A stretch of 43,359 nucleotides of DNA from Candidatus Brocadia sp. Lineage in GTDB: Bacteria; Planctomycetota; Brocadiia; Brocadiales; Brocadiaceae. The translations under genes were made by a program, and so were the position numbers. The stretch spans positions 1-43,359 of the forward strand of contig SOEU01000025.1 in the NCBI GenBank assembly GCA_021646415.1. Reading direction: 5' to 3'. Of the stretch, positions 1 to 43,359 are shown piece after piece (the first letter of the stretch is position 1; each line of letters begins with the position of its first letter). The notes beneath the pieces were generated by a model. That model did no database searches, had not been told where the DNA came from, and saw nothing but the letters and a program-made list of their open reading frames with translations.

Positions 1-82
1 TTCATTGAAAAGGTGAACCTCCTTTTAGGTGTTTTTATTCTCAAAATACCTTGAAATCCCTTGGAGATTCTACCATTTCTGG

Positions 83-125
83 CCTAATCCTGCAACAAGG
101 CTTCGCCTTGTTTGCAGGATTTAGG
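83..125. repeat. Hairpin-forming inverted repeat
   Basis: The arms CCTAATCCTGCA-ACAAGGC and GCCTTGT-TTGCAGGATTTAGG pair around a TTC loop with two one-base bulges, giving a stem of about 19 bp. There is no following T-run, so it is not an obvious terminator on the plus strand. It resembles the other short GC-rich palindromes scattered through the window's intergenic spaces. Confidence 0.6.
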
Positions 126-182
126 TTTAACAATATTTTCGGGCAGGATATTTTTGTCCAAGGCTGAGCGCAAGCGTTAGAT
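125..182 (+). other. Possible degenerate attC-like site
   Basis: GTTTAAC at 125-131 fits the integron R'' consensus RYYYAAC, and GTTAGAT at 176-182 fits the core GTTRRRY. The latter sits in the context CGCAAGCGTTAGATAC, which resembles the 3' ends of attC sites. The core lies 26 bases before the start of the gene at 209, as in a cassette. The inner arms do not pair well (only a short GGATA/TGTCC stem is visible), and no attC follows the gene, so this is a weak call. Confidence 0.22.
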
Positions 183-208
183 ACAGGTAAGCATTAAGGA
201 AAAACATT

Positions 209-703
209 ATGTCTGACCAAGATGGCACACCAATATTCGAAGTGTGGGATAGATATGAAAATATCGCCAAGCACTTCAATGATCTACTTATCAAGCTAAG
301 AACACAGGCACTTGGTGGGGTTGCCGCAATTACTTCCATTGGGGCAATTCTAAGTAAAAATGGAGGTGAATCTGGGTTTAACTGGGCAATAATGGCTGGC
401 GTATTCTTCTTTCTTAATGTTTTCTGGGTTGCTGTCTGGATTCTCGACTTTAAGTATTACAACCAACTTCTTCGTGGATCGGTTGATGCTCTATTGGATC
501 TGGAAAAACTGACCCAAACTAAAACACACGTTAAAGAACTCGACCTAAGTACAAAAATTGAAGATGCAGTAGCCGGTAAAAGAACGAAGACTGGTGAAAA
601 ACCATACAGGAAGTTATTCTGTGGTATAATGTGGTTTTATTTTGTTGTGCTTGGTGGCCTTTTAATTGGTCTAGCTCTTTCAATTTATAAAGTTGTATGC
701 TAG
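209..703 (+). CDS. Hypothetical small membrane protein
   Basis: This 164-residue protein is of unrecognised family. The N-terminal 35 residues are soluble and amphipathic. A hydrophobic stretch around residues 35-48 (ALGGVAAITSIGAIL) may be a weak membrane segment. A strong transmembrane segment lies at about residues 58-80 (FFFLNVFWVAVWIL), and a second strong one at the C-terminus (MWFYFVVLGGLLIGLALSI). Between them is a charged cytoplasmic-type loop of about 55 residues rich in Lys, Glu and Asp. The ATG is preceded by AAGGA at 196-200. The overall plan (charged helix, membrane hairpin, C-terminal anchor) is seen in many small accessory or defence-associated membrane proteins, but nothing here assigns a function. 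A GTTAGAT core-like sequence upstream raises the possibility that it was once a cassette gene. Confidence 0.65.
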   Translation: MSDQDGTPIFEVWDRYENIAKHFNDLLIKLRTQALGGVAAITSIGAILSKNGGESGFNWAIMAGVFFFLNVFWVAVWILDFKYYNQLLRGSVDALLDLEKLTQTKTHVKELDLSTKIEDAVAGKRTKTGEKPYRKLFCGIMWFYFVVLGGLLIGLALSIYKVVC

Positions 704-839
704 CTCACGGGGAGAAAGGAGAAAGAGGGGTCACCCATTAGAAGGCTTTTGTCAAGCGAAAAAGATTTGTCCCCCCCATTATTTCTCTGCTCGGCGCAAG
801 TGATACTCATCGTTAGTTGCGACCCGAGGTTGCATAATT

Positions 840-1040
840 GATTGTATAACAAGGAGTTATCTTCTTGATTATACCTGATGTATTCCCATCAGTACCCTAG
901 GGAGGCATGCTACCATTGCGCTGATGATGGGGTGTGGAGCCCTCTCGACAATGTACCGAAACGGGTAGAAACCGTGAGGTGAAAACCCATCCGGAAATCC
1001 CGTCCGGTTAAGGGCTAGGGTCTGGATAATACGGTGAGAT
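840..1040 (+). other. Possible structured RNA / group II intron remnant
   Basis: No gene is visible from 704 to 1390. Within it, roughly 930-1030 reads like folded RNA. It begins GTGTGGAGCCCTC, matching the GUGYG start of group II introns, and continues with CGAAACGGGTAGAAACCGTG, GAGGTGAAAACCC and CCGGAAATCCCGTCCGGTTAAGGGC. These runs have the GAAA-rich, self-complementary look of intron domain I. No maturase and no domain V hairpin are visible, so if this is an intron it is a 5' fragment. The assignment rests on pattern resemblance only. Confidence 0.22.
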
Positions 1041-1106
1041 TAGACAAAGTACTGTAGACGCATCGTCAAGCGAGCAACAGACCTACCGAGATTAATAGTC
1101 GAGTAG

Positions 1107-1132
1107 GATGGGTTAAACGAAGTGAACCCATC
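1107..1132. repeat. Inverted repeat upstream of transposase remnant
   Basis: GATGGGTT (1107-1114) and AACCCATC (1125-1132) form a perfect 8-bp stem around a 10-base loop. It lies in the gene-free stretch before the RAYT remnant and is probably part of a dispersed palindromic repeat family. Confidence 0.55.
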
Positions 1133-1187
1133 AGCATTATGGTTTCGTTGGGTGCGCTTTGTCACTTCGACAAGTTTAGTCAGGTAG

Positions 1188-1204
1188 GGTAGGCACTGCC
1201 TACC
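1188..1204. repeat. REP-like palindrome 1
   Basis: GGTAGGCA-C-TGCCTACC is a perfect 8+1+8 palindrome. The two palindromes closest to the RAYT gene (1355-1371 and 1964-1981) share its architecture and its GGCA/TGCC centre, so the three probably belong to one REP-like family. Confidence 0.65.
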
Positions 1205-1354
1205 AAAAATTGAGCACTCGGGGTTGGTTCTGCATAAAGGATTGGACCGAAATGGTTTTGACCAATAATCGGTAGTTGGGTAGGTGGCGCGCGTACAACA
1301 GCCTACGTTAAATATTCGGGTGTTTGCCGCTTTGGGAATCGTGGGATTGATTAT

Positions 1355-1371
1355 GGCGGGCAATGCCCGCC
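1355..1371. repeat. REP-like palindrome 2 (5' of RAYT)
   Basis: GGCGGGCA-A-TGCCCGCC is a perfect 8+1+8 palindrome followed by CTAC, 35 bases before the likely RAYT start. RAYT transposases act on REP hairpins, and a copy on each side is the typical arrangement. Confidence 0.75.
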
Positions 1372-1390
1372 CTACATTAATATTACGTGG

Positions 1391-1957
1391 ATGGGAAATA
1401 GGCATATGCCAAATTATCGAAGGATACGGATATCGGCTATAACTTATTTCTTTACGGTTGTCACCTACAAACGGCGGAATATCCTGGTGATTCCGAGGAG
1501 CAGGCAAATTCTACGTGCCATAATTCATGAGGTGCGGCAACTATATCCATTTACGATTTGCGGATGGGTGCTGCTGCCTGATCACATCCATTGTATATGG
1601 ACCCTTCCGGAAAATGACGGTGATTATTCCAAACGCTGGGGCATGATTAAGGCAGGATTTTCAAAAAGGGCTAAAAACCTGTTTCATCGTAGCGAATGGA
1701 TGACCGATTCAAAACGGAAATACCGCGAAGCAACGATATGGCAACGGCGTTTTTGAGAACACATGATTCGTAATGAGGATGATTTCAGGAGACACATGGA
1801 TTATCTCCATTTTAACCCGGTAAAGCATGGATTGGTAAAACGTGTCAAAGACTGGCCGTATTCGACATTTCACCGGTTTGTGAAAAACGGGTTTTATCTG
1901 CCAGATTGGGTTGGAGATGAAATGGATGAGATAACCGATGCAGATTTTGGTGAATAA
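1391..1957 (+). pseudogene. REP-associated tyrosine transposase (RAYT, Y1_Tnp/IS200-like), one in-frame TGA
   Basis: The gene encodes a single-strand-acting HUH/Y1 transposase of the REP-associated (RAYT) branch. The frame can open at 1391, but the family-typical start MPNYRR is the ATG at 1406. Visible marks are the HUH pair in LPDHIHCIW (about residue 59 from 1406) and, after the break, MDYLHFNPVKHGLV with the catalytic Tyr and the usual NPVKHGLV signature, then DWPYSTFHR. Codon 1754-1756 is TGA, exactly where relatives carry Trp in WQRRFWEH. The frame continues unbroken to 1957, so one TGG-to-TGA change explains the interruption. A product stopped at 1756 would lack the catalytic Tyr and should be inactive. 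REP-like palindromes flank the gene at 1355-1371 and 1964-1981. Confidence 0.88.
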
Positions 1958-1963
1958 TATTTT

Positions 1964-1981
1964 GGCAGGCAATGCTCTGCC
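1964..1981. repeat. REP-like palindrome 3 (3' of RAYT)
   Basis: GGCAGGCA-A-TGCTCTGCC is a near-perfect counterpart of the palindrome at 1355-1371, with one extra T bulged in the right arm, again followed by CTAC. It starts 7 bases after the RAYT stop. Confidence 0.7.
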
Positions 1982-2019
1982 CTACCTAACTGACATGGAT
2001 TTTTGTTAAGATAAAACAA

Positions 2020-2280
2020 ATGGGTAAGCATGAAAAGCTTTTACTTAAAATTCTAAGCGGAACTTCCGATGCAAATATTTAATTTAAAGATTTATGCAAC
2101 TTGCTGAAAGATTTTGGTTTTGAAGTTCGTGTTCGAGGCAGTCATCATATCTTTAGAAAGGAAGGAATAGCGGAGAAGATTAATCTTCAGCGGGAAGGAA
2201 ATAAATCCAAGCCTTATCAGGTGAAACAAGTACGAAATCTCAAGGCTGGTTCAATCTTGCAGATTGAACCATATATTTGA
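2020..2280 (+). pseudogene. hicA: HicA-family mRNA-interferase toxin, broken by one in-frame TAA
   Basis: Reading from ATG 2020 gives MGKHEKLLLKILSG then SDANI, a TAA stop at 2080-2082, and in the same frame FKDLCNLLKDFGFEVRVRG, SHHIFRKEG, INLQREGN and KPYQVKQVRN up to a TGA at 2280. This is the full length and motif order of a HicA/YcfA toxin, an RNA-cleaving double-stranded-RNA-binding fold. The catalytic His lies in the RGSHHIF motif. The only lesion is the internal TAA at codon 21. A restart after the stop is not evident. No HicB antitoxin was found on either side: the RAYT remnant precedes it and 2281-2401 shows no HicB-like frame. An inactivated toxin can survive without its antitoxin. 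Confidence 0.82.
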
Positions 2281-2401
2281 ACGGTACTCTAAAGTTTGAA
2301 CTTGTACTGTGAGACGGAATTATACCAAATGTTTCGGTTCGATCGAGGACGATTGAACCAGCGAAGAGATTTACAAATAGTTGCGAGAATGAAAACCATC
2401 A

Positions 2402-3484
2402 CTATTTCATTTTTTCTGCCTGGCGAAAGGCAGTCATACCACCGCTCATATTAAAGACCTTCCTGAACCCCGCCTTCAGCAAAATAGCAGCTGCGGTATG
2501 GGCGCGACCACCGCTCCGGCATACGGTAATAATCTCTTTATCTTTAAACTTTTCCAACTCTTTCAGCCTTTGTGTTACCTGTCCCACAGGGATATTGACA
2601 ACACCCTTAATGGCCCCCAACTCTCCTTTGAGTTCTGCCGGTTCTCTGACGTCCAGGATAACCGTGCCATCGAGCTGATTCGTTTCCACACGTCGTTTAA
2701 CCTCTGCCACAGGAATGGTGGGCACCGGCTCTTCATTCACCCCGGGAGACAGAGTACCCTTGATCTCACAGGCTGGCGCATCTACCGGGATCCATGCAGC
2801 CTTGGGATCACGGGCGCAGGCATAATTAGCCTTCAGCACGTCCTTCATCCAGTCTGCAGGACCCAGTTTCATTTCAGTAAGCCATTTGATATATGCCTCT
2901 TTTGAACGGGGCTGTAAATTGGGATTGCGTTTTTTCTGCTCGCCCAAGCTGGACGGTTCTCGACCGCGATACTCATGGGCGGGGTATACTACTAAATGAT
3001 CCGGTAATTGCATGATCTTTTGTAAGGATTCCCAGTGTTCACCAGGGTCACCGCCTGGTAAATCTGTACGTCCTGCCCCACCATCGTCCAGAAATAAGGT
3101 ATCCCCCGTCAAAATGCGGTCTGAAAAGATAAGACACATGCTGTCCTTCGTATGACCCGGTGTGTGCATGATTTTTACCGGGATATCGCTCAGGTGACAG
3201 TCAAACCCATCAGGGACATGGAATGCCACACAGCGGACAGGGGAGTTTTGGTGCATGACGTATACGGCACCCGTAAGGTCAGCCAGTGCACCAGACCCTG
3301 AGATGTGGTCTGCATGGGTATGGGTATCTAACACATGGGTCAGTTTTAGTCCCTCATTTTTAATGAGGGATACATATTCATTTACCTGCTCCAGAACAGC
3401 ATCTACCACAATTACTTCTTTCGTATTTTCTGAACCGATAAGGTAGGTTTTACACGAGGTCTTATTTAATTGTTTAAAGATCAT
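2402..3484 (-). CDS. Persulfide dioxygenase-rhodanese fusion (MBL-fold ETHE1-like + rhodanese)
   Basis: A 360-residue fusion. The N-terminal metallo-beta-lactamase fold (about 1-235) carries THTHADH (His55, His57, Asp59, His60), HTPGHT and GDTLF, and has the ETHE1 type of metal site that oxidises glutathione or other low-molecular persulfide to sulfite. The C-terminal rhodanese domain (about 265-360) has the active-site loop CRSGGR with Cys322 and would pass sulfane sulfur between persulfide and sulfite or thiol acceptors. Fusions of this kind link persulfide oxidation with sulfur transfer and are expected to be cytoplasmic; no signal peptide is visible. The start ATG at 3484 is preceded by AAGGGA. 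It stands alone on the minus strand, with 168 non-coding bases separating it from the alcohol dehydrogenase gene. Class assignment is firm; the physiological substrate is inferred. Confidence 0.9.
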   Translation of the reverse strand: MIFKQLNKTSCKTYLIGSENTKEVIVVDAVLEQVNEYVSLIKNEGLKLTHVLDTHTHADHISGSGALADLTGAVYVMHQNSPVRCVAFHVPDGFDCHLSDIPVKIMHTPGHTKDSMCLIFSDRILTGDTLFLDDGGAGRTDLPGGDPGEHWESLQKIMQLPDHLVVYPAHEYRGREPSSLGEQKKRNPNLQPRSKEAYIKWLTEMKLGPADWMKDVLKANYACARDPKAAWIPVDAPACEIKGTLSPGVNEEPVPTIPVAEVKRRVETNQLDGTVILDVREPAELKGELGAIKGVVNIPVGQVTQRLKELEKFKDKEIITVCRSGGRAHTAAAILLKAGFRKVFNMSGGMTAFRQAEKMK

Positions 3485-3652
3485 TTTGGTATCCCTTCAT
3501 TAAAATATACTCTTGAGAATTGCCTATTACTTATACCCGATTTCAGGAAGTCCTCAACACAGGTATCTTAATTAAATCGGGATCGTCCCATAGCTTTTGG
3601 ACTCTATCTTATGTTTCCCCGCTAATGGGTGCCCCCTTTTGCTTCCATTACC

Positions 3653-4756
3653 TTACGCATCGCTAATTCGCAGCACGGGCTTGATGGTGTCGCCGTGCCT
3701 GGCATCAGCGATGGCCTGGTTGATCTCGCTGAAGTCATAGAATCTTACAAGGCGGTCAAAGGGAAACTGCCCTGCCTGGTATAGCGCGATCAGTTTAGGG
3801 ATAAAGCGCTGCGGCACGGCGCCGCCCTGGATTACGCTGAGGGTTTTCCGCCCTTCTGGCAAAACATCCGTGCCCTTAGGGGAGGCAATGAGCACCACAA
3901 TGCCATGGGGATTCAACACGTCAATGGCAAGTTGGTGCATCTTCGGGTTGCCAGTGATTTCCAGCACGTAATCAACGCCACTACCGGTGATACCGGTGAT
4001 GCGTGAAGCAACCTCATCATGACGATTGTCGATCGAGTGGGTGGCTCCCAACTCCAGGGCAAGTTCGAGCCGCACAGGGTTAATGTCGACAGCTATGATC
4101 GGGTTGGCGCCGACGATACGAGCCGCCATAACCGCCGCCAGGCCAACCGATCCTGTGCCGAAGATGGCGATGCTTGCCCCGTCGGAGACCTCCAACGAGT
4201 TCATCACGGTGCCAGCCCCGGTCTGCAGGCCGCAACCCAGCGGAGCCAGAATCTCCAGACGTAAGTCTTTGGAAACCTCGACGAGGTTGCGTTCGGTCGC
4301 CAGGGCATGGGTGGCGAACGAAGACTGACCAAAGAAGTGCCCACTGACGTCACTGCGTTGGAATGCATTGCTGCCATCCAGACGTTTGAAACCGAAGTTC
4401 GCCTCATAGAAGTGCTCGCAATCTGTAGGGTATCCATTCCGGCATTGACGGCAGCGGCCGCAGGACTGGTAAGAGAGCACGACATGATCGCCGCGCTTGA
4501 CACCCTTCACGCCTTTGCCAACCCGCTCTACCACGCCTGCCCCCTCATGACCCAACACTACCGGCTTAGCTGCTGCGTCCCAATCTTCGCAAAAGTCTAT
4601 ATCGGTATGACAGATGCCTGTTGCGACGATGCGCACCAGGACTTCGTCGTCTCTCGGACCTTCCAGATCGAGGGATTCGATCTTCAAGGGGCCGCCTTTC
4701 TTGCGCAGAACGGCCGCCTGAATCTTGTGCACTTGCACGCCGGAATGGTGAGTCAA
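3653..4756 (-). CDS. Zinc-dependent NAD(P) alcohol dehydrogenase (aryl-alcohol/XylB-like MDR family)
   Basis: A 367-residue medium-chain dehydrogenase. The catalytic zinc ligands are Cys49 (GICHTD), His70-Glu71 (GHE) and the Cys of the APLGCG loop. The structural zinc lobe has Cys99, Cys102, Cys105 and Cys113. The Rossmann motif FGTGSVGLAA precedes IIAVDINPVRLE, whose Asp favours NAD. The pattern fits aryl-alcohol or benzyl-alcohol type dehydrogenases, but the substrate cannot be read from sequence. The start is a TTG at 4756: AAGGAG (complement of 4764-4769) lies 7 bases upstream, and no better ATG exists. The gene is clearly more GC-rich than its neighbours and its frame throws several long antisense frames, both suggesting acquisition from a higher-GC donor. 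No partner genes are adjacent. Confidence 0.9.
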   Translation of the reverse strand: MTHHSGVQVHKIQAAVLRKKGGPLKIESLDLEGPRDDEVLVRIVATGICHTDIDFCEDWDAAAKPVVLGHEGAGVVERVGKGVKGVKRGDHVVLSYQSCGRCRQCRNGYPTDCEHFYEANFGFKRLDGSNAFQRSDVSGHFFGQSSFATHALATERNLVEVSKDLRLEILAPLGCGLQTGAGTVMNSLEVSDGASIAIFGTGSVGLAAVMAARIVGANPIIAVDINPVRLELALELGATHSIDNRHDEVASRITGITGSGVDYVLEITGNPKMHQLAIDVLNPHGIVVLIASPKGTDVLPEGRKTLSVIQGGAVPQRFIPKLIALYQAGQFPFDRLVRFYDFSEINQAIADARHGDTIKPVLRISDA

Positions 4757-4763
4757 CGTGCGG

Positions 4764-4769
4764 CTCCTT
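4764..4769 (-). promoter_or_regulatory. Ribosome binding site deciding a TTG start
   Basis: AAGGAG on the minus strand, 7 bases before the TTG at 4756-4754. It supports TTG initiation of the alcohol dehydrogenase. Confidence 0.65.
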
Positions 4770-5040
4770 TTTGTTTCGATGCTTCTGTTTTTTCTTTGTT
4801 GAAGCCTCTCTAAAGAACGACTTTCGCATCACTCAACGATAGAATTCATTGGCGGCGTTCTTTGCCGTCCACCGCAATAATTTGTTATTTTACCTAGCCT
4901 CGATAGCTTGCCTCCATGTGATAGCCGTAGCAGCGATCATCAAACAGGTTTTTTGAACTCGACGTAGGTTTCAGAAAGCGTACAAAGATAGCGGGAACAC
5001 CAGAATTACCATGCGAGTCAGCATAATGTCAGAATATTTC

Positions 5041-5400
5041 TTATTGAGCGCCTACCCAGCCCTTTGTATCACATGTCTTGCAAGGAGCACAACTGCTACA
5101 TCCTGCCCCCGTACAAGCCTTTTTACCGCTGTGCACCTGTCCCAATCCTTTGCATGATCCGCATCGTTTGGCTGAATCGGGGATTTTTCCTGATCCGCCA
5201 CAGCTATTGCATTTTATACAATAATTACAACCTTTTCCACTGCACGGGATTTTGTTGTCGGTATGCCATACCCCGCTTCCGCAGCACTTAAAACACATCT
5301 GGCTTGCCAGGGCGAAGGGGATGCAAATCAATCCGATAACCAAACAGAAAGTGACTATGCCAGCTAGCATTTTTAACGTAAATTTCTTTTCATTCTTCAT
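5041..5400 (-). CDS. Exported Cys-rich protein with DnaJ-type zinc-finger-like repeats
   Basis: A 119-residue protein with a clear Sec signal: KNEKK, then a hydrophobic core MLAGIVTFCLVIGLICIPFA and likely cleavage near ALAS. The mature part of about 85 residues holds 16 or more cysteines in CxxCxGxG-related units: CFKCCGSG, CIKCNSCGGSG, CGSCKGLG and CAPCKTCDTKG, alternating with CSGKGC and CTGAGC. This looks like the zinc-binding central domain of DnaJ without J or substrate-binding domains, and apparently moved outside the cytoplasm. The start ATG has GGAG six bases upstream. Function is unknown; metal binding or thiol exchange in the periplasm or anammoxosome lumen is possible but inferred. 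It is monocistronic as far as can be seen. Confidence 0.78.
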   Translation of the reverse strand: MKNEKKFTLKMLAGIVTFCLVIGLICIPFALASQMCFKCCGSGVWHTDNKIPCSGKGCNYCIKCNSCGGSGKIPDSAKRCGSCKGLGQVHSGKKACTGAGCSSCAPCKTCDTKGWVGAQ

Positions 5401-5812
5401 CTGTTTCTCCTTTTCTGTGACAAAGTTTATGGAGTTTTGCTTTTAGTATCTTATACGTTTTTTAATATTACTTTGAAAAAACTTTTTCCCCCATTTCCCA
5501 TCCTTACGGGAACAAGTTTCACGAGGACAAGTTTTGGCAAGTTTTGGCAAGTTTTTACAACCCCCTGTGTCCCCCCTTGATAAGGGAGATTTGATTGAGA
5601 CTCTGCAGCACCAATTATTTTCGATTGTAATCACTCCTGGATGTTTGTCAATGCCTTAATTTTGATAAATCCCCAACCGTCTTGATTGCATAGGAATTTC
5701 CATTTTATTTAAGCGGGTTTTTGATCCTTTACCACCCCTTCATCCCATCCTTCTAAAGGAGGGGAAAGAGGGGAGGTTATAACTTGAGTTGTTCCCGTGG
5801 CAGGCTGTACGC
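5401..5812. other. Gene-free spacer with small repeats
   Basis: No convincing gene is seen. The unit AAGTTTTGGC occurs twice in tandem (5529-5548) with a third decayed copy to 5558. It is followed by C-rich and AAGG-rich runs (CCCCCCTTGATAAGGGAG near 5572-5589 and CTTCTAAAGGAGGGG near 5751-5765) of the same character as the repeat mosaic at 13361-13593. The spacer separates the divergent minus-strand Cys-rich gene from the plus-strand kinase. Confidence 0.4.
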
Positions 5813-5848
5813 TTTGCACTTGACATAAATTTCCTATAATATTAATAT
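5813..5848 (+). promoter_or_regulatory. Putative sigma-70-type promoter of the kinase operon
   Basis: Two overlapping readings are possible: TTTGCA (5813-5818), 16 bases, then TATAAT (5835-5840); or TTGACA (5820-5825), 17 bases, then TAATAT (5843-5848). Either would start transcription 60-70 bases before the kinase ATG at 5915. Confidence 0.5.
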
Positions 5849-5914
5849 TTATGAATACAAGTAAATTTTGTTGTATCCGATATTTACAATTAAACAAAGC
5901 GGACTAAATTCTAC

Positions 5915-8278
5915 ATGCAAAAGAGCCACAATATACTTATCATTGATGATGATAAGCTAATGTGTGTATCATTCAAAAGTCTCCTGGAGGAAAATGGATA
6001 CCATGTGTACACGGCGTCTAATGGTGATGATGCTGTCCAAATCCTGAACAAACACTGCGTCGATTTAATTCTGTTTGACCTGAGATTACACGATGTTCGT
6101 GAGCTTTCTCTTGTAAACAAGATGAAAGAGGTCTCGGCAGATGCGATCATACTTGTTATGATCGATCAGAATAAAATCAAGGCTGTAATCAATACCCTGT
6201 GTTTGGATACGGTTGACTACATCCTGAAACCATTTGATCCGGATTATTTAAAAAAGACCATTGAAAAGGCCCTTTACAAGCAACAGTTGGAAACCAGTCT
6301 CAAAAGGACTGTCATTGAAAAAGAAATTATCAGCAACGCGAACAAGATCATTGCCACCAGCCTGGACATTCGGGAAAATTTTTCCAGCGTATGTAGCGAA
6401 TTAAAAAAAATTATACCGTTCGATCGTGCCTGTCTGATTACTTCTAACGAGCAGGGACAATGGTTTCAGGTGTTCGCGCTGGCGAAAACATACCATTTCA
6501 GCGAGATCAACGAAGGTGAATCCTTTCCCATGTCCGGCAGCCTCCTGGAAGAAATCGTCAAAACAGGAGAACCGGTTATCGTCAATAATACGGAAGCAGG
6601 ACGTTTTTGGACAGACAGGGTATTATTTAAAGAAAGGATACATTCCCGACTTGGATTTCCTCTTACCTATAAAGGAAAGGTACTTGGCGCCCTTACCTTT
6701 GGTAGTGAAAAGGCAAATAGTTTTAGCGAACAGTGTTATTATTACCTCTGGCAAATAGCGCCACAACTTGCCATTGCCATTGAAAATACCAAACTATTTA
6801 ACCGTATTAAAGCCTCGGAAGAACGGTATAAAACATTATTTAACCACGCCGCAGATTCCATGCTGATGATAGACCTCAATGGAAAGATTCTTACCGTGAA
6901 CCAGCGTGAAGAAGAAATTATTGGTTACAGGATGGAAGAACTCTTGGGTAAGTACATTTATGATTTCTTACCGGAAACGTCGAAGAAGGTGGTTACCCAA
7001 CTTCTTTCAATGGCAGTTAACAACAAGGTTCCAACAACCGAGATTGAAGTTATCAGCAAGAATCAACAAACCTTAGTTATGGAATTAGATATCACTGTGG
7101 TAAGAGAAGGTGGCAACGTTTTACATTTATTGGCACACTTCAGGGACATAACCAGAAGAAAGAACCTGGAATCAGAATTAAAAGAGGAAAAGAAAAAACT
7201 GGATAATATTGTGAGTGAAATAGGGGCTGACCTCTTAGTTATTAACAAGAACAATACGATATGCTGGGCAAACAAACGATTAATCGAAAATCATCCCTTA
7301 GGCAAAAAAATAATAAATCAAACCTGCTTTGACAGTTATTGCCACCTTCAATCTGTCCCCTCGGATTGCCCCTCTGCGAAGGTGTTTGATACGGGAAGAA
7401 TAAATCAAATTGAACGTATAGTTCACAATCACCATAAAAAAAGATTCTACAATGTGATCAGTTCTCCTATTTTTGATAAAGACGGAAATGTTGTACAGGT
7501 ACTGGAGTTAATTCAGGATATTACCGGGAAAAAGCAGGAAGAAGAAAGGCAGAAAAGGCTTCAGCAGCAGCTGGTGCATTCTGACAGATTAATTTCTATC
7601 GGGCGACTCGCAGCTGGTGTTGCGCATGAAATTAATACTCCCCTTGCGATTCTTTCCGGCATGATCCAGGGGTTTCTCGAACGAAACAATTCCTTTACCA
7701 AAGAGATTATAAAAGAATTTAAAACCATGCACAAGGTAACAAGGCGTATTGAAAAAACAGTCGATTCTTTGCTGGAACTGTCTCATTTTGAGGGGAATGA
7801 GCAACCGAAACTTATCAACATTAATGAACTGATCAAGGATACCATTTCCCTTATTGTCGAACAATTTACTGCAAAAGACAAGAATATCATTTTAAAACTA
7901 TCTTCCCGTTTGCCAAAGATCAGAGGTTTTGCAGAGCAACTGCAACAAATATTTATGAATTTGCTGATTAATGCTGACAATGCTACTGTAAACGGCGACA
8001 CCATCTCAATAACCACAACTCAAAAAGATAAAAAAACCATAAATATCAATTTCAAAGATACTGGTACGGGTATGCGTGAGGATGTGTTGTCGAAAATTTT
8101 TGATCCATTTTTCACAACAAAAGAGGTAGGGAAAGGAACCGGTCTTGGGTTGTCTATTACCTATGGGATTGTAAAAAGGCATCACGGTACAATCCATGTC
8201 AAAAGCAAAGTAGGTAGAGGTACTACCTTTGATATCAATTTACCCATAGACTTTGGAAAGGTGGCGGTTCATGGATAG
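5915..8278 (+). CDS. Receiver-GAF-PAS-PAS hybrid sensor histidine kinase
   Basis: A 787-residue soluble kinase with no membrane segment. Domains in order: an N-terminal receiver (about 5-120; acidic Asp11-Asp13, phospho-acceptor Asp55, Lys in ILKPFD), a GAF domain (about 135-290), a PAS domain (about 297-420), a second PAS (about 430-545) carrying the Cys pattern [10 protein letters not shown]...SDCPSAK, a HisKA domain with His571 in GVAHEINTP, and a HATPase with N box (NLLINADNA), DTGTGM and GKGTGLGLS. The front-end receiver suggests it takes phosphoryl input from another kinase as well as sensing through GAF and PAS. The Cys-rich PAS could hold a metal or redox centre, which is inference. 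The gene overlaps the response regulator by 8 bases, implying translational coupling and a cognate pair. Confidence 0.93.
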
Positions 8279-8897
8279 AGGGATAAAAATATTAGTCGTA
8301 GATGATGACAAGGACTATAATTTGTATTTAACGAAATTTCTATCTGACGAAGGATACATTACCAGGGGCATTACAAAACCGATGGATACCCTATCTACGT
8401 TGGAGCAGGAAAAGTTTCATATCGTTATACTGGACCTGAAAATGCCGCAAATAAACGGTACTGAATTACTCAAAGAAATAAAATCGAAATACCAGAATAT
8501 TTGTGTTATCATATTGACTGGATATCCCTCATTTAAGACAGCAGTCGAAACGATGAAGCTCGACGCCTTTGACTACCTGAAAAAGCCGTTTGATTTAAAC
8601 GATTTGAGAAAGGCACTGAATAATGCACAAAAGACGTACTGCCTCGTCGGAAGCTCAAAGGACAGGCTCAAAAGCTCTGTAGGGAAAAAACTGAAGTCGC
8701 TAAGAAAAAGTAAAAAAATTACGCAAAAACAACTGGCAAATCGTACCGGTTTGTCGCCAAGTTTGTTATCCCAGATCGAAAATGGACAAATTGCAGCCTC
8801 CCTTACCACCCTGGACAAATTATCTGCCTCACTTAATGTCAAAATAGCATACTTCCTGGATGAGGAAGCTGATGAATCCACAGCGGAGATTAGCTAA
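8271..8897 (+). CDS. Response regulator with receiver and XRE-type HTH output
   Basis: A 208-residue two-domain regulator. The receiver (1-120) has Asp11-Asp13, phospho-acceptor Asp55 in VILDLKMP, the Thr of ILTGYP and Lys of YLKKPFD. The output (about 134-190) is an XRE/Cro-C1 helix-turn-helix: LRKSKKITQKQLANRTGLSP, then LLSQIENGQ and the tail helix TTLDKLSASLNVKIAYFL. A phage-repressor-like HTH is an uncommon output for a phosphorylated receiver; OmpR, NarL or NtrC types are usual. A frame-open TTG at 8253 exists, but ATG 8271 has AAGGTGG six bases upstream and lines up with receiver starts. It overlaps the kinase stop, so the two are almost certainly a cognate pair. Confidence 0.9.
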   Translation: MDRGIKILVVDDDKDYNLYLTKFLSDEGYITRGITKPMDTLSTLEQEKFHIVILDLKMPQINGTELLKEIKSKYQNICVIILTGYPSFKTAVETMKLDAFDYLKKPFDLNDLRKALNNAQKTYCLVGSSKDRLKSSVGKKLKSLRKSKKITQKQLANRTGLSPSLLSQIENGQIAASLTTLDKLSASLNVKIAYFLDEEADESTAEIS

Positions 8898-8921
8898 AAC
8901 TTAATAACTGCAGTAAACACC

Positions 8922-8973
8922 GAGAATAAGTATCGCTTTTTAAAAGAAAAGGGCTTACTCTTTTGTTATTCTC
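8922..8973. repeat. Inverted repeat in intergenic dispersed element
   Basis: GAGAATAA (8922-8929) pairs with TTATTCTC (8966-8973), and an inner AAAAGGG/CTCTTTT near-match gives a longer imperfect hairpin. The right side runs into CTGTGTACTTCGTGGTTTTC, a sequence type common as decayed dispersed repeats. It could also act as a weak terminator after the response regulator. Confidence 0.45.
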
Positions 8974-9057
8974 TGTGTACTTCGTGGTTTTCTGTTTGCA
9001 GAATTTACGTAGAATGGCAAGTTTTAAACGGTTATTTTTGTAGGAGTTTTTACGTTG

Positions 9058-10581
9058 ATGGATAAACTGCTCAATATTGTCTCAAACCTTGGTTCTCCCA
9101 GGATTATGATTATTGGCGATTTGATGCTCGACAAATATGTATGGGGTGAGGTAAAACGTATCTCGCAAGAGGCACCAATACCAGTTATTAATGTTTCTTC
9201 TGAAGACGTGCGGCCGGGAGGCGCTGGAAGTGTCGTTAACAACTTGCAGACATTGGGCGCACAGGTGTTTGCATGTGGGATTATCGGCGACGATACTTAT
9301 GGACATACCCTTTTGAATCTTTTTAAGGGTATGGAAGTTGACACTTCAGGAATCGTTATGGATAAAAGCCGTCCAACTATCTTGAAAATGCGCTTCATGG
9401 GTCATTTACAAACTGCCGGAAGAGGAGTACAGCAGTTGTTGCGGGTTGATTATGAAAAGACCCATGTTATATCTGCGGAAATAGAGTCACAACTTACCGG
9501 TTATTTAAATAAAAATATACCTGCGTGTGATATCATCCTGGTTTCTGATATGAATAAAGGCTTGCTTTCTCATTCATTTCTGAAAACAATCGTAGCCATT
9601 TGTAAAAAGCATAAAAAGACCGTGATCGTGGATCCCAAACTCATGAGTGACTATTCCTGTTATGAGGGTTTCACCGCTATGACTCCCAACAGAAACGAAA
9701 CAGAAATTGCCACGGGAATAAAAATTAATGATAGTGACAGTCTGCATCGTGCCGGAAGCAAACTTGTTTCGGGTCTTTCACTGGAGTATTGTATCATTAC
9801 CATAGATAAAGATGGCATGTTCCTCTATCACAAGAATGGCAGTGGAAAGATCATACCAACTGTTCCGCGGGCTGTATTTGACGTGACTGGCGCCGGCGAT
9901 ATGGTACTCAGTATGTTTGGTATGATTGTCGGAACCGGTCATAGTTTTGAAGATGCCGCACTCCTTGCCAATGTAGCCGCAGGAATAGAAGTTGAAAAAA
10001 TTGGTGCAACACCGGTTAGTAAGGGAGAAATCCAGAGTGAACTCATGGGTGGAAAAAGCCACCTGTCAAGCAAAATTAAAGACATAGAAGTACTTACGGG
10101 TATATTAAATGAACATAGAAAGAAAAATAATAAGATTGTTTTCACAAACGGTTGTTTTGATATCTTACACATTGGGCATGTCGAATACCTTAAATTTGCC
10201 CGGAAACAGGGCGATTTGCTTGTAGTAGGATTAAATACCGATCGGTCCGTCAAGAGTCAAAAAGGTCCTAGCCGTCCCTTTGTTTCCGAAGCAGAGCGTG
10301 CTAAAATGCTTTCTGCATTGGAGGATGTGGCTTACGTGGTACTTTTTGACGAACTCACCCCATTAAATTTAATTAAGGCCGTAAAACCGGACGTGCTGGT
10401 AAAGGGAGAAGACTGGAGAAATGCCGGGGCAGTAGGAGGGGAATTTGTAGAATCCTACGGGGGAAAGGTCGTCTTTGCCCCCTTTGTTGAGGGTGTTTCA
10501 ACAACCAACATTGTTTCAAGAATACTGAGCAGGCACAACCAGATCCAAAATCCAAAGGAAGCAATTGGCCAAACTCAATAA
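9058..10581 (+). CDS. hldE: Bifunctional heptose-7-phosphate kinase / heptose-1-phosphate adenylyltransferase
   Basis: This makes D-beta-heptose 1,7-bisphosphate and later ADP-heptose, the precursor of LPS inner-core heptose. The N-terminal PfkB/ribokinase domain (about 1-330) has RPGGAGSVVNNL and the catalytic GAGD in FDVTGAGDM. The C-terminal nucleotidyltransferase (about 355-495) has FTNGCFDILHIGHVEYL, with the HIGH-like motif, and LVKGEDW. At about 507 residues it is slightly longer than the E. coli protein. AGGAG (9042-9046) lies 11 bases before ATG 9058 and 8 before a TTG at 9055, so either could be used. gmhA and gmhB follow directly, completing a compact ADP-heptose operon. Confidence 0.95.
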   Translation: MDKLLNIVSNLGSPRIMIIGDLMLDKYVWGEVKRISQEAPIPVINVSSEDVRPGGAGSVVNNLQTLGAQVFACGIIGDDTYGHTLLNLFKGMEVDTSGIVMDKSRPTILKMRFMGHLQTAGRGVQQLLRVDYEKTHVISAEIESQLTGYLNKNIPACDIILVSDMNKGLLSHSFLKTIVAICKKHKKTVIVDPKLMSDYSCYEGFTAMTPNRNETEIATGIKINDSDSLHRAGSKLVSGLSLEYCIITIDKDGMFLYHKNGSGKIIPTVPRAVFDVTGAGDMVLSMFGMIVGTGHSFEDAALLANVAAGIEVEKIGATPVSKGEIQSELMGGKSHLSSKIKDIEVLTGILNEHRKKNNKIVFTNGCFDILHIGHVEYLKFARKQGDLLVVGLNTDRSVKSQKGPSRPFVSEAERAKMLSALEDVAYVVLFDELTPLNLIKAVKPDVLVKGEDWRNAGAVGGEFVESYGGKVVFAPFVEGVSTTNIVSRILSRHNQIQNPKEAIGQTQ

Positions 10582-10600
10582 AAATCGAAGGGATTTGTTT

Positions 10601-11182
10601 ATGGATGATGACATTGAAATACAATTGCAGGACAGCATCGATACGAAAAAAGCGTTATTATCAACCAACCTTGACGTAATTCGAGAAATAGCCGATGTTC
10701 TTGTCAAGGCATTTAAAAACAACAACCGCTTATATCTCATTGGCAATGGGGGAAGCGCAGCAGATGCCCAGCATATTGCCGGGGAATTGATCGGAAGGTT
10801 CAAAATGAACCGGCGCCCCCTTCCCGCGGTTGCCTTAACTACGGATACTTCTGTAATGACCGCGCTTGCAAATGACTTTGGTTACGATACCTGCTTTGCC
10901 CGGCAGGTCGAGGCCCTGGCAAACCCAGGAGACGTTGTCCTGGCTTTCAGTACCAGCGGGAATTCAAAAGGCATCTTGAGTGCCGTTCACATTGCAAGAA
11001 ATCGTGGCGCTATTACCATTGGGTTTACCGGAAAGGAAGGCGGCCTCCTAAAAGATGCCGTAGATATCTGCTTAAAAATTCCCTCAGACAACACACCACG
11101 AATACAAGAATGCCATATCACCGTTGGGCACATCCTGTGCTCCATTATCGAAAAACAAATTTTTGGAACGGTAGTTACATGA
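10601..11182 (+). CDS. gmhA: Sedoheptulose-7-phosphate isomerase
   Basis: A 193-residue SIS-domain isomerase that converts sedoheptulose 7-phosphate to D-glycero-D-manno-heptose 7-phosphate, the first step to ADP-heptose. Visible features are the SIS phosphate-binding loop IGNGGSAADAQHIAGEL, FSTSGNSKGI, the catalytic region ALTTDTSVMTALANDFG and the C-terminal His of QECHITVGH. The frame is open from a TTG at 10565, inside the hldE end. ATG 10601 has AAGGGA (10588-10593) seven bases upstream and fits family length. The last four bases ATGA are shared with the start of gmhB. Confidence 0.95.
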   Translation: MDDDIEIQLQDSIDTKKALLSTNLDVIREIADVLVKAFKNNNRLYLIGNGGSAADAQHIAGELIGRFKMNRRPLPAVALTTDTSVMTALANDFGYDTCFARQVEALANPGDVVLAFSTSGNSKGILSAVHIARNRGAITIGFTGKEGGLLKDAVDICLKIPSDNTPRIQECHITVGHILCSIIEKQIFGTVVT

Positions 11183-11748
11183 AAAAGAGAAAGGCTGTTT
11201 TCCTCGACCGGGACGGTACCATTGTCGTCCACGAACCTTACCTCAGTTCTCCGGATCAACTGAAACTATTGCCGAATGCCGCCCAAGGAATTCGTCTCTT
11301 CAAGGAATATGGTTATCTGATTATTATTGTTACAAACCAATCCGGTATAGCCAGAGGATTTTTCGATGAAGGACGTTTAATGCTAATTCATAAAAAATTG
11401 ATGGGTATGCTGGAAGAGAAAGGGGTTTCCATTGACGACCTGTATTATTGTCCACATCACATCGAAGGAATCATAGAATGTTACAAAGTAGATTGTGATT
11501 GCAGAAAACCCAAGCCCGGGATGCTTCTTGATGCAGCCCGAAAGTACCACATAGATTTGACACAATCCCTGATGATCGGTGATTCAGAGACGGATATGCT
11601 GGCTGGTAAAAATGCAGGTTGCAAATGCGTATTGATAAGGAACAACCATACAGATGAGATAAGCACTGTCCAAATGATAGGCACTGATTACATTGTGAAA
11701 GACTTATTGGAGGCTGCGAGCCATGTTATATCAAAAATGTCTAAATAA
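11179..11748 (+). CDS. gmhB: D-glycero-beta-D-manno-heptose-1,7-bisphosphate 7-phosphatase
   Basis: A HAD-family phosphatase of 189 residues that removes the 7-phosphate between the two HldE reactions. Motif I is FLDRDGT (Asp10, Asp12), motif II IVTNQSG, motif III CRKPKPG and motif IV MIGDSETDM. The zinc loop CPHH...CDC typical of GmhB is intact. The true start is the ATG at 11179, overlapping the gmhA stop as ATGA, a classic coupling signal. The frame is open further upstream to 11110 but only through gmhA. It closes the three-gene heptose operon. Confidence 0.94.
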   Translation: MKKRKAVFLDRDGTIVVHEPYLSSPDQLKLLPNAAQGIRLFKEYGYLIIIVTNQSGIARGFFDEGRLMLIHKKLMGMLEEKGVSIDDLYYCPHHIEGIIECYKVDCDCRKPKPGMLLDAARKYHIDLTQSLMIGDSETDMLAGKNAGCKCVLIRNNHTDEISTVQMIGTDYIVKDLLEAASHVISKMSK

Positions 11749-12016
11749 GATTTCATCTTTTCAGGTATATTAATTTGGTTTGGTTTTAAAAGGCAAAACC
11801 CAACGACCTTCTTGTTATTCCGAATAAATATGAGGAATTTTAACATTGTAAGATTTTTCTTTGCAATGATGACCGGCGAGGATGCCAGTTCCATGAGAAC
11901 AGCTTGTGCAGGGTGCGTCCTACGCACCAAAACAATCCAACGCATGGATGGTGCGTAGGACGCACCTACAATGGTTTGCTGCAAAATTGAAATTCCAAAT
12001 TCAAAATCCCATAGTT
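11749..12016. other. Convergent intergenic spacer with REP-like pair
   Basis: This 268-base space lies between the convergent gmhB and DUF1326 genes. No gene is seen. The notable content is the inverted pair of palindromes at 11912-11966. Confidence 0.5.
11912..11966. repeat. Pair of REP-like palindromes in inverted orientation
   Basis: GGTGCGT-CCT-ACGCACC (11912-11928) and GGTGCGT-AGG-ACGCACC (11950-11966) are exact reverse complements of each other, each a 7-bp stem with a 3-base loop, separated by 21 bases. This head-to-head arrangement matches bacterial interspersed mosaic elements. The stem sequence differs from the REP-like copies near the RAYT remnant. Confidence 0.75.
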
Positions 12017-12694
12017 TTAATTACCGGTAAAGTGAAATGTGGTAGCAAATCCGCTTCGCCCATCGTAATTCCATTCCTGGTTGCCCTCCTGGAACCGATG
12101 GGAAACGGCCTTTCCCATATCCAATGTCAGATCAAATTCCTTTGCCCAGATCGAAAAATTCTTGTTCACAATTTGGGTGGGTTTATCGGGATTTCCTGCG
12201 CCACGGAGTAATTCAACGTCTAATGTAAGATTGTTGGTAACAATTGCCTTCTTGCGCCATTGGGAAGACTCCACATGCATAGGTACATATCTTACCGTAA
12301 TCCTCTCCGGGGGAACTTTTGCAAAGCCAAATACATCGTTTTGAAAGATATCCAGTAACGCATTTTTCTGAACGGCTGCGGCTTTTTCATCAAGGTAAAA
12401 AACAATCCAATTCTTGTCCGGCCTTGCCGTCAAATCTGTTATTCCTATAACGGTTTGGCCGTCCAGGGTATGTTGCCCATAATTCCCCTTTTTAATATGA
12501 AAAACACCGGTAATTTTACATGTATTGTTATGAGTCGGTTCACTTCCAAACAGGCATGGACAACCGGGATTACAAGTACATCCCTCAAAATACTCACCTT
12601 CGATTGACCAGTCGGGACCGGCAAAAATGGCATTGGAGACACCAAATGACATAATAATACCCAGGAATCCTGCCAACACATATCTGCTCTTCAT
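12017..12694 (-). CDS. Exported DUF1326-family protein
   Basis: A 225-residue protein with an N-terminal signal peptide (YVLAGFLGIIMSFGVSNAIF, cleavage likely near FAG). The mature protein opens with SIEGEYFEGCTCNPGCPCLFG, the Cys-rich signature of DUF1326. The remaining beta-rich region includes the conserved-looking GVFHIKKGNY and PERITVRYVP segments. The biochemical role of the family is not established; the C-x-C...C-x-C motif suggests metal or thiol chemistry. The start ATG has GGAGG nine bases upstream. The gene is divergent from the DUF2325 gene, and their 323-base shared upstream region holds a Fur-box-like operator, so both could answer to metal supply. That is inference. Confidence 0.85.
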   Translation of the reverse strand: MKSRYVLAGFLGIIMSFGVSNAIFAGPDWSIEGEYFEGCTCNPGCPCLFGSEPTHNNTCKITGVFHIKKGNYGQHTLDGQTVIGITDLTARPDKNWIVFYLDEKAAAVQKNALLDIFQNDVFGFAKVPPERITVRYVPMHVESSQWRKKAIVTNNLTLDVELLRGAGNPDKPTQIVNKNFSIWAKEFDLTLDMGKAVSHRFQEGNQEWNYDGRSGFATTFHFTGN

Positions 12695-12889
12695 CGTCCA
12701 TTTCCTCCCACAAAAAATGAAATATCAAACACTCTGTAACAAAGGCAGAGATACCTTCTTCCTTAGCAATGTCGATAGCATAATCACACCATAGACATTT
12801 GTCAAGATAGAAAGGACAGAAACATTGAAGTCTGTTTCAGACAAAAACATAACTCTTAAAACAGCCTTGACAAGAAAAAAACTTTTTTG

Positions 12890-12939
12890 TTGACATCTCA
12901 AAATTTTTATTTATATTTAAATGAGAATGAGTCTCATTT
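12890..12939 (+). promoter_or_regulatory. Promoter with Fur-box-like operator upstream of the DUF2325 gene
   Basis: TTGACA (12890-12895), 16 bases, then TATATT (12912-12917) forms a good promoter. Immediately downstream, AAATGAGA (12919-12926) and TCTCATTT (12932-12939) form a perfect 8-bp inverted repeat around ATGAG. The composition resembles Fur-family boxes built from GAGAATGA-type units. It covers the expected transcription start, a classic repressor position. The rest of 12695-13017 shows no gene; a second TTGACA lies near 12867. Confidence 0.65.
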
Positions 12940-13017
12940 GCATTTTATAATACCCTAGGAATTTCAGTGTTGAGGCTTGCGGAACCAAGAAACCTTTTTT
13001 AAAGAGGAGGCAGAAAA

Positions 13018-13335
13018 ATGTCTGTACTTATTGTTGGCGGCGACTATTTGGGGAGCATCCCAAAGGAACTTGATAAAATCGGGGTTACGGAGATTCGTCA
13101 CGTAACGGGTAGGAGCGGACAGAAGATTCGAGGTGGGATTCCCGAAACCATGGATTTTATCATTGTCCTGCACGACTTTGTGAACCATAACCTTGCCTAT
13201 AAGATAAAAAGTTTTGCCGAAAATAGAAAAATTCCTATCGTTTATGCAAAAAGGTCATGGTCCTCTATCTATCAAAAAATGAAGGACTGTCAGCAACAAT
13301 TGAAAAAAGCAGGTTTACAAGTTCTCTTGAATTAA
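13018..13335 (+). CDS. DUF2325-family small protein
   Basis: A 105-residue protein beginning SVLIVGGDYLGSIPKELDKI, then HVTGRSG, DFIIVLHDFVNHNLAYKIKS, AENRKIPIVYAKRSWSSI. This pattern of a Rossmann-like GGD start, an LxDFVNH segment and an ArxW end is typical of DUF2325. The biochemical function is not known. GAGGAGG (13004-13010) seven bases before the ATG is a strong ribosome binding site. A promoter carrying a Fur-box-like operator lies 80-130 bases upstream, which points to metal (iron) regulated expression. No transporter gene is adjacent. Confidence 0.82.
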   Translation: MSVLIVGGDYLGSIPKELDKIGVTEIRHVTGRSGQKIRGGIPETMDFIIVLHDFVNHNLAYKIKSFAENRKIPIVYAKRSWSSIYQKMKDCQQQLKKAGLQVLLN

Positions 13336-13360
13336 GCCTTCGGCAACATTCCCCCCGTTT

Positions 13361-13593
13361 CCCCCCCCATTTACGGGTGGATTATGGGGGGGGTAATTGA
13401 AATTCCTTTACATTAAATTTTCTGACAGGAATCCACCCCCTTCACCCCCGCCAGCGGGGGACAATTGGCTGTCCCCCTCAGCGAGAGGGATTAAGGGGGA
13501 GGAAATTTTTGTTTGAAATTCCTGCACATTGAATGAAGCTGCCTTTGGCAGCGACTTTTTATTGCTTGTTCCCAAACTCAGTTTGGGAACAAG
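13361..13593. repeat. Mosaic of palindromes and short direct repeats
   Basis: The gene-free stretch 13336-13646 contains several structured pieces: CCCCCCCCAT/ATGGGGGGGG (13361-13370, 13384-13393); CCCCCGC/GCGGGGG (13445-13460); GGGGGACA/TGTCCCCC overlapping it; and a perfect 14-bp-arm palindrome at 13565-13593 with arms CTTGTTCCCAAACT and AGTTTGGGAACAAG around one C. The phrase TTGAAATTCCT occurs at 13397 and 13513, followed in each by ACATT-AAT-like sequence (19 of 22 positions agree). No gene is visible. It looks like stacked dispersed elements. Confidence 0.65.
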
Positions 13594-13646
13594 CCGCAAA
13601 ACCGCTTAAATAAAATGAAAATTCCTATACAATTATATGAAAACTT

Positions 13647-15950
13647 ATGAAATACTATAAAAAAATACTTATCCTCATTCTTGTTGTATTAGCCATATCC
13701 TTATTCTGTAAAAACTCCTTTGCAGGCGCATCTCACATTCTCAGCAGGAATGCAGATTATTCAACAGATGATCGTGCCTTCCTTAATACCGATACCCTTT
13801 ACGTCCAGGTGACACAGAACATCATTGATTATAAGGAAATTAAAAAATCTTTCTTTACCTTAAAATCTCATAAGACGAAAAACAAAACCAAGTATCCATT
13901 GATTTGGAACTCTGACCTGACAGCCTTTACCGGCCTTGCGACCCTCGATCATTACCCCGTCGGCGATAAGATAACCATTCACATAACCTTGCGCGGAAAA
14001 AATGCAAAGGATGAAATTAAAAGGAAAGACCGCTTTGTTATTGGTAACGCCGGGAAGTGGACATTAACGGGGACCATTTATGAAAAAACATCAGATAAAG
14101 GCACAGGAACCCTCGCCAATGCACGCGTGCGGATTCAAGGCGTTGCGGATATTAACACAGCTGATATCAGTTATTACCCAAAAGAAGATGATAAATTTAT
14201 CCTTTCAGGTGAGAATGGAAATTTTGCTATAGATTATGAAGGTATTTCCGGTCAGGTTATTGTGATCACCGCAGGTAAGGAAGGTTATAAAAATACAGGC
14301 AAAAAAATAACCCTGGGGCACGATAACGGTGCGACTATTACCCTTTCCCCCGTTCCGGCAGAAGACCATCCATCATACGACTACCGATCCTCAAAATCCT
14401 GCGAAAAGTGTCACAGTACTATTTACAATGACTGGCAAGACAGTGATATGGCATATGCGGCTGTTAATCCCATTAACCAGCTTATCTTTCTCCTCTACAC
14501 GGCATGGTATGTTACCGGTGACCGTACCAATTTTACGGATCCTTCCATCTTTAATGACCCAAACCCTGCATTTGTGGGAGATAAGGGAAAGATATTTGAA
14601 GATGCAACGGGGCGTTACAAGATTCTTGGCGATGCCGGACATATCCACGATTGTGCCGACTGTCACTCCCCTTCTTATGCCTCAAAGGTACAGGACGATG
14701 GTGTCACTCCGTTATGGGATATGCGGGCAGGGATACTGTCCGACGTAGATAAACTCTCCTTTATAGACAAACAGGGTGTTCACTGCGATTTTTGCCATAA
14801 AATGCATAAGGTTCATGATGAGGAAGAGTATTGGACGGAACCCGGGGTAAATTATAAGGTAAATCTCTTGCGACCTGACCCCTTGCTTGAGTCATCTCAG
14901 GAGGGCAAGATCATGTTCGGGCCATTTGACGACGTCATATATAACAGCATGCAGGCGTCCTTTGTTTCTCAGTTTAAAAAAAGCGAAATCTGTTCGCCCT
15001 GCCATCAGGATGCCCGAAAACTCTATCTGCAACCTCTGAACAAGAATGGCCAGCCTGAGGGTGATGCAATTGAACGCATCCTCTGGAGTGAAGATACTTA
15101 CCGGGAATGGCGGTTTAGTGGATACAGTGGACTGGAAGCTGATTATCCGGTAAATAATTATGCAGGAAAGGTATTGCAATGTCAGGATTGCCACATGAAA
15201 GACCCACCGCCGGATCCAGCTACCGGTAAATCGATTGCGGATTATACGGAAGTTACCGATCCCTTTTTCATGATTTCGGAAGAGAAAAGAAAGTACGCCA
15301 CCAAACGGGATCCCAGGACAGTTTATCCTCATCGTTTTGAAGGCACCAATCAAAACCTGTCGGCTGGAAAAAGGAAAAGATATCTGGATTGGGCGGTAGA
15401 TCTTACCGTTACCAACGCTCAGGTAAAAGATGGTATTTTGAGCTTCGATGTGAATGTAATAAATTCCCATACAGGCCACACCTATCCTTCCGGGGTGACC
15501 CAGAGAAACGTTGTTCTTCTCGCGGAGGCAACGCAATCGGGAACCGCTCTTACCCAAAGCAACGATCAGACGGTAGATACCCCGGGTGGAAGTTTTCCCG
15601 AAGGTTACTATGAAGGCAAAGGAGATTATGCAGGAAAGCCTGGGAAGATATTTATAAAACACAATAGAATGGTAGTGGATAATGAAGAACTCAGTCCTTT
15701 CTTCTACGACGTCTTGTATGCCTATGCTGTAGAAGAATTGTATGATACGCGTATTAAGGCAAACCAAACGGACACTACACATTATGAGTTTCAAACAATT
15801 GATACCAGCAAAATCACCATAACAGCCAGACTTATCTATCGTTTCCTCCCCAAGGGCACCCTGGAATTTGCGGCAGAAAACGGATATGTCATTTCGCTGG
15901 AAGAAAATGACTATGAATCGCACAAAGTGGAAACAACTTTAGAGCCGTAA
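13647..15950 (+). CDS. Exported pentahaem cytochrome c with carboxypeptidase-regulatory-like domain
   Basis: A 767-residue secreted protein. Signal peptide: KYYKKILILILVVLAISLF then NSFAG. Residues about 30-130 form an Ig-like or beta-sandwich module. About 135-235 resemble a carboxypeptidase regulatory-like domain (LTGTIYEK...LANARVRIQGV...GNFAIDYEGISGQVIVITAGKEGY). The haem region has five CxxCH sites at residues 252 (CEKCH), 336 (CADCH), 380 (CDFCH), 449 (CSPCH) and 512 (CQDCH). The C-terminal domain carries HTGHTYPSG, a motif frequent in multihaem cytochromes of the c554-like group. It is expected to act in electron transfer outside the cytoplasm. The start ATG lacks a clear ribosome binding site. 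No partner oxidoreductase is adjacent, so donor and acceptor are unknown. Confidence 0.9.
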   Translation: MKYYKKILILILVVLAISLFCKNSFAGASHILSRNADYSTDDRAFLNTDTLYVQVTQNIIDYKEIKKSFFTLKSHKTKNKTKYPLIWNSDLTAFTGLATLDHYPVGDKITIHITLRGKNAKDEIKRKDRFVIGNAGKWTLTGTIYEKTSDKGTGTLANARVRIQGVADINTADISYYPKEDDKFILSGENGNFAIDYEGISGQVIVITAGKEGYKNTGKKITLGHDNGATITLSPVPAEDHPSYDYRSSKSCEKCHSTIYNDWQDSDMAYAAVNPINQLIFLLYTAWYVTGDRTNFTDPSIFNDPNPAFVGDKGKIFEDATGRYKILGDAGHIHDCADCHSPSYASKVQDDGVTPLWDMRAGILSDVDKLSFIDKQGVHCDFCHKMHKVHDEEEYWTEPGVNYKVNLLRPDPLLESSQEGKIMFGPFDDVIYNSMQASFVSQFKKSEICSPCHQDARKLYLQPLNKNGQPEGDAIERILWSEDTYREWRFSGYSGLEADYPVNNYAGKVLQCQDCHMKDPPPDPATGKSIADYTEVTDPFFMISEEKRKYATKRDPRTVYPHRFEGTNQNLSAGKRKRYLDWAVDLTVTNAQVKDGILSFDVNVINSHTGHTYPSGVTQRNVVLLAEATQSGTALTQSNDQTVDTPGGSFPEGYYEGKGDYAGKPGKIFIKHNRMVVDNEELSPFFYDVLYAYAVEELYDTRIKANQTDTTHYEFQTIDTSKITITARLIYRFLPKGTLEFAAENGYVISLEENDYESHKVETTLEP

Positions 15951-16177
15951 ATAAATCTTAGAGGCTAATATGCACTTGGGAGTGTTGATGTATTTCCGTA
16001 GAAGGATGTATCGAGACTATAGACGGCAAGGTACAGCCAGTCATTATGCTCAGGCAGTCTGACGAACCATCTGTTATTTTCCATTTTTATTTTTTATCTT
16101 TGTATCTATAATAGTATTGTTCATCTTCTTATTCTTACGAAAAAAGTATATTTTTCAATTTGTTTTATGACAGTACT

Positions 16178-17248
16178 ATGAAGACTGGTATTGCACATCT
16201 TCCGCTTCACGGAGGCAAGGCACCGTCCTGGCTCTTTCAGCGGATGAAACGCCTGGCAAGGGAAATTACCATTGCTATCGTAAGCGAGTATGGCCCTCGG
16301 GAAATGCCCAAAAGACTTTCTGATCCATTCTGGTTTCAGGCGTTAGGCTGCGTATTAGGATTTGACTGGCATTCCAGCGGCGTAACCACAACTACCTGCG
16401 GGGCTCTGAAGGAGGGTATCAAGGGGCTTGAGAAGGAACTGGGACTATTCATTGCCGGAGGCAAGGGCGGGACTTCCCGAAAGACACCCTCAGAGATTGT
16501 GGGTGTGGGTGACCACTTGTCATGTGACCCTGAAAAACTCGTTTATGCCAGCCGTATGAGCGCCAAGGTGGATAGTAGCGCCGTGCAGGATGGGTATCAG
16601 CTCTATCACCATTCGTTCATCTTCACGAAGTCCGGGGACTGGGCGGTTGTTCAGCAGGGGATGAATGATGTCAATAAGTATGCCCGCCGGTATCATTGGT
16701 TGGGTAGTAAGGTTACAGATTTTGTGGTGGAACCACATCAGGCCATTTGCTGTGATTCCAGGGGAAATGCCTTGAATATGGTAGCCGGGGAAAGTGAAGA
16801 GGCACGACAGACCACTGTCATGCTTTCTCAAATAAAGCCCGATGCTTTAGTAAGCGAGATCAAGAAGATGCAGAACTTGCATTTGCCCTCCCGTCATCAC
16901 GTCGATGTCCATGATATTCATCCTGACAGACTGTATAAGATATTCATAAAAACCTATGAAACCGTCCCCAAAGATTTTGAATCCCTGCTGGGAATAGAAG
17001 GTGTAGGGCCAAAAACCATCCGTGCCCTGGCCCTGATCTCAGAGATTGTCTATGGTAAAGCCCCGAGTTTCAATGACCCTGTACGGTACAGCTTTGCGCA
17101 TGGTGGTAAGGACGGACATCCGTTCCCTGTTGATAAGACTGTTTATGACCGTTCCATTGAAATATTGAGAAAGGCCATTAAACAATCGAAGGTGGGAAAC
17201 AGTGAGAAGATGGACGCTATCAAACGGTTGAATTATCTTGATGCATAG
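16178..17248 (+). CDS. DUF763-family protein
   Basis: A 356-residue protein that starts MKTGIAHLPLHGGKAPSWLF, the characteristic opening of DUF763, which decides the start; an in-frame TTG at 16160 adds six residues without support. Other marks are DPFWFQALGCVLGFDWHSSG, the HHSFIF and EPHQAI segments, and near residue 275 a helix-hairpin-helix-like LLGIEGVGPKTIRALALI, followed by DPVRYSFAHGGKDGHPFPVD. DUF763 is found in archaea and scattered bacteria. The hairpin motif suggests nucleic-acid binding, but no enzyme activity is known to me. It ends 127 bases before the attC-like site and runs in the opposite orientation to the cassette, so it is not part of it. Confidence 0.85.
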   Translation: MKTGIAHLPLHGGKAPSWLFQRMKRLAREITIAIVSEYGPREMPKRLSDPFWFQALGCVLGFDWHSSGVTTTTCGALKEGIKGLEKELGLFIAGGKGGTSRKTPSEIVGVGDHLSCDPEKLVYASRMSAKVDSSAVQDGYQLYHHSFIFTKSGDWAVVQQGMNDVNKYARRYHWLGSKVTDFVVEPHQAICCDSRGNALNMVAGESEEARQTTVMLSQIKPDALVSEIKKMQNLHLPSRHHVDVHDIHPDRLYKIFIKTYETVPKDFESLLGIEGVGPKTIRALALISEIVYGKAPSFNDPVRYSFAHGGKDGHPFPVDKTVYDRSIEILRKAIKQSKVGNSEKMDAIKRLNYLDA

Positions 17249-17375
17249 GATTTTCAATTTTGATCATTAGGAGTGGAAGATTCTATCCGCAGGGATGTCT
17301 ATTGCAGGAAACAGAGTTGTTTTATCAATAACACAAGTATGAATTAAAAGGTTTTAAGATTAGTATATATTTTCA

Positions 17376-17427
17376 GTATAACGCTTCGGTTCAGCAGCGG
17401 ACCGTCCGCTGGAACCGGTTGTTAGGT
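17376..17427 (-). other. attC-like integron recombination site
   Basis: Read on the minus strand, ACCTAAC (R'', 17427-17421) matches RYYYAAC exactly and GTTATAC (core, 17382-17376) matches GTTRRRY at all but one position. Between them CGGTTC (17387-17392) pairs with GAACCG (17412-17417), and CAGCGGA (17395-17401) with TCCGCTG (17405-17411), around a CCG loop. The two extra bases AG (17393-17394) are bulged out. Paired arms, extrahelical bases, unpaired spacers and terminal core boxes are the defining features of an attC. Confidence 0.75.
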
Positions 17428-17931
17428 ATGATCTGTTCCTCCTTGTTACCGCCTCGTTTCTCCAGTCATTGGATCTACAACCAGCTTCATCTTTTGTCTG
17501 TCCTTGCGCAGTTCGACTTCCCAGAACCCATCATCAAAATCAACTTCTATTACGGTGCCCATCCCACGAGCTTCGATAGACTGAATGATTGTTGAGATCG
17601 ACATGGCGTTTGCTAATGGTATTTCATCAGAATCCGTTTTCCGCCGGCGTTTTTCGTCACCGGTTCGTGGGTCGAGGTAAAGCTTCTGGCAAGCAGCCGC
17701 ACCGCAGATCTTCACCTCCCACAGGCCGTCCTCGAACTCGGCTTCCGTAATGCTCCCCAGTTTTCGTTCTTCCACCGATTTGAGGATCAACGAGAGTGGC
17801 TTGTTACCCGGTGGCAGAATTTCACCGGCTAGCGCTGCAGTCAGTGGGGAAAGCAACAATCCGAACATCAAGAAGACCATTGTGACACCCTTGCTTTTCA
17901 TGAGACATCCTCCTGTCAAATGATTGCCTAA
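17382..17931 (-). mobile_element. Solitary integron-type gene cassette carrying a PepSY gene
   Basis: On the minus strand a GTTAGGC core site (17932-17926, matching GTTRRRY) lies 24 bases before the ATG of the PepSY gene. The gene stops at 17446, and after 18 bases the attC-like site begins. Cutting each core after its G gives a 550-bp unit that starts TTAGGC and ends in the attC, the exact layout of an integron cassette: one gene, little spare DNA, attC at the 3' end. No integron integrase or second cassette is visible, so this would be a lone cassette, perhaps inserted at a secondary site or left after loss of an array. Confidence 0.68.
17446..17901 (-). CDS. Exported protein with two tandem PepSY-like domains
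   Basis: A 151-residue protein. The start is ATG 17901 with AGGAGG seven bases upstream; a longer reading from 17979 would run through the cassette core site and hide the signal peptide. The signal is KSKGVTMVFLMFGLLLSP then ALAG. Two similar repeats of about 50 residues follow. The first runs from LSLILKSVEERKLGSI through EFEDGLWEVKIC to YLDPRTGDEKR; the second runs from STIIQSIEARGMGTV through DFDDGFWEVEL to VVDPMTGETRR. These are PepSY folds, which often act as small periplasmic modulators of enzymes or sensors. It is the sole gene of an integron-like cassette and appears more GC-rich than its surroundings, consistent with transfer. Confidence 0.85.
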   Translation of the reverse strand: MKSKGVTMVFLMFGLLLSPLTAALAGEILPPGNKPLSLILKSVEERKLGSITEAEFEDGLWEVKICGAAACQKLYLDPRTGDEKRRRKTDSDEIPLANAMSISTIIQSIEARGMGTVIEVDFDDGFWEVELRKDRQKMKLVVDPMTGETRR

Positions 17932-18208
17932 CAATGTTATTAACAAGTTTTCTTTAATCTGACAAATAGTACAGCGCAAATCAAGGAATAATTGACATAA
18001 ATATTGACATATAAAATAATTATAAGAAGTGGTTGAGGTACTATCCTGATTTCTGCCATAAATACTGGGGAAGACAAAAGGGGTCGAATCGTTCCAGGTT
18101 ATCCGAGAATAGGTGTTTTAGCAAATTCTTGTGTCATACTTTGTACTAATTTTGTGCTAAAATCAATCCAAAAGGATATAGTTAATTGAGATGCATAGAA
18201 AGGTACAT

Positions 18209-19714
18209 TCACAAGTTATAGATTTCACCATACTTGTTCTTTAAGTATGCAGTGAAAGAATGGGTCTGTAAGGATTCCCCGGTGATTTTGTTTGCAAGCT
18301 CGTTCAGGGTGAATTTACGGCCGTGGGTATGCAGATGTGTGCGCAGCCAATCAAGTAATATGTGAAACTCACCTTTCTCAAAATATTTATCGAGCCAAGA
18401 AATGTCTTTTTTGATCTGGTCAAATAATTGGGCTGCGAAAAAATTGCCGAGGGAATACGTTGGAAAGTAACCAAAGCTGCCGTGTGACCAATGAACGTCC
18501 TGAAGCACGCCATGCGCATCATCGGGTGGTGTTATACCGAGATATTCCTGCATCTTGCCGTTCCACACTTCGGGCAGGTCGTTCACCACTATGCGTCCTT
18601 CGAGCAGTGCATTTTCCAATTCGAAACGAAGCATGATGTGCAAGTTGTAGGTGATCTCGTCCGCCTCCACGCGAATAAGCGAGGGTTTTACGCGGTTTAC
18701 TGCGCGGTACATCCTTTCGGCATCTACATTTTTGAACTGTTCAGGAAAAACGGCTTTCACGTGCGGCATGAAAAATTTCCAAAAAGGGCGGCTACGCCCA
18801 ACGAGATTTTCCCACATCCGTGATTGCGACTCATGGGCACCAAGGGATGCGCCGTCCGCAAGGGAGGTTCGTTCGAGTTCATGGCGTATACCCTGGTTGT
18901 ACAGCGCATGGCCGGTCTCATGCATGGTCGCAAAAAATGCGGCGGGATAATAATCATGCATGAAGCGTGTCGTGATTCGTACATCGTCCACAGAAAAAGA
19001 CGTGGTGAATGGATGCGGCGAGCGGTCCTGGCGACCACGCTCAAATGCATAGCCGATCAATCGGGCTACTTCAATGCCGATATCCCACTGTTTTTGTTCA
19101 TCAAAGGTTTGGTGCAAAAAGGAATCATCAATCGTATTCTGTTTTGGCGCAATGGCGTGAACGAGTGGCACGATTTCTTGTTTGACGTTTGCAAAGATGG
19201 CCTCTACCTGGGCTGTTTTCATGCCGGGTTCGAATTCATCGAGCAGTGGATCGTAGATACGATCTGTATAGCCCAGACATTCGGCGTAGCGCCTTTTCAA
19301 ATCAAGATTCCGCTGAAGATAGGGTGCAAAGTCAGAGAACCTGGATTCGGCCTTGGCCTTTCGCCAGACTTCAAAGGCCTGAGCGCTGGCTTGTGCGATT
19401 TCAGAAACAAGCGCTGGTGGCACCCGTCGAGCCTTATCATATTCTCGTTTTGTCACCCGGATGAGGCTTGCATCGTCTGAATCGTAAGGTAAACCCACGG
19501 CATATGCGTGCAGTTCATCCAGGAGATGTCCGATTGTATCATCGGTAAACTTTTCATGTGCAATGTGGCTTAAGGTCGCAAGTTGCCGGGCACGAGCCGC
19601 AGCACCACCGGGCGGCATATAAGTCTGCTGATCCCAGCCAAGTACAGCCGCGGCGTTATTGAGATCGCTTATCTCAGCCAGTCGATTTTTTAAATCATTC
19701 AATTTCTCTTGCAT
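18209..19714 (-). CDS. M32-family metallocarboxypeptidase
   Basis: A 501-residue carboxypeptidase of the Taq family, which removes C-terminal residues from peptides in the cytoplasm. The zinc motif is HETGH (His265, His269) in AAFFATMHETGHALYNQG, with the downstream glutamate in GASLGAHESQSRMWEN (the family HESQS motif). N-terminal family features NNAAAVLGWDQQTYMPPGG and the C-terminal GSFGYFPTYSLGNFFAAQLF are present. ATG 19714, preceded by GGAAGG, gives the family start MQEKLNDLKNRL; a frame-open extension to 19801 adds 29 unsupported residues. It stands alone between the cassette region and ribF, and is somewhat more GC-rich than its neighbours. Confidence 0.93.
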   Translation of the reverse strand: MQEKLNDLKNRLAEISDLNNAAAVLGWDQQTYMPPGGAAARARQLATLSHIAHEKFTDDTIGHLLDELHAYAVGLPYDSDDASLIRVTKREYDKARRVPPALVSEIAQASAQAFEVWRKAKAESRFSDFAPYLQRNLDLKRRYAECLGYTDRIYDPLLDEFEPGMKTAQVEAIFANVKQEIVPLVHAIAPKQNTIDDSFLHQTFDEQKQWDIGIEVARLIGYAFERGRQDRSPHPFTTSFSVDDVRITTRFMHDYYPAAFFATMHETGHALYNQGIRHELERTSLADGASLGAHESQSRMWENLVGRSRPFWKFFMPHVKAVFPEQFKNVDAERMYRAVNRVKPSLIRVEADEITYNLHIMLRFELENALLEGRIVVNDLPEVWNGKMQEYLGITPPDDAHGVLQDVHWSHGSFGYFPTYSLGNFFAAQLFDQIKKDISWLDKYFEKGEFHILLDWLRTHLHTHGRKFTLNELANKITGESLQTHSFTAYLKNKYGEIYNL

Positions 19715-19922
19715 GGGGCCTTCCGATATTGTAAATTTAATCTTGCTGCCCGTGGTCCGCTCAACCTGCAAAATATGCAGGACAGACAAAATTATCCTCA
19801 CTATTCAACCAGGCAATAGAAATTCATTCAATTTCCGAGTTATGATTTGAGATTGAGGATTCTCCTAACTAAAAATCTAAAATCACAATTCTTAAATCGT
19901 AAATCTAAATTATCGTCGAAGT

Positions 19923-20882
19923 TTATTCTTCAATATGCTGGGCAGTTAATGCCCTTTTCAGCAGTATTTCTTTGTCTTTTTCAATTTGCGCCTTAAGTTC
20001 CTCTACCGTCTGAAATGGTATTTCATCCCTTATTTTAAAGAGGAATTGAACCTCAAGGTTTTGTCCATACAGAGACCCTTGAAAATCAAGGATATGCACC
20101 TCGATCTCCAGTGTTTCATCTTCACTCGTAAACGGTTCTTTTGCAAACGTGGGTCTTAAACCGATATTGGTCAACGCCAGATAGTCTTGCTCAGCCCATC
20201 GAACCTTTGTCCCATAGACACCCTGGGGCGGTCTGACTTCATGATGCAGGTTCAGATTCGCAGTAGGATATCCCAATATTCTGCCCCTGCCAGACTTCTT
20301 CACTACCGTGCCCAGGATGGAAACGGGCCTGCCAAGCATGGCCTCGGCTTTGTCTAACTCCCCGTTAAGAATGGCCTGACGAATGGCCGTGCTGCTAATT
20401 ACCTGACCACGATATATCACCGGCGGGCATTCATATACCTCGAAACCATAGTGGTCAGCGAGTTTGCGAACCAGGGTTATGTTCCCCTGACGGTCTTTTC
20501 CGAAGTGACAATTAAATCCCAGCACTATGCACTTTACGCCCAGCCAGCAGACCAATATTTCACGAATAAAATCCTCAGCGGTCATTTCTGCAAGCTTCTG
20601 GTCAAATTGGAGCACTACTGTGTGATCTACTCCCAGACGTTCAAACAATGATAATCTGTGATCCATTGAGATGATAAAGGAAGGAGGTCTGTTTTCAATA
20701 ATACTTTTCGGATGACGGTTAAAGGTAATCACAACCGACTCCCCTTTTCTCGTCAATGCGTAATGTCTTATACACTCGATGATCTTTTGATGTCCCCGGT
20801 GTACACCATCAAACATTCCAATAGTGACCACAGGATAATTAATCTTTCTGGGCAATTCCTTTATGCCATAAATCTTTTCCAA
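19923..20882 (-). CDS. ribF: Bifunctional riboflavin kinase / FAD synthetase
   Basis: This makes FMN from riboflavin and ATP, then FAD. The N-terminal adenylyltransferase domain (about 15-180) has GMFDGVHRGHQ, the HxGH-type ATP site, and ISSTAIRQAI. The C-terminal flavokinase (about 185-310) has GRGRILGYPTANL and PPQGVYGTKV, ending with the usual FLFKIRDEIPFQTVEELKAQ. The 319-residue length is normal. Initiation is at TTG 20882: AAGGAG (complement of 20889-20894) lies six bases upstream, and an ATG further in would remove part of the ATP-site strand. It follows the PpiD-like gene by 97 bases on the same strand. Confidence 0.94.
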   Translation of the reverse strand: MEKIYGIKELPRKINYPVVTIGMFDGVHRGHQKIIECIRHYALTRKGESVVITFNRHPKSIIENRPPSFIISMDHRLSLFERLGVDHTVVLQFDQKLAEMTAEDFIREILVCWLGVKCIVLGFNCHFGKDRQGNITLVRKLADHYGFEVYECPPVIYRGQVISSTAIRQAILNGELDKAEAMLGRPVSILGTVVKKSGRGRILGYPTANLNLHHEVRPPQGVYGTKVRWAEQDYLALTNIGLRPTFAKEPFTSEDETLEIEVHILDFQGSLYGQNLEVQFLFKIRDEIPFQTVEELKAQIEKDKEILLKRALTAQHIEE

Positions 20883-20888
20883 CGCTCG

Positions 20889-20894
20889 CTCCTT
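20889..20894 (-). promoter_or_regulatory. Ribosome binding site deciding a TTG start of ribF
   Basis: AAGGAG on the minus strand, six bases before TTG 20882. It is the only strong site near the family-expected N-terminus. Confidence 0.6.
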
Positions 20895-20979
20895 CTGGGG
20901 TAATAGATTATTACTACGAAGTTCTTTGAATACTCAGGAAGGCGCCTTAATGGAAAAACAGATGATTTACATTGCTTTT

Positions 20980-22734
20980 TTATTGGAATTTTGTATAGAT
21001 TTCCGCATGCCGGCGAATCTCATTCTGCCAGTCAGCCATGAAGGCCTCTTGTTTTTCATATAAGTATCGTTTGGTTACATTTTCCTTGTCTTTTTCAAAG
21101 GCAGTTTTGTCAGCAGACTTCCTATCAACTACGTCTATAATGTAGCAAGCTTTTTCGCCAGAGGTTTCTACCGCTATTGCCAGCTGGCCTGGTTTCAACT
21201 CGAATGCCTTTTTTGCCACATTGGGTCTATCCTCTTTGAGCGCTTCGATATATCTCGATTCTTTGTTGAAAAGTTTCATGGGGCGAGTAATATAATCAGT
21301 TTCATAAAGAGGAATATCTTTTTTTCCAGTTTCCGTCCTGATTGATTTTGCGATATCATTAAAGGAACTCTGCTTCGCAGCACCCGCATATTTCTCGGCA
21401 ATCTCCTTTGCTTTAAGGAGTCCCTTCTCCTGCTTAAGGTCATTAATCACCACGTTTCGAATCTCTTCCAATGGCGCCGCAGCTGATGGTTTTTTATCAA
21501 TTATCTGGAAAATGACCCTGCCTTCAACAAATTCGAGAGGAATGGAAGCCTCGTATTTATCCCTGTCAAACGCAATCTGAACGATCTGGTTAGAACCGGG
21601 GAATAGTTCCAAAAGGTCACTCTCCGTAAGAAATTCATTATTGGACTTCTTGCCTTTGGGGATCTCATACGTTACTTTATACTTTTTTGCCAGTTCCTTG
21701 AAACTCGGACGTTCTGCTTTATCCATTGTCTCGTATATCTCCTCGTCGAGCTTATTCATTATTTCAGCAGCCTTTTCCATTGCCTTTCGTCTTGCAAGGG
21801 TCTTTTGGATCTCCCCTTTTACCTCGGCAAATGATTTATATGTGGTCGACCCTTTCTCTTCTTTTTTCAATGGCTGTTTGGCGGTTGATGACTCATCTTT
21901 GGTTGCGGTCTTATCCTCTTTTCCTGCAGGTTTCTGCTCCGCAGTCGAAACCTTAAATTGTGCATCCTTATTCTCTTCATAATATTTTTTCATTTCCTCT
22001 TCTGTAACCGGCACCTGCTTTTCCACATCATCATATTTTGCAATCAGGCATTCCAGTTTAACCCTTTCCGGAAGCTTGTATCCTGGTCGCGCAGAGTCTT
22101 CCTGGTATTCATCATTCATGTACTTCTCATAAAAGGCACGTATTTCTTCCTCTGTTGCATGAACTGAATTCAGAAAATCCTTTGCTTTCAAGGGAAGCAC
22201 CTTGAGTTTTACCTGTTCATTTTCCAAAGAGTACCTTTGCCAGACTTCATCCGTTGTTATCTTTACCGACATTCGTATCATAGATTCCAGTTTTTCGACA
22301 AGGAGCGCTTCCCCCAGGGTACGCATTATTTGCTCCTGGTTCAGCCTGAAATTATTACAGAGAAATTGCATGAGGCTTGAACGGTTGATGTTCTCATTCG
22401 CACCAAATATCTGAAAAGCAAGCCTTTGAAGACCGTCTTCAATCTCTTGCGCTGTTACCACCATCCCCATTCTCTTTGCTTTTTCCACAAGCATAAGCTG
22501 TTTCCAAATCAGGGAAACAATGGATTCTTTCGCCTGTGGAAAGAACAATCTTTGCCATCGCCCCAACATATCCGCAAATTCGTTCTGCGTAACCTTCCTG
22601 CCAAATATCTTTCCTATGGGTTTTTTAGGAATCATCTCCATAGCAGAATAACTGATCCCCCATACAAACATTGCAAAGATCATGATGATATAAACTGTCT
22701 TTTGATGCCTCCTGAACCAAGAACTCGAGACCAT
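20980..22734 (-). CDS. PpiD/SurA-like membrane-anchored periplasmic chaperone
   Basis: A 584-residue protein with one N-terminal membrane anchor (HQKTVYIIMIFAMFVWGIS) after RR-rich cytoplasmic residues. It is followed by the SurA_N-type helical region: FGRKVTQNEFADML, then IWKQLMLVEKAKRMGMVVTAQEIEDGL. The middle (about 270-310) is a Lys/Glu/Thr-rich low-complexity linker. Later parts contain PpiD-like segments (FPGSNQIVQIAFD, SIPLEFVEGRVIFQIIDKK). The conserved heart of a parvulin PPIase domain is not obvious, so a chaperone role at the translocon exit is more likely than isomerase activity. The start ATG has AGGGAG close upstream. ribF lies downstream on the same strand and may be co-transcribed. 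Confidence 0.78.
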   Translation of the reverse strand: MVSSSWFRRHQKTVYIIMIFAMFVWGISYSAMEMIPKKPIGKIFGRKVTQNEFADMLGRWQRLFFPQAKESIVSLIWKQLMLVEKAKRMGMVVTAQEIEDGLQRLAFQIFGANENINRSSLMQFLCNNFRLNQEQIMRTLGEALLVEKLESMIRMSVKITTDEVWQRYSLENEQVKLKVLPLKAKDFLNSVHATEEEIRAFYEKYMNDEYQEDSARPGYKLPERVKLECLIAKYDDVEKQVPVTEEEMKKYYEENKDAQFKVSTAEQKPAGKEDKTATKDESSTAKQPLKKEEKGSTTYKSFAEVKGEIQKTLARRKAMEKAAEIMNKLDEEIYETMDKAERPSFKELAKKYKVTYEIPKGKKSNNEFLTESDLLELFPGSNQIVQIAFDRDKYEASIPLEFVEGRVIFQIIDKKPSAAAPLEEIRNVVINDLKQEKGLLKAKEIAEKYAGAAKQSSFNDIAKSIRTETGKKDIPLYETDYITRPMKLFNKESRYIEALKEDRPNVAKKAFELKPGQLAIAVETSGEKACYIIDVVDRKSADKTAFEKDKENVTKRYLYEKQEAFMADWQNEIRRHAEIYTKFQ

Positions 22735-22903
22735 ATCTCCCTCTTAATCGAATACTCTCAATAGTAATCACGAAAAAATAAAATAAAACAAAAAATCATT
22801 TTATCTATAATTTTTACAATTATCAAATGGTTTTTTAACATTTATATTTCAGTGAAAAGCCTGAATTAATGTACTTCCGAAAAATCTGTAACAGAAAAAA
22901 GTC

Positions 22904-22932
22904 TTGACACCGTTTCAAACCTCTGCTTAAAT
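22904..22932 (+). promoter_or_regulatory. Putative promoter of topA
   Basis: TTGACA (22904-22909), 17 bases, TTAAAT (22927-22932), placed 33 bases before the topA start. The -35 is perfect and the -10 matches four of six positions. Confidence 0.6.
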
Positions 22933-22964
22933 TTCCGTTTTAACGTTACTCTGAGGTTGTGAAT

Positions 22965-25289
22965 ATGGCAAAAGCTAAGAAAAATATGGTAATTGTTGAG
23001 TCCCCCGCCAAGGCCAAGACCATTGGTAAATATCTCGGTTCATCTTTCTTCGTTTGCTCATCGATGGGACATGTACGAGACCTGCCCGAAAAAAAATTAT
23101 CCGTTGATATAGAAAATAATTTTACTCCCGAATATAAAATAATTCCCAGTCGGAAAAAGCTGGTCTCAGAATTACTGGCTGATTCAAAAAAAGCTGATAC
23201 CGTTTACCTGGCGTCCGATCTTGATCGTGAAGGAGAGGCAATTGCCTGGCATCTGTCGAAAGCCCTTGAAATACCCGATGAAAAGGCGCAGCGAGTTATC
23301 TTCAATGAAATTACAAAAGACGCTATTCTGGAAGCCTTTAAACATCCCGGTCCTATCAACATGGCCAAGGTTAATGCCCAGCAGGCGCGCAGGATACTCG
23401 ACCGCCTTGTGGGTTATCAGATAAGCCCATTGTTGTGGAAAAAAATCTCAAAAGGGCTCAGCGCTGGCCGTGTTCAATCCGTAGCAGTTCGGCTCATTGT
23501 AGAACGTGAAAAGGAAATCAAGGAATTTAAACCACAAGAATACTGGAAAATTACTGCTGAATTAAAAACCACTTCTGAGGATAAAGATAAACTCAGGGAC
23601 ATTAAGACTTTTAAATCCATTCTGCAAAAGTTCAATGGCGAGAATGTCGAAATAAAAAATGAATCACAAGCGAAAGACATTGTTCATGAACTTCAAAAGG
23701 CAGAATATGTTGTCGCCAACGTAAAAAAACAAACCAAACGCAACAATGCCCCTCCCCCGTTTACTACCAGCCTTTTACAACAGCAGGCATCCACACGATT
23801 GCAGTTCAGCGCAAAAAAAACGATGCTCCTTGCCCAGCAGCTTTACGAAGGGATTGATATCGGCACGGAAGGCGCGGTGGGGCTTATTACCTATATGAGA
23901 ACGGATTCTTTTCATATTTCTGAACAGGCACTGACATCCTGCCGGAAGCTGGTTGCAGAGAAATACGGTAAAAATTACCTCCCGGAAAAACCCAATGTAC
24001 ATGCATCCGACAAAAAAGGAACCCAGGGCGCTCATGAAGCTATACGACCGACCGTAGTTGAATATGCACCTGAATCCATAAAAAACTTTTTAACAAAAGA
24101 TCAATACAGACTTTACGAACTGATATGGAATCGATTTGTTGCCAGTCAGATGAGCCCTGCGCTCTACGCCGTGACAGACGTTGAAATCGCTTCGGGGCGT
24201 TATACTTTTAAGGCCAAAGGAAGAGAATTACTCTTTGACGGCCACACCATTGTTTCAGGACACGAGATGGACAAGGATGAACAAATACTCCCACCCTTGG
24301 AAAAGGACCAAAAACTTGAATTAATAGAATTGATGCCTACCCAGCATTTTACCCAGCCACCGCCTCGTTTTACCGAGGCATCACTTGTGAAAACTTTGGA
24401 AAAGATGGGAATAGGAAGACCCAGCACCTATGCCACCATCATTTCCACAATACAGGACCGGGGATATGTCAAACAGGAAAAACGTGCCTTTTATGCAACG
24501 GAGTTGGGAACACTGGTTACCGAAAAACTCATTGACCATTTCCCCAAAATAATGGATGTGAAATTCACCTCCCACATGGAGGATGAACTAGACAAGATTG
24601 AGGATGAAAAAATTGGATGGCTTAACGTGCTGAAGGAATTCTATGAGCCATTTAAAATCGATTTGGAAAAGGCGGTGGGAGAGATGAAAAGCGTAAAAGG
24701 AACCCCTGAAGAAAGCAGCCAGATATGCGCCATCTGTGGCCAACCCATGGTCATCCGATGGGGAAGACACGGAAAGTTTCTGGGATGCTCAGCATTTCCC
24801 ACCTGTAAAAATACACTCCCCTTGGACGAAAAGGGTGCACCTGCCCCTCCTGAAACCACTGACCAGAAGTGTGAAAAATGTGGTAGTGCCATGGTAATCA
24901 AGACAAGCCGCCATGGGAAATTCCTTGCATGTTCTGCATATCCAAACTGCAAAAACACAAAGTCCCTTACCGGCGAGACAACCAAAGTTGAACCTACTGA
25001 AGAAAAGTGCGAGAAATGCGGCAGCCCCATGGTCATTCGATTCGGTAAGAAAGGCCGATTTATGGGGTGCTCAGCCTATCCCAAATGCAGAAACATCAAA
25101 TCTCTCCCTACAGGGGTAAAGTGTCCCAAAGAAGGTTGCGGAGGAGACCTGATACAACGTCGTTCGAAAAAGGGTGGCATTTTCTTCGGATGCAGCAAGT
25201 ATCCAGAATGCGACTATATCACAAATGAGCTACCGACCGCCTCTGATACTATAAAGGAAGAAACACCAACTTTAAAAGAACAGGAATAA
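22965..25289 (+). CDS. topA: DNA topoisomerase I
   Basis: A type IA topoisomerase that relaxes negative supercoils. The Toprim domain opens MVIVESPAKAKTIGKYLG and has ASDLDREGEAIAWHL with its acidic metal triad. The active-site Tyr310 is in GLITYMRTDS, and the cleavage domain has LSAGRVQSVAVRLIVERE. The C-terminus carries four zinc ribbons: CAICGQPM, CEKCGSAM, CEKCGSPM and CPKEGCGG, each closed by a CSAYPxC-like pair; the second and third are near duplicates. Start choice: GAGG (22953-22956) lies eight bases before ATG 22965, while the GTG at 22959 is too close to it. At 774 residues it is typical. A promoter precedes it, and it converges with der. Confidence 0.97.
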   Translation: MAKAKKNMVIVESPAKAKTIGKYLGSSFFVCSSMGHVRDLPEKKLSVDIENNFTPEYKIIPSRKKLVSELLADSKKADTVYLASDLDREGEAIAWHLSKALEIPDEKAQRVIFNEITKDAILEAFKHPGPINMAKVNAQQARRILDRLVGYQISPLLWKKISKGLSAGRVQSVAVRLIVEREKEIKEFKPQEYWKITAELKTTSEDKDKLRDIKTFKSILQKFNGENVEIKNESQAKDIVHELQKAEYVVANVKKQTKRNNAPPPFTTSLLQQQASTRLQFSAKKTMLLAQQLYEGIDIGTEGAVGLITYMRTDSFHISEQALTSCRKLVAEKYGKNYLPEKPNVHASDKKGTQGAHEAIRPTVVEYAPESIKNFLTKDQYRLYELIWNRFVASQMSPALYAVTDVEIASGRYTFKAKGRELLFDGHTIVSGHEMDKDEQILPPLEKDQKLELIELMPTQHFTQPPPRFTEASLVKTLEKMGIGRPSTYATIISTIQDRGYVKQEKRAFYATELGTLVTEKLIDHFPKIMDVKFTSHMEDELDKIEDEKIGWLNVLKEFYEPFKIDLEKAVGEMKSVKGTPEESSQICAICGQPMVIRWGRHGKFLGCSAFPTCKNTLPLDEKGAPAPPETTDQKCEKCGSAMVIKTSRHGKFLACSAYPNCKNTKSLTGETTKVEPTEEKCEKCGSPMVIRFGKKGRFMGCSAYPKCRNIKSLPTGVKCPKEGCGGDLIQRRSKKGGIFFGCSKYPECDYITNELPTASDTIKEETPTLKEQE

Positions 25290-25325
25290 ATTCATCATAC
25301 ATCCTGGCAGACAAAATGCCATGTA

Positions 25326-26660
25326 TTAAACATGGCTCAATGGTACTTTTGCTCTGGCCCGGAAATGGAATTTCAGGGGAACCTCTGAAAAGGGAAGTTT
25401 GCTGCGAAGTTGATTGGAAAGATACCGCTCATAATCACTATCAAAGAGTTTTGGGTCGTTAACAAAAAGGACAAATGTGGGTGGGGATACACCCACCTGG
25501 GTGGCATAATAAATCTTTGGCGACTTCGCCTTCCTTCGTGTCGGACGATGTAAGGCCAGGGCTTCTTCCAATGTCTGATTCAATTCTGAAGTCGTAATAC
25601 GGGTGTTCGCCTGCTCGTAAAGTTCCATGGCCAAATGTATCGTTTCTACAACATGATCATTATTCTTTGCACTAATGAAAGAGATAGGTGCAAAGGAAAG
25701 TCCCGGCAGGCACTGATAAATATAATTATTAAATTTTTCTGTTTCTACCCCATGTACCAAATCCCATTTATTGATTACAACAATGCACGGCTTCCATTCA
25801 GAGGTAATATAATCCCCCAGTTTTTTATCCACCTCGGATACTTTTAGTGTGGCATCGATGAGAAGTAGTACAACATCTGCCCTCCGAATGGACCGCTCGG
25901 CCCGTGCCATACTATAAAATTCAATAGAATCCTTGACCTGCCTTTTCTTCCGCACACCGGCCGTATCAATGGCCAGGAATTGTTCACCGGCTATTTCAAA
26001 CCGTACATCCACTGAATCACGTGTAGTACCTGGTACTTCACTGACAATTACCCTTCGTTCCTGAGCCAGTGTGTTGATTAATGTAGATTTCCCCGCGTTC
26101 CGCTTGCCTACAATAGCAAGTTTCATCATAGGTTCAGAAGAAACTGGTTCCGGACATGGTGCTGGCAATGATGAAATAATCCTGTCCAGTAATTCAGATC
26201 GTCCGAATCCCTCCAGGGCAGACAGGGGGAGAGGCTCACCAAACCCCAGTTTATTAAAATCTGCTGCCTGGGATTCAAACCTGGGGGTGTCTACTTTGTT
26301 GGCAACAATGATAATCTTTTTTCCCAGGCGTCGCAGCTTTTCGGTAACCATACTATCCAAAGGCGTCACGCCTTCCCGCACATCTACCACAAATAGAATG
26401 AGATCAGCCCTGAGAAGTGCAATTTCTATTTGCGCTTCTATCTCTGCTGTAAGCCCATCCACATCTTTCACCCCCATTCCTCCCGTATCGACTAACTCAA
26501 ATACATAATCCTTATATCGAATTTCTGTCGAAACACGGTCTCTCGTAACTCCACTGGTAGGCTCGACGATGGAGATTCGGCGCTTTGCAAGGCAGTTCAG
26601 CAGGGAAGATTTCCCTACGTTTGGTCTTCCAACAATAGTAACGACGGGAATAGTCATCAT
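25326..26660 (-). CDS. der: Ribosome-assembly GTPase Der (EngA)
   Basis: This protein has two tandem GTPase domains and a C-terminal KH-like domain that acts in 50S subunit maturation. Domain 1 has GRPNVGKSSLLN, the DTGG switch and NKVD. Domain 2 has GKRNAGKSTLIN, VPGTTRDSVD, DTAGVRKK and NKWD. The KH-like domain (about 350-444) includes SPKIYYATQVGVSPPTFVLF and ends FRARAKVP. The 444-residue length is standard. ATG codons at 26660 and 26657 are both possible; AGG just upstream suits the second slightly better. It converges with topA across 36 bases. Confidence 0.97.
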   Translation of the reverse strand: MMTIPVVTIVGRPNVGKSSLLNCLAKRRISIVEPTSGVTRDRVSTEIRYKDYVFELVDTGGMGVKDVDGLTAEIEAQIEIALLRADLILFVVDVREGVTPLDSMVTEKLRRLGKKIIIVANKVDTPRFESQAADFNKLGFGEPLPLSALEGFGRSELLDRIISSLPAPCPEPVSSEPMMKLAIVGKRNAGKSTLINTLAQERRVIVSEVPGTTRDSVDVRFEIAGEQFLAIDTAGVRKKRQVKDSIEFYSMARAERSIRRADVVLLLIDATLKVSEVDKKLGDYITSEWKPCIVVINKWDLVHGVETEKFNNYIYQCLPGLSFAPISFISAKNNDHVVETIHLAMELYEQANTRITTSELNQTLEEALALHRPTRRKAKSPKIYYATQVGVSPPTFVLFVNDPKLFDSDYERYLSNQLRSKLPFSEVPLKFHFRARAKVPLSHV

Positions 26661-26964
26661 TTAACCTGTAATAGAAACAGTATTATTAACAAACACAATG
26701 GAACAATTATACTAAATAATTGGAGTATGCGGAATGAAAAATTTGTTACCCTTCTCCCTTTCATCAAAGGAGGAGAATAATGGGAGGAATGTTCCATCTC
26801 CACGTTGGAAAGATCGTTAAAGTGAAGGTATACCTGATGAGAATTTGTTTACAAATCCTTAAGAGCTTGTGAAAAAAGCCTTTTACCTATCCAATAATAA
26901 TATGTAAGGCGAAGAGACTCTTTGGTCTACAGGCTGTATACAGAAATAACTTTTGCACAGACTC
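26661..26964. other. Intergenic stretch without genes
   Basis: About 300 bases between der and the membrane protein gene. No convincing gene was seen. It contains CATCAAAGGAGGAGAATAATGGGAGG near 26763-26788, of the same C/AGG-rich character as the dispersed elements elsewhere, and AT-rich sequence otherwise. Confidence 0.4.
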
Positions 26965-28182
26965 TCAAGCCTTCGGCTTTGTTTCTCCACCTGAAGAAAG
27001 ATTTTCTTTCTTATCCTCCATTGAAGAAGGTTTCTCTAATTCTTTATTCAACATCCCTGCCTCTGCCTTTTCCTGTTTTTCTTCTTCGATATATACATCA
27101 GTTACATCTGTACTATCAATTTCCTTCCTCAACAGAAAATAGATGACCGTCTTCGCAGAAAATAAATAGGTCGTCGCGAAGCTCCACACCGCCAGTTTAA
27201 CCGAGAAAATATAAACAATTATCATGCCTGCAAGAAATTTCAGCGGCCAGTGGTCAAGGGGAACAACCGCAGTTTTTGCCTCTATGGAAGTTGCACTACA
27301 AAATCCAAGACAGGCAATATTGCACTTTTGTGATAGAAAGGACTGAACCATGTGCAACTTCTGCCCCATCCCCACACCCACGGTAAAAAAAGCCAGGCGC
27401 ATCATTAACCACGCGACAAACGCAATCATAGCCAGACAAGCCAACCCATACAGTGTATTCACCGCGCAATAGATGAGAAACTGCTTGGGACGTGAAAGGA
27501 CATAACTATACGCTCGGCTCATTGCATCAAAAGCATCAGACCCTTCCGCACTGATCGTGGGGAACATAAAACATAATCCCAGTGCCCCTATTGCACCGAT
27601 AAAAACCATTAAAAATCCGGATATCAGGGCAAGGGGAAAACCCAGTGCCACCACGACTTCACCAAAAACAGGGATCCGTCCTATCAAACCACCAACCACG
27701 TTGCACAAGGCAAAAAAGAAGACGCCAATAACAGGAACCAGTGGTGACCAAAAATAAGACCAGAGCTTTTTCCTGGCAAATTTCAGGGCATCTGCCAAAC
27801 GAACACTCTCATCCCTGGCATAGTCCAGTGCAGCAATTCGGGTAATTGCCCCGCCCACGAATGACCAGATGGCCAAGAGACCAGAAATGAGTATAAATAG
27901 AACGAAAAATTCCCCAAAATCCAAAGGCACAATTGACGATAATAAACTGTTTATAAGAATTGATATGCCTTCTCTGGCCGAATATAAGATAAGTTTTATA
28001 AAGGTATCGGGCGTAATGCTAACCAGTTTTAATGCGGAAAAAAACGCAACCACTGCCACACACCATACCAGGCTGGCTAAAAGGCCTGCATATCCAAGGA
28101 ACATCTTCTTGGGATCAAAAGCCATTTTAAAGGCGCGAAAAATATCACGATAATCATGCCTTACAACTTTTGCTTCACCCAT
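26965..28182 (-). CDS. Polytopic membrane protein of unknown function
   Basis: A 405-residue protein with about seven hydrophobic segments: near residues 30-50 (LGYAGLLASLVWCVAVVAFF), 93-115, 145-165, 170-205 (two, AL/GF-rich), 238-260 and 315-345. It has a cytoplasmic-type N-terminus (EAKVVRHDYRDIFRAFKMAF) and a charged, Lys/Glu-rich C-terminal tail of about 55 residues. The mid-region AALDYARDESVRLADALKFARKKLWSYF, an amphipathic connector between membrane segments, recalls bacterial families with repeated membrane and interface helices. I do not recognise the family. Its start overlaps the yacG end by 8 bases, so it belongs to the dnaJ-fmdB-yacG transcription unit, which suggests a link with envelope or protein quality control, by context only. 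Confidence 0.75.
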   Translation of the reverse strand: MGEAKVVRHDYRDIFRAFKMAFDPKKMFLGYAGLLASLVWCVAVVAFFSALKLVSITPDTFIKLILYSAREGISILINSLLSSIVPLDFGEFFVLFILISGLLAIWSFVGGAITRIAALDYARDESVRLADALKFARKKLWSYFWSPLVPVIGVFFFALCNVVGGLIGRIPVFGEVVVALGFPLALISGFLMVFIGAIGALGLCFMFPTISAEGSDAFDAMSRAYSYVLSRPKQFLIYCAVNTLYGLACLAMIAFVAWLMMRLAFFTVGVGMGQKLHMVQSFLSQKCNIACLGFCSATSIEAKTAVVPLDHWPLKFLAGMIIVYIFSVKLAVWSFATTYLFSAKTVIYFLLRKEIDSTDVTDVYIEEEKQEKAEAGMLNKELEKPSSMEDKKENLSSGGETKPKA

Positions 28183-28375
28183 TTTCCCCTCCTTTTTTTT
28201 CTATCCGAAACAATGCTTCAGGGCTTATTGGTTCCTCGATACGATACCGTTCATCCAACCATGCTCCAAGATCAATAAGCTTGCACGGTTCGCTGCAAAA
28301 AGGGAAGTATGGTAAATCCTTTCTATTCAAATAGACAAGTTCCTTTTTGCAATGAGGGCAATTAATTCTGTGCAT
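28175..28375 (-). CDS. yacG: YacG-family zinc-finger protein (DNA gyrase inhibitor family)
   Basis: A 66-residue protein with the family zinc site: CPHC near the N-terminus and CSEPC about 20 residues later, followed by KLIDLGAWLDERYRIEE, the hallmark YacG helix (DLGxWxxExYxI). In E. coli the protein binds GyrB and inhibits gyrase. It overlaps the membrane protein gene by 8 bases and follows fmdB by 15 bases on the minus strand. Confidence 0.9.
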   Translation of the reverse strand: MHRINCPHCKKELVYLNRKDLPYFPFCSEPCKLIDLGAWLDERYRIEEPISPEALFRIEKKGGENG

Positions 28376-28390
28376 ATTTATTTCTTCTCG

Positions 28391-28657
28391 TTACTTCTTT
28401 TCCGCAGCCTTTGTTTCCGATTTTTCAGATTTTACCGACTCGGTCTCCTTTTTGGCCTTTGACTTATATTCCTCACTACGATAATCCGTCTGATAGAAAC
28501 CAGAACCCTTAAAAATAATACCCCCGCCTGCTCCTATCACCCGTTCTACCTCCAATTTTCCGCAAGCAGGACACTTTTTTACAGGATTTTCTGTTATGTG
28601 CTGAAATAATTCAAAAGAATGACCACAACTATTACATCGATAATCGTATGTAGGCAT
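28391..28657 (-). CDS. FmdB-family zinc-ribbon protein
   Basis: An 88-residue protein opening MPTYDYRCNSCGHSFELFQ, with CNSC and CPAC zinc knuckles and the conserved GGGIIFKGSGFYQTDYR segment of FmdB-type putative regulatory proteins. A Lys/Glu/Ser-rich tail of about 25 residues follows. The function is poorly defined; some relatives regulate formamidase or other operons. It lies between dnaJ and yacG in one minus-strand unit. Confidence 0.92.
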   Translation of the reverse strand: MPTYDYRCNSCGHSFELFQHITENPVKKCPACGKLEVERVIGAGGGIIFKGSGFYQTDYRSEEYKSKAKKETESVKSEKSETKAAEKK

Positions 28658-28770
28658 ATGCTTTACTTAGTTATTGATTTAGCAAAATATCCCAAAATCA
28701 AAAACCAAGCGATTCTCCTCCTTCCTGAAAAAATTTCATTTGATCCGAAGAATTTTATCCTTTTTAAAAT

Positions 28771-29892
28771 CTAAACAAAAAAATTCTTCATTTTTTCGAA
28801 AAATTTTTTTTGCCGGGGGGAAACATTTTTTTTCTCCAGTTCTGCAAACTCACGTAATAACTCCTCCTGCCTCGGAGTCATTTTTGTAGGCACTTCAACA
28901 ATCACCTGTACCAGGAGATTACCCTTACCGTACCCGTGCAGGTTGGGAAAACCTTCTCCCCGTATCGGAATAACCTCATTGTTTTGTGTTCCCCTGGGTA
29001 TCTTTACCTGGATAATATTACCGGTAAGTGTTGGCACGTCAATGGTACAACCCAATGCAGCCTGTGCAAAGGGAATGGGAACCTCACAAACAACATCATC
29101 TCCTTGCCGCTTAAAGATCGGGTGGGGTTTCACATGGATATCACAATACAGATCACCCGGAGGTGCCCCGTTTTCGCCAGGCTCCCCTTGCCCCGATAAC
29201 CTCAGACGTGTACTATCTTCCACACCTGGGGGAACCTGAATCGAGATGACTGACTTCTTTGGATAACGCCCTGAACCACCACATTTCGTACAGGGAGACT
29301 CTATAATTTTGCCATTACCATGACATTTAGTACATGTTGTACGCAGCGTGAAAAAACCTTGCGACTGCTGCACTTCCCCTTTACCTCTGCAATACGGACA
29401 GGTTACCGGGGAAGTACCCTCCCGTGCACCGGTTCCACGGCACGTGTCGCAGACTTCTCTTCTCGTGAGCTCAATCTTTTTTTCAACACCGAGAGCAACA
29501 TCTTTAAAATCGACTTCAATATCGCACTTTAGACTCGCCCCTCTCCTGGCGGCCTTTCCACGCCCTCTCCCTCCCCCAAAAAAGTCTTCGAAGATACTTC
29601 CACCACCAAAAATGTCTCCAAAGGCATCAAAAATATCTTCAAATGTGCTATATCCATAAGTCTCCGTACCTTTCAGACCATCCATCCCAAATTTATCATA
29701 TTTCCTTCTCTTATCAGTGTCTCCCAGCACACCATAAGCCTCTGCGGCCTTTTTAAATATCTGTTCGGCTTCTTTATTTCCAGGATTTCTGTCGGGATGA
29801 TATTTTAAGGCAATCTTTCGATACGCCTTTTTTATATCTTCTGCACTTGCGTTTCTATCAACTCCGAGTACTTTGTAAAAATCTTCTTCCAT
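28771..29892 (-). CDS. dnaJ: Chaperone protein DnaJ
   Basis: A co-chaperone that stimulates DnaK ATPase and delivers unfolded substrates. The J domain (1-70) contains the HPD motif (32-34) in [10 protein letters not shown]. It is followed by a Gly/Phe-rich linker ([18 protein letters not shown]). Four CxxCxGxG zinc motifs follow: [24 protein letters not shown] and CTKCGGSG. The C-terminal substrate-binding domains include [19 protein letters not shown]. At 373 residues it is a complete class I DnaJ. dnaK and grpE are not adjacent. A promoter is visible upstream, and fmdB, yacG and the membrane protein follow on the same strand. Confidence 0.97.
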
Positions 29893-29964
29893 GTATTGTT
29901 GTATATAAAATAAGTAGTGATTTTATAAAGAGATGCTATCAGACAGGAATATTGCTACCATAAA

Positions 29965-29994
29965 ATTATAGTATAACAAACTGCATAAAATCAA
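29965..29994 (-). promoter_or_regulatory. Putative promoter of dnaJ
   Basis: On the minus strand TTGATT (29994-29989), 18 bases, TATAAT (29970-29965), ending 72 bases before the dnaJ ATG. The -10 is perfect. Confidence 0.55.
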
Positions 29995-30070
29995 GGATGT
30001 TTTACATAACATGTCGAAAAAACAGATATAACCTATTCGCTAATTCTCTTTAAATAGTACTTCCAGAGGT

Positions 30071-30113
30071 ATAAAAATAAAAAGGCCACTTATCGCAGCC
30101 TTTTTATTTTTAT
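30071..30113 (-). terminator. Rho-independent terminator after the groE operon
   Basis: A perfect 16-bp stem, ATAAAAATAAAAAGGC with GCCTTTTTATTTTTAT, encloses an 11-base loop. GC pairs close to the loop and long A/T arms make it functional in either direction. It lies 30 bases beyond the stop of the distal groEL. Confidence 0.85.
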
Positions 30114-30143
30114 GATGTCTTAAGTTTTTTAATAAATGTTTAA

Positions 30144-31784
<1,641 letters not shown>

Positions 31785-31816
31785 TTAACCATTAAAAAAT
31801 ATAAAGCCTGACCCTG

Positions 31817-32101
31817 TTACTCAATCTTGGCCAAAATGTCACTTTCTCTCATAACCAGATATTCTTTACCGTCGAGAGTAACCTCGGTACCTGCATACTT
31901 TCCATAAAGGACTTTATCGCCCTTTTTTACTAAAAGCTCTGCCCTTTTCCCGCTCTCCAGCATCTTTCCCTCGCCCACAGCGATAACCTTTCCTTTCATG
32001 GGCTTTTCCTTTGCTGTATCAGGCAAAACAATTCCACCCGGTGTCTTTTCTTCAGCTTCCATAGGTTCAATAACCACCCTATCATCTAATGGTCTGATCA
32101 T
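31817..32101 (-). CDS. groES: Co-chaperonin GroES
   Basis: A 94-residue cap of the GroEL ring. Family features are [13 protein letters not shown], the mobile loop [18 protein letters not shown], the roof region and the C-terminal [19 protein letters not shown]. It is complete. AGGAGG (complement 32114-32119) is 12 bases upstream of ATG 32101, a rather long spacing. It sits between two groEL genes: 85 bases after the proximal one and 53 bases before the distal one, an order different from the usual groES-groEL. Confidence 0.96.
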
Positions 32102-32186
32102 TTTCTCTATTTACCTCCTTGTGAAAAATAAACAGTCAAAATATGTAAAGTTGCTCAAAATTATACTTAACTCTTCATCAATTGAA

Positions 32187-33935
<1,749 letters not shown>

Positions 33936-34053
33936 CTAGCAAACCCGATGCCCTAAATTGTATTTTACACACCAATACACATTAAGTCGTTATAACAAAT
34001 ACCTTTATAGTTAGCTAAACAAAAACTGTACTATGCGAGATTTGCGTTAAAAA

Positions 34054-34109
34054 TGTCATTGTGACAGCGGAAAAATTCCGATACAAATAGCATCTGTCAG
34101 TATGGCAGA
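34054..34109. promoter_or_regulatory. Two similar operator-like inverted repeats
   Basis: TGTCA-TTG-TGACA (34054-34066) is a perfect 5+3+5 palindrome. TCTGTCA-GTA-TGGCAGA (34093-34109) has the same TGyCA-N3-TGrCA core with 7-bp arms and one G:T-type mismatch. Their starts are about 39 bases apart, in the space between the divergent groE operon and birA. They could bind a heat-shock or biotin regulator; which gene they serve is not decided by position. Confidence 0.5.
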
Positions 34110-34165
34110 AGGTTATTGATTCTTTAAATTAGTTAAAAATCGAGCTGGTTTTTTATCTTTTCATA

Positions 34166-34194
34166 TTGACTTTAAACTGCTTATGACATATATT
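34166..34194 (+). promoter_or_regulatory. Putative promoter of birA
   Basis: TTGACT (34166-34171), 17 bases, TATATT (34189-34194), ending 53 bases before the birA ATG. Confidence 0.6.
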
Positions 34195-34246
34195 CTGAAA
34201 TCAAAAATTATTGCAAAGAAAAATTCAATTTCTTCTGAAAATATAA

Positions 34247-35143
34247 ATGCGCCAAACAAATATAAAAAATAATCCCCTGCATAATTTACACAAACAATCA
34301 AGACATGGCGTCATATTGCCAAGTGTGCAAGACCGTTTAATTCCGGAAGAAATTATTACGGGATTAAGGACGAAAGTCGTTGGAAGTTCGGTAGTTACTT
34401 ACGAGCGGACAACTTCGACAATGGATATTGCCAAAAAAATTGCACGCACGGGTTTTAAAAACGGTACTGTAATTTTTACTGAAGAACAAACTCGTGGAAG
34501 AGGACGCTCTGGTCATTCCTGGTGTTGCCCCAAATATAAGGGGCTGCTTTTTACTCTATTGCTCGCACACAATATACAACACGACCACCTATGCTTATTA
34601 ACGGGTACCATAGCCATTTCGATTACAGAAACAATCCGCGAAACCCTCCAACTGCCTGCGGAAATTAAATGGCCCAACGACATCCTGATTGCCGGAAAAA
34701 AGATAGGTGGTGTATTGGTAGAGCTAGAAAGGGGATTCAAAAAGCAATCGCTATTTTTGATTGGAATTGGTCTTAATGTCAATATCACTGAAAAAGAATT
34801 ACCGAAACAAACACGTCTTCCTGCAACATCACTTGCCATAGAAAACAAAGGATTGATAGATCGTACACTACTTGCAAGGGCATTGCTTCAGGATATCGAC
34901 AAGTGGTATTCGATATTAAGGGATGAACACTTTCGGTACATTGCAGATCGGTGGAAGGAACTTTGTGTCACGGTAGGAGAAAAGTTAACCATTACTGAGG
35001 GTGACACGGAGTACACAGGTAAGGTTATTGATATTTCCAATAACGGCGGTTTAATGCTGAAGCTCGATAGTGGTCAGATAAAGATATTTCGCGGGGAACA
35101 TGCCACGATAAAATACTGGCGAGACATTGCCCCGGACCGGTGA
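34247..35143 (+). CDS. birA: Biotin-protein ligase (catalytic type)
   Basis: This enzyme attaches biotin to the carrier domain of acyl-CoA carboxylases through biotinyl-AMP. The catalytic domain has STMDIAKK, EEQTRGRGRSGHSW (the ATP/biotin loop) and KWPNDILIAGKKIGGVLVE with the catalytic Lys. The C-terminal SH3-like domain is YTGKVIDISNNGGLMLKL. The N-terminal 45 residues are too short for the DNA-binding winged helix of E. coli BirA, so it is probably an enzyme without repressor function. The ATG lacks a clear ribosome binding site. It is divergent from groEL. Confidence 0.93.
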   Translation: MRQTNIKNNPLHNLHKQSRHGVILPSVQDRLIPEEIITGLRTKVVGSSVVTYERTTSTMDIAKKIARTGFKNGTVIFTEEQTRGRGRSGHSWCCPKYKGLLFTLLLAHNIQHDHLCLLTGTIAISITETIRETLQLPAEIKWPNDILIAGKKIGGVLVELERGFKKQSLFLIGIGLNVNITEKELPKQTRLPATSLAIENKGLIDRTLLARALLQDIDKWYSILRDEHFRYIADRWKELCVTVGEKLTITEGDTEYTGKVIDISNNGGLMLKLDSGQIKIFRGEHATIKYWRDIAPDR

Positions 35144-35271
35144 CAAAACGTTTTGAAACCATAAAAGAGTAGCGTTTTTGAAAAATTTGAGAGGTTGGAA
35201 AAATTCAAACCCTTTCATTTTTTCCATCTTTTCAACTTCTGATCATCAATAAGTCCTTCACACCACTGCTA

Positions 35272-35886
35272 CTACTTCAGATGCAAAGCCTTTTCTATGG
35301 CAAAAAGTCGTGCCTCAATCCTGCTCGTCCGTTTTGAGAGGTCGTTGTACACAAAATATCCCAGAATAAGCAAAAGTGCTGTATAGGTAATAATGATATA
35401 AGTAGAAAAGCGGTCTGCAGAAACAGGGCGGGATATACGCTTTATTTCGGGTTCGTTTCTCTTCGCCGGTTGCATAGTTCTGGATGCAGGAAATGACGTT
35501 TCGATATAAGGTTTAGATTTCAGAAATGTACCTTCGTTATGCTGCGCTGACGTTGCCTTTTCCGTAGATGGCTTCTCATACAAACGTCCAATTACGACTC
35601 TGGGCTTAGGTGTTGTGGTATTATCCGTTATATTGTCGGTTTTTATACTATCGTTTTTGCCGTGAGGCTGCGATACCTTTGAAACGTCAGGATTCCTATC
35701 ATCCTGTTTATTCATCGGAACAGGTATCTGCTGAGGAAGCATTTCAGGGGAACCCGTTTGGTGATCACTGCTCCCGGTATTTTGAATTGTTGCATCCACA
35801 TCCACTGTTGGAAAAGATTTTTTATTCTCTTTTGTGATCTTCATCCAACCCAATGGATCATGTCCAAGCACACTATTTTTTCCCAT
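35272..35886 (-). CDS. Hypothetical tail-anchored membrane protein next to parA
   Basis: A 204-residue protein. It starts with a short motif, MGKNSVLGHDPLGWMKIT, followed by about 130 disordered residues rich in Pro, Ser, Thr, Asn, Lys and Glu. A single membrane segment (FSTYIIITYTALLLILGYFV) lies at about 165-184, and the end is an amphipathic, coiled-coil-like tail (NDLSKRTSRIEARLFAIEKAL). It follows parA by 53 bases, so a membrane-linked partner or cargo adaptor of the ParA ATPase is possible. That is inferred from context; the sequence family is not recognised. Confidence 0.7.
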   Translation of the reverse strand: MGKNSVLGHDPLGWMKITKENKKSFPTVDVDATIQNTGSSDHQTGSPEMLPQQIPVPMNKQDDRNPDVSKVSQPHGKNDSIKTDNITDNTTTPKPRVVIGRLYEKPSTEKATSAQHNEGTFLKSKPYIETSFPASRTMQPAKRNEPEIKRISRPVSADRFSTYIIITYTALLLILGYFVYNDLSKRTSRIEARLFAIEKALHLK

Positions 35887-35938
35887 TATTCTCTCCCAAA
35901 TAGGTTTATAAAAGCGGTCTAAAATGTAACAGAAATCT

Positions 35939-36715
35939 CTATTTTCTGCTATTTTCCTGCTGCACTACTTCCTTTGCAAGCGCCATATAATCCTCAGAAC
36001 CATGCGAATCCGGCGCATAAGAAACAACCGGCTTGCCGTGACTGGGCGATTCTGAGAGTTTTACATTCTTTCGAATGATCGTGTTGAAGGCCTTATCCCC
36101 AAGCGGGGGATATTCCTTAATCTTTCCAATAACCTCATTGCAAAGGCGGGTACGGCTGGTATACATGCAAAAAATGATTCCCGTAATTTCCAAATCGTGA
36201 TTCAATCTTTTCCGGACAACTTCATATGTCTCTAATAATTTACTTACTCCCTGCAACGCAAAAAATTCGGTTTGTAAGGGGATAAATAACTCATGGACAA
36301 ACGTCAGGACATTGAGGGTTAACAAACCAAGGGAAGGCGGGCAATCAACGAGAATATAATCGTACTTGTCAAGTATCTGCCCTAAATATTCCTTTAGTAC
36401 CGTCTCTCTCCCCACAACGCCCACCAGCTCAATCTCTGCTCCGGCGAGTTCTATATTAGCAGGGATAATATCCAGACCCTGAATACTGGTGTTTAAAACC
36501 ACGTCTTCTGGTGGACACTCTCCTTTAATGAGATTATACACGGAATACTTCAAATTGTGAATATCAATTCCGAGATGAACACTCAGGTTGGCTTGCGGAT
36601 CCATATCAATGACCAATACCTTTTTGCCCAGCATTGCAAGACATGCACCCAAGTTTGCGGTTGTAGTGGTTTTTCCAACGCCTCCCTTCTGGTTAAGCAA
36701 TGCAATACTTCTCAT
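35939..36715 (-). CDS. ParA/Soj-family ATPase
   Basis: A 258-residue P-loop ATPase of the kind that positions chromosomes, plasmids or protein clusters by gradients on nucleoid DNA. The deviant Walker A is QKGGVGKTTTTANLG (Lys10, Lys15), Walker A' is VIDMDPQANLS and Walker B is YILVDCPPSLGLLTLN. It starts at ATG 36715 with AGGAGG nine bases upstream; an earlier ATG at 36724 abuts that site. No ParB gene or parS-like site is next to it. Its neighbours are a membrane protein 53 bases downstream and a PocR-domain gene upstream, so it may position a membrane or sensory complex rather than DNA (inference). Confidence 0.92.
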   Translation of the reverse strand: MRSIALLNQKGGVGKTTTTANLGACLAMLGKKVLVIDMDPQANLSVHLGIDIHNLKYSVYNLIKGECPPEDVVLNTSIQGLDIIPANIELAGAEIELVGVVGRETVLKEYLGQILDKYDYILVDCPPSLGLLTLNVLTFVHELFIPLQTEFFALQGVSKLLETYEVVRKRLNHDLEITGIIFCMYTSRTRLCNEVIGKIKEYPPLGDKAFNTIIRKNVKLSESPSHGKPVVSYAPDSHGSEDYMALAKEVVQQENSRK

Positions 36716-36886
36716 TCCGTACATCCTCCTATTTAAAGGTAGGTCTTGTAATCGGCACAAACGCTAGAGATTTTATTGTTATGTCATGAACAAGAATTTA
36801 TGTCATAGAAGAACATTGAGCAAACTGCCAAAAGTTTAGCATTTCTCATTGAAATTGCAAGCTATAAATGAAACAAAATTACCTAC

Positions 36887-37483
36887 TTATTCACTTTTCT
36901 GTCTCTTAAAAAGTTCCTCAATATCGCGGTATTTTTTTAACATTGTTGCTTCGCTCTGTTTTAAAGTATGAATGCGACCAAGAATCTTTGACATCAGTTC
37001 TGTTGATAAAACGACCTGCTCCCGTGCAATTTTCAGAATTGGTTTTGGTATAGGTGGTGTTTTTTTCACGGCATCCCATAGTATACGGGCATCGATATGA
37101 AACTGTGCGGCAATATCGTAAACGCTGAACTTCGAACGAAATGGATTGGAGATCGTCACACAATGCGCACCAATCACCGTATTTTCGTCAAGGCATATCG
37201 GCATTGAAAGCAGCGTCAAACCGCCCGGGCATTCCTCTTCAAATGATTTCCTGAAATGGATAGCGCTTTTCGCCAGTTCCCTGCTATAGGAAAGGCATAA
37301 ATCTTTTCGTTCACTGACATACCGCAGTGTCTTGCAGTACGCCGAGGCATTGACTTCATTAATCACTTCTCCCTCCACATCGTACACAACGTCGTTGGTA
37401 TTCAGGATATTCATTAAGTAAATTTGAATCGTGGAAATGATTTCCTTCTCGAAATTGATCTTTAATCGCCTAATCGGTTCCAT
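36887..37483 (-). CDS. PocR-like sensory-domain protein
   Basis: A 198-residue protein that is nearly all one PocR-type ligand-binding domain. It shows NEVNASAYCKTLRYVSERKD, LCLSYSRELAKSAI, a Cys-Pro-Gly-Gly loop (EEECPGGLTLLSMPI) and VIGAHCVTISNPF. The pattern of Cys residues at about 50, 63, 85, 97 and 108 is typical and may bind a metal or cluster. About 70 C-terminal residues form a helical region (EQVVLSTELMSKILGRIHTL and a Lys/Glu-rich coiled coil). There is no obvious output enzyme or HTH, so it would act through a partner. It is upstream of parA on the same strand with a 171-base gap. Confidence 0.75.
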   Translation of the reverse strand: MEPIRRLKINFEKEIISTIQIYLMNILNTNDVVYDVEGEVINEVNASAYCKTLRYVSERKDLCLSYSRELAKSAIHFRKSFEEECPGGLTLLSMPICLDENTVIGAHCVTISNPFRSKFSVYDIAAQFHIDARILWDAVKKTPPIPKPILKIAREQVVLSTELMSKILGRIHTLKQSEATMLKKYRDIEELFKRQKSE

Positions 37484-37647
37484 ACGTGCTTTCTCAACAA
37501 ATATTTTGAAGCAACAGCATCCTTGCTGAAGGGGGGTGGATTTTTAATACGATATATATACACAAATCAAATAAGGTTTTCAACAAAACTCGGGAAATTT
37601 TTTCAAAATCCTAAACTCATACATAAAGAATTTGTATCCTGCATTTC

Positions 37648-37676
37648 TTGACTTGCTGATAAAATGACACTATAAT
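37648..37676 (+). promoter_or_regulatory. Putative promoter of the amrS-like gene
   Basis: TTGACT (37648-37653), 17 bases, TATAAT (37671-37676), 74 bases before the start at 37751. The -10 is perfect. Confidence 0.65.
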
Positions 37677-37750
37677 TTTAAATATGAGTGTTTTTTTACC
37701 ATTGTTTATTCCTGTGAAGTCAGGATCTATCTCTTTGTTTAAGGTGTTTT

Positions 37751-38893
37751 ATGATTACCAGAAGGTTGTTATTAAAGGCAGGGGTATTGGGGGCATGTAG
37801 TCTCTGTCTTGGGAATACCCTGGAAGCATGGGCGGAGGATGTCTATACCCCTGAAGCGCTTAAAGACATAAACCAGGGGTTCCCGGTAAAGGCAGCCATG
37901 CATTACAAGAAACTGGAAGATCTCAGGGTGGAATGTGAACTTTGTCCCCGGAAATGCACCATTGCTGATATGGAACGTGGCTACTGTGGTGTACGGGAAA
38001 ATCGCGGCGGTACGTACTACACCCTGGTGCATTCACGTGTCTGCGCCCTGAATGTGGACCCCATCGAAAAGAAACCCCTGTTCCACTATTTACCTGGTAC
38101 AAAGGCTTATTCTCTGGCGACAGCGGGATGTAACGTTGAGTGCAAATTCTGCCAGAACTGGCAGATCTCTCAATATCGGCCCGAGCAGATAGAAAGCATT
38201 AAACTAACGCCCGAGGATGTGGTAAAAGACGCTGGTATGAATGGCAGCAAAACGATCGCCTTCACCTATTCAGAACCCGTGGTCTTTTACGAATACATGT
38301 ATGATACGGCCCGATTAGGCAATGAGCACGGCTTGAAAAGCGTAATGATATCAAACGGTTACATTCAGGAAAAACCTTTAACAGAGTTGTGCCGTCACCT
38401 GGGTGCAGTGAAGATTGACTTGAAAGGTTTTACTGAAAAATTTTACCAGGAGACCTGCACCGGTGAGTTGAAACCCGTTTTAAATACCTTGGTGACGTTG
38501 AAGAAGATTGGTATATGGTTTGAGATTGTTATGCTTGTAATACCAACACTCAATGATAGTGAAAAGGAAATGAAGGAAATGTGTGTCTGGGTTAAGGAGA
38601 ATCTTGGACCAGATGTACCTGTCCATTTTACCCGCTTTCATCCAACTTACAAGATTAAGAATCTACCGCCAACACCGGTGAAGACACTGGAAAGGGCGAG
38701 AAAAATTGCCATCGATACGGGTCTTCACTTCCCCTACGTGGGCAATGTGCCAGGACACGAAGGGGAAAACACCTACTGTCCACACTGCCGGGATATCCTT
38801 ATCAAACGGGCTGGTTTCTCTATATTGGAAAACCGACTTAAAGATAATAAATGCAAAAATTGTGATCAATTCATACCAGGGGTATGGGTTTGA
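37751..38893 (+). CDS. amrS: AmrS-like radical SAM enzyme with apparent Tat signal
   Basis: A 380-residue radical SAM protein of the AmmeMemoRadiSam type (AmrS). The [4Fe-4S]-SAM motif is CNVECKFC (Cys127, Cys131, Cys134). An upstream Cys set (CELCPRKC, then YCGVREN) and a C-terminal set (CPHCRDIL, CKNCDQF) probably hold further clusters or zinc. IDLKGFTEKFYQETC, CTGELKPVLNTL and TRFHPTYKI are family segments. The N-terminus, ITRRLLLKAGVLGACSLCLG, looks like a twin-arginine signal with a possible lipobox, unusual for a reductive SAM enzyme, which needs cytoplasmic reductant. AMMECR1 and MEMO1 partners are not in the window. A strong promoter lies upstream. Confidence 0.9.
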   Translation: MITRRLLLKAGVLGACSLCLGNTLEAWAEDVYTPEALKDINQGFPVKAAMHYKKLEDLRVECELCPRKCTIADMERGYCGVRENRGGTYYTLVHSRVCALNVDPIEKKPLFHYLPGTKAYSLATAGCNVECKFCQNWQISQYRPEQIESIKLTPEDVVKDAGMNGSKTIAFTYSEPVVFYEYMYDTARLGNEHGLKSVMISNGYIQEKPLTELCRHLGAVKIDLKGFTEKFYQETCTGELKPVLNTLVTLKKIGIWFEIVMLVIPTLNDSEKEMKEMCVWVKENLGPDVPVHFTRFHPTYKIKNLPPTPVKTLERARKIAIDTGLHFPYVGNVPGHEGENTYCPHCRDILIKRAGFSILENRLKDNKCKNCDQFIPGVWV

Positions 38894-38936
38894 AGTAATT
38901 ATTCAGAATTACATTACCTTCGGCAACTTTTTGCGC

Positions 38937-38986
38937 CACAAAGACACCAAGGCACAAAGAAAAATCTTCGTGCCTCAGTGACTTTG
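38937..38986. repeat. Imperfect inverted repeat (dispersed element)
   Basis: The left arm, CACAAAGACACCAAGGCAC (38937-38955), and the right arm, GTGCCTCAGTGACTTTG (38970-38986), pair imperfectly around an A-rich loop. It resembles the decayed CTTCGTG-type element at 8922-8990 and fills the short space between two convergent genes. Confidence 0.5.
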
Positions 38987-39020
38987 CAACAACCTTGAAT
39001 TTCCGGGACGTTGTTTTTTA

Positions 39021-39800
39021 TTATTTTTTAATACTTGCCTGTTCTACAATTACATCGTATTTGTAACCGCTCCCAAAATCCTTGTCTTTATACAAAGTAC
39101 CGTTCACGGTGACAATATCTCCAACAGCGGCAAGGTCTTTTGAAGTCACAACAAGGTCATTACTACCATCATTCTGATTTCCAGTTCCATCCTGGATGTG
39201 TAGCCAGTTCTTTCCCATGATGCCAGATGAGACTTTAACAACCTTACCTTTGACCGCGACATTTTTGTTGTCAAGTTCGGCCTTTTTTTCATAGAGTTCG
39301 GCTACCGTATAAGCATCAGGACCGTGAGCCTTATCTACCTGTATTTTCTCACCGGAAGAAGCCTCTGTGTCTTTGCTGACCGCTTTACCATGAAAACTTT
39401 TTGTCTCAACCGCACCACCCGTCGAAGCGGGACCAGTCGAAAAAATGATCTTATCAAATGTCCGGTTCAGGGTCTTGCTCGTGAAATTGACCATTTCATA
39501 ACCCGGCTGGAGAGCAATCTCCTGTCCAACAGTCACTTTCGTTTCCAGCACGGCCGCCCAGGTCTTTTTCCCGTCCTTCTCAATGCAGAGATAGGTGTAA
39601 CCGCCGCTATTCATGGTTTCTACAACTTTACCAGAGAGAGAAGACACTTCCTGAGGAACGGGCGCGTCTTGTTTTTCTTTCATGTATACTTGCTCTGGCG
39701 GTGTTTTGTATAACTTCTTGGGACTGGCATAAATACCCTGTACTGAAACTGCGGTCGCCAAAGCCAAAACAAAGGTAAACAACATCGAAAATCTTTTCAT
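39021..39800 (-). CDS. Exported OB-fold protein (NrfJ-like, two domains)
   Basis: A 259-residue exported protein: signal RFSMLFTFVLALATAVSVQG then YAS. The first domain (about 55-120, SGKVVETMNSGGYTYLCIEKDGKK...WAAV) fits the NrfJ-related small periplasmic OB-fold. The second (about 165-258, VAELYEKKAELDNKNVAVKG, KVVKVSSGIMGKNWLHIQDG, TVNGTLYKDKDFGSGYKYDV) is another OB-fold of the bacterial nucleic-acid-binding-like class. In some bacteria such proteins accompany periplasmic cytochromes, but the role is not established. AAGGAG lies seven bases before the start. It is divergent from the MOSC gene. Confidence 0.8.
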   Translation of the reverse strand: MKRFSMLFTFVLALATAVSVQGIYASPKKLYKTPPEQVYMKEKQDAPVPQEVSSLSGKVVETMNSGGYTYLCIEKDGKKTWAAVLETKVTVGQEIALQPGYEMVNFTSKTLNRTFDKIIFSTGPASTGGAVETKSFHGKAVSKDTEASSGEKIQVDKAHGPDAYTVAELYEKKAELDNKNVAVKGKVVKVSSGIMGKNWLHIQDGTGNQNDGSNDLVVTSKDLAAVGDIVTVNGTLYKDKDFGSGYKYDVIVEQASIKK

Positions 39801-40095
39801 TTCACAACTCCTTTTAATTTTAAATGATGTTTCTGCGATAAAAACTTTTAATGATTAAAGCATACTGCTTTTATCTCAAAAAACAAGTATTTTGTCTCAC
39901 TATACACGATAATCAGATAAAATATCGAGACAGACCAAAATTTTAGATCGTTTATTCATCTTTCATTTTGATTTTATCGTTGTTTGGTGTTATTAATAGG
40001 GTAATTTTTCGGCAAATACAAGAAATACATTTTCTGACAATCAAACGTGCCTTCGGAGTTAGGCCTATAATTCGTAACCTGGCATCTGCATATTT

Positions 40096-40755
40096 ATGAA
40101 AGAAGCAAGAATCCTCTCAATTCAGGTTGGCCTTCCCAAAACGCTCAGTGGAACCGGGACAACCGAATCGACTAAAAAATCCTGGACGACAGGCATCTTC
40201 AAGACGGCAGTTTGCGGTTCTGTATGGCTGGACAAACTCAACCTTGCCGGAGACGCACAGGCAGACTTATCAGTCCACGGCGGTTCACACAAGGCGGTTA
40301 ATGTGTATCCATCCGAGCATTACTCTTACTGGAAGCAGGAATTCAATATACAGGATATGTCGTACGGTGCCTTCGGTGAAAATTTTACGACCTGCGATTT
40401 ACCCGAAGACGAGGTTTGCATCGGCGATGTGTTTAGAGTCGGTGATGCCCTTGTGCAGGTTTCACAACCCCGGCAACCCTGCTGGAAAATAGAACAGAGG
40501 TGGGGTGTCAGGGATCTGGTTATGCATATGAAACGGACAGGAAAGACTGGCTGGTATTTTCGTGTCTTGCAGGAGGGATACGTGGAAGCCGGAAACACCT
40601 TCGTCCTTAGAGAGCGGCCTTTCCCGCAATGGACCGTTGCCACGGCATACGCAATCATGCGCAATCGCAGAACTGATATTACGGCAGCACAGGCATTAGC
40701 CCAATGTCCGGCACTTTCTCCACGGTGGCAGCAAAACTTAATCTCTCCGAAATAA
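40096..40755 (+). CDS. MOSC-domain protein (YiiM-like)
   Basis: A 219-residue protein with a MOSC domain, the fold that carries sulfur to molybdenum cofactor or related acceptors. Features include GDAQADLSVHGGSHKAVNVYPSEHY, GENFTTCDL and the conserved Cys129 in SQPRQPCWKIEQRWG, the presumed sulfur-binding residue. The C-terminal 60 residues (VATAYAIMRNRRTDITAAQA, LSPRWQQNL) form the three-helix extension of the YiiM subgroup, which can reduce N-hydroxylated compounds. No molybdoenzyme is adjacent. The start ATG lacks a strong ribosome binding site. Confidence 0.9.
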   Translation: MKEARILSIQVGLPKTLSGTGTTESTKKSWTTGIFKTAVCGSVWLDKLNLAGDAQADLSVHGGSHKAVNVYPSEHYSYWKQEFNIQDMSYGAFGENFTTCDLPEDEVCIGDVFRVGDALVQVSQPRQPCWKIEQRWGVRDLVMHMKRTGKTGWYFRVLQEGYVEAGNTFVLRERPFPQWTVATAYAIMRNRRTDITAAQALAQCPALSPRWQQNLISPK

Positions 40756-40900
40756 GTTTCCATACCAGAACTGAAGTTCCTCTCAATATTTGGAACATTT
40801 GAATTGGTAATTTTGAAATTGTTTCAAATTTCGGACTTCGTGCTTTGGACTTAGCAGTTTTTCATAAACAAAAACTTACAAATAAAAGAAGTTTTTGGGA

Positions 40901-41500
40901 CTATATCTTTTCATACATCCACACCTTGCCGCCGCTTACAATTCCATCTGCCCTCTTTACAAGCCGTTTCTTATGGAGGTTCAATAGTCTTGTACCGCTT
41001 GTATTGGCCTCAAGTTTCATAAGTTCCGAAAGCTCCTTAGCAGTAATTTTCCCCCTTTTGAGGATGAGATTTAATGTCTCTTTAAGATAGGTATTCAAAC
41101 TTCCCATAAGGATTTTTTTCCTATCCCGCATCTCTGCCATAACGGCGAGGTCTTTCCTCTCAAGGGCAACCTCTATATTTTCCTTCTGATTTTCATTGAG
41201 TCCAACTAAGGTAATATATTTGTCTCCATATTCACCTCCAAGAAGTCTGGACACGAGTTTCGCCACGATCTCGTCGGCGCATGAATAATCAATGATTCCA
41301 ATCTTTGAAAAATCAATGGCAATGACAGTTCCATCCTCTTCTTTGGAAATGTCCTTCTCAATACGTTCTCTGATTATGTGACCAGACGTCCTTGTCACAA
41401 GGTCGTTTGAGCCATTCTTCAGTTCTTCTTTGAGGAGTTTATAAATATTGTATGTTTGCATTTTTTCAACAGTTTCTGGTATCAAGTACCTTACACTCAT
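40901..41500 (-). CDS. STAS-like (DUF4325) protein with C-terminal HTH
   Basis: A 199-residue protein. Residues 30-115 fit the STAS-like DUF4325 fold: GTVIAIDFSKIGIIDYSCAD, EIVAKLVSRLLGGEYGDK, ITLVGLNENQKENIEVALER. The C-terminal 60 residues are a winged-helix-like domain (GKITAKELSELMKLEANTSG, LLNLHKKRLVKRADG). DUF4325 proteins are often partners of histidine-kinase-like ATPases in unassigned regulatory or defence modules. No such partner is next to it; a TPR/SEC-C gene precedes it on the same strand. The start at 41500 has no clear ribosome binding site; an ATG 13 codons later is an alternative. Confidence 0.75.
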   Translation of the reverse strand: MSVRYLIPETVEKMQTYNIYKLLKEELKNGSNDLVTRTSGHIIRERIEKDISKEEDGTVIAIDFSKIGIIDYSCADEIVAKLVSRLLGGEYGDKYITLVGLNENQKENIEVALERKDLAVMAEMRDRKKILMGSLNTYLKETLNLILKRGKITAKELSELMKLEANTSGTRLLNLHKKRLVKRADGIVSGGKVWMYEKI

Positions 41501-41579
41501 TTTGTATTAATTTGGCAGAATTTACGAATTACGATTTTAGATTGAAAAAAACATAAATCCAAAATCGTAAATCTGGAAT

Positions 41580-42509
41580 TTAAGTTTTATTCATACAGCA
41601 CTTCTTGTATTTCTTTCCACTGCCACAGGGGCATGACACATTCCTGCCTATCTTTTCATCTGCCCGGATTGGTTTTTTTGATGGATCTGTAAGTTCTGCA
41701 TATTCATCCTCATATTTAAGTGCATTTTCTTCCATTCCCATTTCACGATAAAGGTCAATCAATCGTTGAATGGCATCCAATTTATCATTTTTGCCGGTAA
41801 GCATTCCGTAAGCTTTTAGATAATATTCCTCTGCCGTATTCCATTCTTTAAGTAGTCTCATAGCATCACCGGCATTAATAACCACCCATTTTTTGTCAGG
41901 ATATTTTTGTATATTCTCCTTTACTTGTCTGGTAGCCTCTTCTTTTCTCCCGGCCTGTGCCAGTATATACCCTATATCCTTTAAAAAGTTTTCTGGATAG
42001 AGTGAAAACGGAGCGAACCATCGTCCAATATTCACAGCTTCATCCACCAGTCCATGGTGGGAAAAATCAAACATAATATCGGATAAATAATCATTGCCGT
42101 AATAAGTAATTTCTTCCATTTCACGATAAAGGGAAGTATTTGGATTCCCGTTTTCATCAAGAAGCTCCTGATACAGCATTTTTATTTTTTCATAAATATC
42201 CAGGAGTAGCGTGCGGTTGAATTTATCCTTGTTGTTTGAATACACATTAGCAATATTCTCCATACATCTTGCAAGGATTTCAGGATTTTTTACATGATGG
42301 AGATGTCGTTTCCATAGTTCGCAAAAGGCATCGTGAAAGAAATTATATGTTTGCTCAGCCCATATATTTGCCATTTTATTTGGCGACCGTTCCTGGACTG
42401 CGATGTCTTTAAATTCGTCAAGATTTATGTGTATTCCCATCTTGTTAAAAGTATCGATAATTTCTTTGTCTGACATTTTTTCCACATCGAATTTTGCATA
42501 TGTCGTCAT
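41580..42509 (-). CDS. TPR-type protein with C-terminal SEC-C zinc motif
   Basis: A 309-residue helical protein. The middle (about 45-270) consists of repeats of helix pairs resembling TPRs: [59 protein letters not shown]. The end, [20 protein letters not shown], is a canonical SEC-C motif that binds zinc and mediates protein contacts, as at the C-terminus of SecA. The function is unknown; proteins of this type are often scaffolds or adaptors. It lies upstream of the DUF4325 gene with a 79-base gap on the minus strand. Confidence 0.85.
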
Positions 42510-42602
42510 TTATAGTACCCTTCAATATTTTGTATTCATAATTTTCCCCAATTCTCCGCACTCATTCACCACCGTATAAACTATCTTATGAATCTAAACG
42601 TC

Positions 42603-42881
42603 TCAGAGAAATTCAACCTTCTCGTATCTCTCTTCAGTCCACTTCCATATAGAGACATCGTATTTGTCAGACCCATTTATCCCTTCTGGCTCATAGCCGT
42701 AATCATGGGCTATTTCCTCAAAGGCCCTCTTGGCTTCTTTCAAAGAAGTAAAATGGTTTACTTCAGTTGTCATGCCTCTATCAACAACAATAACCAAATA
42801 CTTTGCTATGCATGGTTGTGGTAATTGAAATGCGATTGAATCGATATTCTTGGAAGAAGATTTTTTATCTTTTTTATTCAT
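42603..42881 (-). CDS. Hypothetical small protein
   Basis: A 92-residue protein of unknown family: charged N-terminus (NKKDKKSSSKN), a beta-strand pair (CIAKYLVIVVDRGMTTEVNHF), a helix (SLKEAKRAFEEIAHDYGYE) and an end rich in aromatics (DVSIWKWTEERYEKVEF). GGAGG seven bases before the ATG supports its reality. No signal peptide or membrane segment is seen. Confidence 0.6.
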   Translation of the reverse strand: MNKKDKKSSSKNIDSIAFQLPQPCIAKYLVIVVDRGMTTEVNHFTSLKEAKRAFEEIAHDYGYEPEGINGSDKYDVSIWKWTEERYEKVEFL

Positions 42882-42956
42882 TACTTATCCTCCATTCCTC
42901 TAGATAAAATGTAGCTACACTCCTTATTATTAAGTACTTCAATCCTTTGATTGTTG

Positions 42957-43226
42957 CTATAGGATTTTAGAACCAGCAGAGATATCATTAGCATTTTCAC
43001 TAGATTTATTTTTAAAAATAATTCCACGCCAAAATTCAGATGGAAGAGGAGATTTATGTTTTATACATGCGAGAATATATACGGCAAGAGGTATATTACC
43101 AAGTTTTTCAGATGGAAATTTATCCCTCGATTGTACAATAAACTCCTTTATTTTTTCTGATAATGGTTTGTTAGTTTTTGCAATTTCCTCAAAATTGCCT
43201 ATTGTTATAGCTATTCCATCCGTCAC
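42957..43226 (-). CDS. Hypothetical small protein, GTG start uncertain
   Basis: An 89-residue frame opening at GTG 43226. It carries plausible helices (FEEIAKTNKPLSEKIKEFIV, NIPLAVYILACIKHKSPLPS) and ends FWRGIIFKNKSSENANDIS. No strong ribosome binding site precedes it; a stop codon at 43247-43245 limits the start to within about seven codons upstream. It is unrecognised and might be a remnant. From 43227 to the window end no gene is seen. Confidence 0.4.
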   Translation of the reverse strand: MTDGIAITIGNFEEIAKTNKPLSEKIKEFIVQSRDKFPSEKLGNIPLAVYILACIKHKSPLPSEFWRGIIFKNKSSENANDISAGSKIL

Positions 43227-43359
43227 TTTTTCATTTAACAGGGATTATCACGGGAACTAAAAAATACTAAATACGTGACGTTTTATGAACTGCCACAATA
43301 AGTATAACTATTTGAATTCAAAGGAATAATGGCAAGCAAACGATTTTGCCCACAACGAG

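Follow-up and report, generated by a model that had tools for sequence, protein, structure and literature searches.

The window analysed here (43,359 nucleotides) is the whole of contig C25 from the 3.8-Mb genome of a Candidatus Brocadia species assembled in 42 contigs. Its minus strand carries, in order, a core site GTTAGGC (17932-17926), a gene for a PepSY_2 protein (17901-17446) and an attC site (17427-17376) that ends in a second core, GTTATAC. The gene has a ribosome-binding sequence, AGGAGG (17909-17914), read from the sequence, an ATG at 17901 and a stop at 17446; these elements, like the R'' box and stem that follow, lie on the minus strand exactly where an earlier note had placed them. 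A single open reading frame is thus enclosed by a G^TT core on either side, and the two crossover points delimit 550 bp (17382-17931) with a GC content of 0.51, against 0.29-0.31 in the flanks.

The cassette gene (17446-17901, minus strand) encodes 151 amino acids, beginning with an apparent signal peptide, recognized by eye, followed by a PepSY_2 domain (Pfam PF13670; 50.1 bits in a profile search, cut-off 24.3), in agreement with the exported PepSY protein described in the earlier note. It is present as a single copy in this genome. PepSY domains generally serve as propeptides or peptidase inhibitors, and our guess is therefore that the product is a periplasmic protease inhibitor. Between 10 and 30% of integron cassettes encode signal peptides (PMC8618304).

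The attC site (17376-17427, minus strand) consists of an R'' box ACCTAAC (17427-17421), a hairpin and an R' box GTTATAC (17382-17376). It was evaluated with two covariance models: R1, built from 14 attC sites of plasmid class 1 integrons with the textbook R''/R' and L''/L' pairing, the loops of longer sites being shortened in the alignment, and R2, built from 40 plasmid and Brocadiaceae sites with the present site left out. R1 scores the site at 35.2 bits in the window (E 5.7e-7; next match 14.7 bits, E 0.17) and at E 5e-5 over the genome, where four matches in all fall below 1e-3; R2 gives 45.1 bits (E 3.4e-7 genome-wide). The attC-like site proposed from reading alone is therefore far above background. 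R2 matches number about 16 in this genome and 9-30 in each of 13 Brocadiaceae relatives searched; of nine genomes more distant within the order, four have none, a fair check of its specificity. An Rfam search returned no match at the site. A home-made regular-expression and stem-only scan was dropped because it yielded chance matches and 3 of 40 shuffles attained its score; given this lack of specificity, the case for the attC rests on the covariance models and on the relatives.

On either strand, the minimum-energy fold of the attC is a two-part stem with two bulged bases (top strand, -13.0 kcal/mol, z -3.95; bottom strand, -13.6 kcal/mol, z -3.8, equalled by none of 200 shuffles). The bottom strand is the one that IntI recombines, and its fold has paired R boxes, a spacer and the two bulged bases. 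These bases lie on the L' arm, in contrast to the extrahelical bases of the VIM-2 site and of L117, which occupy the L'' arm; in the covariance alignment another register is taken, with a canonical L'' bulge, leaving the side of the bulge ambiguous. R'' can pair with the upstream core GTTAGGC at six of seven positions but with the resident R' GTTATAC at only four of seven, the pattern that two ends of one circular cassette should show.

A second, eroded attC-like site occurs at 4831-4890 on the minus strand (R2 24.8 bits, E 6e-4 in the window), with no intact cassette gene identified alongside it. At 125-182 the match is too weak (14.7 and 12.6 bits) for us to call an attC. This end of the window (125-1015, plus strand) also contains a membrane-like open reading frame of 164 amino acids (209-703) and, beyond it, a piece of a group II intron (874-1015; Rfam RF02012, 89.9 bits). 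Group IIC introns are known to target attC sites.

Both flanks of the cassette are repeated elsewhere in the family. Downstream, a conserved 3' segment designated A (17251-17375, minus strand) starts behind the last attC, at the core GTTATAC, and most of its copies have a different attC directly before them. Upstream, segment B (17933-18067, minus strand) ends in AACATTG^TT, with the consensus ...TTGACTTACGCTGTACTATTTGTCAAATTAAAGAAAACTTGTTAATAACATTG^TT when read towards the cassette, and is a Brocadiaceae repeat followed by a different cassette at each copy. Across ten aligned copies of B the post-core sequence changes, and only L111_11198 and L125 share one. When a joined A+B query was searched against 59 relatives, with copies counted by hand from the match table, about 30 copies of A were found, nearly all of which stop at the core, as well as about 43 copies of B, which start at the core at the same junction as the upstream site here (17926-17932). 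None of these roughly 73 copies runs through the junction. The clean empty site lacking 17382-17931 that the earlier note had proposed looking for was likewise not found in the 59 relatives, and an insertion as such is therefore not observed; the exchange of cassettes described below is the stronger evidence.

Segment B is, by its sequence and surroundings, an attI-like site (attI-B). Its core, AACATTG^TT, has the same spacing as AACAAAG^TT of attI1, and in two relatives (G005, L109; G009, L110) B lies between a divergent intI and attC-bearing cassettes, which is the place of attI. B thus has an AAC-N3-G^TT core, cassettes inserted at that core and, in relatives, an adjoining intI. A second type, attI-C, ends in ...GCCGTTTTATACAGACTGTATAATCATTG^TT and follows intI in the same direction in G004 (L080, L129, L131); both types adjoin intI in a fixed order in relatives. 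Within attI-B, a promoter-like sequence on the plus strand (TTGACA-17-AATAAT, 17992-18020), a consensus match only (11 of 12 positions), points away from the cassette, towards the position of intI in relatives. Further out, segment B' (18065-18200, minus strand) corresponds to the sequence that precedes intI at L129 and L131, but here attI-B runs straight into it at 18065 without an intI between. The direct repeat GATGCATAG at 17240-17248 and 18190-18198 was dropped as a target-site duplication of a transposing element because homology to the B' repeat itself accounts for the right copy (other copies of B' read GAAATGAATAGAA) and the left copy is the end of the preceding gene.

Tandem copies at L105, L106 and L111 are not predicted by a simple attI and 3' end. 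Segment A is found in tandem, with a gene between, at L105 8895-10721 and L106 9843-10770, an arrangement that a single 3' end leaves unexplained. At L111 9037-11203, three copies of attI-B about 1 kb apart each precede a different sequence, and no attC was detected among them. A family of 331-amino-acid proteins lies behind segment A in several genomes (L103 12117-13112, L105, L108, L114, L104) and has no Pfam or PADLOC match.

The same-genus relatives include Ca. Brocadia pituitae (AP021856.1, G002) and Ca. B. sapporoensis. Three sister species (G003, G004 and G005) have segment A behind the gene that precedes it here (16160-17248), which we take to encode a DUF763-type protein; the junction is the same, but other attC sites adjoin it, and the orthologous slots of G004 and G005 hold other genes (HNH and methyltransferase; XRE; AAA ATPase). 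The slot is therefore older than these species and has changed its contents. No PepSY match was found at this locus in G003, G004 or G005, and the PepSY gene is patchy among relatives (8 of 39), with homologues directly after attC sites in two genomes. The homologue in Ca. B. pituitae is identical at 15 of 15 nucleotides from G^TTAGGC inward and at 22 of 60 outward, because there the gene sits behind attI-C. The PepSY cassette thus occurs in other contexts, and cassettes are exchanged at the same site. Vertical inheritance of the PepSY gene at this locus, which the earlier note had regarded as counter-evidence, is not what is found, since sister species have other cassettes at the core.

A TIGR02249 profile search of the genome identified no intI on this contig but one full IntI gene on contig C12 (65263-66204; 476 bits, cut-off 265). 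Its product is 51% identical to IntI1, with the catalytic R, H, R, H and Y invariant, and cassettes lie beside it, with attC sites at 66896, 67890 and 70056 plus further candidates. Segment B is not adjacent to this intact gene. The earlier statement that no integrase is in view is accordingly correct for the window but not for the genome. Fragments of other intI genes occur on contigs C41, C4 and C26. At C26:17264-18237 (L019 7264-8237) there is a decayed integron comprising an attC, a GreA/Rnk-like gene (named by eye), an attI-B at 71% and intI fragments. A further attI-B lies on contig C16 (L099 269-1349), together with a single methyltransferase-like cassette and the highest-scoring attC in this genome (R2 61.9 bits).

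The 550-base gene is, on these sequence features, a genuine mobile integron cassette. The attC, the core junctions, the attI-like and 3' segments, the different cassettes that sister species have in the slot and the intact IntI elsewhere can all be read directly. Since an attI-like segment and a conserved 3' segment surround the cassette, the locus is very probably what remains of a chromosomal integron, with a single cassette in place and the integrase gene lost. Cassettes would enter and leave at the core that separates the 3' segment (17251-17375) from the attI-like segment (17933-18067). The cassette attC would fold, on its bottom strand, into a hairpin that the tyrosine recombinase IntI recombines with the attI core at G^TT, and the inserted gene would then be read in the direction leading away from attI. 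B' abuts attI-B directly, and the integrase gene that relatives keep near attI-B is therefore missing; it appears to have been deleted from this position, although a recombination event joining two integron types would leave the same picture. The insertion may have been made by the lost adjacent integrase or by the distant IntI, which presumably can still move the cassette in trans.

Other explanations account for parts of these data. The C12 IntI, intact and accompanied by cassettes, could have placed a cassette of its own integron at a non-classical site (attG), so that an integron never existed here; such insertions have been published (Loot et al. 2024, as cited in PMC11023631), and off-target insertion is one proposed route to clusters of attC sites lacking integrases (CALINs; PMC8618304). 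A random attG site would, however, be unique sequence, whereas both flanks are multi-copy and break at the core, B adjoins intI in relatives and sister species carry other cassettes in the slot, so that this origin is very improbable. The idea that a mobile cassette landed or remained in this chromosome thus stands as far as an integron cassette is concerned, but not as a stray insertion, since attI-like and 3' segments flank it.

The flanks might be ordinary dispersed intergenic repeats (MITE-like) that are frequent cassette targets rather than attI and 3' segments. They have many copies with ragged outer limits, and longer repeat mosaics include both B' and A; against this, nearly all of the copies break at the core with none uninterrupted, and B and the second attI type keep their fixed order beside intI, making the proposal a very improbable one. 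Chance could also give a cassette-like appearance to an ordinary chromosomal gene that has a terminator-like hairpin and a pair of GTT motifs, as the output of the loose stem-only scan illustrates. The genome-wide E-values from two covariance models, the outcome of the joined A+B search and the exchange of cassettes at the same junction in relatives refute this coincidence, to which we assign practically no weight. The integron deprived of its integrase gene remains the preferred reading.

The locus does not have the intI next to attI that defines a complete integron; it has an attC and a cassette gene with no intI nearby, as in the CALIN and single-attC classes of IntegronFinder (PMC9024848), where a canonical attC and cassette gene likewise lack a nearby integrase and for which an origin from degraded integrons has been proposed (PMC9024848). 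It differs from a CALIN in retaining attI-like and conserved 3' segments common to several slots in the genus, and its one attC is under the default report limit of two in IntegronFinder 2. Class 1 integrons (IntI1, attI1, 5'-CS, 3'-CS) similarly have constant 5' and 3' segments around exchangeable cassettes and an AAC-N3-G^TT attI core, and the attC here is found by a model of class 1 sites; this locus, however, is chromosomal, is missing its integrase, has no qacE/sul1-like 3' genes, and its segments are unrelated in sequence. The sedentary integrons of Vibrio and Xanthomonas are also chromosomal, with cassettes mostly of unknown or defence function, but form one long array, whereas Brocadia has several short arrays at many places. 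Insertions at attG (Loot et al. 2024) also put cassettes outside a complete integron, although at a degenerate genomic site instead of a conserved attI-like segment. The delta-attI type cassettes, with attI pieces repeated between genes, recall L111, but are reported from mobile class 1 integrons (PMC12901181).

In related slots elsewhere, the cargo is of a defence type. The array B' - attI-C - cassette - cassette - A, found in G001 and G007, contains a PDC-S21 defence candidate (attC 33.8 bits with R1) and a type II restriction-modification system (attC 43.5 bits); the genes of this two-cassette defence array (L103 6721-11845 and L108 737-5860) are near-identical in the two genomes. Slot L104 encodes an SfiI-type restriction enzyme. 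At L114 2947-9885, between A and B', lie genes for a ThsA-like (Thoeris) protein, a TIR-like protein, two methyltransferase-like proteins and an HNH protein, the TIR-like and methyltransferase-like genes being named by eye. As relatives hold quite different cassettes in the same slot, the genus has several small gene-swapping slots at scattered places on its chromosome. It is possible, although we hold it only tentatively, that the anammox bacteria of the Brocadiaceae possess a distributed integron. Each genome would then have several short slots, most of them without an integrase; every slot would be headed by one of two or more attI types and often closed by a shared 3' segment, one or two intact integrases would act on the slots in trans, and the system would be used largely to trade anti-phage defence cassettes, including multi-gene ones of several kilobases.

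Integrons are known in Planctomycetota (PMC2426708, PMC8618304), and CALINs are a recognized class (PMC9024848). In the open literature, supplementary tables and subscription papers excepted, no paper was found that pairs Brocadia with an integron integrase, or with an integron and attC. The CALIN or single-attC kind is therefore known, but its repeated, scattered form in anammox bacteria appears to be undescribed in the open literature searched, and a specialist may not expect the scattered layout with shared attI and 3' segments.

Anammox bacteria grow slowly, have no ordinary pure cultures and are relevant to the nitrogen cycle and to wastewater treatment; to our knowledge, how they acquire genes is poorly known. 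The Brocadia slots offer a concrete, countable mechanism of gene acquisition with exact insertion points. Existing metagenomes would allow one question to be tested directly: whether many separated attI sites share a single integrase, and whether strains trade phage defence genes through these sites.
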